Part shown: positions 1 to 54,163 of the stretch, in pieces
Numbering within the stretch: position 1 is the stretch's first letter
Layout: each line of letters opens with the position of its first letter
Origin: Bacteroidales bacterium
Lineage (GTDB): Bacteria > Bacteroidota > Bacteroidia > Bacteroidales > UBA932
NCBI GenBank assembly: GCA_017439305.1
Contig: JAFSJK010000038.1
Span: 1-54,163 of the forward strand
DNA length: 54,163 nucleotides
Direction of reading: 5' to 3'
Made by a program: the position numbers and the translations under genes
The notes under the pieces: generated by a model
The model's input: the letters and a program-made list of their open reading frames with translations, nothing else
Database searches by the model: none
Told to the model about the DNA's origin: nothing

Positions 1-318
1 GCGGATGGCTTTCCGGAGCTGGAGGACTTCGCTCTCAAGCTCCTCTATCCGCTGGTCCTTCGCATCCTTTTCCTTCTCCAGTTTATCGACCTTCTCCTGG
101 AGGTTTTTGATTTGTTTGGTCAGACCTTCGATGATGGGGTTATAGGCTTTCTCCATCATCTTCTCGATGTTCTCGATCTGGTCAGCCCGCACCTCCGTCT
201 CGCCCTTTTTTGCGGCCGCGTTTTCCTGCCGGACCCTCGCCCGGATGGTGAGGATCCTCGTGAGCCAGGATGCCGTGATTGCAGTCCCGAGCATTTCCAA
301 AATCTGGATGTAGTCCAT
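1..318 (-). CDS. Phage membrane-anchored coiled-coil protein (3' end outside window)
   Basis: A leftward frame opens with ATG at 318 and runs off the window edge with 106 codons visible. The first ~25 residues are hydrophobic (LEMLGTAITASWLTRILTI), then the chain is charged and heptad-like (NLQEKVDKLEKEKDAKDQR), so a short membrane anchor followed by a coiled coil. It is the next gene after the tail cassette, where lysis or spanin-like genes usually sit, but no lysis function can be shown. It is separated from its upstream neighbour by 173 nt holding two hairpins. Confidence 0.7.
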   Translation of the reverse strand, partial: MDYIQILEMLGTAITASWLTRILTIRARVRQENAAAKKGETEVRADQIENIEKMMEKAYNPIIEGLTKQIKNLQEKVDKLEKEKDAKDQRIEELESEVLQLRKAIR

Positions 319-319
319 A

Positions 320-351
320 TTTGTTAAGTTTTATCGGTTTTCCTATCTTTG
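320..351 (+). promoter_or_regulatory. Candidate Bacteroidota-type promoter, opposite to phage genes
   Basis: TTTG at 320-323 and TATCTTTG at 344-351 are 20 nt apart, a close match to the Bacteroidota sigma consensus (TTTG, about 19-20 nt, TAnnTTTG). It points rightward, against the phage gene train, and lies just upstream of a hairpin followed by a T-rich run. Confidence 0.45.
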
Positions 352-357
352 TTGTGC

Positions 358-420
358 GCTATTCATTAGTGCGAGAATTACGTTTTTCAGGGGGCAGTCG
401 AGATGATTTCCCCCTGTTTT
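358..420 (+). ncRNA. Candidate short phage RNA
   Basis: Transcription from the promoter at 344-351 would start near 358. A hairpin (AGGGGG at 389-394 pairing with CCCCCT at 410-415) followed by GTTTTAG could end it near 420, giving an RNA of about 60 nt. A second perfect hairpin (GGGGGAC at 424-430, loop CGGA, GTCCCCC at 435-441) lies just downstream and could be part of a longer form. There is no convincing open frame on this strand here. Purely a sequence-based proposal. Confidence 0.3.
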
Positions 421-491
421 AGTGGGGGACCGGAGTCCCCCGTTCACAAGTAAGTACCAATAATATGAAAGTCGGCGCACCTCACGGCGGG

Positions 492-920
492 CTATTCTGC
501 GAGTCCGTTTTCGACGAGGAAATCCACCGTGTTAGCAATCTGCCCAAGGGTGTTGTCCTCGCCCCAGACATCAAGGTTGTAGAGAGGTTCTGCGGAAGCC
601 TTGACGAGTTCGATTTCGACTTCCTTGGCGAGAATGTCGGCGATGAGCTGGTTCGCATCTGCCTCTGCCTTGAGGTAGTCTTCGTGTCCCTCGATGGGCA
701 TCTCCTTGTCGCGGAAAGCCTTAACTTGGATCATCTCCTCCATCCAGTCCTCTTGGAACTTCTTTGCGATTTCGGAGGTTTCGTTCTCGGTTTCCTTCGA
801 TACCTTGCGGATGGCGAGGTAGTCCTTGAGGATTGCGGACTTGGTTTCCTTGTCCGTAATCTTGTTAATCTTCATGCCGGACAGGATTCCGGCGACCTGG
901 TTGATGGTTGAGAGTTTCAT
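492..920 (-). CDS. Hypothetical phage protein, tail-distal
   Basis: 142 residues from ATG at 920 (MKLSTINQVAGILS...). A longer frame reaches 959, but the internal ATG fits the 13-nt gap to the upstream gene's stop at 934. The protein is acidic, mostly predicted helical and soluble, rich in Glu and Lys, with no signal peptide or membrane segment. I do not recognise the family. Its place after the tail-fibre genes suggests a small structural, chaperone or lysis-related role, unproven. Confidence 0.65.
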   Translation of the reverse strand: MKLSTINQVAGILSGMKINKITDKETKSAILKDYLAIRKVSKETENETSEIAKKFQEDWMEEMIQVKAFRDKEMPIEGHEDYLKAEADANQLIADILAKEVEIELVKASAEPLYNLDVWGEDNTLGQIANTVDFLVENGLAE

Positions 921-933
921 AATCATAATGTTA

Positions 934-2322
934 TTAGAACGATTGATTGCACACACCAAAGGTTACACCTGCTATCTTCACGGAGTCCTCTCCGCTTCCG
1001 TCGAACAATTCCAGATACGGACGAATCTTCTTCAAGGTTGCGGGAACACTTCCGGCGCGTTGGTTATTGCTATTCAGCACAAGCACGTCACTATACAGGC
1101 AACCGATATAGACCGTGTTTTGAGAAAGGGCCTCGGATGTGTTTATCCGTGATACGGTCCCGTTCACGACCTTATAGACATCCACCTTTTGCCTTGCTGT
1201 TGGCGAGCCATAGTAGGACGGGGATAATTTTGCATAAATCCTATTCCCGTATATCGTGTCCGTTCCTCCCGTTATTTTGAAACGAATCTTGAGGGACGTG
1301 TTATTGCCAGCGTTGAAATAGTACCTATTCTCATTCTCTATAACGCCATACGGGTCTGGAGAAGGGGGCGCGTTGAAATAGTTCGGCGAAGGCGGGGCGG
1401 GGTTTGTGAAACTGGAAGCGACGGGAGCGGAATTCCCACCGAATAGCAAGTCGAAGGAGAATGTGACATCGTATCCGATCTGCTTCGTGATTCTCCCAAT
1501 ATAGTTTTCGATACTGTCTCCTTTGAAGCAGGGAAGCGGAAGATATCTTGCGCCTGCCGGGGGTCTATCAAGGGCCGTTTGCATAGTGTCGCAAAGGCAC
1601 AGATAATATTCTGTCCCATTAGGAAAATCTTGGTTCGGAAGCTCGTTGTATTCCAATGTCAACGATGGCGCAAGAGTCGTGGAGAATGGTTGCGAAGCCG
1701 TCTTTATGTAAGGAAGACCCGTTGTTCTTCCAACCATATAGACGCAGAGGTAATACCCGGACAAATCCCCATAGTCCTGCAAGGTCATGCTCCCCGGAAT
1801 GTTCGGGAATGTAGCAAGGCTAACCGCTTCTCCGGCTTGCGAGATAGTGACATCTCCTCGCCCGATTACAGGTGACGATGCGTTATTGATATACTCTGCA
1901 AAGTCGAGTACACGGAAGAACTCATCAAAGGTCTGCGTGTTATCACCGGACAAGGCCATCCTCCCACGGGGCTTGCTATATGTCCACAAGGTGTTCTTCG
2001 TGTCTGCCGCGTTGCTACTTGCTACGGGCGGTGTAATACCATAGTTGATAACCTTCCGCTGGGTATCGGTAGGCGTAGTCTTGGAGTTGTACCGGACGGG
2101 CTTGTACTTTGCGTATGGGTTAATTTTCCCAGCGTCGCGCAAAGCATATATCGGCTTTCCCTGCTGGTCGGTTTCTCCAGTATCGTACCACTTCTTGTCG
2201 GAGCAAAGCAAGCCGAGGTCTCCGGTTCCACGGCCAACGGCTTTCTGGATGTCCCAGATGGATATTCCGGTGTCCGGGTCGGTAGACGTGTCTATGAATA
2301 CTCTTCCGTTAAGATAGCTCAT
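934..2322 (-). CDS. Phage tail-tip/appendage protein, unknown fold
   Basis: 462 residues. ATG at 2322 is chosen because the preceding gene stops at 2325, leaving a 2-nt gap; the frame is open 11 codons further. The protein is rich in Tyr, Asn, Ser, Thr and Pro (for example AVGRGTGDLG near the start and a Pro/Asn-rich stretch in the middle) and appears all-beta, typical of exposed virion parts. No enzymatic motif is seen. It lies among fibre genes, so a receptor-binding or decorating role is inferred from position and composition only. Confidence 0.7.
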   Translation of the reverse strand: MSYLNGRVFIDTSTDPDTGISIWDIQKAVGRGTGDLGLLCSDKKWYDTGETDQQGKPIYALRDAGKINPYAKYKPVRYNSKTTPTDTQRKVINYGITPPVASSNAADTKNTLWTYSKPRGRMALSGDNTQTFDEFFRVLDFAEYINNASSPVIGRGDVTISQAGEAVSLATFPNIPGSMTLQDYGDLSGYYLCVYMVGRTTGLPYIKTASQPFSTTLAPSLTLEYNELPNQDFPNGTEYYLCLCDTMQTALDRPPAGARYLPLPCFKGDSIENYIGRITKQIGYDVTFSFDLLFGGNSAPVASSFTNPAPPSPNYFNAPPSPDPYGVIENENRYYFNAGNNTSLKIRFKITGGTDTIYGNRIYAKLSPSYYGSPTARQKVDVYKVVNGTVSRINTSEALSQNTVYIGCLYSDVLVLNSNNQRAGSVPATLKKIRPYLELFDGSGEDSVKIAGVTFGVCNQSF

Positions 2323-2324
2323 AC

Positions 2325-2618
2325 TTACTCCTCCATTTTTCCGGATGCAATCCATCCATCGGCTTTGATGTTTCCCTTGACGGTCATCGTGGATGACTTC
2401 TCGTCATAGGTGACTCCCTCCAGGTTCGGGAAGATGATTTCTTGCCTATCGAGGTCGTCAATCCGCTCCTCCAGACCATGATAGAGGTTGTTCAAGGACT
2501 TGTCCTCTTTCTGGAGGCCGTCGAGTACGTTGTCGTACTTCTTGAACTTCAAGTAATCCACCGCAGACACCGCAAGCGCAGCGATGGCAATGATTAGGGT
2601 GATGATGGATAGTGTCAT
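2325..2618 (-). CDS. Small membrane-anchored phage protein with tail-fibre motif
   Basis: 97 residues. An N-terminal hydrophobic segment (residues about 2-22, LSIITLIIAIAALAVSAVDY) is followed by a short coiled-coil-like region and ends with KADGWIASGK. That tail is close to the ADGWLAAGG / ADGWVASGG motifs repeated in the large fibre at 5222-7627. The shared motif suggests that the C-terminus derives from, or recombines with, fibre modules. Function unknown. Confidence 0.65.
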   Translation of the reverse strand: MTLSIITLIIAIAALAVSAVDYLKFKKYDNVLDGLQKEDKSLNNLYHGLEERIDDLDRQEIIFPNLEGVTYDEKSSTMTVKGNIKADGWIASGKMEE

Positions 2619-2645
2619 AATCTGAGTCCGTTACTGTGGGAATGG

Positions 2646-3743
2646 TTAATAGCAGGTAATCATTTTGGCATTTGCGAAGTCCCAAACGAATGTGTCTCGC
2701 TTTTGAAGCCATCTGTCGTCGTTCGATCCAACTTTCATGAAAAACACATTGTTACGGGATTTGTTTACTCCGACATAGCATAAGTTGTCGTACTTGTTAT
2801 CCGCCTCTCCGTATAGCTGAAGGCCGCTTTCGTTCTTCTGGTTGTTCGCGCTGCCGAGGTTGAAAAGGAGCTGCCTCGGATGGAGGCTATTCGTGAACAT
2901 TCCCAAGGTGTGCGTGTGCCCGGTGAGCCAGCAGACGAAATGCCCTCCTCCGTCGATGAAATTATCCACAATTGAACAGGCGGAATCCGGAATGGTCTGT
3001 CCGGAGAGCATGGCATCGGGGAGGTACTTATGCTCGAAATTCGTTCGCCACGAGCAGTTCTCTACTTTGACTGTGTTGTTTTCGAGGAAGGGGTAGTGCG
3101 TCAAAATGATGACGTATTTCTCATTCGTGATAGCATCACTCAAGACAGATTCCAACCAAGTGTGCTCTGCGGTCAGATATGATTCATTGCTTCGGGCATA
3201 TACGGAATCGTAGCTAATGACGCGCACGTCTCCATAGTCCTTGTAGAAGTAGCACAAGTCATTAGCCGCGGCGTTTGCCGGTTGTATGATTCCGGTGTAA
3301 GAGGACGCAATCGGGGCGATGAACGCGTCGTAAGTGTCAATCCCACCATAAGTGTCGTGATTGCCGACGGTCTGGATAAGGTCGGCGTTGCAGGACGCCA
3401 TCTGGGAAATATAGGTCGAATACGACTCTGTTCCAAGTTGCATATTGTCACCACCATTCAACACCGCGGTAAGTTTCCCGTCTGCCTTCCACTTGTTTGC
3501 AAGCTGGACAATCCTCTGCAAATTATATCCAATGTCAGACTTCCATGCGAGATGGATGTCCGTGAAGAACAGGAACGTTGCCTCGCTCATCGCGGTAATC
3601 AGGTCTCGCTCCCTTTCCTTGCTTCTGTAAAGGATACGGATGTCCGTGCTCGTCGGATTCGCCCCGGTACCGGCCTCCTCGAAGTTGGTATTTATCTTGT
3701 CAATCGCTTCATAGGCGTTGTCAGTCCGTAAAATCTTCTCCAT
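2646..3743 (-). CDS. Tail-cassette calcineurin-like metallophosphoesterase
   Basis: 365 residues from ATG at 3743, which overlaps the upstream stop as TAATG. After a ~65-residue N-terminal part typical of small tail proteins, the metallophosphatase motifs appear in order: FTDIHL (DxH), GGDN, GNHD, THYP and GHTHT. All metal-binding residues are therefore present, and the enzyme should be active. The family hydrolyses phosphomonoesters, phosphodiesters or nucleotides with two metal ions. In a tail operon it could act on a cell-surface polymer or envelope phosphate during entry; that is inference. No signal peptide. Confidence 0.85.
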   Translation of the reverse strand: MEKILRTDNAYEAIDKINTNFEEAGTGANPTSTDIRILYRSKERERDLITAMSEATFLFFTDIHLAWKSDIGYNLQRIVQLANKWKADGKLTAVLNGGDNMQLGTESYSTYISQMASCNADLIQTVGNHDTYGGIDTYDAFIAPIASSYTGIIQPANAAANDLCYFYKDYGDVRVISYDSVYARSNESYLTAEHTWLESVLSDAITNEKYVIILTHYPFLENNTVKVENCSWRTNFEHKYLPDAMLSGQTIPDSACSIVDNFIDGGGHFVCWLTGHTHTLGMFTNSLHPRQLLFNLGSANNQKNESGLQLYGEADNKYDNLCYVGVNKSRNNVFFMKVGSNDDRWLQKRDTFVWDFANAKMITCY

Positions 3744-4729
3744 TAGGCAGGTGATGCCGCTCCCTCCCAAAGCATTACATTGTTAGTCACATCCTTGATA
3801 TAGCAGTTCGCGTAGTTCTCGGTGCGGAAATAGAGCTGCAGATGCGTCCACGTCGCGGAGTTGATGCTGACCGTTCTCGGATTCGCGTTTGCGGAATAGT
3901 AACTCGCTGTCCCGGTACTCGGATTAAGCAGTCGAAGCATCATGTCGGAGTCCACCCCTCCGACCGAAAACTCGATGCTCAGAGTCTGGTTTGACGGCAG
4001 CTGGACAACCTTGCCGATAGAGAAGGGAAGATCGGTTGCATTGATCCCGACCCTTCTGAAATACGGTCTCGTAATATCGTTTCTTTGAGAGGTCGACGGG
4101 GTGTCCGTAGTACCAAAGCTCCATCCGATAAAGTCGCCCCGGCTATTCGGCTTCCAACTGGAAGGGATGTATTCGGATTCCAGGAACCGTTCTTTTGTCT
4201 TTATGGCATCAGCGCTGATAGTTGAGCCGTCGAATAAAACCCTTCCAGTGATATTGTCAATCAAGTATGCATCCAACAGCTTCGATGCAGGGAATGACAT
4301 TCTCACATATTTCCAGGTCTCCGTGCTTCCCGTTACCGTTCTCGGTGCGGCCGTCTGCCCCCAGTATGAACCATACTCGTAGTTTTCGTTGAAAAAGCAT
4401 AGGCTTGGGTATCGGTTGGAACTTGAATCCACGATGCCAGCACTAAACGTTAAGTCGTATGTGCTACTATTACCGATATAGTAAATCGGGGTCTCAAAAT
4501 ACTCGTCCGTACCGTCTGCCGTACCGATACGGAGACCACACACACCACTCGTTGATGTCGGGAAGAACAAAACACTACGAAACGCACTATTGAGATAGTT
4601 CGTCCCACCTTTGAACGCCCAATCAGCTAACGAGTATAGGGTGTTCTGCACCTCGACGAGTTCGTTCAGAATAACACCAGTAGGTGCCTCTGCTGCCACT
4701 CCAAAGGGGTATAATATCGTGTTCGCCAT
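3743..4729 (-). CDS. Phage tail protein with duplicated beta-sandwich module
   Basis: 328 residues. The second and third parts repeat one another: near residue 130 a block RTVTGSTETWKYVRM leads to YLIDNITGRVLFDG, and near residue 285 RTVSINSATWTHLQL leads to YIKDVTNNVMLWEG. This is an internal duplication of a carbohydrate-binding-like beta-sandwich. It is coupled to the metallophosphoesterase by TAATG and to the upstream gene by a 2-nt gap. Probably an exposed receptor-binding part of the tail tip; the ligand cannot be told. Confidence 0.65.
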   Translation of the reverse strand: MANTILYPFGVAAEAPTGVILNELVEVQNTLYSLADWAFKGGTNYLNSAFRSVLFFPTSTSGVCGLRIGTADGTDEYFETPIYYIGNSSTYDLTFSAGIVDSSSNRYPSLCFFNENYEYGSYWGQTAAPRTVTGSTETWKYVRMSFPASKLLDAYLIDNITGRVLFDGSTISADAIKTKERFLESEYIPSSWKPNSRGDFIGWSFGTTDTPSTSQRNDITRPYFRRVGINATDLPFSIGKVVQLPSNQTLSIEFSVGGVDSDMMLRLLNPSTGTASYYSANANPRTVSINSATWTHLQLYFRTENYANCYIKDVTNNVMLWEGAASPA

Positions 4730-4731
4730 AA

Positions 4732-5220
4732 TCAGTACACATAAATCAGTTTGTACGTACCAGAACGAAATTCACCAACCGTAGACGCGCTCGGGGATGT
4801 GATTGTCAACGTGCCGCCGGAATACGTAAAAGTACACGACGTATACAAGTATATTCTCGCATACGAGGACGATCTATATCCAGTGATTGAATACAGAGTC
4901 GTCCCGTCACAAATGAGACTTATAGGAATCCTATTCGTTGACAACGAAAGGTACGAACCCTCGGACGCGTCGAATGCTCCACTCTGGATGGCGAATGCGA
5001 TAGGCTGTCCCAACAATCCAGTGAAAGTTTGTACAGTCGTGGCAGAGCCGGAGGCAGAGGCCCTTGCAACGGTGCCACCTCCACCAGCGATCTGACCAAT
5101 GAGGGATGCGAAATCATCAAATCCACTTCCAGACGGAACGGTAACTCCCTTAGCGGCTATCGCGCTTGCTATTGCTGAAGAATCAGACCGAAGTCTTGAT
5201 ATTTCACTTGCGATACTCAT
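4732..5220 (-). CDS. Phage tail-fibre accessory protein
   Basis: 162 residues. The N-terminus (ISRLRSDSSAIASAIAAKGV...GFDDFASLIGQI) is a short helical motif seen at the start of many phage tail proteins, in which a helix plus an AAKGVTVP-type turn precedes a variable domain. It is followed by a Gly-rich linker and a Ser/Thr/Tyr-rich beta region ending TYKLIYVY. Gaps to both neighbours are 1-2 nt, so it is one translational unit with the fibre genes. Confidence 0.7.
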   Translation of the reverse strand: MSIASEISRLRSDSSAIASAIAAKGVTVPSGSGFDDFASLIGQIAGGGGTVARASASGSATTVQTFTGLLGQPIAFAIQSGAFDASEGSYLSLSTNRIPISLICDGTTLYSITGYRSSSYARIYLYTSCTFTYSGGTLTITSPSASTVGEFRSGTYKLIYVY

Positions 5221-5221
5221 A

Positions 5222-7627
5222 CTACAATGCGGCTAAAAGGGTTTCAATGTCGCCGACGATGTCATAGACGCACTTCGCAGATGGTATCTGATAATCCGTT
5301 GACGAAGATGAAAGAGACGTAACCAATCCGCTCGTCAGCAAAAGTGACTTTGGCGTGCCCCCAACCGTGAGGATGGCTGAGTTTGTCTGCGCACCATTTG
5401 TCCACTCAACGGTGCTTCCACCGCCAGACTCGGTTGCAAGTGCCCACTCGCCATTCACTACCTTCACTATCTTTCCATTGTCAGTGGAAGTGACATCCGG
5501 GAGCAGTCCATCGTGTGTGTGGTTCAAGTCAACCGTAGTGACATCGCCACCCGTCCAATGGAACTTGAGCGTCCCGTCCTCCTCGGTAGTAATGTCCTCA
5601 ACACCATATCCGCTGCCACCGCCGGAAGTGCCTACGCCGCCAGCAGAAATAAACGAATCAGACCATAGGCCCATTGAGTTCTTGACGTGGACATTCCCAT
5701 CCACTATCTCAAACATGGACTCAAGCGAGGTGACACGGGTAGTAAGGTCGGTTACACTTGTGGCCGTGGCGAAGTAGGATGCCGCGTGGTTCTCCAACTT
5801 GAGGGCATTGTTAGCAGAGCCGTTGGTGAAGTACGAATTGAGCGTCCCGATATCCTGCTGCATCGCGAAGAAGGGGACTGCCACGGTGATGCTCGTGTTC
5901 CCGATGGTCGCGATGGTCTGCGTTGTCCCCGGAGTGAGGGTGGCCGCAAAGTTCGTCACGGTCTGATGGGAGGTGAGGACTTGCGAACCGTTGACGGTGA
6001 GGTCCGCAAAGGCCGCTTCTCCCCGGTCATTGATAGACCAGTCCTGCCCGCCGCTGATGCCACTACCGAAGTCCACCGCTCCTGCTACCGTTCCGCCGTT
6101 AGCGAGGGAGAGGTAGGTGCCGGACAAGTCCGGGATGGAGGTGAGCGGAGTGATAGTGCTTCCGCCAAGGGTGATGACACCATTCTCAATCTTCGCGTCG
6201 GTAATCCCGTACCCCGCGAGAGTAGTAGGATGCGAGGTAAGGTCATCGAAGGCAACGGACACCGTGGGGACGATCTGGCTCTGGGGTATGTTCACCCAGT
6301 GCGTCCCATCGTACTTGAGGAGGTCTCCGCTTGCAAGGCCGGAGGACAGGGAAACGTCTGCGAGGTCTGCGAGTGCGCCCCCGGAAGAGGAACTTGAGCC
6401 GATGCCTCCTGATGCGACCCATCCGTCGGCCCACAAACCCGCATAGACCGGATTGAGTTTAAGGGTGACGACTCCATTCACCGTGACCGGGACGAACCAA
6501 TCCAGTTGATTCCCATCAAGAGTGATGCTCTCGAAGAAAGCAGAACCATCGTTTTCGATTCCCCAATTACCGTGATACCCGGACAGAGAATCAACGAAGA
6601 CCGCCTCATCCCTGAAGGTTACACTCCCTGTCACCGTACCCCCAGAGAGCTTCAGATAAGTGGAAGAAATCGTGTTCCCGTCCCCATCCTGCGTGGCCTT
6701 CGTAGCAAAAGGAACGGTAAGGTTGTTCGTCGTGCCGTTTTTCGTCCATGTGAGGTGGTTGCCACTCGTTCCAAGTTCTGTCACGAACTGGCTCACATCA
6801 ATGCTCGTGTCCCCAATCTTCTTCCAAGAGGAGTCGGTGTAGACGTACTCCTCGTACTTGTCCGCTCCGCTTCCCGTGGGGCCGATGAGGTAAAGGACGT
6901 TGCTCTGCGGATTCGTCACCGCACTCGTCGATGCCGCAAACTCATAGTGGAAGTTGACCAACCCGCCGACGAGGTTGTCAACCTGCCCCTTGGTGTAGAA
7001 CTCCGCGCTGACGGAATTGACCGTAATCGTGGAGCTACCAGAACCGTTCACCAAGGACACATTCGCCGTTGAGTTCTGGAGGGCCTTGACCGCTTGCCAA
7101 ATCTCATACACGCCCCTCGCATTGACCGCCGCCGTGACATCATCCGCAGGAGCGGAGGCCATCGCTTGCAACTCCGTCCAGGTGTAGACCGTCTCGATCA
7201 ATCCACTACCACCGCTACCGCCCGTGCCTACACCACCGGCAGCAAGCCAGCCGTCGGCCCAAAGGCCCGCGTAGATGGGATTGAGCTTGAGGGTAAGGAC
7301 GCCGTTCACCTCCACGGGGATGAACCAGTCCAGGGTGTAGCCGTCGGCGTTCGCCCCTGCCCTGTCAGCGAAACCCGCGGAGGCCTTGACGGTCACCTTG
7401 GTCACGGAGTCGGTGGTCTCGTCTATCACGGAGTCGGACAGGTAGATATACCCGTCGTCCACAGTAATCGCGTCAAGGGCCGCGAGGTTCGCATGGGTGT
7501 GACCGTCGCCATAACCGGCGGAACTGGACACCGAGGTGGAAGTGTTCACGATGAACCCAAGCCGTCTCAGGCGTTCAGATCTCGGACGTGGTGTCCGGTT
7601 GGCCGTATTTTTTGTGTAAGTGCCCAT
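5222..7627 (-). CDS. Large phage tail fibre
   Basis: 801 residues, Gly/Ser/Thr/Asn-rich with many short beta repeats and no signal peptide. Three related blocks end in GLWADGWLAAGGVGTGG, GLWADGWVASGGIGSSS and GLWSDSFISAGGVGTSG. Two of them are preceded by LDWF(I/V)PV(E/T)VNGV(L/V)TLKLNP. These look like repeated shaft or knob modules joined by Gly-rich hinges. The C-terminal region (TDNGKIVKVVNGEW..., YQIPSAKCVYD) resembles phage fibre ends. It is downstream of the tape measure and hub-like gene, as expected for a receptor-binding fibre. Confidence 0.85.
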   Translation of the reverse strand: MGTYTKNTANRTPRPRSERLRRLGFIVNTSTSVSSSAGYGDGHTHANLAALDAITVDDGYIYLSDSVIDETTDSVTKVTVKASAGFADRAGANADGYTLDWFIPVEVNGVLTLKLNPIYAGLWADGWLAAGGVGTGGSGGSGLIETVYTWTELQAMASAPADDVTAAVNARGVYEIWQAVKALQNSTANVSLVNGSGSSTITVNSVSAEFYTKGQVDNLVGGLVNFHYEFAASTSAVTNPQSNVLYLIGPTGSGADKYEEYVYTDSSWKKIGDTSIDVSQFVTELGTSGNHLTWTKNGTTNNLTVPFATKATQDGDGNTISSTYLKLSGGTVTGSVTFRDEAVFVDSLSGYHGNWGIENDGSAFFESITLDGNQLDWFVPVTVNGVVTLKLNPVYAGLWADGWVASGGIGSSSSSGGALADLADVSLSSGLASGDLLKYDGTHWVNIPQSQIVPTVSVAFDDLTSHPTTLAGYGITDAKIENGVITLGGSTITPLTSIPDLSGTYLSLANGGTVAGAVDFGSGISGGQDWSINDRGEAAFADLTVNGSQVLTSHQTVTNFAATLTPGTTQTIATIGNTSITVAVPFFAMQQDIGTLNSYFTNGSANNALKLENHAASYFATATSVTDLTTRVTSLESMFEIVDGNVHVKNSMGLWSDSFISAGGVGTSGGGSGYGVEDITTEEDGTLKFHWTGGDVTTVDLNHTHDGLLPDVTSTDNGKIVKVVNGEWALATESGGGSTVEWTNGAQTNSAILTVGGTPKSLLLTSGLVTSLSSSSTDYQIPSAKCVYDIVGDIETLLAAL

Positions 7628-7628
7628 G

Positions 7629-9923
7629 CTATTCTGCTGTGTATTCGTCCAGGCGAACCTCCAGGAAGGTGGCGTCGGAGACGTCCTCCCTTGGGTTCTG
7701 CACCTCGCCTGTTATCATAAAGCGCCGGGTGGCCGGCTGCGCGTCATCCAGATAAACCCCCGGACCTTCAGGGTCAAGGTTTACCTCGCCGGACAGCACG
7801 AGCTTCCGTCCCGCATACTGGGAGTACAGCGTCCCGATGAGGAGCTGCTCCGCGCTCTCGGTCCTGTTGTTCCGCTTCAACTGGGCGACCTGCCGCCCGG
7901 TGGACGTCCTGACAAGGGCGCCCCTGGCTGTGGGGCTCGCCTGGGGAACCGTCCCGCAGATGGTCTCCAGCTCAAGGTCTTCCTTCGCATTGGTATTGGC
8001 GACCCCGGTGTGTTCGATGTCATTAAGGCTCGCATCGTCGAGGGTGAGGGTGCGCTTGACCACGGAGACCTCGGGGGCCTTGTACAGGAGCCAGCGCAAC
8101 TTCTCATACAGTCCCTCCTCGGCAAAAGACCCGGAGGCGTCCGCGTGGAAGGTGTCGGTATCGTCGAAGATATAGATGCCATTGTAGACGCGGACCTCCA
8201 GATAGCCTCCTACGGGAGGATAAGGAATGTACTGTCCGTCGGGCATGCGCTTGAAGGAACCATAGGCCACCCACGGCTGCTTGGCGTTGTTCGCATCGGA
8301 GTAATAGAGCTTCCGCTTGGAAGCCTGCCTGCCCTCCGCCCAGGGTTTCCCAAAGTTCTGCCGGTTCGCCTTCCAGCCAAGGCAGCCCTGACTGTTCACA
8401 AGATCCATCTCCTTGTCATAGTATGCGAGCCAGGCGTCGCCGAATGGAGCGTCGCCCGTCACCCATCCGTCACCGACCGCAGACCAGGCCGCACAGGCCG
8501 GGATGGAGTCCGCGAGGTGGCCGTGCGCCGTGATGCCGGCGTTCCTGTAGTGATACAAGGCAGTGCCGTTATCGTCATACAGCACGATAGCGATAGGGAT
8601 GAACGCCTGCTGCCCCCAACTCTGGAAGTCCTCGTAGTTGTACCGCTCGTTTCCGATGTCCTCACTGGGTTCCTCGAACGGATTGTACCGCGGATCGGCG
8701 AGCATCTCCATGAAGATGCGAATGAGGTTGCCGTTCCTGTCCTCCGCCGACAGGTCGGGAAGATAGGCCCGCTTCGTGGTGAGCGCCACCGTCTGGGGAT
8801 GGCTGCCCGGGCTGATACCCTTCAGGACCGCCGTACCCTCGGCCAAGGGATTGTGTCCGCCCTGGAACCCTACGGCGACGCCCTCGGACTCAGTCCCGCC
8901 AAGCATCGGATAAATCTTGAAATAACGGTTCAGAGATCCGATGGACGCGAGGCCCGTGCACTTTGCGGGATCATTGGACCGGAAGATGGTAAACTCGATA
9001 TTCTCGTCCACCGGCGCCACCAGCTGCTCGGACTGATAGAACGAATAGCGGTCCGGGGTCAGCGTGCTGGTGTGCAGGGTATTGATATACTGAGACCCGT
9101 AGGTGTCCCCGTAGACGAAATCCGGAAGCATCGCCGCGTCTGCATACGGCGAAAAGGTGACCTTGATGTTATTGAAAACCATCCCGGTGGACATATTCTG
9201 ACCGGAAGCACTCCAGGACAGGGCACGAGCCTTCTGCTGCCATATGGCGTTGATGTCGAAGACCCATATCTTCCCGGCTTTCTGGATGAGCTTCAGCGCA
9301 AGAGGCTGGAGGATGCCCTCCAGCACCTTCTCGTAGTCCATGGCTACCCCGTCTTCGTCGTAGAAGTTCTCCGACGTGATAGACAAGGCAGATAGAGTCG
9401 CGGCGGTGTCGTCCGTGAACTTCGTCGAGGTGATAGCCTCGTCTATGACACCGTAGTTAATACCGGAAAGGGCGAGAGCACTTTCCAGGATCTCGCGCAG
9501 GGTCTTCCTTCCGGTGAGGTTGTACGGAATGCGACCGAGGGGGCCGAAGTCGTAGAAGGTGAGCTCCACGTCATAGAAGGCGCCGCGGTCGTAGGGCTCA
9601 CTGTAGGTCTCGGTGTCCAGACAGCCGGACCAGTAGAGCGCGCCGTTTCTGTATACGTCCAGCCGGATGTCCCCGGGCACCTCGGTGTAGAGGTCCGCGT
9701 AGGTGCGGTCGCCGGGCGATTCGATGGTGAGGGTCGCCATGGATCCGCAGACAGGCTCCTCGGGGCTGCGCTCGTCCCACTCGATGGTCAGCGGTTCGTC
9801 AGCGGGGAAGGTAAGTTCACCGACCTCGGGGAACGCGGACGCGGCTTCCTGGAGAATCTCGCACCTCCAGACATTGCCGGCAAGGGATAGGAATTCCCCG
9901 GAATATCGTAGTCGCTTGGCCAT
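7629..9923 (-). CDS. Phage tail tip/hub-like protein
   Basis: 764 residues, stop one base before the fibre start. It begins KRLRYSGEFLSLAGNVWRC and contains a beta-rich N-terminal part, an enzyme-free middle and a C-terminal region (ATRRFMITGEVQNPREDV). Position between tape measure and fibre is that of distal tail or baseplate-hub proteins in siphoviruses. I see no peptidase or lysozyme motif. Function inferred mainly from gene order. Confidence 0.75.
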   Translation of the reverse strand: MAKRLRYSGEFLSLAGNVWRCEILQEAASAFPEVGELTFPADEPLTIEWDERSPEEPVCGSMATLTIESPGDRTYADLYTEVPGDIRLDVYRNGALYWSGCLDTETYSEPYDRGAFYDVELTFYDFGPLGRIPYNLTGRKTLREILESALALSGINYGVIDEAITSTKFTDDTAATLSALSITSENFYDEDGVAMDYEKVLEGILQPLALKLIQKAGKIWVFDINAIWQQKARALSWSASGQNMSTGMVFNNIKVTFSPYADAAMLPDFVYGDTYGSQYINTLHTSTLTPDRYSFYQSEQLVAPVDENIEFTIFRSNDPAKCTGLASIGSLNRYFKIYPMLGGTESEGVAVGFQGGHNPLAEGTAVLKGISPGSHPQTVALTTKRAYLPDLSAEDRNGNLIRIFMEMLADPRYNPFEEPSEDIGNERYNYEDFQSWGQQAFIPIAIVLYDDNGTALYHYRNAGITAHGHLADSIPACAAWSAVGDGWVTGDAPFGDAWLAYYDKEMDLVNSQGCLGWKANRQNFGKPWAEGRQASKRKLYYSDANNAKQPWVAYGSFKRMPDGQYIPYPPVGGYLEVRVYNGIYIFDDTDTFHADASGSFAEEGLYEKLRWLLYKAPEVSVVKRTLTLDDASLNDIEHTGVANTNAKEDLELETICGTVPQASPTARGALVRTSTGRQVAQLKRNNRTESAEQLLIGTLYSQYAGRKLVLSGEVNLDPEGPGVYLDDAQPATRRFMITGEVQNPREDVSDATFLEVRLDEYTAE

Positions 9924-9969
9924 CGTTAAGAGCTTCTACTATAAACCGGGGAAAGGGTCTTCTGGTACC

Positions 9970-12294
9970 TTAGGACCGCGAGGACCGGCGGCGGTCCTTC
10001 TTCAGGGTGCCATAGAGATCGCGGCCGCGGATCCGGAAGTCCACCTCGCCGCCGACGGCCGCCGGCTGGATATATTGCCGGAGGGTGTTCAGCGGGGCGA
10101 TGACCTCGGGGTTATGCTGCGCGCCGGCATATTCGCCCATCAAGCCGAACGTCGGGCCGGAGATGACGCCACCGTTCGCGAACTTCGGAAGGTTCGCCAG
10201 GGCGGCGAGGATTGACGCCACGGCGGCCACGGCCAGCACCGGACCGACGTAGGGAATGGAGGCGACGGCAGAGGCGCCTCCGGAGGCCGCAGCAGCGGTG
10301 TTCGCAGTGGCCGCTGCGTTCTGCTTGACAAACAGGGCGGTCAGCTGGGGCAGCGCCTGGGCGATAGCGGACAAGAGATTCGAGCCCCACTCCAGCCAAG
10401 CGGCCGCAGACTCGCCCACCGCCCCGGCGAGGTCACGGAACACACCGGACAGGGCACCGACCGTGGTCTGCAGGGCCTCGGTCTGCGTCATAGCGGCCCC
10501 CGCATCCTTGACGAACGTCTTGAGATCCGCACCAACTAAGCCCGGCTTGAGGCCCTTCTTCTTCGCCGTTTCTCCCATAATGACCGCGCCCGGTCCGGAA
10601 AGAGCCGCCACAGAGCCAAGAGTCTCGGTAGACAAAGACGCGCGGCGGGCGGCCAACAGGGCGTTGTACTCCTGGATGAGCTTCCGCACGGCCTCATTCT
10701 CTGCGCCGTACTTGTTGATGAGGCTGGTGATGCCGGAACGCATGGCGTCGAGCCGGACGACCTCGTCGCTCTGCTTCCCGCCCAGCTCCTGGTTAACCTG
10801 GACGGCGCGCTCCACCGCGGTCGCATAGTCCCGGACAGCCTCGGCGAGACCCTTATGCTTGTCCGCTGATCCTCCGGCTGCGTTCCCTCCGGCATTGACG
10901 GCTCCGGCCAGATCCGTGACCGCGCCTTCTTCCTCGCCCATGGTGTTGATGCCCGCGTTCATCTGCTCCAACCATATCTTGTTCCGGGCGTACTCGAGCA
11001 CGCGCAGGGACTTCCGGTCGGCAGCGCTCTTGTGCTCCTTCGCGTTTATCCGGTCTATGGCCTGGTCATACTCCTCCAGGGTCGTCAGCGTGCCGGATCC
11101 GATGAAGGCGTCACCCAGGGCGGCGGTCTTCGCTTCGCGCCTGGACATCCCCTTCTGCATGTTGGAGAAGACGTTCAGCCCGCGGGCGAACCGGTCAAAG
11201 ACCTGCGTCAAGAAGCCGGTTGACTTCCGGAACTGAAGGACGAGGTCCTCCCAGGCGGAACCCACACGCTTGATGGCGCCCTCCAGGTTGTCCGTCATCG
11301 TGTTGTACATCCGGTCCAGGGCGCCGTTGGCGTCGCCGAGGGCGTCGTACAGCTCACGGACATCCCCGGCCCCCTTGACGAGGGCGCTGAAGGCCGCGAC
11401 GGAACGCTTGTCCGTCATCTCCAGCTGGGTGTTCAGGTCCACGCCCCGGTCGGACAGCTCCTGCAGGGCGTCGATGATCTCCGGCATCGTGGTCGCCGTA
11501 TGACCGAGGCCCTGCACCAGCTTACCATTAGAGTCGGCGAGGTTCAGCAGGATGTTCCTCAGGGCAGTGGCTGCGCTGGAAGCGTCGAAGCCCGCGTTAG
11601 ACAAGACACCCAGCAGGGCGACCGTGTCCCGGGCGTTCAGGCCGAAGGAAGCGGCGACCGGGCCGACCACGGAAATGGAGGTCTGGAGCTTGGAGAAAGA
11701 CAGGGCGGAATTGGATGTGGAAGCCGCCATGAGATCCAGCAGTTCCCCGGAGTCGGAGGCACGCATCCCGAAGGCCCGGAGGGCAGCGCCGGAGAAGTCG
11801 GCCGCACTGGCGAGGTCGGTGCCGACGGCGGCGGCGAACTTCAGGACGCTCTCCTGCATCGCGGTGATCTGGCCCTCCGAGAAGCCCAGGCGGGCGAGGG
11901 AGGTCTGCAGGGAGGTCACCTCCGCAGCGGTGAAGGACGTCCTCCGCCCGAGCTCCATCGCGGACTCGGTGAGGCCGTTGATCTCGGAGGCGGATTTTCC
12001 AAGGACGGCGGCCAGCTCGGAGTTGGCGCGCTCGAACTCCTTCATCGTGTTCACCGCGTCGCCCACGCCCTTCACGAGGGCACGCACGCCGACGAGCCCC
12101 GCGGCCATGCCCGCCAGGGACTTGGTGAGTGAGCCGGTGAGCGACCGCAAGCCGCCCATCCGCTTCGGCAGCTGTTCCGCCTGGACGGCGGCGCCTTTGA
12201 AGGCTTTCTCCAGCCCGTCTGCGTTATTGGTCAGCGCCTTGAGGTCCTTCGCGTTCCCCTGCAGCTTGTATGTTATGCTGATTGTCGATCCCAT
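9970..12294 (-). CDS. Tail tape measure protein
   Basis: 774 residues from ATG at 12294; a start 9 nt earlier is possible. The N-terminal ~370 residues match the phage tape-measure core (ALVKGVGDAVNTMKEFERAN, LARLGFSEGQI, then NAGFDASSAATALRNIL). They are followed by helical segments, an Ala/Gly-rich hydrophobic stretch near residue 670 and a basic tail (KKDRRRSSRS). It sets tail length and is ejected at infection. The start overlaps the end of the chaperone extension frame by about 70 nt. At this size the tail would be modest in length. Confidence 0.9.
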   Translation of the reverse strand: MGSTISITYKLQGNAKDLKALTNNADGLEKAFKGAAVQAEQLPKRMGGLRSLTGSLTKSLAGMAAGLVGVRALVKGVGDAVNTMKEFERANSELAAVLGKSASEINGLTESAMELGRRTSFTAAEVTSLQTSLARLGFSEGQITAMQESVLKFAAAVGTDLASAADFSGAALRAFGMRASDSGELLDLMAASTSNSALSFSKLQTSISVVGPVAASFGLNARDTVALLGVLSNAGFDASSAATALRNILLNLADSNGKLVQGLGHTATTMPEIIDALQELSDRGVDLNTQLEMTDKRSVAAFSALVKGAGDVRELYDALGDANGALDRMYNTMTDNLEGAIKRVGSAWEDLVLQFRKSTGFLTQVFDRFARGLNVFSNMQKGMSRREAKTAALGDAFIGSGTLTTLEEYDQAIDRINAKEHKSAADRKSLRVLEYARNKIWLEQMNAGINTMGEEEGAVTDLAGAVNAGGNAAGGSADKHKGLAEAVRDYATAVERAVQVNQELGGKQSDEVVRLDAMRSGITSLINKYGAENEAVRKLIQEYNALLAARRASLSTETLGSVAALSGPGAVIMGETAKKKGLKPGLVGADLKTFVKDAGAAMTQTEALQTTVGALSGVFRDLAGAVGESAAAWLEWGSNLLSAIAQALPQLTALFVKQNAAATANTAAAASGGASAVASIPYVGPVLAVAAVASILAALANLPKFANGGVISGPTFGLMGEYAGAQHNPEVIAPLNTLRQYIQPAAVGGEVDFRIRGRDLYGTLKKDRRRSSRS

Positions 12295-12610
12295 CGCTTG
12301 CAAATTTCTCTTTCAAGTACTCGAACCTCTCCCGGGTGCTCTTCTTCACGGGGCCCTTCTTGGGCTTCGCGTCCCACGGAAGAGGGAGCAGCTTCCGGGG
12401 GTCCACCGTCTTCTTCAAATGAGGCTGCACGAAGATGGTGGCCATGACTCGCGTCCGTTCCCAATCACCGTGCAGCCTTTCTCTCTCTCGCTCCGCCCAG
12501 CTCCGGTGGACCTGGTTGAACTCAGCCGGAGACAGGGCGCAGAAGTCATCGTAGGAGAGGCCGATGCAGCCCAGGGCCACACCCAGGGCCTCCTCGATGT
12601 CCGCTAACTT
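12224..12610 (-). CDS. Tail chaperone T extension, made by -1 frameshift
   Basis: This frame has no need of its own start: a -1 slip on the A9 run at 12609-12617 joins the upstream 110-residue protein to KLADIEEALGVALG... in this frame, for a fused product of about 237 residues. This is the G/GT arrangement known from lambda-like tails, directly before the tape measure. The extension is rich in Arg and Lys and ends inside the tape-measure gene. An internal ATG at 12580 could also make a 118-residue protein, but the frameshift is the better explanation. Confidence 0.8.
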   Translation of the reverse strand, partial: KLADIEEALGVALGCIGLSYDDFCALSPAEFNQVHRSWAERERERLHGDWERTRVMATIFVQPHLKKTVDPRKLLPLPWDAKPKKGPVKKSTRERFEYLKEKFASDGIDNQHNIQAAGEREGPQGADQ

Positions 12611-12936
12611 TTTTTTTCTTCCCCGCCTCCGTCCCCGGGCGCCGGATCCGGCGACTCGGGCTGGTTCGCCAGCAGGTCCTGCATGGCGAGCATGTCCTCG
12701 GCGGACAGGTTGTCGCAGAACTCGTCAAACGTCAGCGAGAACGGGATCCGGTCCGCGACTGACGCAGACGCGAGGCAGGCATACAGGAGCTGCGCGACCT
12801 CCTCGATGTTGCCCGAGTCGAGCTCCTCCCGCGCGAGGTCCTTACCGGTGACCCTCTTGAAGCGGATCATCGCCCCGAGGGTCATCCGGAAAGGATAGAC
12901 GCGGTCGCCGACCTGGATGTTGATGGCCGTTTTCAT
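12604..12936 (-). CDS. Tail assembly chaperone (gpG-like)
   Basis: 110 residues (MKTAINIQVGDRVYPFRM...). It lies between the major tail protein and the tape measure, and ends EEKKS at a TAG just after a nine-A run. Siphovirus tail chaperones of this size coat the tape measure before tube assembly and are made both alone and as a frameshifted fusion; both conditions are met here. The unshifted product should be the more abundant one. Confidence 0.85.
   Translation of the reverse strand: MKTAINIQVGDRVYPFRMTLGAMIRFKRVTGKDLAREELDSGNIEEVAQLLYACLASASVADRIPFSLTFDEFCDNLSAEDMLAMQDLLANQPESPDPAPGDGGGEEKKS
12608..12618 (-). promoter_or_regulatory. Programmed -1 ribosomal frameshift site
   Basis: On the minus strand the mRNA reads G, nine A, G, followed by TTAG in the zero frame. 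The zero frame ends at TAG 12606-12604. Slipping back one base on AAA AAA continues in the frame of 12224-12610. Codon phase was checked: the two frames differ by -1. Confidence 0.85.
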
Positions 12937-12942
12937 ACAGGA

Positions 12943-13404
12943 TTAGGTGAGGCTTTCGCCGGTGATCTTGGTGGGGTCGAGGGTGACCTCGCCGTTGTTC
13001 TCCAGCGTGCCGGAGTAGGTGACGTCGTCCTGGGCGGGCGCGCTCTGCTCCAGGGAGGCGATGACGAAGGAGCCGGTCAGGTACGGGTCGGTGCTCTCGC
13101 GCTCGAGGGCGACGACCTCGACGGGCTGCCCGGTCTTCCAGGCGTTGAGGAGGGTCTTGAAGCCGCCCTCGGTCTCCTCGTAGTTGGTCAGGCCCTCGAA
13201 GGAGATGCTGACGCTGAGACCGGTGACTCCCTTACCCTTCCACAGGCCGGCGGAGATGGAGGCGGTGGCCACAGGCTTCACGCTGCGGTCCTTCGTCTCG
13301 GTATTGAAGGTCGTGGTGTGGGTGGTGCAGTGGCCGATAGCCTTGCCCCCCACCTTCAGCAGCAGGTCGCTGCCGTTGACGTATCCAGTTTTGACAGTAG
13401 GCAT
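12943..13404 (-). CDS. Major tail (tube) protein
   Basis: 153 residues. Motifs include SDLLLKVGGKAIGHCTTH near the start and the FNTETKDRS segment typical of the phage tail-tube family related to TP901-1 major tail protein. Forms hexameric rings of the tail tube. Located between the head-tail completion genes and the chaperones, with a 6-nt gap to the latter. Confidence 0.88.
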   Translation of the reverse strand: MPTVKTGYVNGSDLLLKVGGKAIGHCTTHTTTFNTETKDRSVKPVATASISAGLWKGKGVTGLSVSISFEGLTNYEETEGGFKTLLNAWKTGQPVEVVALERESTDPYLTGSFVIASLEQSAPAQDDVTYSGTLENNGEVTLDPTKITGESLT

Positions 13405-13416
13405 AATTCTGCAGTA

Positions 13417-13845
13417 TTAAACGTTGTTGACTCTTACAGTGAAGACGAGGGACTGCGCGTAGGCGTCGTCCGCCCACCCCTCCTCGGATCCTTCCAGGTC
13501 GATGGATCGCGCCGCCAGCCGGTGGCCGTCCCCGTCGTCGTAGACCGCGCTCTGGTGATCCAGGCAGGCCCTGACAGCCTCAGCCAGGTCGATACTCTCT
13601 GCGTAGGTTTTGGCATAGCAGAGCATCTCAACGGCGACAGTGTCGGCACCCTGGCCCGGCCCCTTCGCCAGCTGCCTGTCGAAATTCGCACGGCGGTAGC
13701 AGACGTAGGGAAGCTGAGCATTCGCCTCGGCGACCACGGGATAGATCTTCGTAGCCATAGCAGCGACCCGCTCATCGGAAATGAGCAGGTCACGGACCAG
13801 AAGACCCACACTGAGTGAGGTGACGGACTTAGACGGTGCAGCCAT
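13417..13845 (-). CDS. Tail completion/terminator protein (DUF3168-like)
   Basis: 142 residues. The pattern LLISDERVAAMATKIYPVVA followed by LPYVCYRR is that of small tail-terminator proteins (DUF3168/gp17 type), which cap the tube and join it to the head. It overlaps the gp10-like gene by 17 nt. Family assignment rests on pattern and position. Confidence 0.75.
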   Translation of the reverse strand: MAAPSKSVTSLSVGLLVRDLLISDERVAAMATKIYPVVAEANAQLPYVCYRRANFDRQLAKGPGQGADTVAVEMLCYAKTYAESIDLAEAVRACLDHQSAVYDDGDGHRLAARSIDLEGSEEGWADDAYAQSLVFTVRVNNV

Positions 13846-14389
13846 ATTTCTTTGCGGTTTTTTCCACGGAGGCCCGGAAGCTGTCCTGGAGGGTTTGGTT
13901 GATTTGCGGGCCGACCTGCTGGTTAGCTTTCACGATAAACTGGTAGGCAGGCATCCGGCCTCTGAAGGCGCCATTGAACAGGTAGCGCTTCCGGAATCCC
14001 GTCTTGGTCCTGTGCGAACCTCGGGACCCCTTCAGCCGCCTCTCCTTGGTGCCATCCTCGGCCCAGATGAGGACCGGCTTCTCCAGCCCAGCCCGATTGA
14101 GATGGAATCCCTTCTTCGCCACGATCCGCGTATGGTCCTTGCTCTTTCGGAGAACGGTGCCCACGGTGACACGGAAGCCGAGCTTCTGCTTGAACACCAG
14201 GGCCCGTACTCCCTTCTCGAGGTCCCTCCCACTATGGATTGACGCACGAAGGTTGGAGATAGACGCACGGCGGAGAAGGTTCGCGGTAGTACGGAAGGCC
14301 CCCTTCATCGCCTTGCTCCGCTGCTTCTCGTCCATCTGGGCAAAAAGCTCGCGGAGCTGGCGGTCGTCATATTCAAGGGTGCGCGCCAT
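13829..14389 (-). CDS. HK97 gp10-like tail-completion protein
   Basis: 186 residues from ATG at 14389, overlapping the upstream stop as TAATG; the frame is open 7 codons further. Basic protein with the pattern RQLRELFAQMDEKQRSKAMK and GFRKRYLFNGAFRGRMPAYQF, as in HK97 gp10 homologues. Acts in head-tail joining or tail assembly. Long run of Lys/Arg, no membrane segment. Confidence 0.85.
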   Translation of the reverse strand: MARTLEYDDRQLRELFAQMDEKQRSKAMKGAFRTTANLLRRASISNLRASIHSGRDLEKGVRALVFKQKLGFRVTVGTVLRKSKDHTRIVAKKGFHLNRAGLEKPVLIWAEDGTKERRLKGSRGSHRTKTGFRKRYLFNGAFRGRMPAYQFIVKANQQVGPQINQTLQDSFRASVEKTAKKYGCTV

Positions 14390-14706
14390 TACTCGTTCAC
14401 CCTGTCGCAAATGAGCCGCTTGAGGCCCTTCCGCCGATTGAACTCAATGGCTCCCACAGTGTAGGTGACGCCCTGATAGACGACCCGCCACTTCTCTTCC
14501 ACCGAATGGGCGGAGTAGATGATTATCTCCACCCGCCCATCGGGAAAGAGCTCGGACGCTTCCTGGCTGAGATGGCCGGATTTCCAGTTCACCTCCGCGT
14601 GGACGAGGCGGCCATTCGGGAAGGAGATCTTCTCCGACCCGAAGGCGTCCGTCTCCACGAAAGGTTTCCGGAGCTCGACGAACTCGGTCAGGCGTCCCGC
14701 GATCAT
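14389..14706 (-). CDS. Head-tail adaptor (head closure) protein
   Basis: 105 residues, beginning GRLTEFVELRKP and carrying a compact beta-barrel pattern (SVEEKWRVVYQGVTYTVGAIE) typical of phage head-closure proteins (SPP1 gp16/HK97 gp7 type). Overlaps the connector gene by 4 nt and gp10 by 1 nt, so translation is coupled. Confidence 0.85.
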   Translation of the reverse strand: MIAGRLTEFVELRKPFVETDAFGSEKISFPNGRLVHAEVNWKSGHLSQEASELFPDGRVEIIIYSAHSVEEKWRVVYQGVTYTVGAIEFNRRKGLKRLICDRVNE

Positions 14707-14999
14707 ACCAGTCTCCTGAAAGGTTTCACCAGGGTCTGGACGGAATCAGGCACCTCGTGCATCGCGACCGCAGACACGCTCTCGCGCTGGTTGTACCAAT
14801 GCGCGGCGAGCATGAGGGTGGCCTGCTGGAGCATCTTGGGGAGGTTTCCATCGTCATCCACGAGCTCCGCCTTCTCGCGGTTCGTGTAGGTAACGATGGT
14901 CTCCGTCGCTGCATCCAGCAGATGCTGCAGGTAGGCGTCGTCCTGATCGAAGTCGTCCGCCCTGACCTGCTTTTTGAGGAGCATGATGTCCAGTTCCAT
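14703..14999 (-). CDS. Head-tail connector protein (gp6-like)
   Basis: 98 residues, all helical. The pattern ELDIMLLKKQVRADDFDQDD, then YLQHLLDAATETIV and AAHWYNQRE is characteristic of the gp6 connector family that forms the ring beneath the portal. Starts 13 nt after the capsid stop. Confidence 0.9.
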   Translation of the reverse strand: MELDIMLLKKQVRADDFDQDDAYLQHLLDAATETIVTYTNREKAELVDDDGNLPKMLQQATLMLAAHWYNQRESVSAVAMHEVPDSVQTLVKPFRRLV

Positions 15000-15012
15000 G
15001 GCTCAGATCAGT

Positions 15013-16371
15013 TTAGGAGTTCGCGGTCTTCGCGGCGGCCAACAGGAAGGCCTCCGGACGGAGGGTCTTGGTGGCGTAGTCCGTGTTGAGCACGAAATCG
15101 ACGGCATCCTTGCGTGCCTGGCTGAACGGATCCACGATGAAGCGGAAGGTTCCGAACATGCCCATAGGCTGGTAGCTCCAGTCGCCGAGGCCGATGTACT
15201 CGGTCACGGTGTTGATCTTCACGACCTTGTTGGAAGCCGTGCATCCCAGGGCGGCGAGGACAGCGGCCTCGTTGTTCGGGGTGCAGACCACCTCGTAGTC
15301 CGGAGTGGTGACGGCGTCACAGGAAGCCCAGGTGCAGGTGCTGGAGCTGTAGGTGGACTTCTTGTAGGTCACCACGTTCTTGCGGAGGTTGTTGGTGGTG
15401 TACACCGGCAGACCGCAGAGCTTGTCGTCCTCGATCATCGGACGGAAGATGCCGCTGGAGTTGACCGGGGTGCCCTCCAGGATGGCCTTCATGGTCTTGG
15501 TCATGACCCAGCAGAGATGGTTGCCCTCGATGCCGGTCTCCAGGACCTTGGCCTTCATCACGTTGAGCTCGGCGAAGCTCGGGGTCTCGTGAACATTGAT
15601 CATGTCCTTGTAGCGGTTGTCCTCGGTGGTCGGGGAACCGCCGCCCTTGGCCACGATGTGCGCGAACGGACCGATGAGGTTGCTGGCGCCGCTCACCGCG
15701 TCAAGACCGAAGACGATCTTGTTCAGGAGCAGAGCGACGGCCTGCGGCATGACCTTCTTGACGAGGGTCTCCATGACGCCGGCGGACTGGTTGATCGACT
15801 GGTTGGTGACCGGGATCGCGATGCCGATGCGCTCAGGGGTGGCCGTGAGCTTGGACAGGTTGATCTTGGAGTCGGTCAGGGCGACACCCTCTCCGGCGAC
15901 GGTCGCCTCGACGATGTCATAGATCGGCCACACATAGTCGCCGGAGAGGCCGACAGGCATCGGCAGGCCGACGAGCTTGAGGATGAAGCCCTCGATGAGG
16001 GGATCCAGGAAGTCCTGGATGCGGAGGGGGATGATGCCGCCGCTGGTGGCGTCGGAGACCATCATGCCGGCGAACTCGCCTTCACGCATGAGAGTGATCT
16101 CGGTCTGCCGGCCGGCCTTGAGATTCTCGCGGACGAGCTTCTCGACCTGGGCCTGGGCGTCGGGGTTCTCGCGGAGATACTCGGCGGTGGCCGCCTGCAT
16201 CCGCATCCCCAGGAGCTGGTTCTCGCGAGTCAGGGCCTCGAACTCCTTGGTCTCGGTCTCGTTGCGCTCACGCTGCTCCTTCTCACACGCATCAGCGATC
16301 TCGGTGATGCGCTCACAGTTCGCCTGGTACTTCTGCACCAGTTCGCGAACATTGATCTGGTTTTTCTTCAT
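15013..16371 (-). CDS. Major capsid protein, HK97 fold
   Basis: 452 residues. Residues 1 to about 105 form a charged coiled-coil delta domain, as in HK97-type scaffolding. The shell domain follows with TSGGIIPLRIQDFLDPLI and IGIAIPVTNQSINQS, and a C-terminal VDPFSQARKDAVDFVLNTD that matches the family's end. The adjacent prohead protease would remove the delta domain during maturation. Cleavage probably lies near residue 100-110. Confidence 0.93.
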   Translation of the reverse strand: MKKNQINVRELVQKYQANCERITEIADACEKEQRERNETETKEFEALTRENQLLGMRMQAATAEYLRENPDAQAQVEKLVRENLKAGRQTEITLMREGEFAGMMVSDATSGGIIPLRIQDFLDPLIEGFILKLVGLPMPVGLSGDYVWPIYDIVEATVAGEGVALTDSKINLSKLTATPERIGIAIPVTNQSINQSAGVMETLVKKVMPQAVALLLNKIVFGLDAVSGASNLIGPFAHIVAKGGGSPTTEDNRYKDMINVHETPSFAELNVMKAKVLETGIEGNHLCWVMTKTMKAILEGTPVNSSGIFRPMIEDDKLCGLPVYTTNNLRKNVVTYKKSTYSSSTCTWASCDAVTTPDYEVVCTPNNEAAVLAALGCTASNKVVKINTVTEYIGLGDWSYQPMGMFGTFRFIVDPFSQARKDAVDFVLNTDYATKTLRPEAFLLAAAKTANS

Positions 16372-16388
16372 AGCAGGGAAAAACTTGG

Positions 16389-17093
16389 TTAAACAAAGAT
16401 TTTATCATTTGCAGCGCGACGCATTTCGCGAAGCTGCTCTTTGATCTTGGCGATGTCCGGCTTGGGCTCCTCCGGCTTGGGCTCCTCCGGCTTGGCGGCC
16501 TCCCGCAGCTCGGTGTTGAACTCGCGGGCATCCACCTCGGTCCCGTCGTAGTAGGGATCCGCGGCGAGGGTGAAGTCATAGATGCCGGTGACGGCCTTCA
16601 CCGTGTAGGTGATGTAGGACTTGCCGTCCCTGATCTCCACGGAGCGGGAGACGAAGCCCTCGTCCCAGTAGTGGGTGGAGAACATGAAGGAACAGCCGGC
16701 AAGGTCACCACGGCGCACGAGCTCCAGGGCCTTGTCGCCGTCGGCAGTGTTGGGCGCCTCGAACTCGAAAGTGACGCCTTTCTCATCCACGTTGTAAGTC
16801 AGCGTTCCCTTGCCCTGCTTGGAGCGGGCGAGGATGAGCTGCCGGTTGTGGAACATGGTGAACTTGATGTCACAGGCGTCGAGGACCTCACGGGTGATCG
16901 CCTCGGGGGCGATGACCTCCACGGCCTCCTCGTTCTCGTCCGACCAGAGGGGACGGGACGGAGTGTTGAAGAGGATAGCACGGCCGACGATCGTCCGGCT
17001 GGGGGCCTCGCCCTCGCCGGTTTCCCGGACGTGGAGATCCGCGCACAGGGTCAGGAGCTCCCTGCGGATCTCTTCGTTCTTACTCTTTTTCAT
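16389..17093 (-). CDS. Prohead maturation protease (HK97 family)
   Basis: 234 residues from ATG at 17093; the frame opens 15 codons earlier. The start overlaps the portal gene's end by 14 nt. Motifs of the U35-type serine protease are visible: TIVGRAILFNTPS, the catalytic His in FTMFHNRQLILARS and the catalytic Ser in GCSFMFS. A Pro/Glu/Lys repeat (KPEEPKPEEPKPD) precedes the C-terminal helix. Processes the capsid delta domain and itself. Confidence 0.92.
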   Translation of the reverse strand: MKKSKNEEIRRELLTLCADLHVRETGEGEAPSRTIVGRAILFNTPSRPLWSDENEEAVEVIAPEAITREVLDACDIKFTMFHNRQLILARSKQGKGTLTYNVDEKGVTFEFEAPNTADGDKALELVRRGDLAGCSFMFSTHYWDEGFVSRSVEIRDGKSYITYTVKAVTGIYDFTLAADPYYDGTEVDAREFNTELREAAKPEEPKPEEPKPDIAKIKEQLREMRRAANDKIFV

Positions 17094-18354
17094 CGTTGTC
17101 AGGGTTTTTCGGTTCGGCGGGCTCCGGCGCCGGGCCAACGCCCAAGTCGTCGATGCCCTTGAGGTTGGCGGAGACGAGGACCTTATCGCCGCCCTCGACG
17201 GTCGGCTTGTTCTCCTCCTGCCGCCACTCGTTCACGGTGTACAGGCCAGCGGCGATGGTGGCCGTCTGGTACTTCACCCGGCTGTCCAGGTCACAGGCAT
17301 ACAGCCCGCGCCGGTCGAACTGGATCTTCCGGCGGCCGTACTGCTGGGGGAGGAACAGCTTCCGCTGCAGCTCCGCCTCGATGTTGCGGAGAAGCGGGTT
17401 CAGGGTGTTGGACAGGAAGGCGACGTTCGCCATCTCGGCGCTCTTGTAGTTGTTCGAGGTGTCGTCGAAGACGAAGGACGGCGGCACGCCGAAGAAGCGG
17501 CAAATCTCCCGGACGGTGAACTTGCGAGACTCTAGGAACTGCATGTCCGTCGAGGACAGGGACAGCTGCTTGAAGTCCACCTGGCCAGGGAGCGACACGA
17601 TGTGCTGGCCTTTGTGGAACTGGGCGTCGAGGTCGGCGGCCGTCTTCTGGAGTTCCTTGTCCTGGTACTCGCCGAAGCCGCGGACCGAGGTGTCGTTTCC
17701 GACCAAGCCGCGGACGTTGCCGCCGTTCTTGAATCGGTCGTATGTCTCGGCGTCGCCGACGCTGGCGATGCTCATGGTCAGGCGGGCGTAGTCGAGGACG
17801 GAGACGCCGAGGCGCTGGTCGGACAGGACCATGCCCTTGACGTGGATCACCTCGTCCTCGGTATACTGGCCGCTGATCCCGTTGACGGTGTCATGGATGT
17901 GATAGACGCCGCTGACCGTGTCGAAGGCGACGGTCCACCTGCCGCAGAGCACCATCCGGTCGATGTCCATCTTCGCGGCGGAATACACTGGGACGATGTA
18001 GGCGTTTCCCTCCAGCAGCACCTGCTGGACGACCTGCGACCAGAAGTCGAAGGCGCTCATGTACCCGTCCGGCTGGACGTTCATCAGGAAGGACAGGCGG
18101 CTGTCGAGGTCGTCCACGTAGATGCCGCCCTTGCGGCGCATGACCTGGACGGGCAGGGCCGCCACGGCATCCGACAAGAGCTTGACGCACCGGAACACGG
18201 TGGCGACGCAGAGCGCCGTGTTGCCCGAGTAGAAGGGCCACAGCGTACCGCCATTACGCGGCGTCAGGGGGACCTCGGAGTCAGTCCTGGCCTCCTGCTT
18301 GGGCGTAGGCGCCGGAGGATCCTCCCGGCGGAATATGCGCGAGAAAAGGCTCAT
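17080..18354 (-). CDS. Portal protein (HK97 family)
   Basis: 424 residues. Family hallmarks: VFRCVKLLSDAVAALPVQV near residue 60, EGNAYIVPVY near residue 118 and REICRFFGVPPSFV near residue 285. Forms the dodecameric DNA channel and the docking ring for terminase. Pro/Glu-rich, presumably disordered tail (EPAEPKNPDNDEKE). Confidence 0.93.
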   Translation of the reverse strand: MSLFSRIFRREDPPAPTPKQEARTDSEVPLTPRNGGTLWPFYSGNTALCVATVFRCVKLLSDAVAALPVQVMRRKGGIYVDDLDSRLSFLMNVQPDGYMSAFDFWSQVVQQVLLEGNAYIVPVYSAAKMDIDRMVLCGRWTVAFDTVSGVYHIHDTVNGISGQYTEDEVIHVKGMVLSDQRLGVSVLDYARLTMSIASVGDAETYDRFKNGGNVRGLVGNDTSVRGFGEYQDKELQKTAADLDAQFHKGQHIVSLPGQVDFKQLSLSSTDMQFLESRKFTVREICRFFGVPPSFVFDDTSNNYKSAEMANVAFLSNTLNPLLRNIEAELQRKLFLPQQYGRRKIQFDRRGLYACDLDSRVKYQTATIAAGLYTVNEWRQEENKPTVEGGDKVLVSANLKGIDDLGVGPAPEPAEPKNPDNDEKE

Positions 18355-18403
18355 GCGTGTGGATGTTTACCTACAATCCGCGCACAAAGCCTCAAATGGT
18401 ACC

Positions 18404-20143
18404 CTACCGCTCGTAGTCGATGAACTGCCGGAGGCACATCAGGGAAACGATCGTGCCGTCAATCTTCCGCTCCGGAGAGCGCTTGATGGGTTTCTTGTTC
18501 TCGAGATTGTCCTCATCAAGGACGGCGTTCCCGAAGCAGAACGCATTGATAGGATTCTCGTCCAGGAATATCCTGCCGGTCTTGATTCCATGCTCGAAGG
18601 ACTGCACCGGCGCCGTGAAATAGCCATAGGTCTGACGGACCGGCTTCAGGACATTCTTGGCGCCGGCGGCGGCAAGCATGTTCACGACCTCCTGGCTCTT
18701 CCACGGGTCGAATCCGATTGACAGTATTTGCAGATACTTGTTCGCATCGAGGACGCAGTTGACGATGACCTTGTAGTCAATGACGTCGCCCGGCGTGAGA
18801 GTGAGCCACCCCTGCTCCGCCCAGATCCTGTACAGGCGCTCGTTCGGATGCCCTTCCAGGGCGCCTTCCGGGAAGAAGTATTTCACGACGAAATAGTACG
18901 CCTTCTGGGCGGAGTCATAGACGCTGAAACCGACGGCGGAGAAGTCGTCGCTCTCGGAAAGGTCGATGGCGCACATCGCCGGAGGCCTCCCCAGGAATCC
19001 GCTCAGATCCATCTTCCTGGTCGCCTTCGATATCACCTTCGGAGTGATCCATGCGGCCCGCTCACTGATGGCGAAGATGTTCAGCAGCTTCGTCCGGAAG
19101 ACCATCCGGTTGTCGGCGGAGAGCTGCGCGTTCGCCCATTCCTTCTGATAGAAATCCTCGCGGACGGTCACACCGAGATGCGGCTGCACCTTCCTCCAGG
19201 TCTTCGGATCTCCCTCCTCGTCGTCCACATCCGGAAGGAACAGGGCTGCGTAGATGCTGTCATTCTCCATTTCGCCGCGAAGGACCTGCATCACGCCGTC
19301 GAGCTCGCGGGCGAATGGACCGTCGATGACCTCCGAGGCCGTCGTGCAGACTACGGTCAGCGGCTGACGCCGGGCGCCCATGGACGAGGTGAGGACGTTC
19401 TTCAGGTCGGCGCCGGAATGGGTCGCGGTATCTCTCGCCTGGGCGTACTCGTCCATGATGACGAGCGAGGCGTTCAGACCGTCGAGCGTCTTCGCATTGG
19501 ATGCCAGGCAGCGTATGAACGAATCCCGTCCTCCCTGCTTGAAGAAGATCTGCTCGCGGTTCACCTGGATGGCCATTCCGGAAGGGTCGATATCCCTCAT
19601 GATGGCGCGGATCTCGTCGAAGCATATCTTCGCCTGTGAATAGGAATTCGCGCCGACGTAGGCCTGCGCGTTGCTGTCGCCGAACAGCATGTCGTAGATG
19701 GCCAGGGATGCCACCGAGGTGGTCTTCGAGAATTTTCGCGGAACGAAGAGATAGACGTCGCGGATGAGCCTCAATCCCTCGGCGTTGTAGAATCCGAAGA
19801 TGTTGCCGAAGATGAACGCCTGAATCGGCGTCAGCTTGTACCGGCGCCGGTGATCCACGCCGGAAAAGCGTAGCGCCTCGTAGAATTTGAAGAAGTGGCG
19901 CACCTTCCCAGGACGCCACTCATATTTCCCCAGAAGATAGAAGAACCGGTTGACCCCGAGAATCTCATAGAGGTTGTGCTTCTCCGGATTCCAGATGACC
20001 TCGGTGACATAGTCCCCGATTCGCTTGTCGGTTCCGAAGAGCGCCGTCTGATGGACCGAGCACAGCATCACCGCCGACTCCTGGAGCCGGCGTGACACGT
20101 CTTCCTTCAGGCGTCGCAGCCCTTCTTTCTCCTCATCGGTCAT
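18404..20143 (-). CDS. terL: Terminase large subunit
   Basis: 579 residues. The ATPase half has an atypical Walker A (VPRKFSKTTSVAS) and a Walker B with catalytic Glu (SLVIMDEY). The nuclease half begins AIDLSESDDFSAVG with the metal-binding Asp. This is the HK97-type large terminase, which cuts concatemers and drives packaging at the portal. ATG at 20143 overlaps the small-subunit stop by 4 nt (ATGA). The usual Gly of the loop is replaced by Ser (FSKTT), as in some relatives. Confidence 0.93.
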   Translation of the reverse strand: MTDEEKEGLRRLKEDVSRRLQESAVMLCSVHQTALFGTDKRIGDYVTEVIWNPEKHNLYEILGVNRFFYLLGKYEWRPGKVRHFFKFYEALRFSGVDHRRRYKLTPIQAFIFGNIFGFYNAEGLRLIRDVYLFVPRKFSKTTSVASLAIYDMLFGDSNAQAYVGANSYSQAKICFDEIRAIMRDIDPSGMAIQVNREQIFFKQGGRDSFIRCLASNAKTLDGLNASLVIMDEYAQARDTATHSGADLKNVLTSSMGARRQPLTVVCTTASEVIDGPFARELDGVMQVLRGEMENDSIYAALFLPDVDDEEGDPKTWRKVQPHLGVTVREDFYQKEWANAQLSADNRMVFRTKLLNIFAISERAAWITPKVISKATRKMDLSGFLGRPPAMCAIDLSESDDFSAVGFSVYDSAQKAYYFVVKYFFPEGALEGHPNERLYRIWAEQGWLTLTPGDVIDYKVIVNCVLDANKYLQILSIGFDPWKSQEVVNMLAAAGAKNVLKPVRQTYGYFTAPVQSFEHGIKTGRIFLDENPINAFCFGNAVLDEDNLENKKPIKRSPERKIDGTIVSLMCLRQFIDYER

Positions 20144-20526
20144 TTCTCATCATCGTCAGACATCGACTTTATGAACTCGCTCAGCGAGTCCTCAGCCTGC
20201 TTCCGGTCCTTCTTCGACTTGACGTTCATCAGGAGCGCGTCCAGGTTCTTCGCCACGACCTTCGACTGCTCGCGCAGCTGGAAGATCATCGGATTCGGCT
20301 TGAGCCTCGGCTTCCCCTCCCGACTCTCCTCTTTGATGGTCATCTGCTTGTCGATGGAATCAAAGAGAGACCTCCTTATAGAGCGGAACAGGTAGATGTC
20401 AGTTGCCACCAGCTCGATCTGGTAGCCGAGCGTGGCGTCATAGGCACCTGCATCACGGAGGATTTTCGTGATGTAGCGCTTTATACGGTCGATTGCGCGC
20501 TCGGATTCCGTCTCGAATTTCGGCAT
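20140..20526 (-). CDS. terS: Terminase small subunit (P27-like)
   Basis: 128 residues, helical and charged, with ELVATDIYLFRSIRRSLFDS in the middle and NPMIFQLREQSKVV later, the latter resembling the C-terminal helix of P27-family small terminases. Overlaps the large-subunit start by 4 nt. Binds cos DNA and loads the large subunit. A 129-nt non-coding gap precedes it. Confidence 0.8.
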   Translation of the reverse strand: MPKFETESERAIDRIKRYITKILRDAGAYDATLGYQIELVATDIYLFRSIRRSLFDSIDKQMTIKEESREGKPRLKPNPMIFQLREQSKVVAKNLDALLMNVKSKKDRKQAEDSLSEFIKSMSDDDEK

Positions 20527-20655
20527 AAAAACGTCCTTATTTCCTAAAAAATCTTAAAAACCAAGCCCCAGCGGGCCCCTCTCCCCCAAATGGGTTAAAA
20601 AACACCACGCGCGTGAAAAAGCCTGGCGGCGAGGTTTAGAGCGACCGGGGGCCTC
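20527..20655. other. Candidate cos region (packaging/cleavage site)
   Basis: This 129-nt gap between the HNH gene and the small terminase is one of the few non-coding gaps of this size in the prophage. It has a perfect 10-bp palindrome CACGCGCGTG at 20606-20615, G-tract/C-tract blocks, and A-rich runs at either end. HNH, small terminase and large terminase in a row are typical of cos-type HK97-like phages, where HNH proteins assist cos cleavage. The exact nick positions cannot be read from sequence. Confidence 0.4.
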
Positions 20656-21009
20656 TTAAAAAAAACCGCCCCCCTCTTCGCCGAAAAGTTTCCGGCACGC
20701 CGCCGAGGTCTTCTCGTCGCTTCTTTCCTTCGCGCCGGCCTTCGTTCCCTTGCCCATCTCCTGGTGAATGGAGACGTGGCAGTTGTGGCAAAGTGCCATC
20801 AGGTTGTGCGCGTCATACATCAGGTTCTCCTTCTCCATGCGCGTGAGTCCAGTCTCGACAGGGACGACGTGATGGACCTCCACGGCCGGGGACAGGATGC
20901 CCTCCTTCTCGCACATTTCGCAGACGGGGTGCCTGGTCAGGACTCCTTTCCGAAGCCGCAACCATCTTACCGTGTGGATCATCCGCTTGTAGTCCTCGTC
21001 CTTCGCCAT
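20656..21009 (-). CDS. Phage HNH endonuclease
   Basis: 117 residues from ATG at 21009 (TGATG overlap with the preceding stop). Zinc and catalytic motifs are complete: CEMCEKEG, EVHHVVPV, HNLMALCHNCHVSIH. Beside the terminase genes, this is the packaging-associated HNH that works with the large terminase at cos in HK97-like phages. Confidence 0.92.
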   Translation of the reverse strand: MAKDEDYKRMIHTVRWLRLRKGVLTRHPVCEMCEKEGILSPAVEVHHVVPVETGLTRMEKENLMYDAHNLMALCHNCHVSIHQEMGKGTKAGAKERSDEKTSAACRKLFGEEGGGFF

Positions 21010-21296
21010 CACTTTGTCCTCCGTGGTCGCTTGATAACAGGGGCGTGGCCAGCCTGGGGGGTGGGTTCCCACGTCTCGAATTCATCGAACATATCCCTGA
21101 TGTATCGCTCGTCCTCATCCTCGGGCCCCAGCGCAGAAGCGGGCTGATACGGATTCCTGACCTTGTTCAGGAACAGGGAAATAAGAGTATTTACCACCTC
21201 GCAGGCATTCTTGAAGTGGTAATCCCGGACGATCTGCTGGAGCTCGTCGTATGTCTCCTCTCGTAGTGAGAGATTGATTCTTCGTCTCTTGCTCAT
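21009..21296 (-). CDS. Ribbon-helix-helix DNA-binding protein
   Basis: 95 residues. The start SKRRRINLSLREETYDELQQ is a CopG/Arc-type beta-strand plus helix, followed by the second helix (NACEVVNTLISLFL). The C-terminal half is acidic and probably disordered. As the first gene of the packaging block it could be a late or terminase-region regulator. A 13-bp motif (21314-21326) lies 18 nt upstream of its start and recurs before the portal gene. Confidence 0.7.
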   Translation of the reverse strand: MSKRRRINLSLREETYDELQQIVRDYHFKNACEVVNTLISLFLNKVRNPYQPASALGPEDEDERYIRDMFDEFETWEPTPQAGHAPVIKRPRRTK

Positions 21297-21426
21297 TCAT
21301 ACGCCCTTCATATATCCGCGCACAAATGCCAATCAGGCACCAATGCGCCAGAGAAGGGCGCTTCCTTCGCTACTCTGTTTCCTGTTTTATATCCTCATTT
21401 TTCATGTCACGGCCGCCTTTCGTTCG

Positions 21427-21933
21427 TCAAAGTATTATTATCTCCGACTCGTGCCGGCGACTTACAAAAGCGAACACCTCGCTCCGCTCGACGACTCTCT
21501 CCTTAATGGACCGGTTATGCGCCTTCGCATAGGCCTCGCACCACTGTAGGTCAATCGTCCAGGAGATTCCAGGATCCGGCTCGCGGCCGTAAGCTCGCCA
21601 CACCTTCAGCGGGAACGTCATCCGGTCCAGGGCGGCAGTATCCTCCACCGTCATGAACCATGACTTGCACGGACGACTGGAAAGGAAATACGGCCGGAAT
21701 AGGTCCGCGGTGTCCGTGGATCCAGCGGCGACCCAGACAGTCCGCAGCAGCTCCCAGTAATGAGGGTCGGAGAGCCGGTGCGCGTCCTGGAAGAAGACCT
21801 CGCGAAGGCGCTCCGGGCTGTGCAGTACATCCCAGGCGTGGACCATTTTCTTCGCCACATTGGCGTCGATGTCCATCTGCTTCATGGATAGGAGCGGAAT
21901 CCGCCTCGTGAATTCAGTCTGCTTCGGAATCAT
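21427..21933 (-). CDS. Phage accessory protein, possible ADP-ribosyltransferase fold
   Basis: 168 residues, starting in a TAATG overlap with the upstream gene. The N-terminal half is helical. The C-terminal half reads KVWRAYG, then GISWTID about 12 residues later, then EVFAFVSRRHESEIIIL at the end. This order (Arg, Ser-x-Thr, Glu-x-Glu) matches the R-S-E arrangement of mono-ADP-ribosyltransferases and a common uncharacterised phage family. If real, it would modify a host target using NAD. Alternative: a catalytically dead phage hypothetical. Confidence 0.5.
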   Translation of the reverse strand: MIPKQTEFTRRIPLLSMKQMDIDANVAKKMVHAWDVLHSPERLREVFFQDAHRLSDPHYWELLRTVWVAAGSTDTADLFRPYFLSSRPCKSWFMTVEDTAALDRMTFPLKVWRAYGREPDPGISWTIDLQWCEAYAKAHNRSIKERVVERSEVFAFVSRRHESEIIIL

Positions 21934-22124
21934 TACGCAGAATCCTCCATCGCTTGTGGTCCATATTTCTTCAGGGCCTCGTCTCCGGCCTCCTCGATAC
22001 AGCCGAGGTGCCAGAGCCTATCCCAGTCGTCATACACGCCGGCATCCTTCGATGTCGGAACCAGTTCCGGACTCTCGATGACCGGCTTCCCGCAGCGCGG
22101 GCATATACCTTTTTCAAGCGCCAT
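21933..22124 (-). CDS. Small zinc-ribbon phage protein
   Basis: 63 residues from ATG at 22124. CPRCGKP near the start and WHLGC near residue 40 give a CxxC/HxxC zinc site. Translationally coupled to the next gene by TAATG. Function unknown. Confidence 0.6.
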   Translation of the reverse strand: MALEKGICPRCGKPVIESPELVPTSKDAGVYDDWDRLWHLGCIEEAGDEALKKYGPQAMEDSA

Positions 22125-22125
22125 A

Positions 22126-22371
22126 TCAGTCCTCCTTGATGATATACTTTTGTCTTGGCTTTGCCTCCATTGTTGTCTCCCAGGCATTGGTCTCCGGATT
22201 GTATTTCAACTCTCCCGGAACCAGCTCATACACCCAGCCGGGAGGAAGAGGGGGAAGATTGTTGTACCAGGTTCTCATCTGGTCCTGGAGGATATCCTCG
22301 ACCATCGTACTCTTCCCTACTTCCTGCAGCACCTTCTTTAGGCTGTCGTTTAGCTTTACCTCGAGCGCCAT
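22126..22371 (-). CDS. Hypothetical phage protein
   Basis: 81 residues, predicted helix at the N-terminus (LNDSLKKVLQEVGKSTM) and a Pro-rich middle (LPPLPPGWVYELVPG). No known motif. Sits one base from the zinc-ribbon gene. Confidence 0.55.
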   Translation of the reverse strand: MALEVKLNDSLKKVLQEVGKSTMVEDILQDQMRTWYNNLPPLPPGWVYELVPGELKYNPETNAWETTMEAKPRQKYIIKED

Positions 22372-22380
22372 ATCAATCCT

Positions 22381-22485
22381 ATTTCAAAAGTTCAAACTCA
22401 TAGACGAACACCGACGGATTGCTCTCCCAGGTGCCATTTCCGAACACCCTGTCAATGAGCGACGCCGTCCTCGCGCAGGCTTATC
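22381..22485 (-). pseudogene. Remnant duplicate of ASCH-like gene 3' end
   Basis: The minus strand reads SLIDRVFGNGTWESNPSVFV and then YEFELLK before a stop. This closely copies the end of the ASCH-like gene at 22701-23354 (SLIDKLSGKGTWENNP..., YEFELVK). There is no start codon and a TAA lies a few codons upstream. It is the leftover of a tandem duplication or of recombination with a related phage. Confidence 0.6.
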
Positions 22486-22511
22486 TCCAGCAGTTTCTTC
22501 ATCTCATCTGT

Positions 22512-22700
22512 TCATTTAATCAGTTCGTCGGGGAGTGGAACACTAACGGTGCCACCTGGCACACTTACATCTTGAGGTGGCACACTAATGCCGAGAATCT
22601 TCGCAAGCGACTCCGATATCAACCGTCCGTCCGGAAGCAGCACGGCCCTGACGGGGCCGCCGGAGAGGTCGTTCACAATGTCAGGCGCTTTCATTGGCAT
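22512..22700 (-). CDS. Hypothetical small phage protein
   Basis: 62 residues starting directly after the ASCH-like stop (or 60 from the second ATG at 22694). Contains VPPQDVSVPGGTVSVPLPDE, a Pro/Val-rich tail. It lies between the ASCH-like gene and the duplicated remnant of that gene's end. Function unknown, and it may itself be a by-product of the duplication. Confidence 0.4.
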   Translation of the reverse strand: MPMKAPDIVNDLSGGPVRAVLLPDGRLISESLAKILGISVPPQDVSVPGGTVSVPLPDELIK

Positions 22701-23354
22701 CTATTTCACAAGTTCAAACTCATAGACATACACCAAGGGGTTGTTCTCCCATGTCCCTTTTCCGGACAACTTGTCAATGAGCGAGGCGAAGGCCTCACGG
22801 GGAGATTCGAAGGGCTTGAATTCGACAATCGTCTCATCGTCACCAATCTTGCGCCGGACGGTGTAGGCATACCGCTCGTGGTGGTGCAGATTGAACCTGA
22901 AGATTCCCTCGCGGAAACAATCCTCGGAGGTGATGTCCTGCATCCGTTCGATGCGGACATTCAAGATGCGGACAAGGCGGGGCATCAGGACGGCCTGGAC
23001 GAACATCTTGTTCCTCCAGCCGGCCTCATATTCGATATTCGGATGAAACTCATCGATGATGTATCCCGGATGGAGTCCGGCATCCTTGTACGACTGCGCC
23101 ACGGCGACGGTCTCGCCGGTCAAGAACTTGGGTTGATACTCCGCGGGCGCCGGGTATTCGAATTCCTCATCGAGGACGCTGCTTGCGTCCATGAAGAGCG
23201 TTTCGCCTTTGAGACGAGACACGGGAAGGGTGACCTTTCCCCGCCGGTTCCAATCAATCTCGATGGGAGGTATGATTCTCCTCGTCATTGTCTTCTTGCC
23301 GGCAAGCACGGCCTGCGTGAGCCCATACCTGTCGCTGAACAATATCTTCTTCAT
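22701..23354 (-). CDS. ASCH-like domain phage protein
   Basis: 217 residues. The start KKILFSDRYGLTQAVLAGKK followed by TMTRRI is the conserved entry of a phage family with a PUA-like ASCH domain. A later GETVAVAQSY and GWRNKMFV...MPRLVRI fit the barrel, and GKGTWENNP with YEFELVK closes it. ASCH domains bind RNA or nucleotides; no enzymatic role is shown. The 3' end is duplicated downstream (22381-22485). Confidence 0.75.
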   Translation of the reverse strand: MKKILFSDRYGLTQAVLAGKKTMTRRIIPPIEIDWNRRGKVTLPVSRLKGETLFMDASSVLDEEFEYPAPAEYQPKFLTGETVAVAQSYKDAGLHPGYIIDEFHPNIEYEAGWRNKMFVQAVLMPRLVRILNVRIERMQDITSEDCFREGIFRFNLHHHERYAYTVRRKIGDDETIVEFKPFESPREAFASLIDKLSGKGTWENNPLVYVYEFELVK

Positions 23355-23355
23355 A

Positions 23356-24000
23356 TCAGTTCTCCTTTAGCCATTCCCAGATGTGGCGGATCATCACGTT
23401 GACGGTATCTTCCACGGACTGGGACGCCGGTGCCTGGGCCCGCTTCCCTCCGATGGACCGGTAGTATTCGTTCATCAGTCGGATGGAGTGATGGATCATC
23501 GACTCGATGTCCGCGTTCGGAAGCGGGTCGCCGGTGATCACCCTTCCCGTCACGTCTCGATACGGCTTCCTGAACACGTTATGCCAAAACGCGTTCGCGA
23601 TATGACAGAGCGTATTGCAGACCGATATCGTTCCGAGCACGACGCGCTGGTCGGTCTCGAGCTCAGGGAAGCAGCCCATGACGGCGATCCTCGCGATGGT
23701 CAGGTCGTTCGACATGACGCTCTCGAAGTCATCCATCAGGAGGCATGCTTCATCGTATTCGTCCACGGTGAAGGCAGCGTAGAAGCGCCGGTTGAAGGCC
23801 TTGTAGGCCTCCATCCATTTCTGATGGTGATAGCGGTTCTTCCGGACGAAACCCTTCGCGGCCGGAGCGAGCCATTCGTTGTGAATCTGGTACATCAGGT
23901 CCAGGACGAGCACCGGCATAATGGGCTCAAGGGTCTGCCCGGAGATACGCTTGTAGCCGTAGCCGGCGATGTATTTCTCGACGATATCCTTCTTGGTCAT
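23356..24000 (-). CDS. Hypothetical phage protein
   Basis: 214 residues, helical, one base upstream of the ASCH-like gene. Notable residues are HNEWLAP, YHHQKWMEAYKAFNRRFY and a Ser/Ala-rich segment before a C-terminal amphipathic helix. No recognised domain. Part of the accessory block between early and late genes. Confidence 0.65.
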   Translation of the reverse strand: MTKKDIVEKYIAGYGYKRISGQTLEPIMPVLVLDLMYQIHNEWLAPAAKGFVRKNRYHHQKWMEAYKAFNRRFYAAFTVDEYDEACLLMDDFESVMSNDLTIARIAVMGCFPELETDQRVVLGTISVCNTLCHIANAFWHNVFRKPYRDVTGRVITGDPLPNADIESMIHHSIRLMNEYYRSIGGKRAQAPASQSVEDTVNVMIRHIWEWLKEN

Positions 24001-24332
24001 GGCATAAGTTCGGATTTGATAGGCTGTATATACGGACGGAGACCCACACGGAAGATTCCGTCTTCGAGCTGCTCCTCGCTGGTTCTCTCCCAGCAGATTT
24101 CGTGGGTGTCACGCCGCACAATCTCGCCCGAACAATCTCGAATCTGGATATCGGATTCCTCGATAGCCTTCCAGATGTTTTCCTCGGCCCGACGCCTCCG
24201 TTCATCGTATTCCGCCTGCTTCCTGGCGTATTCTTCCGGCATCTTCGGAAAGAGGTCGAGAAGGCTCCCTTCCAGGGGCTTGCAGGCGCAGGACACCGTG
24301 ATGGTCTGATTTCGCCGTATCTCGATTTTCAT
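23997..24332 (-). CDS. Hypothetical phage protein
   Basis: 111 residues, overlapping the next gene by 4 nt. Contains a charged helix (EYARKQAEYDERRRRAEENI) and an Asp/Glu-rich second half. No recognised family. Confidence 0.6.
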   Translation of the reverse strand: MKIEIRRNQTITVSCACKPLEGSLLDLFPKMPEEYARKQAEYDERRRRAEENIWKAIEESDIQIRDCSGEIVRRDTHEICWERTSEEQLEDGIFRVGLRPYIQPIKSELMP

Positions 24333-24335
24333 CTC

Positions 24336-24494
24336 CTATATCAGTTTCGGCTCGGACTCTTCGGCCAGCATCTTGTCGACCGTCCTCTCCCAGCGCTTCG
24401 CCTCCTGCATGCAGTATGGCTGCCGGCGCTCGAAATACGCCTTCTGCCACGACCGCATATTCCGGACGGCCTGTATGAATTCCTTCAGATCCAT
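24336..24494 (-). CDS. Very small phage protein (52 aa)
   Basis: ATG at 24494 to TAG at 24336. Basic/aromatic helix: KEFIQAVRNMRSWQKAYFER, later KRWERTVDKMLAEE. It fills the gap between two genes with 3-nt spacing on both sides, which supports it as a real gene. Function unknown. Confidence 0.6.
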   Translation of the reverse strand: MDLKEFIQAVRNMRSWQKAYFERRQPYCMQEAKRWERTVDKMLAEESEPKLI

Positions 24495-24497
24495 CGC

Positions 24498-24788
24498 TTA
24501 CCGGACGATTACCCAATCCTCGAGCAGCATATCCGTCTGGGAGGCCAGCCAGCCGGTAAGAATCTTCCCGTCCGCCGTCTTCATGCAGATAGTCCCGAGA
24601 GCCTCAACCTCGCCTCCGTTCGCTTCCGCGATATCTTTCAAGATGGGGTCCTTGCACCATTCGGCCTTGATGGTTGCAGCCGGTTTGAGCCACAGGTACA
24701 TTCCCTTGCCGTTCCATCCCTTACGCGCCACCTTCTTGCCCTGTTTCAGGGCTTCAAGGGCTTCTCCAAAAGTGTATAATCCTTCCAT
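24498..24788 (-). CDS. tad2: DUF2829 protein, Tad2-type anti-Thoeris homologue
   Basis: 96 residues. Full-length match to the DUF2829 pattern: TFGEALEALKQGKKVARKGW, NGKGMYLWL, MKTADGKI and GWLASQTDMLLEDWVIV. Known members (Tad2) sequester the Thoeris signal gcADPR so that phages escape this NAD-depleting defence. The gene lies in the accessory block where anti-defence genes cluster. Assignment to DUF2829 is strong; activity against a particular Thoeris type is inference. No membrane segment. Confidence 0.85.
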   Translation of the reverse strand: MEGLYTFGEALEALKQGKKVARKGWNGKGMYLWLKPAATIKAEWCKDPILKDIAEANGGEVEALGTICMKTADGKILTGWLASQTDMLLEDWVIVR

Positions 24789-24801
24789 TTGTTTTTGATA
24801 G

Positions 24802-24978
24802 TTAGTGTGTCAAAAAGAATCGTATCTTCAAAAATTCATAGTAGAATATCCCGACGATGATAGCGAGCACCGTGATTGCGCAGAACGCCAGGATGATCTT
24901 CCCGAATACGGTCGGATTCTCGCTCTCATCAAAGAGCTCCAAGCTCCGCTTCTTCTGGTAATTCGATTTCGACTTCAT
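24802..24978 (-). CDS. Small single-pass membrane protein (58 aa)
   Basis: ATG at 24978 to TAA at 24802. A charged N-terminus (KSKSNYQKKRSLELF) precedes a hydrophobic helix (ILAFCAITVLAIIVGIFYY). It overlaps the upstream gene's 3' end by 50 nt in another frame. Function unknown. Confidence 0.5.
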   Translation of the reverse strand: MKSKSNYQKKRSLELFDESENPTVFGKIILAFCAITVLAIIVGIFYYEFLKIRFFLTH

Positions 24979-25120
24979 AGCGTTTTTCCTTTAGATCACC
25001 GGCGACTATCCCTCCTGCGGGAATTCCGGCCTCCCTGATGAGCTCCGCTTCTCTCTCGGCCTTTGCCGCAGCATATTCCGCAGCCAAGCGGGCCAGCTCG
25101 AGGATTATGTCAAGCCTCAT
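24929..25120 (-). CDS. Small hypothetical phage protein
   Basis: 63 residues from ATG at 25120, overlapping the upstream stop as ATGA. Ala/Glu-rich helix (ARLAAEYAAAKAEREAELIR) and an acidic end (VEIELPEEAELGAL). The frame is open much further upstream, but that part is the shadow of the zinc-finger gene. Confidence 0.55.
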   Translation of the reverse strand: MRLDIILELARLAAEYAAAKAEREAELIREAGIPAGGIVAGDLKEKRYEVEIELPEEAELGAL

Positions 25121-25863
25121 TTCACGCCGATTTTGATTGTCAATATCTTTCCTCCGAGCGCCAGCATCGCGGCGCCCTGGACGTCTTCCTGGGCGGCGAC
25201 GAGACGAATCTCGACAAGTCCGCCGGGGATGGGATTCAGGACCTCGAAGCTCCGGATGGCGCACTCGAATTCGTGAACCATCGGCTGGGGCTCCGCAGGA
25301 TCCTCCTGGATAATCTTCTTGTCGGCCTCCTCCCGGATGGCGTCCGCATCCTTCGCCCAGCGCTTCGCGAGAGCTGCGCGCCCCTGCTCCGCCTTGCATT
25401 CCTTGCAGAACGCCTGGAGGCCGTCGGCGGCATGCCCCTTCCCGAAGGCGGAGATCGGAAGCTCGCGACCGCATTTCCGGCAGACCTTGACACCGGAGGC
25501 CAGCTCGGCCTGGGCGGCCTTCTCCCTCTCGGCTCGCTTCTTCTCGTTCAGGCGCTGCCGGCTCTTCTTGCCGGCCTTAGCGACGCATTCCTTGCACTCG
25601 CTCTGGTGGCCGTCCTTCATCCGGCGGTTCGTGCTGAACTGGAGCAGCGGAAGCTCGCGTCCGCACTTGGCGCAAACCTTCGTCCTGGGAACGTACCCGG
25701 GCTTCTCCACGGGCGCCGTGCTCGCCGGTTCGTCTGCGGGCCTCTCCTCGAAGCAGTCCTTCACCATGATGGGTGAGATAGGCTTCGGATGACCGGAGCT
25801 CTTGAAGCAATACGGGCCGTCATTAGTCGCCTTGTAGTGCTTGCATTCCTGACAGTGCGGCAT
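25117..25863 (-). CDS. Zinc-ribbon-repeat phage protein
   Basis: 248 residues. Starts with CQECKHY, then has two copies of a CxxCGRELP...F...DG.Q..CKEC unit (VCAKCGRELPLLQF and VCRKCGRELPISAFG). Such ribbons occur in HNH-associated and other phage proteins, but no HNH catalytic motif is present. The two ribbons are linked by a Lys/Arg-rich helix, which suggests nucleic-acid binding. The C-terminal 70 residues are a separate beta-rich part. Confidence 0.65.
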   Translation of the reverse strand: MPHCQECKHYKATNDGPYCFKSSGHPKPISPIMVKDCFEERPADEPASTAPVEKPGYVPRTKVCAKCGRELPLLQFSTNRRMKDGHQSECKECVAKAGKKSRQRLNEKKRAEREKAAQAELASGVKVCRKCGRELPISAFGKGHAADGLQAFCKECKAEQGRAALAKRWAKDADAIREEADKKIIQEDPAEPQPMVHEFECAIRSFEVLNPIPGGLVEIRLVAAQEDVQGAAMLALGGKILTIKIGVK

Positions 25864-25867
25864 TTCG

Positions 25868-26044
25868 TCAGTCCTCCTGTTTGATGTCAGCGTTCTCCAT
25901 GATCCTGCGGGCCGCCGCGACGACGGCGGCTTCGTCCAGGTGCAGCTCCTTCGCCAGCACGATCAAGAACCCATAGAAGCGAAGGTTCATAGCGAGCGCG
26001 GTGAGCGGTTCCAGCTCCTGGGCGGTTACAAATGTCACTTTCAT
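25868..26044 (-). CDS. Small hypothetical phage protein
   Basis: 58 residues from ATG at 26044 (ATGA overlap with the upstream stop). Starts KVTFVTAQELEPLTALAM and is mainly helical. Function unknown. Confidence 0.5.
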   Translation of the reverse strand: MKVTFVTAQELEPLTALAMNLRFYGFLIVLAKELHLDEAAVVAAARRIMENADIKQED

Positions 26045-26568
26045 TTCAGATTCTCCAGTTTCGATTTCACGAATACCTCGACCACGAAAGCATCCTCGTG
26101 TCCGCGATAAGGCTTGCGAACCAGCGCGTCGGGGCACATCCCCAGAATCATGTGCCCGAGTTTGTTCGCGATGCGGCTCTTGGCTACCGCCGGAATCTTG
26201 TCGTCTGAATACCTCTGTCGGTCCGCGTCAGTCACGACGTATCCCACGATGACCTGGGTGGCCTTCTTGAAGCCCCTGATCTCATCGCGAATGTTTCTGA
26301 TGAGTTCTGAGTTGTCGGCCCACTTCATCATCGCGGCGGTGTTGCGCTCCTCGACGACCTTGCTCCGCCTGTCGAGGGCTCTCTCCTTGTCAGTCAGCCG
26401 GGCGGATATCAAGCCGTTCCGCTTCATGACCTCGCGGGCGGATTCCTCGCGGGATTCGACATACTTGATGCGCTGCTCCAGGCGCTGCTCCCTCCCGTGC
26501 AGGCGGAAATACATCCACAGCTCCACGAGGGCGAGGATGATCATCAGGATAATCAGGATTGTTTTCAT
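26041..26568 (-). CDS. Membrane-anchored coiled-coil phage protein
   Basis: 175 residues. N-terminal membrane helix (ILIILMIILALVELWMYF), then a long charged coiled coil to about residue 105, then a globular C-terminal part (VIVGYVVTDADRQRYSDD). Could be an exclusion or envelope protein, but there is no specific motif. Confidence 0.6.
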   Translation of the reverse strand: MKTILIILMIILALVELWMYFRLHGREQRLEQRIKYVESREESAREVMKRNGLISARLTDKERALDRRSKVVEERNTAAMMKWADNSELIRNIRDEIRGFKKATQVIVGYVVTDADRQRYSDDKIPAVAKSRIANKLGHMILGMCPDALVRKPYRGHEDAFVVEVFVKSKLENLK

Positions 26569-26578
26569 GGCTATTGGT

Positions 26579-27043
26579 TTACTTGGTTTGTCTTTCGTTG
26601 TCTTTCAGACAGGCGTCGATGTAACGGACGTCGCCGGTCGTGTTCTTGTTCACCTTCGGATGGGTGCAGCGCGTATAGTAGCCTCCGGAGGTGTACCGCG
26701 CACCGGCGGCGTAGTTGCACAGGTGGCATATCGCCGGCGGGCCCGGCTTGTCCCAGGGACGCATGTTCCCGAGGTAAGGGATGGCGCGGACGGCCTCGTA
26801 GGACATCCCGAACACCTGTGTCTTCGGCAGCAGCGGCTTCACGAAATGCGTCTGACCCTTCTTCGGATTCGGAAGTTCGAAGGCGGCCAGCGCCAGGTAG
26901 CAGGATTCACCGTCGAACCTGACGGGGCCCGCGTTGTCCTCCAGGGGGATGCAGACGCGGTGGCACGGCTTCCCTCCGACGACCATCTCCTCCACGGTGA
27001 CGTTCCGCAGCTTCATCAGGTCTATCTGGATGTTGTAGTTCAT
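26579..27043 (-). CDS. Hypothetical phage protein with Cys/His cluster
   Basis: 154 residues from ATG at 27043, overlapping the replication gene's stop as ATGA. The C-terminal third has CHLCN, CTHP and DACL, a likely zinc site. A longer upstream frame is the shadow of the replication gene. Coupled to replication by position; role unknown. Confidence 0.6.
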   Translation of the reverse strand: MNYNIQIDLMKLRNVTVEEMVVGGKPCHRVCIPLEDNAGPVRFDGESCYLALAAFELPNPKKGQTHFVKPLLPKTQVFGMSYEAVRAIPYLGNMRPWDKPGPPAICHLCNYAAGARYTSGGYYTRCTHPKVNKNTTGDVRYIDACLKDNERQTK

Positions 27044-28128
27044 GACGCGGCGAAGGTTATGGATGCCATCTTGGCGAAGTGCTTCTTGACTATGGGGGCC
27101 GCGACGTCGACGTGGCGGTCGTACCAGTCGACGGGGAGGCCGGTGCCCGTCCACACCAGGTCGTAGGACTTCCTGTCCTCCCTCCAGGAGAGGCGGCAGC
27201 GGAAGGAAGGATTGACAAGCCAGAGAGGATTCTCCGGGTCGCCGGCGGAGCAGGCTACCTCGTACAGCTCTCCGCACATCTTCAGGAAGGCGGCGTTCGC
27301 CTTCGCCTGGGTCTCGCGGTCCTCGGCGTTCCCGAAGTCCGCGGACAGGCGGCCGGCGCCGCTCTTGAGTTCCCACATCCGTGCGAGGCCGCGCCGCTTC
27401 ATCGGCGTGTCATACCGGCGCCCGTCCTTCGACTCCCAGCCCAGGGACTCGTAGTAATTCTCGAACCTCTTCACCTCCGCCGCCGGATCGGCGGCGTTCT
27501 TTTCCCAAAAAATTCTATAAAATTCTCTCCTCTCTTCTGGCTGGATGGGGCACGGTCTCCGTGCCGCATCAAGATGAAAGAAATATTTATCTGAGTGCTT
27601 ACAAGAGTGCTTGACTACATTATCAATAGGCTCGGGTGCAGTTTCTGCACCTTTGCAGTGCAGTTTCTGCACCTTTATGGGTGCAGTTTCTGCATCATTC
27701 GGGTGCAGTTTCTGCACTCTTCCCAAAGGTGCAGTTTCTACACCTTTGGCTTTTCCGTATTCCACGGGTGCAGTTTCTGCACCTTTGGACTTTTCGTACA
27801 GGCTGTACGGTCCGAGCGGATCCCCGGACGAGACCCTCTTGAGCAGGTCCTCGTAGTTGGTCCAGTACTCGAAGGTGGACTTCCCGCGGTACACGACCTT
27901 GCTCCGGTTGATGTACCCCTTGTCCAGGAGACTCTTCAGGACGGCCTTGATGGACCGCTCCGATGCGCCGGTCCACTTCATCAGGTCCTCCGGGAAGGCC
28001 CGGTAGTGCTGCTCCCCGTCCTTGGTGAAGCCGTGGATCACGGCGAACACCAGGAGCGAGACGCCGCTCAGCCCAAGCGCCGATATCATCGGCTCCTGGA
28101 TGACAATGTAATCGTTTCTCTTCGGCAT
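27040..28128 (-). CDS. Phage replication initiator with internal iterons
   Basis: 362 residues from ATG at 28128, two bases after the upstream stop. The N-terminal ~110 residues form a winged-helix phage replication domain (GVSLLVFAVIHGFTKDGEQH, MKWTGASERSIKAVLKSLLD). A linker (about residues 115-170) is built from iteron sequence read in two frames (AETAP and VQKLH). The C-terminal part is helical. This resembles lambda O, in which the iterons lie in the initiator gene. A helicase loader was not found in the window, so host DnaB may be recruited directly. Confidence 0.8.
   Translation of the reverse strand: MPKRNDYIVIQEPMISALGLSGVSLLVFAVIHGFTKDGEQHYRAFPEDLMKWTGASERSIKAVLKSLLDKGYINRSKVVYRGKSTFEYWTNYEDLLKRVSSGDPLGPYSLYEKSKGAETAPVEYGKAKGVETAPLGRVQKLHPNDAETAPIKVQKLHCKGAETAPEPIDNVVKHSCKHSDKYFFHLDAARRPCPIQPEERREFYRIFWEKNAADPAAEVKRFENYYESLGWESKDGRRYDTPMKRRGLARMWELKSGAGRLSADFGNAEDRETQAKANAAFLKMCGELYEVACSAGDPENPLWLVNPSFRCRLSWREDRKSYDLVWTGTGLPVDWYDRHVDVAAPIVKKHFAKMASITFAAS
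27636..27782. repeat. Six palindromic iterons, candidate prophage replication origin
   Basis: A 15-bp palindrome (GTGCAG, TTT, CTGCAC) occurs at 27636, 27658, 27681, 27703, 27729 and 27768; copy 3 ends in T instead of C and copy 5 has A for G at position 12. Starts are 22, 23, 22, 26 and 39 bp apart, about two helical turns for the first four. An A+T-rich stretch lies beside them at about 27505-27535. They are inside the initiator gene, in the linker. Spacings are not multiples of 3, so the DNA, not the protein, is what is conserved. Confidence 0.8.
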
Positions 28129-28129
28129 T

Positions 28130-28354
28130 CTACATCGTTTCAAACAGTTTCGGCGACAGGGCATCGAACACGGCGGTCGCGGAGTCGTGGTCCACCTCCA
28201 GGCGGCGGCCGGACCTGTACCTCAGGAAGAACCGCCGGTTCGCCCCTGAGCGCCGGTCGGCCCAGGTGTCGAATTGCGTGTCCACCTTCAGGAGGGCAGA
28301 AAGCCGGACGCGGAGTTTTCTCCCCGTCGGCGTGGTGACCTGTATCGTATCCAT
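28130..28354 (-). CDS. Small hypothetical phage protein
   Basis: 74 residues (TIQVTTPTGRKLRVRLSALL at the start), basic and mostly beta. Its stop is one base upstream of the replication gene's ATG. Function unknown. Confidence 0.6.
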   Translation of the reverse strand: MDTIQVTTPTGRKLRVRLSALLKVDTQFDTWADRRSGANRRFFLRYRSGRRLEVDHDSATAVFDALSPKLFETM

Positions 28355-28475
28355 CCGTCCCGTTCGAGGATCGGCGCCCGGCGGCAGGTTTCCGGGCGCT
28401 TCCCCTCCACTTTAAACTACCTTTCGATATGGCATCATCCTGCCTTGTGCTCTCCATCTATCCCTGCGCCATAGC

Positions 28476-28712
28476 CTAATCCGGGTCGCCCCCGTCGTTT
28501 GGAATGCCATAGATTGATTCTATGACTGCGTCCTCAAAATGTCCTGTCGTATCCGCTGATATTTTTGCGACGACAAGACTTCCACTCCAAGAAAAAAGAA
28601 TCAAATCTTTTCCGTCCTTATCCCATTTTTTTGCGAGTCTCTTGAGGGAGTCGATGACTTTCTCCTCCTCTGGAGTGCAAGGAACTCCGGTTGGTGTTTC
28701 GTACTTTGCCAT
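28476..28712 (-). CDS. Small hypothetical phage protein
   Basis: 78 residues, acidic, with a central beta hairpin (DLILFSWSGSLVVAKIS). No recognised family. About 120 nt separate its stop from the next gene's start. Confidence 0.6.
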   Translation of the reverse strand: MAKYETPTGVPCTPEEEKVIDSLKRLAKKWDKDGKDLILFSWSGSLVVAKISADTTGHFEDAVIESIYGIPNDGGDPD

Positions 28713-28731
28713 GACTATTTATCAGTTCGTT

Positions 28732-28893
28732 TCAACTATCTATTCTGTGCAGCTCGACATCGTTGTCGAGAAACTTCGCCAATAGTTCCGACCGCTTCTC
28801 CTTCGCTCTCCTCAACCCTTCGGCGGTCCCGGGAAAATACCAGGAGTCGCACGGGATCCTCCATTTTCTGGTATAGAGGACGACCTCATACAT
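28732..28893 (-). CDS. Very small phage protein (53 aa)
   Basis: ATG at 28893 to TGA at 28732, overlapping the upstream gene's end by 8 nt. Starts MYEVVLYTRKWRIPCDSWYF and ends with a charged helix. The frame, spacing and composition fit a real gene. Function unknown. Confidence 0.5.
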   Translation of the reverse strand: MYEVVLYTRKWRIPCDSWYFPGTAEGLRRAKEKRSELLAKFLDNDVELHRIDS

Positions 28894-29200
28894 GACTCAC
28901 CCCCCCCCGCTTCTTATAGTAAACTCTCGGCGCCCTGTACAGCCTCGTCTGAAGGACGTCCAGCGCCGCGGATATAGACCTCAACGCAGCTTCCCTTTCA
29001 GCCTGTATCTCAGCGAACATCCCGTAGCTTTCAGCGCACTCCATGCGGCCGTCGATTTCCGCCTGCATCTTTTCACTCTCCCATGCCTCTCGCCTTGTTT
29101 TCGCGTCGTGAACGGCATCGCCGACTATCTTATGAAGCCAATACCGCTCAAGGGTGTCCAGCCTCAACAGCGGATCCTTGTGACCAATCACATTCGCCAT
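28886..29200 (-). CDS. Small hypothetical phage protein ending in a poly-G tract
   Basis: 104 residues from ATG at 29200 (TGATG overlap). Helical, with EIQAEREAALRSISAALDVL in the second half. The last codons pass through nine G (plus strand C at 28900-28908) and give RGGVSHV. With eight G the protein would end RGG and the next gene would start 3 nt later, a more usual spacing. Confidence 0.6.
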   Translation of the reverse strand: MANVIGHKDPLLRLDTLERYWLHKIVGDAVHDAKTRREAWESEKMQAEIDGRMECAESYGMFAEIQAEREAALRSISAALDVLQTRLYRAPRVYYKKRGGVSHV

Positions 29201-29793
29201 CACTTAGCCTCCTGTCTACTTGCGGACCTGAATGCCGCGATTTCTTTGCGATAAGGATACGCCTCGATGGTTCTTGCGATCCTGAGTGCGTCCAGCGTTC
29301 TTTTCAGCTCCTCTGGAGACAGTTCCTTGGTAGGCTGGCCGCTCGTGGGGGTCACATCGAAAAGTTCGAAACGGTTTACGAACGCCACAAGGAAAGCCTC
29401 GTTGCTTTTCTTTATTTCTCTCGCGAAGGCGCCTCTATAATACCCGTACTCGCTACTGAGTTCAGCATAGTCCAGGTCCGTGAGCTTAATTTTGATGACT
29501 TTCTTTTTCCGAATGATCAAACCGCCCTTAAACTCATCCGACGCGGATCCGAAATAATGCACAAGTATCTGAATAAGAAGCCGCCGTTCAAGTTCGTTTT
29601 GGTATCTAAACGTCCGGACCTTCTTCGCATCCTTGTATAGGTCGTCGACCGTCAGTCCGTACTCGCGGAGTTTCTTCTCCAGGATTTGTCTGGCCATTGT
29701 GGCCTCTCCCATGAAGCCGCGATCGGCGAGGGCGGCGATTTTCCGGAGTTGGTCCATGACCTTCTCTTCGGGCCTGTTGTCAACATTCGCCAT
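29200..29793 (-). CDS. DUF2786-like phage protein
   Basis: 197 residues from ATG at 29793, overlapping the upstream stop (TGATG). The N-terminal ~50 residues (MDQLRKIAALADRGFMGEAT, ...LREYGLTVDDL) resemble DUF2786. The rest is mixed alpha/beta with a basic middle (IIRKKKVIKIKLTDLDYAEL). Longer upstream frames are the shadow of the single-stranded DNA-binding gene. Confidence 0.6.
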   Translation of the reverse strand: MANVDNRPEEKVMDQLRKIAALADRGFMGEATMARQILEKKLREYGLTVDDLYKDAKKVRTFRYQNELERRLLIQILVHYFGSASDEFKGGLIIRKKKVIKIKLTDLDYAELSSEYGYYRGAFAREIKKSNEAFLVAFVNRFELFDVTPTSGQPTKELSPEELKRTLDALRIARTIEAYPYRKEIAAFRSASRQEAK

Positions 29794-30128
29794 CACTCCA
29801 CCTCCTCGAGCTCCAGCCCGTCCTGCGGACCTCCGACGACATCCAGGCTTGTGACGTGGATGTAGTAGTCGATGTGGTTCTCCTCCGGATATTGGACCAG
29901 GCGGCCGGTGATCAGGACAATCTTCCCTCCGATACCGGCACCCAGGTCCTTCACCCTCTTCCCATCCTCGGCCACATGGCAGTCGAAGACCATCGGCTGG
30001 TAGACGCCGTGCATGTTCTTCGTGGCGACGTGAAGGTCGAACCAACCCTCCCAGTGGCCATCATCCCTCATCGTGATAGTGTGCGAGCCTACGCGGCCTC
30101 GCATTTTTACTTCATTCAGTGGTCTCAT
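29793..30128 (-). CDS. Single-stranded DNA-binding-like protein
   Basis: 111 residues from ATG at 30128 (ATGA overlap). Compact beta-rich OB-fold pattern: EVKMRGRVGSHTITMRDDGH, WFDLHVATKNMHG, FDCHVAEDGKRVKDL and IVLITGRLVQYPEEN. Acidic tail (LELEEVE), as in SSBs. Early position beside replication genes agrees. A plain SSB assignment is likely but not certain. Confidence 0.6.
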   Translation of the reverse strand: MRPLNEVKMRGRVGSHTITMRDDGHWEGWFDLHVATKNMHGVYQPMVFDCHVAEDGKRVKDLGAGIGGKIVLITGRLVQYPEENHIDYYIHVTSLDVVGGPQDGLELEEVE

Positions 30129-30332
30129 CTTCTTTTCCGTTTCATGTCTTTCTTTAGCGGTGTTACTGCTTCCGGCGAGACGGCCTTCAGAGTGCCCTCG
30201 AGCTCGACAAGCACCACCTGATCTTCGCCGAACAATCCATGTTCGACTGATATGATCTTCCCGAACTTTCCCCCCCCCCTCGACTTCGAGGGAGACGCGG
30301 ACTTTTCGACCGACAAAATCTTTCAGATTCAC
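30125..30332 (-). pseudogene. Frameshifted small early gene (poly-G tract)
   Basis: A GTG start at 30332 opens NLKDFVGRKVRVSLEVEGGG. Ten G (plus-strand C at 30270-30279) then shift the frame. With nine G the product would continue KFGKIISVEHGLFGEDQVVL and end KRKRR, 68 residues, stopping at 30125 just where the SSB-like gene starts. With ten G the frame instead fuses into the SSB-like gene for 179 residues. Either a sequencing/assembly error or a phase-variable tract. Confidence 0.65.
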
Positions 30333-30526
30333 GCGCAGTCCTCCTTCTTTTCAACGACCTTTCCGGCCGGATAGAACGCAGCTGTCAGGATGGCGGCGGA
30401 CACGACGTCCACCAGGGCGGAGTCGCAGTGGATGGCGCGAGCGATCTGGAAGGAATAGTCCCAGATGAGGATGGCGCAGATGAGGATGGCGAGCATAGCC
30501 ATGATGTAGATGAGCTTGTGTTTCAT
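30329..30526 (-). CDS. Small membrane protein
   Basis: 65 residues with an N-terminal hydrophobic helix (LIYIMAMLAILICAILIWDY) and a second weak one (ALVDVVSAAILTAAFYPAG). Overlaps the next start by 4 nt (GTGA). Function unknown. Confidence 0.55.
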   Translation of the reverse strand: MKHKLIYIMAMLAILICAILIWDYSFQIARAIHCDSALVDVVSAAILTAAFYPAGKVVEKKEDCA

Positions 30527-30568
30527 GATTTGAAAAAGATTTGAAAAAGTGAAACGTTGTTAATTGAA

Positions 30569-30772
30569 TTACCTTACCAGGTGGTGGCGGTTCATGAAGG
30601 CGATGATATCCTTTCCGACGATGACCTTCTGCTTGTTCCCGTTCCGCTCATGGGTCGGTATGAGGCCGGATTTCCGGTAGTTCACGAGCGCCCTGGTCGA
30701 GCATCCGATGATTTCCCGGGCCTGCCTCAGCGAGTAGAGCCCCGAGGGCTTGGCTGTACATTCTGCATTCAT
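30569..30772 (-). CDS. MerR/excisionase-like helix-turn-helix protein
   Basis: 67 residues from ATG at 30772; the frame opens earlier but lacks matching content. GLYSLRQAREIIGCSTRALV, NYRKSGLIPTHER and VIVGKDIIAFMNRHHL form the MerR-like HTH_17 unit found in excisionases and phage regulators. Small size and early location fit excisionase or a regulator; the window holds no integrase to pair it with. Confidence 0.75.
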   Translation of the reverse strand: MNAECTAKPSGLYSLRQAREIIGCSTRALVNYRKSGLIPTHERNGNKQKVIVGKDIIAFMNRHHLVR

Positions 30773-30874
30773 ATTTGAAAAGTGTTTGAGTTTCTCTTGG
30801 TAAAACCTCTCGGAGCTCGCACCCGGAGAGGGATCGTTCGTCGTAACCAAAACGAACACGGATGAAATGTGCTT

Positions 30875-31126
30875 TTAGCCGGCAGCCCGCCGGTTTCCTT
30901 CAAGGGCGGCGTACCTGTCGCGGTCGTTCCAGACCACATACCGCTCGACGGACGTCAGGGCCCGAGGGCCGTAGTCGTTGTAGCCGGTCACGACATACAC
31001 GCAGACCGTTCCCTCCCTGGGCAGGCTGTTGACGAATTCCTCCGCCGCCCCCAGGGCGGTAAAGGTCACATCACGATCCCTTCCCTGGTTCAGGTAGTCC
31101 CGCAGTATGATTCGGTAGCGCTGCAT
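30875..31126 (-). CDS. Small hypothetical phage protein
   Basis: 83 residues, mixed alpha/beta with a YNDYGPRAL motif and basic ends. No recognised family. About 100 nt without a gene separate it from the excisionase-like gene. Confidence 0.55.
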   Translation of the reverse strand: MQRYRIILRDYLNQGRDRDVTFTALGAAEEFVNSLPREGTVCVYVVTGYNDYGPRALTSVERYVVWNDRDRYAALEGNRRAAG

Positions 31127-31134
31127 ATATGGGT

Positions 31135-31380
31135 CTATTCGGGATCAGAGAGATATTCGTCCATGTCCTCCTTCTCGCCCTCCATCTGGTCGGAGATGGC
31201 GTCGATGGTGAAGGATGCGTTCGACAGGAATTCCTTCGCGATGGCGAGGACCGGCAGCGGAAGCTCGCCGGAAACGGCGTTCCTCTTGTGGAACTGGTCC
31301 ATTGTCCGGGCCAGCGCGTAGACCTTTTGGGAGAGGCCGTTGAACTTGTTGATAAGTTCCTGGTATGTGATTTCGTCCAT
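31135..31380 (-). CDS. Small helical early phage protein
   Basis: 81 residues, acidic and all helical (TYQELINKFNGLSQKVYALA near the start, EGEKEDMDEYLSDPE at the end). Lies 2-8 nt from its neighbours. Function unknown. Confidence 0.55.
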   Translation of the reverse strand: MDEITYQELINKFNGLSQKVYALARTMDQFHKRNAVSGELPLPVLAIAKEFLSNASFTIDAISDQMEGEKEDMDEYLSDPE

Positions 31381-31382
31381 AG

Positions 31383-31650
31383 TTACCTTGATTCACGTTC
31401 AGACTTTATTTTCTCCATGCGGTTGATGGTCACCATCTTGATCTGCGAGTCGAAGATGATCTGCGTCAGCGCGAACGGAACGAGGTCTTCTTCGGGGCAA
31501 TTCTTGATGTAATCCACGATCCCCTGGAAGAACTTCATAATATTCTCAGAATTGCCCCCCCCCGTCCGGTTTTCTGAAGTTGTCGATGTGGCTTCCGTCG
31601 GTCAGCACGGCGAAGGCGATGTTCTGCGTGGGAATGATTTCCTGTTCCAT
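31383..31650 (-). pseudogene. Early phage gene split by a poly-G tract
   Basis: ATG at 31650 gives 34 residues (EQEIIPTQNIAFAVLTDGSH ... KPDGGGQF) and stops at 31546 after nine G (plus-strand C at 31555-31563). A second frame from ATG 31538 to TAA 31383 codes for 51 residues (KFFQGIVDYIKNCPEEDLVP...). With eight G the two join in frame through GGGNSENIMKFFQG into one ~87-residue protein. Either an intact two-gene arrangement or one gene broken by a one-base tract change. Confidence 0.6.
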
Positions 31651-31694
31651 GGTTTGATAAATTATTTGATTGTTGAAACTGGGTTGATATTCGG

Positions 31695-31907
31695 TTAGGA
31701 CTCGCGCTTGACGATCGCGCCGTTGATGGTCTTGTGGACGCTGAAGGTCCGGCCGTCGGTGAGGCCGGCCTGGAACTTCGACACGCTCGTGCGAATGTTC
31801 TGGATGTCCCGGTCGGAGGTGGGGATTTTCGCGAATTGACCGACAGCAAGCCCATTCAGGGTGGCGGAATAGTCGACAACTCGATTGTACACGACTTCTT
31901 TTTCCAT
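31695..31907 (-). CDS. First early phage protein, unknown
   Basis: 70 residues, beta/helix (VVYNRVVDYSATLNGLAVGQ). It is the first gene leftward of the repressor and its promoter, the usual place of a Cro-like or early regulator, but there is no clear helix-turn-helix. Function unknown. Confidence 0.55.
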   Translation of the reverse strand: MEKEVVYNRVVDYSATLNGLAVGQFAKIPTSDRDIQNIRTSVSKFQAGLTDGRTFSVHKTINGAIVKRES

Positions 31908-32007
31908 TCTTTTTATTACCTTTGGTTATAACTTTCGGCAACAAAGTAAGAGAAATTTTCTCAATAATCCAAACATATCAAGAATCTTTTTCTCAAATTG
32001 ATTTGCC
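31908..32007. promoter_or_regulatory. Lysogeny control region between early gene and repressor
   Basis: The leftward early promoter has TTTG (minus; 31994-31997) and TATGTTTG (31970-31977), 16 nt apart. A perfect 11-bp palindrome AGAAATTTTCT is at 31951-31961 and an imperfect AGAA...TTCT copy at 31981-31993; both flank the promoter and are candidate repressor operators. Rightward, TACCTTTG at 31917-31924 may be the repressor promoter but lacks a good -33 element. Confidence 0.6.
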
Positions 32008-32394
32008 ATGTGTAAGACAGTGAAAGAACGACTGGCCGCTTTTATCAAATTTAAGGGCCTATCTAAGAACAAATTCGAGACTATCTGCGGACTCAGTAGA
32101 CGATACGTGAGTAATATAAGCAGATCTATTCAGCCAGAAACATGTGAGAAGATTTCTCTCAAATTCCCGGAATTAAATATGGGGTGGGTGCTTACCGGCG
32201 AGGGCGAAATGCTCAAGGAGCCGCCCGGTGAAGAGAATGTAGCCGGAGTCATGATACCTCAAGAGCTTGTAAGAATGTTCACCAACATGACCGAATCAGC
32301 GCGGATCCAGGAAGAGAATATCGCGAAACTTGCGGCAATGGTGGACCGCCTTACCGGCGGCGCCGAGACACAGAAAAAAGAGAATGCCGGATAA
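32008..32394 (+). CDS. CI-like phage repressor (XRE helix-turn-helix)
   Basis: 128 residues. An N-terminal XRE-type HTH (KERLAAFIKFKGLSKNKFET, then CGLSRRYVSNISRSI) and the typical NMGWVLTGEGEML sequence after it. The second half is helical and may oligomerise, without the LexA-type autopeptidase. It is divergent to the early genes and faces two palindromic operators. Derepression by an antirepressor, rather than by self-cleavage, is inferred. Confidence 0.85.
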   Translation: MCKTVKERLAAFIKFKGLSKNKFETICGLSRRYVSNISRSIQPETCEKISLKFPELNMGWVLTGEGEMLKEPPGEENVAGVMIPQELVRMFTNMTESARIQEENIAKLAAMVDRLTGGAETQKKENAG

Positions 32395-32424
32395 TCCGGC
32401 TTCAATTCGATAGGAGAAAATGAA

Positions 32425-33671
<1,247 letters not shown>

Positions 33672-33680
33672 TTGTTTCCG

Positions 33681-33711
33681 TTGCTTATAACCAAAGTTTA
33701 TACTATATTTG
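33681..33711 (+). promoter_or_regulatory. Outward promoter at the prophage end
   Basis: TTG at 33681-33683 and TATATTTG at 33704-33711, 20 nt apart, is a good Bacteroidota promoter reading toward the attachment core. In the circular phage it would read across attP into the left-end genes; in the prophage it reads into the tRNA fragment and its terminator. Confidence 0.45.
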
Positions 33712-33751
33712 TTTGCGACCTGTTTGCAACTTGAAAAATGCCGTTTTGCAA
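33712..33751 (+). repeat. TTTGCRA repeats beside attR, candidate arm-type sites
   Basis: TTTGCGA at 33712, TTTGCAA at 33723 and TTTGCAA at 33745 lie 11 and 22 bp apart, on one face of the helix, next to the attachment core. This is what integrase arm-binding sites look like, but the integrase is not in the window. Confidence 0.4.
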
Positions 33752-33782
33752 GTAGTTAAGGTTCAGAGGGTTATCCGTTAGT

Positions 33783-33850
33783 GCACACACGCCTGGAAAG
33801 CGTGTGTACCCCAAAAGGGTATCGCGAGTTCGAATCTCGCTCTCTCCGCA
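33783..33850 (+). other. Prophage attR: 3' part of tRNA-Ser(GGA)
   Basis: From the anticodon stem to the end the sequence is a tRNA-Ser: CACGC, loop CTGGAAA (anticodon GGA), GCGTG; a variable arm (TACCC/GGGTA); the T-arm GCGAG, TTCGAAT, CTCGC; acceptor half TCTCTCC and discriminator G, ending CA. The D-arm and 5' acceptor half are absent; the sequence just upstream is phage. The intact tRNA should lie to the left of the window, so this is the distal copy of the attachment core, about 65-68 bp long, beginning at the anticodon stem. Confidence 0.85.
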
Positions 33851-33853
33851 CTA

Positions 33854-33885
33854 AAATGGTCTACAGATACCTGTAGGCCATTTTT
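33854..33885 (+). terminator. Terminator after the tRNA-Ser 3' fragment
   Basis: 13-bp stem (AAATGGTCTACAG, loop ATAC, CTGTAGGCCATTT, one G-T pair) and a T run. Confidence 0.8.
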
Positions 33886-33973
33886 CGTTCATTTTTGTTA
33901 CACCGTTGTCGCACCAAAAATCTTTGGTGGTAATGAGATGTGGAGAAATGTGGCCTGTTACTGTTTAATTTTC

Positions 33974-33981
33974 TATATTTG
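33974..33981 (+). promoter_or_regulatory. Promoter -7 element for the M64 lipoprotein gene
   Basis: TATATTTG, 46 nt before the start codon. No strong -33 TTTG. The same TCTATATTTG is found before the BspA-side gene (41888-41895). Confidence 0.5.
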
Positions 33982-34026
33982 TGCTTGACACAAGAATCAT
34001 AATAACATAGCATAACCACTCTATCT

Positions 34027-37000
34027 ATGAGAAAAGTTCTATATTTGCTCATTATCCCGGTCATACTTGCCGGATGCGCAAAAGTCAAGGAAGTCGAACA
34101 GCCTCAGAATCAGGAAGAACTTCACGAAGTCGTCTTCCATGCCGGCTGGGACCCGGAGACCCGGACCGTCCTTCAAGAAGACGGAAGTGTTTGGTGGGAG
34201 CCGGGGGATGAGATCCGCCTATTCATAGTCTGGAATAATAAAGACTACTTTTTCTGGGATTGTAAACTCACTTCGAGCATTACCGAGCCCACCGCCAAGG
34301 CTGACTTTATCGGCCAAATTGAAGGTAGGGAGGAAAATACTTCATATATCGCCGTATATCCATACTCGGCGGTAAATGAAAACTATTATGCATCGGGATC
34401 TAGAGTCTTTCTAACCATTCCTGCCATTCAGGAAGGGAAAGAGGATTCTTTTGAAAAGGATTTGTTTGTTAGTGTTGCGTATTCAGATGATGAGAACCTC
34501 TATTTCCGGAATATCTGCAGCGGCGTCAAGTTCTCCGTATGTACACCCGGAATCAAGAAGGTTGTATTTACCCCGAGAGGCGGGTATTTTGGTTCTATCT
34601 CCGGAGATATCGTTTATGATGTGAAGACTGAGAAAGTATCCTCTTCGGGGAACCCCACTTCTGTTACGGTAACTGCGCCCAAAGAATCAGGATTTGAGCC
34701 GGGAAAGGTTTATTATGCAGTTCTTGCGCCAACGTCTCTTTCGGATGGCATCGATGTTTCCTATTATACCGATGATAAAGTCGCGAAATATCTTTATCCC
34801 AATCCAATCAATTTCAAAAAAGGTGTTTTCAAAAAGCTCTTTGAAAAGGATAAAGATCTTACTTTTTATCCCTGCCCTGCAAAGTCTGCCCAATTATATT
34901 CGTTCACACTCTTGCCGTGGGATGTGGATAAGACAAAGATTACAGATGTTTCATTCATCGTAAATAGTGACAAAACGACCGATATCACACTTCCTTTCTC
35001 TTCATCATCCTCTGATGAACTCGTTTATTTTGAACTGGATGGCACAACGGCGAAGTACTATACCCGGGCGGAGGTTTATGAGATAATGGATGCGTCAAAA
35101 ATGTTTGAAGGCTGGGTGTCACTCAAGAATCTGGATCTTACTAATGTCGAAACAACCTTTGTTACGGACATGAGTGATATGTTTTCTGGCTGCTATTCCC
35201 TGAAAGATTTGGATTTGAGCGGATTCATTACATCAAACGTCACGACCATGGCCAGGATGTTTGCCGGGTGTTCCAGTTTGAAGTCGCTTGACTTTAGCTC
35301 TTTTGACACATCGAATGTAGAAGATATGTCGGGCATGTTTGGTGGGGCTTCTGCGATTGATCACATGCAACGACAATCGCCAGTATCCTGCAGTTCCCTG
35401 GAATACCTTGATTTGCATTATTTTAACACATCCAAAGTGAGAAATATGAGTGCCCTATTTGCAGAATGTTCGGGGTTAAAGGCGGTTGACTTATCCGGTT
35501 GGAATACTTCCAACGTGGATAATCTCGGCTATATGTTCTCGGGTTGTAGTTTTCTTGAAAATGTCGATCTTTCGTCTTTTGACACCCGAAATGTTACTGA
35601 TATGAGTCAAATGTTCAATGACTGTTATAGTTTGAAGTCATTGGATTTATCCAATTTCGATACTTCAAATGTTACCAGTATGAGATTCATGTTTTCATGG
35701 TGCTTTGGGTTGCAGTCTTTGGATATTCATGGTTTCAACGCAACAAACATTACCGATGCCGAGAGCTTTTTAGATTGTGCTTTCAAAATGAAAAAGTTAG
35801 ACATGGGCTCATTTGACTTGTCTAGTATTCCAAACGTCTATAGTTCTTTCAGTGCACTTGCCTATAAAAGTAAATCTGTTGCTATCAGATGTTCTGATGC
35901 TACAAGGCAGATTATTGAGAATTGTGCCGACGGTTATTATTTTGACCTGAATCATGTGACATGGGTGGGGTTAGATGAGCCCATACCGGATTTGCCGGAT
36001 ATTATCGATCCGAATTTGTACTATAGTGAAGATTTCAGTATGGACAAAAAAGTCAAGACTCTTCAGAAGGCCACTCAGGGAAGGGGAATCGACATTGTGA
36101 TTATGGGTGAAGCTTACTCGGACAGGCTGATTGCGGATGGTACCTATGAAAGAGACATGAGAGAAGCCATGGATGTCATTTTTGACATCGAGCCAATGAA
36201 GTCATACCAAGATTTCTTCAATGTCTATATGGTTTATGCGGTATCCGAGAATGAGTCTTGGAAAGGCTCCACTGTGTTTAGTTTATATAATTATGGATTT
36301 AACAGTATAGTAGGCGATTCATATACAAAGATAGCGGTTTGTGACAAGCCATTATCTGACATTGCACCTGTAATTGTTTGTCACGATCCGAATGCATTTC
36401 CTGATGGGCGGTCGTTTGTCTGGTTGAATTTTTCAGTATCTTATGATAAGTACTATGATTATGGTCAGGCTTCACATTGTTTCGCTTTTTTGAGGAGTCT
36501 CGATGCGTATACCGTTCAGCATGAGTTTGGTCATTTGTTCGCTAAACTCGGCGACGAATATGTCGAATTTGATGAAGCAATCGGGGCTGATGAATTGGAG
36601 AGTCTCAAAAGGGTGGCTCTCCATACAGGAGCCTATAAGAATATTGACTTTACATCTAGTTGGAATGATGTGAAGTGGAATCGTTTCCTCAATGATTCCC
36701 GATATAGTAAAGAGTATTTGGGTGTATTCGAAGGTGGCTCAAGATATGCTAAAGGCGTGTGGCGGCCGACTTACAATAGTCTTATGAACTCCGGCACAGC
36801 TTATAATGCTCCTTCGCGAGAGGCAATCTATCATCGGATTCATAAACTTGCCTATGGCGTTGATTGGAAATATGATTATGAGACATTCGTCCAGCAGGAC
36901 CTTAAGAATATCCCTTCAAGTTCCCAGTCTTCGCCCAATTATATGCCATCTCCGCTAATGGTTCCCGAGAAGCATTTCTTCAAAATGGAGAAATCCGTTT

Positions 37001-37041
37001 CTGCGGATGGCGAGAAGAGGATAACTATCATTATGGATTAA
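34027..37041 (+). CDS. Surface lipoprotein: fimbrillin-like, DUF285 repeats, M64 peptidase
   Basis: 1004 residues with a lipoprotein signal (IIPVILAGCAKV, Cys about 17). Three parts: (1) about 25-330, a fimbrillin-like beta domain like those of Bacteroidales pili; (2) about 350-640, at least eight DUF285/BspA-type repeats of ~25 residues (DMSDMFSGCYSLKDLDLSGF and relatives); (3) about 685-1000, a peptidase M64 domain with the zinc site HEFGH at 832-836 followed by GDEYVE. M64 enzymes include IgA peptidases, so an exported zinc protease with an adhesive stalk is likely. The gene is A+T-richer than the backbone, a sign of transfer. Host substrate unknown. Confidence 0.85.
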   Translation: MRKVLYLLIIPVILAGCAKVKEVEQPQNQEELHEVVFHAGWDPETRTVLQEDGSVWWEPGDEIRLFIVWNNKDYFFWDCKLTSSITEPTAKADFIGQIEGREENTSYIAVYPYSAVNENYYASGSRVFLTIPAIQEGKEDSFEKDLFVSVAYSDDENLYFRNICSGVKFSVCTPGIKKVVFTPRGGYFGSISGDIVYDVKTEKVSSSGNPTSVTVTAPKESGFEPGKVYYAVLAPTSLSDGIDVSYYTDDKVAKYLYPNPINFKKGVFKKLFEKDKDLTFYPCPAKSAQLYSFTLLPWDVDKTKITDVSFIVNSDKTTDITLPFSSSSSDELVYFELDGTTAKYYTRAEVYEIMDASKMFEGWVSLKNLDLTNVETTFVTDMSDMFSGCYSLKDLDLSGFITSNVTTMARMFAGCSSLKSLDFSSFDTSNVEDMSGMFGGASAIDHMQRQSPVSCSSLEYLDLHYFNTSKVRNMSALFAECSGLKAVDLSGWNTSNVDNLGYMFSGCSFLENVDLSSFDTRNVTDMSQMFNDCYSLKSLDLSNFDTSNVTSMRFMFSWCFGLQSLDIHGFNATNITDAESFLDCAFKMKKLDMGSFDLSSIPNVYSSFSALAYKSKSVAIRCSDATRQIIENCADGYYFDLNHVTWVGLDEPIPDLPDIIDPNLYYSEDFSMDKKVKTLQKATQGRGIDIVIMGEAYSDRLIADGTYERDMREAMDVIFDIEPMKSYQDFFNVYMVYAVSENESWKGSTVFSLYNYGFNSIVGDSYTKIAVCDKPLSDIAPVIVCHDPNAFPDGRSFVWLNFSVSYDKYYDYGQASHCFAFLRSLDAYTVQHEFGHLFAKLGDEYVEFDEAIGADELESLKRVALHTGAYKNIDFTSSWNDVKWNRFLNDSRYSKEYLGVFEGGSRYAKGVWRPTYNSLMNSGTAYNAPSREAIYHRIHKLAYGVDWKYDYETFVQQDLKNIPSSSQSSPNYMPSPLMVPEKHFFKMEKSVSADGEKRITIIMD

Positions 37042-38145
37042 ATGCATACTATGAAAGCAATCAAAATAATCGCCATAACAGCTCTGGCAATAGGGCTTGT
37101 GTCTTGTAAAGAAGAAGTGCAGGAAGTATTTGCTTCAAGCGTTTATCTGAACCCGACGACTGTTGATATCCCAATAGGTCGGACCGTGAGTCTTTCGGCT
37201 ACGGTCTTTCCTGAGAACACGACGAACAAGACAATCACATGGTCGTCATCGGATGAGACCGTGGCGACCGTCCAGAGCGGTACTGTCTCTACCATAAAAA
37301 TCGGTCAGGCGATCATCAAAGCCACTTGTGGGGATAAGTATGCCACTTGTGTTGTCAATGTCATTCCGATCGAGGTCGATGGAATAACGATCAACACGGA
37401 AGCGGTAACCTTGAAAGTTGGGGAGGCTATTACCGTTACGGCCACTGTGAAACCCGATAATGCCACGGACAAGACAATCACGTGGTCATCCTCTGACGAG
37501 TCTGTGGCCACTGTCCAGAATGGCACAATCACAGCCTTAAAGACGGGTCAGGCCATCATAAAAGCGGCTTGTGGCAACAAGGTTGCGACTTGCGTTGTGA
37601 ATGTTATCATCGTGGTTGAGGAAATCACGCTCAATACGGAATCGGTAACCTTAAAGGTTGGCGAGACTTTTATCCTTACCGCCATGGTGAAGCCAGAGGA
37701 TGCCACGGACAAGACAATCACATGGACATCCTCTGACGAGTCTGTAGCCACTGTCCAAGATGGGACCATTACAACCCATAGAATCGGTCAGACTATCATA
37801 GAAGCCTCTTGCGGAGACCAGCATGCCGCTTGTGTCGTCGATGTCGTCCCTGTTGCGGTTGAGGGAATCACGCTCAATGTGGAATCAGTAACCTTGAAGG
37901 TTGGCGAAAGTGTTACCCTTACCGCCACGGTCAAGCCGAATGATGCCACAGACAAAACAGTCGCCTGGGAAACAAGCAATTCATCCATCGCGACAGTTTC
38001 TGAAGGAACTGTTACAGCGAAGACCGCCGGGACCGCTATAATCACTGCCAGGGCTGGCGACAAGACAGCAACCTGCGTGGTTTCTATCGCTCTTTCTGGC
38101 AACCACGAGGGAACTTCCGAAGAAGACTGGGATGATTTACCTTAA
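37042..38145 (+). CDS. Surface lipoprotein with four Big2 Ig-like domains
   Basis: 367 residues; starts in TAAATG directly after the upstream stop (a second ATG 9 nt later is possible). Lipobox ITALAIGLVSC. Four Ig-like group 2 modules (about 30-115, 115-195, 197-277, 279-350), 80-81 residues each, repeat units such as VTLKVGE, DATDKTITWSSSDESVATVQ and ATCVV. Ends EGTSEEDWDDLP. Co-transcribed with the M64 protein and probably its partner, for example as a spacer or binding stalk at the surface. Internal repeats are also strong at DNA level. Confidence 0.85.
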   Translation: MHTMKAIKIIAITALAIGLVSCKEEVQEVFASSVYLNPTTVDIPIGRTVSLSATVFPENTTNKTITWSSSDETVATVQSGTVSTIKIGQAIIKATCGDKYATCVVNVIPIEVDGITINTEAVTLKVGEAITVTATVKPDNATDKTITWSSSDESVATVQNGTITALKTGQAIIKAACGNKVATCVVNVIIVVEEITLNTESVTLKVGETFILTAMVKPEDATDKTITWTSSDESVATVQDGTITTHRIGQTIIEASCGDQHAACVVDVVPVAVEGITLNVESVTLKVGESVTLTATVKPNDATDKTVAWETSNSSIATVSEGTVTAKTAGTAIITARAGDKTATCVVSIALSGNHEGTSEEDWDDLP

Positions 38146-38158
38146 CCATTGAAATGAG

Positions 38159-38202
38159 AAGAGGCTAACCTTAAGTTAACTTGACTTTTTGGGCGGCCTC
38201 TT
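38159..38202 (+). terminator. Weak terminator-like hairpin after Big2 gene
   Basis: Arms AAGAGGC and GCCTCTT with a 30-nt loop, followed by TCTC. Poor T run. Confidence 0.3.
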
Positions 38203-38217
38203 TCTCAACAATACACA

Positions 38218-38291
38218 GTGCGATAAAAGGCCAATTTCATCGCACCAAGACGAAATGGACGATAGATTTCGATAAGAATCGCAATATGTGA
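38218..38291 (+). pseudogene. Remnant of a BRO-type gene 3' end (copy 1)
   Basis: Reads GAIKGQFHRTKTKWTIDFDK and NRNM before TGA. It parallels the BRO pseudogene's AIKGHFHRINTKRTVRFDKN (42839-42901), with about 50 of 63 bases matching by eye. The DNA also has GTGCGAT...ATCGCAC arms. No upstream BRO sequence is left in the intergenic region 38146-38587. Alternative: a shared DNA element (hairpin or recombination site) that happens to be in frame. Confidence 0.5.
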
Positions 38292-38393
38292 CTTTCTCTC
38301 TGATGTCCCACAAATCTCAGATAGTCAATTGTTTGAACAGCTTCGGATAGTTTTGGGGCATTTCGCAATTTGCCGCGAAAAATGGGACTTTAC

Positions 38394-38408
38394 TCTCGCT
38401 CTCTCCGC
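38394..38408 (+). other. Second tRNA-Ser 3'-end scar (older att site)
   Basis: TCTCGCTCTCTCCGC repeats exactly the last 15 nt before CA of the tRNA-Ser fragment (33835-33849). The flanks differ except for a terminator after each scar and a GCACCAAAAAT motif about 60-75 nt further on (33911 and 38482). This marks the older insertion end that bounds a 4.5-kb island. Confidence 0.6.
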
Positions 38409-38421
38409 TTTATTTTTGGCC

Positions 38422-38457
38422 AAAAACCCCTTCTGAGTACATTCAGAGGGGGTTTTC
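38422..38457 (+). terminator. Terminator downstream of the second tRNA scar
   Basis: Stem CCCCTTCTGA / TCAGAGGGGG with loop GTACAT, flanked by A run and TTTT. Probably the original tRNA-Ser terminator. Confidence 0.75.
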
Positions 38458-38587
38458 TTGTTTTGGGCTCAAAAAAGTTGCACCAAAAATGCACCGATGG
38501 GGATGCTGACTGCATTTGTGGACTTCAGGATGGTTGGGCCACCTATGGTGTCTCACTTCGTAATTTGGTTTCGCGCAAATAAAAAGT

Positions 38588-41500
38588 TTATTCGGTGATA
38601 GTAAGGTTGACGGTGAGCGTGATGTGCTTCAGGGTCTCGATGTTAACAAGACGGACCACGCCGGCGTAAGTGCCGGGGGCCGGGCAGGCGTGCGTGACGT
38701 TGCCGTCCGCGTCGGTGGCATTGTCATTCCGGATGCCCGTGAACACCTGGAGCTTGCCGGCGGAAGCGTCTTCGAGCGCTTCACCATACTTGAAGATCAG
38801 GAAATAGGCGCTGTTCACATCGCCCCATTCGCAGATCTGGTTGTCCGCATTGAACCAGAAGCCACCGGGCAGATCGGCGGTATAGTTGACGGAGCCTTCG
38901 GTCGAGGTGATCTTGAACTTCGCCTCGAAGTCTTCATCGGTCAGGCCGAGCATGCTGCAGACCGCATCGTAGTCGAGGACCAGGGTGGGGCCGCCATATC
39001 CCGCCGTGAGGGACTGGGTGGCTTCACAGCTCATCGTACCAACCTCCGTGGTTTCATAGACCTCGGGCTGGTCCACGGTGAGGTTGAAGGAGAGGATGGC
39101 GTCTCCGATGCCGAACTTGACGGTCGACTGCACGCCGCTCTCTTCCCACAGGCCGCAACCGAAGTTGTAGTCACCACGGTATTCGATGTGGGCGCCCTTA
39201 TAACCGGCAGCCTCAACACCGGCCCAGTCGGTGACATTGCCTTCCAGGGTGTACCAGTAGCCGTTGTTGGCGGTGAAGCCGCCTTCATAGACGCTGCCGT
39301 CGGTGTTGATGCCCTTGAGCGGGTAGGTGGTGCCGATTTCTTCTGCGGCCACGCTCTCCACGCCGAGGGCGGCGGCAAGCGCTGCAAGGTTGTTCTCGTT
39401 AAGGGTATAGACAGACTCTCCTTCCCTGTAGGAAACGAGCACGTCGATAGAGATCATCCCTTCAGGGATGATGGGAAGGATTCTGTCGGCGTAATCGCTC
39501 CAAGGCCATGTCGCCTTGTATTCATCCACACTCCCGGCCGGGACATATATCGGGCAATTGTTGGTATTGTAGAATAAACCCGTATTGGCTATGGGCGGCG
39601 TCAAGGGCAGAATCGAGATGTTGGTCAGGCTTGTACAGTCTTGGAAAGCACCCCATCCAATACTTGTCACATTGCCCGGAATCGTGATGCTGGTCAGGCT
39701 TGTGCAGTAAGAGAAAGCAGAATTCCCGATACTTGTCACACTGTCCGGAATCGTGATGCTGGTCAGGCTTGTGCAGTAAGAGAATACCCTCCTCTCAATA
39801 CTCGTTACATTAGTGGGAATCGTAATGCTGGTCAGACTTGTACAGTTATTGAAAGCACCATCTCCGATACTCGTCACGCTGTCCGGAATCGTGATGCTGG
39901 TCAGGCTTGTGCAGTAAGAGAAAGCATTCCCCCCAATACTCGTTACATTAGAGGAAAGCGTGATGCTGGTAAGACTTGTACAGGCAGAGAAAGCAAAATT
40001 ACCAATACTTGTAACATTGTCTGATATCGTTACATCCCCATTGGCGGATCCTCCTGCAACAGAGAGAATACGTCCGGAATCAATCAAAAAAAGACCATCA
40101 GAACTAGCAAATTTCCCAAAGAAAGACATAAGGGAAGAGCACGCGCTAAAAGCCCCGTCGCCCAAGCTCACCACACTATCCGGAATCGTAATACTGCCGG
40201 TTAGGCTTGTATAGTTGAAAGCACTCTCTCCGATACCCATCACGCTGTCCGGAAGCGTGATGCTGGTCAAACTCGTACAGCCAGAGAAAGCATAATCCCC
40301 GATAATCGTCACACCGTCCGGAATCGAAATGCCAGTCAGACTTCTACAATATTGGAAAGCAGAATCCCCAATACTCGTCACACTATCTGGAAGCGTGATA
40401 TTGGTCAAACTCGTACAGCCAGAGAAAGTACCATCTTCGATACTTGTAACAGTGTCTGGAATAGATAGGTTGGTCAGACTTGTACAGTCCCGGAAAGCAG
40501 CACTCCCAATACTAGTAACACCATCTGGAATCCTAATGCTTGCAAGACTTGTACAGTTACAGAAAGCCCACTTCCCAATACTTGTCACTCTATCCGGAAT
40601 CGTAATGCTAGTCAGACTTGTACAGAAGAAAGCAGAATTCCCGATACTTGTCACATCGTCAGGAATAGAAATGCCAGTTAGACTTGTGCAGTTAGTGAAA
40701 GCGTTATCTCCGATACTTGTCACCGGCCCGTCGAAAGTGAGAATCCCCACCCCGTCGGCATATTCGTTGGAGACAATGCTGGCGCCGAAGGCATCCGAGT
40801 TATAGGGGGTAATGATTGAACCGTCTACGCTCGTGTAAAAAATGACGTTATTCGGTTGGGAAAGTTCCACCTCGATTGGTGTCATCTTGGATAGGTTGTT
40901 CCGTTCGATGGTCAGAGTCTTTTCCGTTGACTTTTCATAGACTCCACCTTGGCCGGAGACTGAGACCGTAAAGCCTTTGCTAAACGTCACCGGCGACACC
41001 ACAATCCAAAACTGCGAGCTTTCCTCGGCGGTTGCACCAAGAGCCACGGGTGTGTCGCAGGCAAGGGTGATTGCATCCGTAGCATCATCAGCCATCACCA
41101 CTGTAGGCGTACCATCAATGGGCATCGTTACAGTTGCTTTCCCCGCCAGTTTCTCACCGTTATTGCCTTTCAAGGTGATGGATGACACGGTAACGCCCTC
41201 TCCATATAAGCTGAGCCGCAGGAAGCCACCTACACTCTTGTACTGAAGAACATTGTCCTCGGAAACAGAGACCATTGTGTTGGCCCCGAGGCCGAAAGTT
41301 TTCTCGGCATAGTGCTGCTTGGCAGGAAGAGTCAGCGTAAGGACCTCTTTCTCAGATATCTTCGTTCCCTCTTGATATGGATACACGGAAACCGTATGAG
41401 GGATGGGATTGCCCGTCACGTATTCGACGCCATCGACTTTGCTGAAACCGCCGGAGTTGTCGCCGGTTTCGCCAAGAAACTTATACTGTTGATTGTAGGT

Positions 41501-41713
41501 AATCTTGCCGAAGATGCTCACCCGGTCATCGGCGGTCCAACGGAGAAGAAGGTCTTCATTCGCATAGACCCTCGTTCCATCTTCGGCGGGCTGCTCAAAG
41601 GAGGCATAATAGATTACGTCATTCTGCTGCGGAGTCTTGAAGTCTTCCTCCTGAATGGAACAAGAAGCCACCAGAGCGGCGGCAAGTCCTAGGTATAATG
41701 CAAAGCGTTTCAT
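38588..41713 (-). CDS. BspA-like leucine-rich-repeat surface lipoprotein
   Basis: 1041 residues; lipobox LAAALVASCS. Residues 20-310 form a fimbrillin-like beta domain (KISEKEVLTLTLPAKQHYAE). About 320-710 holds around 14 BspA/LRR_5 repeats of 23 residues (TSIGDNAFTNCTSLTGISIP), the type that binds fibronectin and mediates adhesion in Bacteroidales. The rest (about 740-1041) has two beta domains resembling DUF4859. Exported to the outer surface; a 45-residue peptide gene lies just upstream. Function in adhesion is by family. Confidence 0.85.
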   Translation of the reverse strand: MKRFALYLGLAAALVASCSIQEEDFKTPQQNDVIYYASFEQPAEDGTRVYANEDLLLRWTADDRVSIFGKITYNQQYKFLGETGDNSGGFSKVDGVEYVTGNPIPHTVSVYPYQEGTKISEKEVLTLTLPAKQHYAEKTFGLGANTMVSVSEDNVLQYKSVGGFLRLSLYGEGVTVSSITLKGNNGEKLAGKATVTMPIDGTPTVVMADDATDAITLACDTPVALGATAEESSQFWIVVSPVTFSKGFTVSVSGQGGVYEKSTEKTLTIERNNLSKMTPIEVELSQPNNVIFYTSVDGSIITPYNSDAFGASIVSNEYADGVGILTFDGPVTSIGDNAFTNCTSLTGISIPDDVTSIGNSAFFCTSLTSITIPDRVTSIGKWAFCNCTSLASIRIPDGVTSIGSAAFRDCTSLTNLSIPDTVTSIEDGTFSGCTSLTNITLPDSVTSIGDSAFQYCRSLTGISIPDGVTIIGDYAFSGCTSLTSITLPDSVMGIGESAFNYTSLTGSITIPDSVVSLGDGAFSACSSLMSFFGKFASSDGLFLIDSGRILSVAGGSANGDVTISDNVTSIGNFAFSACTSLTSITLSSNVTSIGGNAFSYCTSLTSITIPDSVTSIGDGAFNNCTSLTSITIPTNVTSIERRVFSYCTSLTSITIPDSVTSIGNSAFSYCTSLTSITIPGNVTSIGWGAFQDCTSLTNISILPLTPPIANTGLFYNTNNCPIYVPAGSVDEYKATWPWSDYADRILPIIPEGMISIDVLVSYREGESVYTLNENNLAALAAALGVESVAAEEIGTTYPLKGINTDGSVYEGGFTANNGYWYTLEGNVTDWAGVEAAGYKGAHIEYRGDYNFGCGLWEESGVQSTVKFGIGDAILSFNLTVDQPEVYETTEVGTMSCEATQSLTAGYGGPTLVLDYDAVCSMLGLTDEDFEAKFKITSTEGSVNYTADLPGGFWFNADNQICEWGDVNSAYFLIFKYGEALEDASAGKLQVFTGIRNDNATDADGNVTHACPAPGTYAGVVRLVNIETLKHITLTVNLTITE
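39600..40740. repeat. 69-bp tandem repeats within the BspA-like gene
   Basis: Units of 69 bp (23 codons), for example around ACTTGTCACATTGTCCGG and CTTGTGCAGTAAGAGAAAGC, recur through the region with a few insertions. Such arrays expand and contract by recombination, so adhesin length may vary between strains. Confidence 0.8.
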
Positions 41714-41727
41714 ATCGTGTACGTGTT

Positions 41728-41865
41728 TTACCAGTCAATATCAGGATCATCCCCGCCGCCAATAGGTTCGAGGTTGGATTGGAGAAATGATGTCTCTAAG
41801 TTCGTGGCGATTATTCTCAAGGAAGGAACTTGGTATTCGTTCCGTGTTTTGTCGATGATTCCCAT
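41728..41865 (-). CDS. Short peptide gene (45 aa), common Bacteroidales type
   Basis: ATG at 41865 to TAA at 41728: MGIIDKTRNEYQVPSLRIIA, then TNLETSFLQSNLEPIGGGDD and PDIDW. The pattern (Y-x-x-P-S then a hydrophobic helix and a Gly/Asp-rich acidic tail) is typical of short Bacteroidales peptides found ahead of surface-protein genes; their role is unknown. It is 14 nt upstream of the BspA-like start and should share its transcript. Confidence 0.65.
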   Translation of the reverse strand: MGIIDKTRNEYQVPSLRIIATNLETSFLQSNLEPIGGGDDPDIDW

Positions 41866-41887
41866 TAGCGTGATTAGTTTCTATCTG

Positions 41888-41895
41888 CAAATATA
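41888..41895 (-). promoter_or_regulatory. Promoter -7 element for peptide gene and BspA-like gene
   Basis: TATATTTG on the minus strand, 22 nt upstream of the peptide start. The -33 box is weak. Confidence 0.5.
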
Positions 41896-41924
41896 GAAAC
41901 TTTTGACGGCATCCCATTGCCGAC

Positions 41925-41955
41925 TAAAGAAAAAGAGAGACCATCACGGCCTCTC
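41925..41955 (-). terminator. Terminator overlapping end of integrase remnant
   Basis: Minus-strand stem GAGAG..CC, loop GTGAT, GG..CTCTC followed by a T run (TTTTTCTTT). Confidence 0.6.
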
Positions 41956-42210
41956 CTCTCCAATCTTGAAACTGCTCAACAGAGCATTTTGTCTAGTCTT
42001 GTCGGTCAATGCGATGTAAGGTTTCATCGTGTCGTAGTCGTTGTGCCCGGTGAACGTCATGACCATCTCTGGTGACATCCCCTCTTCAAGGGCATGAACA
42101 ACAAAGGTTCTTCTGGCGGCGTGCGTCCCTATCACGTCACAAAGGGGCGCTGTTTTATAGACAGGTTTCTTCCCGCAGTACTGCATCACTTCCACCTCCC
42201 TGGCGGCGCC
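41944..42210 (-). pseudogene. Truncated tyrosine recombinase (integrase C-terminus)
   Basis: Only the last ~88 codons remain. They keep the box II His-x-x-Arg (IGTHAARRTFVVHALEEGMS), the GH pair (TFTGHNDYDTMKPYI) and the Tyr. The N-terminal core-binding and catalytic box I parts are missing. The open frame begins at a TAG (42213-42211) and joins the BRO remnant at about 42208. A dead end of a former element of this tRNA-Ser site. Confidence 0.85.
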
Positions 42211-42942
42211 CTAACAGAACAGCCGACTCCGAAAAGAGCGAGCACGTACTGGGCGGTATTAAAGAACCGACTCAAAAAAGAAGGAGCAGGTGAATTGCTT
42301 ACAACTTGTAAGCAGTTAAGATTGAGAGCTGTCGACGGAAAGTTTAGACAAACGGATGTCGCTGATACTCAAACGATTTTCCGCATCATTCAGTCCGTTC
42401 CGTCCGAAAAGGCGGAACCCTTCAAGCAATGGATGGCCCGTGTCGCCAGTGAGCGGATTGACGAAATCCAAGACCCAGAGCTGGCTATCTTAAGGGGTGC
42501 GGATTATTACCGGATGAAGGGTTATTCGGAAGGTTGGATCAACCAGCGGCTCCAATCTATCAAGATGCGCAAGGAGCTTACGGATGAATGGAAGGCAAGA
42601 GGTATTCTAAAGGAGAAGGACTATGCCATTCTTACAAACGAACTTACCAAGGCGTGGAGTGGACTTACCGTTCGGGAATATAAAGACCTCAAGGGACTCA
42701 AAAAGGAGAATCTGAGAGACAACATGACCGATATCGAACTGGTCTTGAACATGCTTGCCGAAGTATCGACGAAAGCCATCTCCCAAGCAAAACAGCCCAC
42801 CACTTTCAGTCAAAGCAAGAGCATCGCCAGAGAAGGCGGTGCGATAAAAGGTCATTTTCATCGCATCAATACGAAACGAACGGTTCGTTTCGATAAGAAT
42901 CTCACCCCACCCCGTCGAATGGAAATCATTAACACACAGTAA
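42208..42942 (+). pseudogene. Truncated BRO-type antirepressor gene
   Basis: Open frame reads through from the junction near 42208: TEQPTPKRASTYWAVLKNRL, then LRAVDGKFRQTDVADTQTIF, SEKAEPFKQWMARVASERID and DPELAI. These are BRO-N/DinD-like features of phage antirepressors, but the N-terminal entry to the domain is missing. The C-terminus changes abruptly after AREGGAIKG. The frame is long only because upstream integrase DNA has no stop. Remnant, not a functional gene. Confidence 0.8.
42839..42901 (+). repeat. BRO-end repeat, copy 2
   Basis: The 63-bp partner of 38218-38280 with arms GTGCGAT and ATCGCA(T). See the pseudogene entries. Between 42943 and 43127 I see only an inverted repeat and no gene. 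Confidence 0.6.
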
Positions 42943-43021
42943 ATTACGTATTTTTGCCTACTCCAAATCAACCAGGTACTTTCTTATAACTCTCTTTCTA
43001 TCAGCAACTTCCATTCGACGG
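42912..43021. repeat. 13-bp inverted repeat at island/backbone boundary
   Basis: CCGTCGAATGGAA at 42912-42924 and TTCCATTCGACGG at 43009-43021 are exact reverse complements, 84 nt apart. It spans the last codons of the BRO remnant and the gap before the backbone genes. Could be the border of a lost element. Confidence 0.5.
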
Positions 43022-43127
43022 CTCGGCCCGCCAAATACACCTTACAATCCCTGAAATCGAATTGTCGCGTACACGGCCACTTTCCGTGCGGCCATTTAGC
43101 GACGGCGGTTGACCGGGAGGCGGAAAA

Positions 43128-46100
43128 TCACAAAGTAAAGGCCACCTCGTACTGAGGAACGACTTTCACCTCCTTGATTTCCAGGACAGAGTCGCCTGTG
43201 AACACCGGAACGTTCGAAGCAGGAAGCGTATTCAGGAAGGGAGCCTGCTTCCGCAGGGGGCGGAAATAAAAGCCCAGGTCATCGCGCTGCATTCCCTCGG
43301 AGAAACGGTTCAGGCCTATTAGCCAGGGACCGGTTCCCTGCCAAAGATGGTCGGCCACCACGCGGTTCTCCAGGAAACCGATGGCTACGTCTCCGGTATA
43401 ATCCAGGGACAGGAAGTATTCATGGACACCGGGCTGCGGCTTTTCCGTAAAATGGACCGTCAGCCGCCGGTTACCAACCCGTCTCACCTCACAAACAGGG
43501 TCCACTGCTGCGACTTCCCGGTGGAAGGGAACAAACCTTTTGCCGTCGAAAACCGTATAGTCGAAGCACGGATTACCCAGGTTCAGCAGGGTGACCTGTC
43601 CGTCGGCTTCCATTACCGTCGCATCGGTAAACAGGATCTTATCTCCCACTTTCACAGCCTGTTCCGCCTGCCGGCGGGTCAAAGTCGTGACCTGGATGCC
43701 CCGATACTTGAACGTGCTGCCAAGACCGGGCTGGGGACGGAACGTCCGCCCGCCGGAAAAGACGAATTCAGCCGGCATCCCTTCCGGAGCAAAGAAGAAA
43801 TAATGATTGCCCATCCGCATCAGCGGCTGCGCCGTGGCATATTTCAGCAAGTTTTTGCCCATGGGAAGGTTGAAGGGCAGGATGGCCGCCTCGTCCCTCT
43901 GCAGCCGGACAGGAATCCGAAGCGACTCCCCGAGCAGTTTGACGACGACATCCGCCTGCATGTCATGCCGGCCGTTGTCATGGTCCTGGAAATTCACCAG
44001 GAAAAGGAATCCCGCCCCGTCCCGGGTACGGATACAATAGCGGAGGGTCTCCCGGTCGTCCGGGGTCAGCCGGTCCGCCCCTTCGGGCAGGACAGTTTCC
44101 ATCGACGCCAGCTGGCTGCCGAAGTCCGCGATGAAGTGATGGAGAACCCGCAAATTCCGGTATACCGGCTTCTCCAATCCATATTCCCCAAGCGGAGCCT
44201 GGAAATCGTAGGTGACCTTCGGGTTGCCATCCGACAGGAATTTCTCGCCGTCCGGGCCCAGCGGTGAAGTGCCGCCCTGGTACATGTAATAACCGATGGC
44301 ATTGGCACTGCTGCCCAGGCAACGGACAATCATGGCCTCGGCCCCCTTCGGATGGATGACCGGCCGCTTGTCATAGATGATCTGGATGCCAGCCCCCATT
44401 TCGACGCTGAAGGAGGGGTAATCCTCCGGATTGTACCGGACCGGGGCGTAATCCGGGTCCTTGTGCAGGTCCTTGAACAGACAGAATTCGCTCTGGGCAT
44501 TGACATCCCCCCAGACCGGGTAGGGATAGCCCGCCGTAACCGGAATGCCGTCATACCCGAGGACAGCGGCGTTGCCCCAGCCGGTGGCAGTATAGACCGG
44601 AGTGATAAGTCCCCGCTCCTTCGCCATGGACAGCAAGGTCCGCATATGGAGGTCCCCCATTTCGGGAATCGAAGTATTGGCCGTGGTCAGGTCTACCGCC
44701 TCCCCCGGATAGCCCAGCGCCCAGCTGGCCGCGGAATGCTGGTGCTCATTTTCGACCTGCACACCGATGACCGGACCTCCATCCTTGTATAAAAGCCCCT
44801 GGACCTGCGCAGCGACCTGGTCATAGAGCAAACCGACATACTGCAGATAAAGGGCATCGTTGGAACGGATATCCAACGGTTTGGTAAACAACCAGTCCGG
44901 CAGTCCGCCGTTACGCATCTCCCCGTGGCAGAAAGGTCCGATGCGAACGATGCTCCAAAGCCCGACCCTGCCACACAGTTCTACGAAAGCACGCAGGTCC
45001 TTGTTTCCGCTCCAGTCGAAAACGCCTTCACAGGGCTCATGGACATTCCAGAACACATAGGTAGGGACCACATTGATCCCACCGGCTTTCATCTTGCGCA
45101 ACTGCTCTTCCCACTGTTCCCGGGGATAGCGGCTGTAATGGAACTCGCCCAGAACCGGGATGAAGGGTTTCCCGTCCATTTCCATGTAGAAACTGTTGAA
45201 GGCGATGCTTCCCCCGGAGGGAGAGGTGCCCCCCAGATGAAGGTGGTCGTTGCGGATAGCCATCGGCTCGGCCGGCGCTTCGATGGTATAGGTCTCCTGC
45301 GCCTTCTTTCTTTCAGGCTTCCACCCTCCCAGGACAAAAGCCGGATCGCGGTAGGAGTCCAGGAGACGACGGTCTTTGGGAAGGGTCAACTGGCGGGAAT
45401 AGCGGTGGCGTCCGGAGACATCCACCGGCTTTCCGCTGTCCATGTCCCGGGTATTGTATTCCAGCATGACAACCGTAGGCTCACCCAGGGCGCTCCAGCC
45501 CAACGGGTTGAAATTACGTGTCCGGCAGTCGATTACAACCATTTCCGCATCGGTGTAGGACGAACCGTGGTTGAAAACGCAGCGTCCGTAATCGGCAGGG
45601 ATCTCCGAGAGGCTCTCGAAGGTGCATTCCACGAAAACATCACCGTGGGCGGGCTTGAAATTGCGCACCCAGGTGAAGGGACCGCCCCGGTTCCTGAACG
45701 CGCAGCGGTAGGCGAAAAGACTGCCCCGGCCCAGGATGGTATCCCCGCCCCCGTCCACTTCGCATCCTTCCAGGTAAACGGTACCATTGGCCTGCAGGGC
45801 ATCGCCGTCGCCGATGATATGGACCCCATAAAGGGCGATGCGTTCCCCATTCAGGAACAAACCCTCGGCCTGACCGGTCAGATCGGTAGCGAAAGTGATG
45901 TCCCTCAGCACGATGTCCGAACAGTGGTCGAAGGCCACCGCCGCCCGTCGTTGCGGGAACGTCCCGGCCCGTTCGTTGGTCTTGACTGTCATCGGATGGG
46001 GGTTGAAAACCTCATTGTTGGCATAATGCACCCGCGTCACATCGGCGCCGGAACCGAGGATGACGACATTCGACTTGTTGCGGACGTAGACGATTTCCTC

Positions 46101-46814
46101 ATAATCGCCGGGAAGGACCCGGATGACGGCCTTGTCGGCCGAGAAATCGGGGATGGCATCCAACGCGCCCTGAAGCGTAGAGAAATCGCCTTTCCCGGAA
46201 GCGTCGACGGTAAGCGTATCCTTCAAAGAGGGCGCCCCGGCGGCCGTGGTGAAACACCAGTCCTTGACACCCCGGAACTTGCCGGAAGGAACGGAGATTA
46301 CACCGTCATCCAGGGTGACACGGTATTTCCGGCCATATTCCAGCATATTGTTGTGCGGATAGATCACGGCGGTATTCCCCCGGACCAGGACCGGGTGGAA
46401 ATGGAACGCGTCCGTAAAGCCCCCGATGATCGTCAACTGGTAATCGGGCGGCGTGGGCTCCGCCGTGCCGGACGGCGTTCCGGGAACGGTATTCCGGTTG
46501 GTCGGGACGAAAGTCCGGGCATAAACGTAAGGAACTTTCGTATAGTCGATATCCGGCGCGTAAGTGCGGCTTTCCGTCGGTCCCGCCGGAACGGACAAGT
46601 CCAGACTGTCCACGCATTCCCCGGTCCCGGCATCGAAGATCCGGATCCAGCCAGCCGCTCCGACAGAGGGCTTCTCATTGAAAGTCAATGTCAAATGTGT
46701 GTCCACATTCACCGCTTCCGCACCCTTGGATGGGAAGAAAGTGACCTGGGAGTAAGCAGGCCTGGACATAACGGCCGATACGGCCAGTAGCACGAAGCAG
46801 GCAATCTTTCTCAT
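43128..46814 (-). CDS. Secreted pectinesterase (CE8) fused to GH35 beta-galactosidase
   Basis: 1228 residues with signal peptide (IACFVLLAVSAVMSRPAYS). About 22-195 is Ig-like (SbsA type). About 198-490 is a pectinesterase beta-helix, with QAEGL and the nucleophile Asp in GGDTILG (D358). About 515 to the C-terminus is GH35 with the acid/base E690 (VQVENEH) and the nucleophile E805 (FSVEMGAG), then accessory beta domains. It would demethylate homogalacturonan and remove beta-galactose from pectic side chains in the same secreted protein. 4 nt downstream of an ABC ATPase gene, so one operon. Activity of both halves is expected but untested. Confidence 0.88.
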   Translation of the reverse strand: MRKIACFVLLAVSAVMSRPAYSQVTFFPSKGAEAVNVDTHLTLTFNEKPSVGAAGWIRIFDAGTGECVDSLDLSVPAGPTESRTYAPDIDYTKVPYVYARTFVPTNRNTVPGTPSGTAEPTPPDYQLTIIGGFTDAFHFHPVLVRGNTAVIYPHNNMLEYGRKYRVTLDDGVISVPSGKFRGVKDWCFTTAAGAPSLKDTLTVDASGKGDFSTLQGALDAIPDFSADKAVIRVLPGDYEEIVYVRNKSNVVILGSGADVTRVHYANNEVFNPHPMTVKTNERAGTFPQRRAAVAFDHCSDIVLRDITFATDLTGQAEGLFLNGERIALYGVHIIGDGDALQANGTVYLEGCEVDGGGDTILGRGSLFAYRCAFRNRGGPFTWVRNFKPAHGDVFVECTFESLSEIPADYGRCVFNHGSSYTDAEMVVIDCRTRNFNPLGWSALGEPTVVMLEYNTRDMDSGKPVDVSGRHRYSRQLTLPKDRRLLDSYRDPAFVLGGWKPERKKAQETYTIEAPAEPMAIRNDHLHLGGTSPSGGSIAFNSFYMEMDGKPFIPVLGEFHYSRYPREQWEEQLRKMKAGGINVVPTYVFWNVHEPCEGVFDWSGNKDLRAFVELCGRVGLWSIVRIGPFCHGEMRNGGLPDWLFTKPLDIRSNDALYLQYVGLLYDQVAAQVQGLLYKDGGPVIGVQVENEHQHSAASWALGYPGEAVDLTTANTSIPEMGDLHMRTLLSMAKERGLITPVYTATGWGNAAVLGYDGIPVTAGYPYPVWGDVNAQSEFCLFKDLHKDPDYAPVRYNPEDYPSFSVEMGAGIQIIYDKRPVIHPKGAEAMIVRCLGSSANAIGYYMYQGGTSPLGPDGEKFLSDGNPKVTYDFQAPLGEYGLEKPVYRNLRVLHHFIADFGSQLASMETVLPEGADRLTPDDRETLRYCIRTRDGAGFLFLVNFQDHDNGRHDMQADVVVKLLGESLRIPVRLQRDEAAILPFNLPMGKNLLKYATAQPLMRMGNHYFFFAPEGMPAEFVFSGGRTFRPQPGLGSTFKYRGIQVTTLTRRQAEQAVKVGDKILFTDATVMEADGQVTLLNLGNPCFDYTVFDGKRFVPFHREVAAVDPVCEVRRVGNRRLTVHFTEKPQPGVHEYFLSLDYTGDVAIGFLENRVVADHLWQGTGPWLIGLNRFSEGMQRDDLGFYFRPLRKQAPFLNTLPASNVPVFTGDSVLEIKEVKVVPQYEVAFTL

Positions 46815-46818
46815 GGGA

Positions 46819-48093
46819 CTAAAGACTCAAGCTATGGTCGATGCAACCCGGATACTCCTCCGGATAGTGCGTCACCATCAACAACGTTTTTCCGGGGGCG
46901 CCGCAATACTTGTCCAGCAGGGCCTTCACTCTCTTCCGCTGCGTCTCGTCCAATCCCTGCAAAGGCTCGTCCAGGATATAGAGCGGCGGATCCTTGACAA
47001 AGGCGCGCGCGACAAGGCACAGACGCTGCTCCCCGCTTGACAGGCGCAGAAAGGGACGTTTCGCCAGATGGGCGATTCCGAACTCCTCCATCCATTGCAA
47101 GGCGGTAATCCTTTGTTCATCCGTCGGCCGACGGAACAGGCCTTCGGTATCGAAATGACCACTCGTGACGATGTCCAACGCCGGGGCATCCACTTGGAAG
47201 GCGCGGTGAAGCTCCGGGCTTACGAAACCAATCTGCCGCTTGATGTCCCAGATTGTCTCCCCACTCCCTCGTGGACGTCCAAAAAGCTCGATATCATGCG
47301 CATACGCCTGGGGATTGTCTGCACAGATCAGGCTCAGGAGCGTGCTTTTGCCGCTTCCGTTGGCTCCGGTCAGCGCCCAATGCTCCCCCTGCCGGACCGT
47401 CATGTTCAAGGAATCAAGGATGACACGCTCGCCGTAACGGATCGTCACATTCCGCAGCCGGATGACCGCAGGCGGCAGAACGCTGTCCAGATACGCCTCC
47501 CGCGGAACTTTTCCGCTGGTCTCCCCGCCTGCGACGGGGATTACATGCGTAATGAACGGAGGGATTTCGGCGGCACGCGAAAGGACCAGAACCAGCGTTG
47601 TCGATACTGATAATGCGGCCAGCAATTCCGTCAAAAGAGCCCTGGTACGAGGGTCCAGGCCAATATAGGGATTATCAATGACCAGGATTTCCGGGCCGCC
47701 CAGCAAGGCGCGCGTCAACTGATACTTGCGCAATTCACCGGACGAGAGCGTCACCAGCGGCTTGTCCAGCAGAAGATCCATCGAGAACAAGGAAACCAAT
47801 CTCCGGAGGCGTTCTTCCGCCGCGACCGGATCCTTGCTTTCCGCCGCTTCCTGATGCAGCGCTTCCCCAGCGGAAGGAGGGTCTCCCTCGAGGGTGAACA
47901 GATTCCAGCGCTGCTGCATGAAGAAATTGCGGTCGCCGTAACTGCCGTACGAATCGCGGAAAGTGATATACTTCGCACCGGTACGCCCCGCGAAAGCCGC
48001 CGCCAGCCGGCTTTTGCCGGAAGCGTTGTCCCCCACCAGGGCGACCTGGTCTCCACGGGAAATGTCCAAAGCCTTCATCTCTTTACCGTTCAT
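46819..48093 (-). CDS. Tandem ABC ATPase (ModF-like)
   Basis: 424 residues, two ABC domains and no membrane part. Domain 1: Walker A GDNASGKS, signature LSSGELRKY, Walker B ILVIDNP (Asn replaces the catalytic Glu). Domain 2: GANGSGKST, SSGEQRL, LYILDEP. One normal and one degenerate site, as in ModF/ABC-F-like and other regulatory ATPases. Gene is 4 nt upstream of the CE8-GH35 gene; no permease is nearby, so a non-transport or shared role is likely. Confidence 0.8.
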   Translation of the reverse strand: MNGKEMKALDISRGDQVALVGDNASGKSRLAAAFAGRTGAKYITFRDSYGSYGDRNFFMQQRWNLFTLEGDPPSAGEALHQEAAESKDPVAAEERLRRLVSLFSMDLLLDKPLVTLSSGELRKYQLTRALLGGPEILVIDNPYIGLDPRTRALLTELLAALSVSTTLVLVLSRAAEIPPFITHVIPVAGGETSGKVPREAYLDSVLPPAVIRLRNVTIRYGERVILDSLNMTVRQGEHWALTGANGSGKSTLLSLICADNPQAYAHDIELFGRPRGSGETIWDIKRQIGFVSPELHRAFQVDAPALDIVTSGHFDTEGLFRRPTDEQRITALQWMEEFGIAHLAKRPFLRLSSGEQRLCLVARAFVKDPPLYILDEPLQGLDETQRKRVKALLDKYCGAPGKTLLMVTHYPEEYPGCIDHSLSL

Positions 48094-48129
48094 GACTTTG
48101 TAAAGTTACATATTCTATGGAGAAATACA

Positions 48130-48162
48130 ACAAAATGCCCCACTTCCGAAGAAGCAGGGCAT
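48130..48162 (-). terminator. Terminator after the 149-aa gene
   Basis: Minus-strand stem ATGCCC/GGGCAT followed by TTTTGTT. Confidence 0.65.
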
Positions 48163-48185
48163 GCAACATTTTCGGTCACAGATTC

Positions 48186-48635
48186 TTACCGTCTTTCCGC
48201 CGCCTTGAAAAGGTCGTCCTGGAAACTCCGCTCAATCACCTTTTTGATGCAGGTGTTGGTTGCCCTGTAACCATTGAACATGGTGGCATCGGCCTGCTGG
48301 GTTTTCGCTTGCCAGAGCACTTGGCCGGACTTGTCCAGCACGGAAGGGGTAAGCCAGGTACGGGGGCTGTTGAAAACAATCCTCTTCTTAGAGACAACCT
48401 GGAGAATGAAATCGGCCTCTTCGGGCGTGGGGACGCTGATCCAGGATCCCGCATTGATGAGTTCCCGCGTCACATCCTCGATTTCGTCATCCGGGATGGG
48501 ATGCTCCTCATCATTGACAAGCTGGAAATACACTTTGTTTCCGGAAGCGACCACCTCCGAAAGGCTGTTTTGGGCAAGGGCGCTGGTCCCCAGAAGGCCC
48601 AGGATTACGATGAAAAGAAATCTGAATTTGTTCAT
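48186..48635 (-). CDS. Small exported protein, unknown
   Basis: 149 residues from ATG at 48635; 39 upstream codons are open but poor. Signal peptide FRFLFIVILGLLGTSALA. The mature part has a mixed fold with RIVFNSPRTWLTPS and KKVIERSFQDDL. A DUF4410/DUF4136-like domain is possible but not proven. Located between a terminator and the DUF3109 gene. Confidence 0.6.
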   Translation of the reverse strand: MNKFRFLFIVILGLLGTSALAQNSLSEVVASGNKVYFQLVNDEEHPIPDDEIEDVTRELINAGSWISVPTPEEADFILQVVSKKRIVFNSPRTWLTPSVLDKSGQVLWQAKTQQADATMFNGYRATNTCIKKVIERSFQDDLFKAAERR

Positions 48636-48763
48636 GTTATGTTGGTAATTTGATGATTTAAACATGATTGGCTGAATATAGCCTGTAAAGATAGAAAAAA
48701 TGAACGGATGTTCTCTATCGTGCTTCGGCAAAAACAGGCACACTATGGCCAAAAAGACGGCAG

Positions 48764-49366
48764 TCAGCCTTTGATTACCTGCTCGGCCGCGGCGCAGAGC
48801 GCCTCATAGAAATCAGAGCCGAACGCCTCGGTAAGCGGTTCGCGGAGGAACTGGTAGGCCCGGATCCCCTCGCGGCGCCCTTTTTCGAATGCGCACCGGC
48901 AGATATCCCAGCGATGCAGGTTCAGCCCCAGCCGGCCGCCGCCCAGTTCCACGACACGGACTGGATACAGCTGGCAGGAAATGGGCTTCCGGAAAGAAGA
49001 TTTCCCGGCAAAGAACTGACGCTCGATGGAGCAGAAGCAATTCCCGTCCTCGAAAAGACAGAATGCACACTCCTCACTGCCGGGAACAAGCGGGGTCACC
49101 AGGTCCCCGTCCCGGTCAATCTCGAAAAATCCCTTCTCCTCCACGGCCCGCCGCCCTTCCGGGCGCATCAGCGGGGAAAAAACGTCGTAATTGGCCTCGA
49201 TGGGGTCCAGTTCCTCCTCTTTCAGGGGCGCGCCACTGTCGCCGATGATGCAGCAGGCACCTTTGCAGACCGGATAATCACAGGCGAAATACTCCAGGAT
49301 GACATCCTCGGAAACCAGGATGTCACCGATCTGGACGATGGTTCCGAAAGCGCGTTTATGTCCCAT
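48764..49366 (-). CDS. DUF3109 family protein
   Basis: 200 residues from ATG at 49366, overlapping the upstream stop as TGATG. A Cys cluster typical of the family: CDYPVCKGACC near the start, CAFCLF and CFCSIERQF in the middle, CQLYP and CRCAFEKG later. Related to YkgJ-type zinc/iron-binding proteins; molecular function unknown. Coupled to the M16-like gene. Confidence 0.88.
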   Translation of the reverse strand: MGHKRAFGTIVQIGDILVSEDVILEYFACDYPVCKGACCIIGDSGAPLKEEELDPIEANYDVFSPLMRPEGRRAVEEKGFFEIDRDGDLVTPLVPGSEECAFCLFEDGNCFCSIERQFFAGKSSFRKPISCQLYPVRVVELGGGRLGLNLHRWDICRCAFEKGRREGIRAYQFLREPLTEAFGSDFYEALCAAAEQVIKG

Positions 49367-51846
49367 CACTCAATGACATATTCGACGGCCGACCCGGCCG
49401 CCAGGGATGACAGCATATCGGAAAGCCGGGCCGCCGTGATGCCGCCGATGCTTTCCTTGTAATGGGAGACGAGGTCTTTCCCGATCCCGTACCGGGCCAC
49501 CACCGACGTGACGACGGTGGAAGTTTCCGACAGTTCCCGGGCCGTCTCCGCCTGGACCATCGCCTTGATGGCATCCAAGTCCTTCGGGGAAATGGTCGCC
49601 GAAGCGGCATTCCGGATTCCCTGGCGCACGGCAGGAAGAGCCGCCGCAGCGCCATCCCCCTCACAGGCGATATACATCCACAGACGCTCCTGCGGATAGG
49701 AGTGGAAGCCTACGGTCACGTCCGTGGACAGGCCAGTCCCCTCCAGCGCTTTAACTACGTGCCGGCGAAGGACTTCCGCCGCCACGCTGGAGAGCACATA
49801 ATTGACACCGGACAAGGCATATTCCGTATCCAAACGGACGTAAACCCCCTTGGGACCGTCAGCCGACGTATGGGTGGAAACGCCCGGAACCGGCTGATAG
49901 CGAAGCGTCTTGCGGGGCGCCGCCCCCTTCTGGGTCCGGAAACCGCCCACATAGCGGAGCAGGATCCGCTTGACCGTCGCTTCGTCCAGGTCGCCCGCCA
50001 GGACAAGCATCGCCTCGTTCATCCTGGAGAAGCGGCTTTCGTAGAAATCGGCCGCCTTGACCTGCGTGGCAGGCCCCAGGGCAGCCGGATATTTCTTCGG
50101 AGAATAATTGAAACCGGGATACATCCAGGCGTACAGGCGGTCTTCGATGCTTTCCCGCGCCCAGGCCGCATTCCGGAGATAGATATCGAACTCACCCCGG
50201 TTCACGGTCCGATCGTTCGCCAGGGAAAGAAGGGCTTTGACAAGGGTCTGGAGCTTGGAAGAGGGCGCGCTTCCATGGATGGACGTGAAGGTCAAAGCCA
50301 CTTGCGTATCCATCTTGATGCCGTTCACGGCCAGATGGTCCCGGAAATCGGGAGCGGACATCCCACCCGCATCAAAGAGGGACAGCATGTCGCCGAAGTA
50401 ACCGCCCTCCCCTTCCGCGAGTCCGTTCACGCCGGAAAGACCTCCGTTCAGCAGCAGGGCATAATCGAACATCCGGGTCCCGGGAGTCTGCTTATATACC
50501 ACGCGAAAACCGTTGGAGAAAGTCCAAAGGACACCATCGGAAACCGGTTCCTCCTTCGTATCCTTGATACGTACGCGGGGGCAGGATACCTCCATGGCGG
50601 CCGTATCCCGCTGCCACGAATAATCCTTGGCGTCCTGGAAAGTGGAACCGTAAAGATAGGCCAGATTGTACTGGAACAGGGCATTGTCCTCGTCCAATGA
50701 ATCCAGTCCGGCCCGGTATTCCAGCGTGAGGTTGGAGAGCTGGCTCAGGAGCGATGTCGTAAACTGGTTGAACAGGCGGGTCTCCGTGCTGTCGGGAACA
50801 TTCTTCAAGGCAAAGAGGCGGGTTTCCTCGTGAAGGGGTGCCAGGTTGGCCCCATACAGGAAGTGGGCGACACAGCGGTCCACATAGCGGTGGTTGGAAA
50901 GCCGCTCGTTCCCCCGGCGGACCATATCGGCCATCATCGCCCTCTTCGCGTCGCTAAACTCCTTTTCAGGGATGCCGAACCCGTCCAGGCCGGCCAGCGT
51001 GCCGGAAATCACCTTCATGGCCGACTCCAGATGTTCCTTGTCCGTCAGGACTTCCACGGCATACTCCTCGTCGCCGCCGGTCTCCGTGCTGTTCAAGTAC
51101 TGGAAATCCAGTTTCCCATAGGGAATGCCCGCATCCCGCAGGCCACGCTCGATCCGGCGGGTGGCGATGGTCTGGAACTCACGGCTGAAAATGCCCATGA
51201 CCAGCGCATGGGCCGTATTCATCTGATCTTGCGGCGTCCGGGGAGAGGCATAGGCAACACGGACAATGCCCCGGTCGCTTGAAGGAGTGCGGTGGAACAC
51301 CACGGAGGGCATCACCGAAGGCTCCCACACATAATCGGGCCCGTGGCTGCTCTGGACGAGGTGCTGCGGGACCAGCATCGAGAAGATATCCATCTTCTTC
51401 TTGAACTCCACGGGGTCGATGTCCCCCGCCACGATCACGGCCTGGTCGGCCCGGGAGGCGGCCACCTGGGCGAAGGTTACCAGCAGGGTGGAATCCAATA
51501 CGTTCCCGTCATACACCGGAACCCGGTCCAGATGAAGGACCGTCGATCCGTCGAAATCCCTGAAATAGCCTCCGGGACGGGGGCCGATCCCGCTGCGGGA
51601 GAGGAACTTCGTGTCCAAACTTTCCAGAGAGCCCTTGCCCGGAGCCTCGTCCCGCCGGACAAGGGCGAAATCGGCATATCCCTTGACGTCGTCGTTCTTG
51701 ACCATATAGTAGGCCACACCGCACCGGAGCGTCCCTTTTTGTATTTTAGGATCCACGGGAAGGGACGGCAGGACCTGCGCTGGCACAGTTCTTGAAAAAG
51801 TCAGGAGGGCCAGGCTGAGAAGAATATGGAAAAGTCGGGTCGACAT
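49366..51846 (-). CDS. M16-like exported protein, zinc motif lost
   Basis: 826 residues from ATG at 51846, signal peptide TRLFHILLSLALLTFSRTV. The fold matches the M16 (pitrilysin/insulysin) pattern with paired halves (GLAEGEGGYFGDMLSLFDAG, FSRMNEAMLVLAGDLDEATV). The HxxEH site expected near residue 60 is absent (ADFALVRRDEAPG there). Probably a non-catalytic partner, as in alpha-type MPP or Bacteroidota M16 pairs. No active M16 gene is in the window. Confidence 0.8.
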   Translation of the reverse strand: MSTRLFHILLSLALLTFSRTVPAQVLPSLPVDPKIQKGTLRCGVAYYMVKNDDVKGYADFALVRRDEAPGKGSLESLDTKFLSRSGIGPRPGGYFRDFDGSTVLHLDRVPVYDGNVLDSTLLVTFAQVAASRADQAVIVAGDIDPVEFKKKMDIFSMLVPQHLVQSSHGPDYVWEPSVMPSVVFHRTPSSDRGIVRVAYASPRTPQDQMNTAHALVMGIFSREFQTIATRRIERGLRDAGIPYGKLDFQYLNSTETGGDEEYAVEVLTDKEHLESAMKVISGTLAGLDGFGIPEKEFSDAKRAMMADMVRRGNERLSNHRYVDRCVAHFLYGANLAPLHEETRLFALKNVPDSTETRLFNQFTTSLLSQLSNLTLEYRAGLDSLDEDNALFQYNLAYLYGSTFQDAKDYSWQRDTAAMEVSCPRVRIKDTKEEPVSDGVLWTFSNGFRVVYKQTPGTRMFDYALLLNGGLSGVNGLAEGEGGYFGDMLSLFDAGGMSAPDFRDHLAVNGIKMDTQVALTFTSIHGSAPSSKLQTLVKALLSLANDRTVNRGEFDIYLRNAAWARESIEDRLYAWMYPGFNYSPKKYPAALGPATQVKAADFYESRFSRMNEAMLVLAGDLDEATVKRILLRYVGGFRTQKGAAPRKTLRYQPVPGVSTHTSADGPKGVYVRLDTEYALSGVNYVLSSVAAEVLRRHVVKALEGTGLSTDVTVGFHSYPQERLWMYIACEGDGAAAALPAVRQGIRNAASATISPKDLDAIKAMVQAETARELSETSTVVTSVVARYGIGKDLVSHYKESIGGITAARLSDMLSSLAAGSAVEYVIE

Positions 51847-51889
51847 GGATTTAACGCAATTGTGATGCAAAAATAACATAAAAAATTGC

Positions 51890-51897
51890 TACTTTTG
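51890..51897 (+). promoter_or_regulatory. Promoter -7 element for TPR gene
   Basis: TACTTTTG, 57 nt upstream of the start codon; no clear -33 TTTG at the usual distance. This gap also serves the divergent M16 gene. Confidence 0.5.
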
Positions 51898-51954
51898 CAA
51901 AATGTGTGCAACCAGTAAAGGAAGTAAGTATAACAAATAAAACCGAACGTAAAG

Positions 51955-52890
51955 ATGAAAAGATTATTTGTCGCCGTCGCGGCGCTCGCACTCGCCGCTG
52001 GAATCGCCTCCGCGCAGGACTACAACGCCGCTGTGGAAGCCTTCAACATGGGTGCCCAGGCTCTCGAGACCAACAAGGCCGAGGCCCTGACCCAGTTCAA
52101 GAGCGCTCTCGCCCAGTTCGAGGCCTGCACCGAGGAAGAAGCCGCCGACATGGTGGCCCAGTGCAAGAAGATCATCCCTCAGACCATCCTCTCCATCGCC
52201 AAGGAGCAGATCAACGAGGCCAGCTATGACGAGGCCGTCGCCACCCTCAAGGAGGCTGCCGCCGTCGCCGAAGGCTACGGGATTGACGAAGTTGTCGCCG
52301 ACGCCAAGGAACTCATCCCCAACGCTTGGTCCCGCAAGGGTGCCGCCCTGCTGAAGGCCAAGGACTTCGCCGGTGCCGCCGCCGCCCTGAAGGAAGTGGT
52401 CGCCCTCACCCCGGAGGATGGCCAGAGCCAGCTCCTCTACGGCCAGGCCCTGATGCAGGCCGGTGACACCGACACCGCCGTCGCCGCCCTCGAGGCCGCT
52501 GCCGCCCTCGGCAAGGCCGACCAGGCCCACAAGCTCCTCTCCAATGTCTTCCTGAAGGAAGGTCAGGCCCTCCTGAAGGCCAACAAGGCCGCCGATGCCA
52601 TCGCCGCCCTGGAGAAGGCCAACGGTTATCTGGAGAACGCCAACGCCTACAAGCTCATCGCCAGCGCCGCTACCAAGCTCGGCAAGAGCAAGGATGCCGT
52701 CGCCGCCTACAAGAAGTACCTGGAGGTCAGCCCCGACGCGAAGGATGCCGCCGACGTGATGTTCACCATCGCCGCCACGGCGCAGAAGGCGGGTGACAAG
52801 GCTACCGCCATCGAATACTACAAGAAACTCACCTCCAACGGCAAGTATGCCGCCCAGGCTACCGCCCAGCTCGGCGCCCTGCAGAAGTAA
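51955..52890 (+). CDS. Exported TPR protein
   Basis: 311 residues. Signal peptide LFVAVAALALAAGIASA (cut before QDY). At least five TPR-like helix pairs (for example WSRKGAALLKAKDFAGAAAA, AHKLLSNVFLKEGQALLKAN, AVAAYKKYLEVSP). Very Ala/Lys-rich with strong codon bias toward GCC and AAG, typical of highly expressed genes. Likely a periplasmic or outer-membrane protein-interaction scaffold. Own promoter and strong terminator. Confidence 0.85.
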   Translation: MKRLFVAVAALALAAGIASAQDYNAAVEAFNMGAQALETNKAEALTQFKSALAQFEACTEEEAADMVAQCKKIIPQTILSIAKEQINEASYDEAVATLKEAAAVAEGYGIDEVVADAKELIPNAWSRKGAALLKAKDFAGAAAALKEVVALTPEDGQSQLLYGQALMQAGDTDTAVAALEAAAALGKADQAHKLLSNVFLKEGQALLKANKAADAIAALEKANGYLENANAYKLIASAATKLGKSKDAVAAYKKYLEVSPDAKDAADVMFTIAATAQKAGDKATAIEYYKKLTSNGKYAAQATAQLGALQK

Positions 52891-52913
52891 GTTTCAGCGT
52901 AACATAAACGCAA

Positions 52914-52951
52914 GAGAGGGAACCGGTATGAATCGGTCCCCTCTCTTTTTT
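52914..52951 (+). terminator. Strong terminator between TPR and hydrolase genes
   Basis: Stem GAGAGGG...CCG/CGG...CCCTCTC with loop GTATGAAT then TTTTTT. Likely serves the convergent genes in both directions. Confidence 0.85.
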
Positions 52952-52966
52952 GCGTTCACACGGTTC

Positions 52967-53881
52967 CTAATCGATGAGCTGGTTCTTCTCGACGGTCCAG
53001 CCTTCACGGTTCGCGAGGCCGCAGTCGGGACCGAGGAAGAGTTTCGCGGCTTCCAGGTCGCCTTTCAGCTGCCACTGGAGCCAGGCAAGGGCCGGAACGG
53101 TGAATTCACCGCCGTGCGGGAGGGAATAAGTGCCGCCGTGACCGACCGGATAGTTTGCGGCGAAGGCCGGAACCTTGACAAGCCGGTGGAAGTCGTCCAT
53201 TCCGTTCCCGTATGCAATATCCTCCGGTCCGCCCAGGATGTAGATGACCGGGACGGTGATCTCCTGCAGCTTGTCCTTGGTGGGCATCGGCATGTTCGGA
53301 ATTGCAACGGTCGGGTCGATGAAGAGGCCGCTGTTGCAGATCATGAGGGTGGAAAGGCGCGGGTCGGTGGCGTTATCCAGGGTCTGGAGGCCGCCACAGG
53401 ACATTCCGGCAGCGGCGATGTGGTTCACATCAATACGGCCGTAGTAGGGACTGTTCTTGTCGGCGTTCTGCGCGATGGCCCAGTCGATGGATTCGATCTG
53501 CTGGGCGGAGGTGGACATCGGCCCCTGGTATCTTTCGTCCGTCATCGGGATATAGCCCGTGGCGATGACGAGAAATCCATGGGAGGCAATCTCATTGAGG
53601 AACTTGTAGTGCTCCCACGGGGAATTGGTGCAGGCGCCGTTGCCCCAGACGAGGACCGGCAGGAGGTTGTCCTTGCCGAAAGGACGCAGATCCTGCGGGA
53701 CGAAAATGGTGTGCGCCTCCAGGGAAGGATCTTCCAGCATCAGCGCCTTGTAAGGGCCCGTACCACCCTCTTCCACCAGGCGGGACTGGCTGGCAACGGG
53801 AGACACGGACTTTGAAGAACAGGACATGCCCAACAAGGCCAGGCAGACCAGGGATGCCCAAACGGAATACTTTTTCATCAT
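52967..53881 (-). CDS. Lipoprotein alpha/beta hydrolase
   Basis: 304 residues (ATG 53881; the next ATG is adjacent). Lipobox LALLGMSCSS. Alpha/beta fold with the nucleophile elbow GMSCGG (Ser in AAAGMSCGGLQTL), preceded by a VLVWGNGACTNSP strand resembling the oxyanion region of cutinase/PETase-like and dienelactone-hydrolase proteins. Late strand YILGGPEDIAY and a His near HGGEF fit Asp and His of the triad. Substrate unknown. Confidence 0.8.
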   Translation of the reverse strand: MMKKYSVWASLVCLALLGMSCSSKSVSPVASQSRLVEEGGTGPYKALMLEDPSLEAHTIFVPQDLRPFGKDNLLPVLVWGNGACTNSPWEHYKFLNEIASHGFLVIATGYIPMTDERYQGPMSTSAQQIESIDWAIAQNADKNSPYYGRIDVNHIAAAGMSCGGLQTLDNATDPRLSTLMICNSGLFIDPTVAIPNMPMPTKDKLQEITVPVIYILGGPEDIAYGNGMDDFHRLVKVPAFAANYPVGHGGTYSLPHGGEFTVPALAWLQWQLKGDLEAAKLFLGPDCGLANREGWTVEKNQLID

Positions 53882-53983
53882 CGTGTGGTTTTGTTTAACG
53901 GAATACAAGATACTCATTTTTCCCGGGAATAGCAGGATAACTTGAAAAGAATGAACGAATCACCTATCCTATTAACCCGATAC

Positions 53984-54014
53984 TATACGGAAAACCTTCC
54001 GGGAATTCCGTATA
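53984..54014. promoter_or_regulatory. Palindromic operator-like element
   Basis: TATACGGAA at 53984-53992 and TTCCGTATA at 54006-54014 are perfect reverse complements around a 13-nt spacer, 43 nt before the next start codon. Confidence 0.5.
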
Positions 54015-54056
54015 ATTGCAGAAGAATAACCACGCCACTGAAACACAATCTCCGAT

Positions 54057-54163
54057 ATGAAGCACAAAATCTTCCTTTTCGGCGCCCTGGCTGTTGCCCT
54101 GGCTGCTCCGGCCGCCGTCGTTACGGCCATCGCCCTGTCCGGCAGTCCGGCCGCCGTCCCCGC
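54057..54163 (+). CDS. Exported protein, 5' end only
   Basis: ATG at 54057 and 35 codons to the window edge (KHKIFLFGALAVALAAPAAV, then VTAIALSGSPAAVPA): a signal peptide. Product unknown; the palindrome upstream may regulate it. Confidence 0.65.
   Translation, partial: MKHKIFLFGALAVALAAPAAVVTAIALSGSPAAVP

Follow-up and report, generated by a model that had tools for sequence, protein, structure and literature searches.

In-gene replication origins have so far been described for a few model replicons. In lambda and the Stx phages, the origin is located in the middle of the O gene, where iterons lie beside an A+T-rich region (PMC7466680, in the text available). The initiator gp38 of SPP1 binds oriL within gene 38, as described in the accessible part of PMC6316719, and Rep of the plasmid pSK41 binds boxes located centrally in its own gene (PMC5703833, available part). 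The same source, in that part, describes pPR9, in which a phage-like version of HTH_36 type takes the place of both the N-domain and the origin region; the mini-replicon replicates. Lambdoid initiators each have their own iteron, and differing in-gene iterons among related initiators have already been published, according to the available excerpts of that literature. The HTH_36 initiators of Paracoccus plasmids are also replication proteins with iteron-like repeats; in the excerpts available, these repeats are located in oriV regions, one of them at the rep start codon, whereas those described here lie mid-gene.

The window analysed here, meaning the whole stretch of 54,163 nucleotides, belongs to a genome of 2.99 Mb in 90 contigs. 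A tailed prophage fills most of its left part, with minus-strand genes for tape measure, capsid, maturation protease, portal and terminase, followed by a DNA-metabolism region; a repressor-like gene is found at 32008 on the plus strand. The prophage also encodes a Tad2-like protein (24498-24788, minus strand; Thoeris anti-defence 2 domain, Pfam E 2.2e-25), and a fusion of an exonuclease (RNase_T) with BRCT is encoded two genes past the repressor-like gene (32790-33671, plus strand). An initiator-like gene of the window contains an array of palindromic iterons. The preferred reading, with a probability of about 0.85, is that this array is the replication origin of the tailed prophage, located as in lambda O/ori within the gene of the initiator and bound by the N-terminal domain of that protein.

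The iteron array and its initiator gene

Six copies of GTGCAG-AAA-CTGCAC (coding strand), two of them with one mismatch, are located at 27636-27782, within codons 116-165 of the initiator gene (Table 1). The unit is a palindrome with a 3-bp centre, and the start-to-start spacing is 22, 23, 22, 26 and 39 bp. Two reading frames are used, four copies encoding ETAP peptides and two encoding VQKLH. A window-wide motif scan found no further copy at zero or one mismatch outside the array; when up to two mismatches were allowed, the window contained nine matches against 2.00 ± 1.39 expected, a number reached in 0 of 100 shuffles. Permutation of synonymous codons within the gene, preserving the protein and the codon usage, gave 0 to 3 copies (at most one mismatch) and never six in 2000 trials, so the array is no by-product of the protein and is under a DNA-level constraint that the protein sequence does not explain. 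The observation of a six-copy array in the window is confirmed. The sequence-only reading had described six copies, two with one mismatch, at exactly these positions, spaced by about 22 bp and then 26 and 39, read in two frames (AETAP and VQKLH), conserved at the DNA level, located in the linker of the initiator and different from lambda-type iterons. All of this was recovered: the six copies lie inside the linker, and their letters differ from those in the lambda record.

Table 1. Features of the initiator gene and its iteron array (positions in the window)
Feature	Position	Strand	Detail or basis
Initiator-like gene, 362 aa, ATG at 28128	27043..28128	-	PHROG profile matches
N-terminal winged-helix DNA-binding domain, aa 6-106	27811..28113	-	AlphaFold2, Foldseek
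Recognition helix, aa 57-70	27919..27960	-	AlphaFold2, covariation
R58 (model column 52)	27955-27957	-	Residue covaries with half-site position 5
Linker, aa 108-200, holding all six iterons	27529..27807	-	Predicted disordered, pLDDT <50
Iteron 1 (first in coding direction)	27768..27782		GTGCAGAAACTGCAC on minus strand; motif scan
Iteron 2	27729..27743		1 mismatch, GTGTAG arm; motif scan
Iteron 3	27703..27717		Exact, other reading frame (VQKLH); motif scan
Iteron 4	27681..27695		1 mismatch, ATGCAG arm; motif scan
Iteron 5	27658..27672		Exact, other reading frame (VQKLH); motif scan
Iteron 6	27636..27650		Exact, closest to the A+T-rich side; motif scan
A+T-rich stretch adjoining iteron 6	27500..27625		Composition; candidate unwinding element by lambda and SPP1 precedent
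C-terminal region	27046..27540	-	Candidate contact to helicase, loader or primase

The initiator matches PHROG 428 and 270, both replication initiation proteins (E 2.7e-6 and 1.1e-5), and phrog_6969, annotated as unknown (E 2e-13). In Pfam, HTH_36 and DnaD_N are both found below threshold, HTH_36 reaching 18.2 bits against a curated cut-off of 25. RepA_N is absent from the four Pfam matches of the initiator (E up to 1), and the resemblance to RepA_N is at fold level only. The AlphaFold2 model, made from 26 sequences, has a pLDDT of 77-95 over aa 11-100, with a mean pLDDT of 65.7 and a pTM of 0.36 for the whole model; its C-terminal region is of low to fair confidence, and a Pfam search of 27046-27600 recognised no family. 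Among the PDB structures that Foldseek matched to the winged helix are regulators of archaeal and MarR type, the N-domain of DnaD (2v79) and the initiators 4pt7 and 5kbj, which we take to be RepA_N proteins. As the best E value is 8e-4, this likeness is one of fold only.

The layout had been proposed to mirror lambda O/ori, and the comparison bears this out for position, palindrome shape and spacing and, within the window, for a moderately A+T-rich side. The first annotated lambda iteron starts at nt 349 of O and the first 15-bp core at nt 347 of the gene studied here; palindromic iterons lie mid-gene, with the A+T-rich side downstream, and the lambda spacing is 20-24 bp. Gene 18 of P22, gene 18 of phage L and the Stx phages are the kin of lambda O/ori in this comparison. 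The locus differs from lambda by its iteron letters, by the lack of a strong O-family match (PHROG 678, “O-like”, matches weakly with E 0.038, and the winged-helix domain profile built from relatives does not match lambda O) and by a neighbourhood in which no P-like gene was recognised. The RepA_N protein Rep of pSK41 is similar in that a winged-helix N-domain binds central in-gene Rep boxes, the linker being dispensable according to the available part of the source, and the AlphaFold2 domain is similar in fold to the N-domain of DnaD and to initiators of known structure. However, pSK41 and pPR9 are staphylococcal plasmids with different repeats by description, and the C-terminal region of the initiator studied here matches no family. 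SPP1 gp38/oriL can be set beside the locus by description only, from a source available in part: it also has repeats and an A+T-rich element inside the initiator gene, but it differs by a second origin and by its own loader and helicase.

The adjacent A+T-rich run that the sequence-only reading had pointed out is present but moderate. Read in the coding direction, the 100 bp that follow the array have 54% A+T, compared with 42% in the 100 bp preceding it and 41% in the whole ORF; the best 30-bp window reaches 80% after the array and 50% before it. Among relatives, A+T is higher after than before the array in about 28-30 of 46 loci, with 5 ties, which is a weak signal.

Arrays in related initiators

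Scanning for pairs of this palindrome separated by 5-12 bp retrieved 43 viral contigs, and the reversed-letter control gave no match. In 36 of these contigs, a profile detects the winged-helix domain in the ORF that contains the array; it detects none in the other seven (L005, L009, L010, L020, L021, L028 and L035), two of which, L005 and L035, have an ORF cut at the contig or locus start. L009 (9439-9584) and L010 (9010-9155), and also L020 and L028, carry GTGCAC/GTGCAG-TTT-CTGCAC sites with spacings of 34, 74 and 23. The same doublet scan of a genome collection found 12 places, of which five are of the winged-helix initiator kind, in Aeromonas (Pseudomonadota), Winkia (Actinomycetota), Marinomonas, Psychrobacter and a Bacteroidales genome (L057); the initiator of the last is 78% identical to that of the window and has five sites. 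L057 being the nearest relative, the host of the prophage is probably also one of the Bacteroidales. Seven places (L049, L050, L051, L054, L056, L058 and L059) were rejected, having no winged-helix domain by profile and resembling chance or unrelated repeats. GTGCAG-N3-CTGCAC arrays are found in genomes of at least three phyla, including elements of Pseudomonadota and Actinomycetota; the repeat is not private to the prophage, as the word also occurs in other phage families. Close to the host, such loci are uncommon. Among 395 genomes of the phylum, both the doublet and profile A1 (E 1e-5) were found in the genome of the window only. The search of 99 family genomes returned this genome and G428 (L065) only. 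G428, from the family of the host, has an array of another word, of the GGNGAAA type.

With profile A4, which was built on repeat-fetched loci, at least 575 relatives of the Pseudomonadota type were found. The best 80 of these yield 74 distinct regions, all of which contain two or more sites with no more than two mismatches; 73 of the 74 have an array at 0/40 shuffles, and many have one arm altered (ATTCAC). GTGCAG arrays with the other arm altered are also found in mEp460 and ST64B. In many Pseudomonadota-type loci (e.g., L006, L008 and L013), a conserved R(T/I)SHSxEP stretch follows the last iteron.

Relatives found by their protein mostly have an array at the same position with other letters. 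The array word is GGTTGGAAAATCCAACC in the Bacteroides phage BKO1-3, and other words include GTAAAGAAACTTTAC, the TAAAC and TGCAAC types, GTGACA, GGTGAAA and more. Among the 98 scored rows (out of 100 domain rows in 99 loci), 89 have an array just 3′ of the winged helix at 0/40 shuffles, and 79 of these also have a palindrome score of at least 4.2. Once the repeat-fetched rows are set aside, an array at 0/40 shuffles is found in 52 of 57, and 42 of 57 are clearly palindromic. Both the 98- and 57-row counts include the window and are not thinned for redundancy, near-copies such as L068 of L061 being kept; L066 and L067 were dropped from the domain-profile stage on as second copies of L062 and L063. 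A significant array is also found in 42 of 51 nonredundant held-out loci. At the strictest shuffle level, no array is detected in 9 of the 98 rows and 9 of the 51 held-out loci, several of these nine held-out loci still showing the expected repeat. In a set of 37 loci (36 analysed, with L067 omitted, plus L044), no shuffle out of 60 was as good for 31 of them, the exceptions being L072, L082, L086, L089, L099 and L102. As a positive control, the scanner recovers the four annotated lambda iterons. The register of the sites was set by palindromy on an odd centre, imposed by the script, and a few loci (e.g., L147, L107 and L113-L116) may sit in a shifted register.

Iteron units in relatives have arms of about 7 bp, spaced by 21-24 bp in 118 of 146 intervals, and the arrays mostly comprise 3-6 sites (up to 8) located about 250-350 bp into the gene. 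More than one reading frame is used in 33 of 46 nonredundant arrays and in 63 of 67 significant arrays of a later set (78 loci, not thinned). The close homologues L057, L061, L062 and L063 have their arrays at the same place; the absence of iterons from close homologues with a conserved protein had been named as the observation that would count against an in-gene origin, and these relatives have them. In L061 and L062/L063, both arms are changed at some sites, and such both-arm changes occur in homologues of 71-76% identity.

Two groups of phage arrays deviate in form. The Pseudomonas phages phi2 and LPPA33 (L110 and L111) have seven-unit arrays of a less symmetric CCCCGCAG-type repeat, with three 17-bp steps followed by steps of 21-23 bp. 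ZF40 and BUCT709 (L107 and L108) have SKSA in the recognition helix and a partly palindromic TGTGCC/TATGCC.. repeat in an otherwise Pseudomonadota-type initiator.

Recognition helix and repeat letters

The covariation of protein and repeat was analysed on the 79 of 98 rows with an array at 0/40 shuffles and a palindrome score of at least 4.2, thinned to 45 loci at less than 85% identity, or to 34, 29 and 24 loci in further sets. In the 45 loci, column 52 shows the strongest association with iteron difference once the rest of the domain is allowed for (partial r 0.483, the next column reaching 0.294). Among windows of seven columns, the one at the start of the recognition helix scores best, with 0.485 against at most 0.350 in 500 permutations. 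Because many of the 45 loci had been fetched by the repeat itself, the analysis was repeated without them, and the recognition helix was still the best window in the resulting 29 and 24 loci (0/1000 permutations). Overall, each of the four overlapping data sets has its best window on the recognition helix, three of them with 0/1000 permutations. In the set not fetched by the repeat, column 52 is not the top column; columns 53 and 55 are higher in both thinnings, and columns 22 and 4 in one. Ten significant rows of this kind fell under the palindrome cut (L069, L085, L094, L101, L102, L108, L110, L111, L118 and L120), leaving four Arg rows uncounted (L069, L110, L111 and L120).

The base at half-site position 5 follows the residue at column 52. 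At less than 70% identity, with repeat-fetched loci included, G is found at position 5 in 20 of 20 loci with Arg52 and in 4 of 14 with other residues. Shared descent was addressed with a tree of 91 tips, made with the helix columns left out. On this tree, Arg goes with G in 35/35 tips, Pro with A in 24/24 and Lys with G in 4/4; among tips that the repeat had not fetched, Arg goes with G in 14/14. Of 19 independent pairs with a difference at residue 52, 17 also differ in the base, compared with 4 of the 33 pairs that share the residue (p 3.7e-8). All 74 Pseudomonadota-type regions have Arg52, hence they cannot test the rule.

The prediction of Arg with G and Pro with A was written down before held-out loci were fetched. 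The best 80 loci by protein profile were taken; two are truncated, and the 78 analysed yield 51 nonredundant loci that are less than 85% identical to the training loci and belong to the same broad families. In the 40 of these whose array is significant with a palindrome score of at least 4.2, Arg goes with G in 5/5, Pro with A in 17/17 and Lys with G in 3/3 (Arg versus the rest, p 3.8e-4). The other residues were Gln (A in 5, C in 5), Asn (G in 1, T in 1), Ser (G in 1, T in 1) and Gly (T in 1); Gln, Ser and Asn leave the base unfixed.

Three of four plasmid loci have significant arrays, L204 being the exception (4/40 shuffles). L201 (Pro, A) fits the rule and L202 (Lys, A) does not. Two plasmids lie outside the tallies above. 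The one from Lachnospira eligens, with SRPT in the helix, has the expected GTAAAA array. In the other, the Treponema saccharophilum plasmid pTS1 (L202), Lys at column 52 of the first winged helix goes with A at position 5, not G. The pTS1 protein apparently has two tandem winged-helix domains, followed by a five-copy array of weaker palindromy.

The arrays of relatives, together with the way their letters covary with the recognition helix, make it very probable that the initiator binds the repeats of its own gene, and comparison of these sequences makes its own winged helix the likely reader. This covariation speaks for binding and not for origin activity.

Role of the array and significance

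By analogy with lambda O, SPP1 gp38 and pSK41/pPR9, replication would start at the array. The N-terminal winged helix, probably as a dimer, would bind each GTGCAG-N3-CTGCAC iteron through its recognition helix, with a probable contact between R58 and the guanine at half-site position 5. From several such iterons, placed roughly on one helix face by the 22-23 bp spacing, a nucleoprotein complex could then assemble and open the A+T-rich DNA beside it, and the C-terminal region may bring in helicase machinery of the host or of the phage. The disordered linker encoded there would explain how a coding region can hold the array.

The alternative that survives best, although improbable, is that the array is an operator: the winged-helix protein would occupy sites within its own gene and thereby block or tune transcription, the origin being elsewhere. 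Covariation is evidence of binding and is equally expected of an operator. In addition, the GC skew does not turn at the array (cumulative minimum at 30364 and maximum at 19898 in the window), and hence it is counted as no support for an origin. However, arrays of so many sites at such a distance inside a gene are unusual for an operator, and in lambda, SPP1 and pSK41 the same layout is an origin, as far as the available parts of the sources describe. Furthermore, helicase or loader genes follow the initiator in some relatives. Among 18 named phage records (lambda excluded, five of the next genes being run against Pfam), the gene after the initiator encodes a DnaB helicase or a loader in four, by Pfam or by record annotation: DnaB in ZF40 and BUCT709, an IstB/DnaC-like ATPase in Va_PF430-3_p42 and an annotated P-like loader in phi2; the remaining next genes are mostly annotated as hypothetical. 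No helicase or loader was recognised among the subset of window ORFs whose proteins were searched, and the host could be the supplier of this machinery.

It is very unlikely that the palindromes are kept as mRNA hairpins. Judged from its letters, the unit could form a stem of 6-7 bp closed by a 3-nt loop, and both-arm changes do occur, but a hairpin gives no reason for the letters to follow the recognition helix of the encoded protein and does not predict the 21-24 bp spacing of relatives. Even less probable is a host protein as the reader of the repeats in place of the initiator. The presence of the same arrays in at least three phyla could suggest a shared reader, yet such a reader would not explain that the word of Bacteroidota-type phages varies from phage to phage with their own recognition helix. 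The idea of a linker peptide repeated for the sake of the protein is hardly tenable, since, even though the motif is translated over its whole length and 127 of 192 sites share the commoner codon phase, most arrays use more than one frame, synonymous permutation yields at most three copies and the linker is predicted to be disordered.

With the array read as an in-gene origin, the locus itself is a variant of a known layout, and the covariation rule is the part that is new to the specialist. In the literature searched, which had most subscription papers outside it, neither this iteron word in phages of Bacteroidota nor a residue-to-base rule for in-gene iterons was found to be described. It seems probable that the locus belongs to a large class of initiators, from phages and plasmids of several phyla, that have their own sites in linker-coding DNA and in which one recognition-helix residue largely sets one half-site base (Arg or Lys with G, Pro with A, Gln mostly with A or C), GTGCAG-N3-CTGCAC being one specificity found across Bacteroidota, Pseudomonadota and Actinomycetota by common descent or by convergence. 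The same layout is found in dozens of divergent phage loci, many of them annotated as “hypothetical protein” where named, and in plasmids of Bacillota and Spirochaetota. As protein and site share a gene, every locus provides a natural pair of protein and DNA, and together these pairs are a ready data set on the choice of DNA by winged helices.

To our knowledge, few origins are known in Bacteroidota phages. If the proposed class is real, the origin sequence and the compatibility group of an uncharacterised phage would be readable from its initiator gene; origins would become predictable in Bacteroidota phages, and the incompatibility of prophages would become testable.
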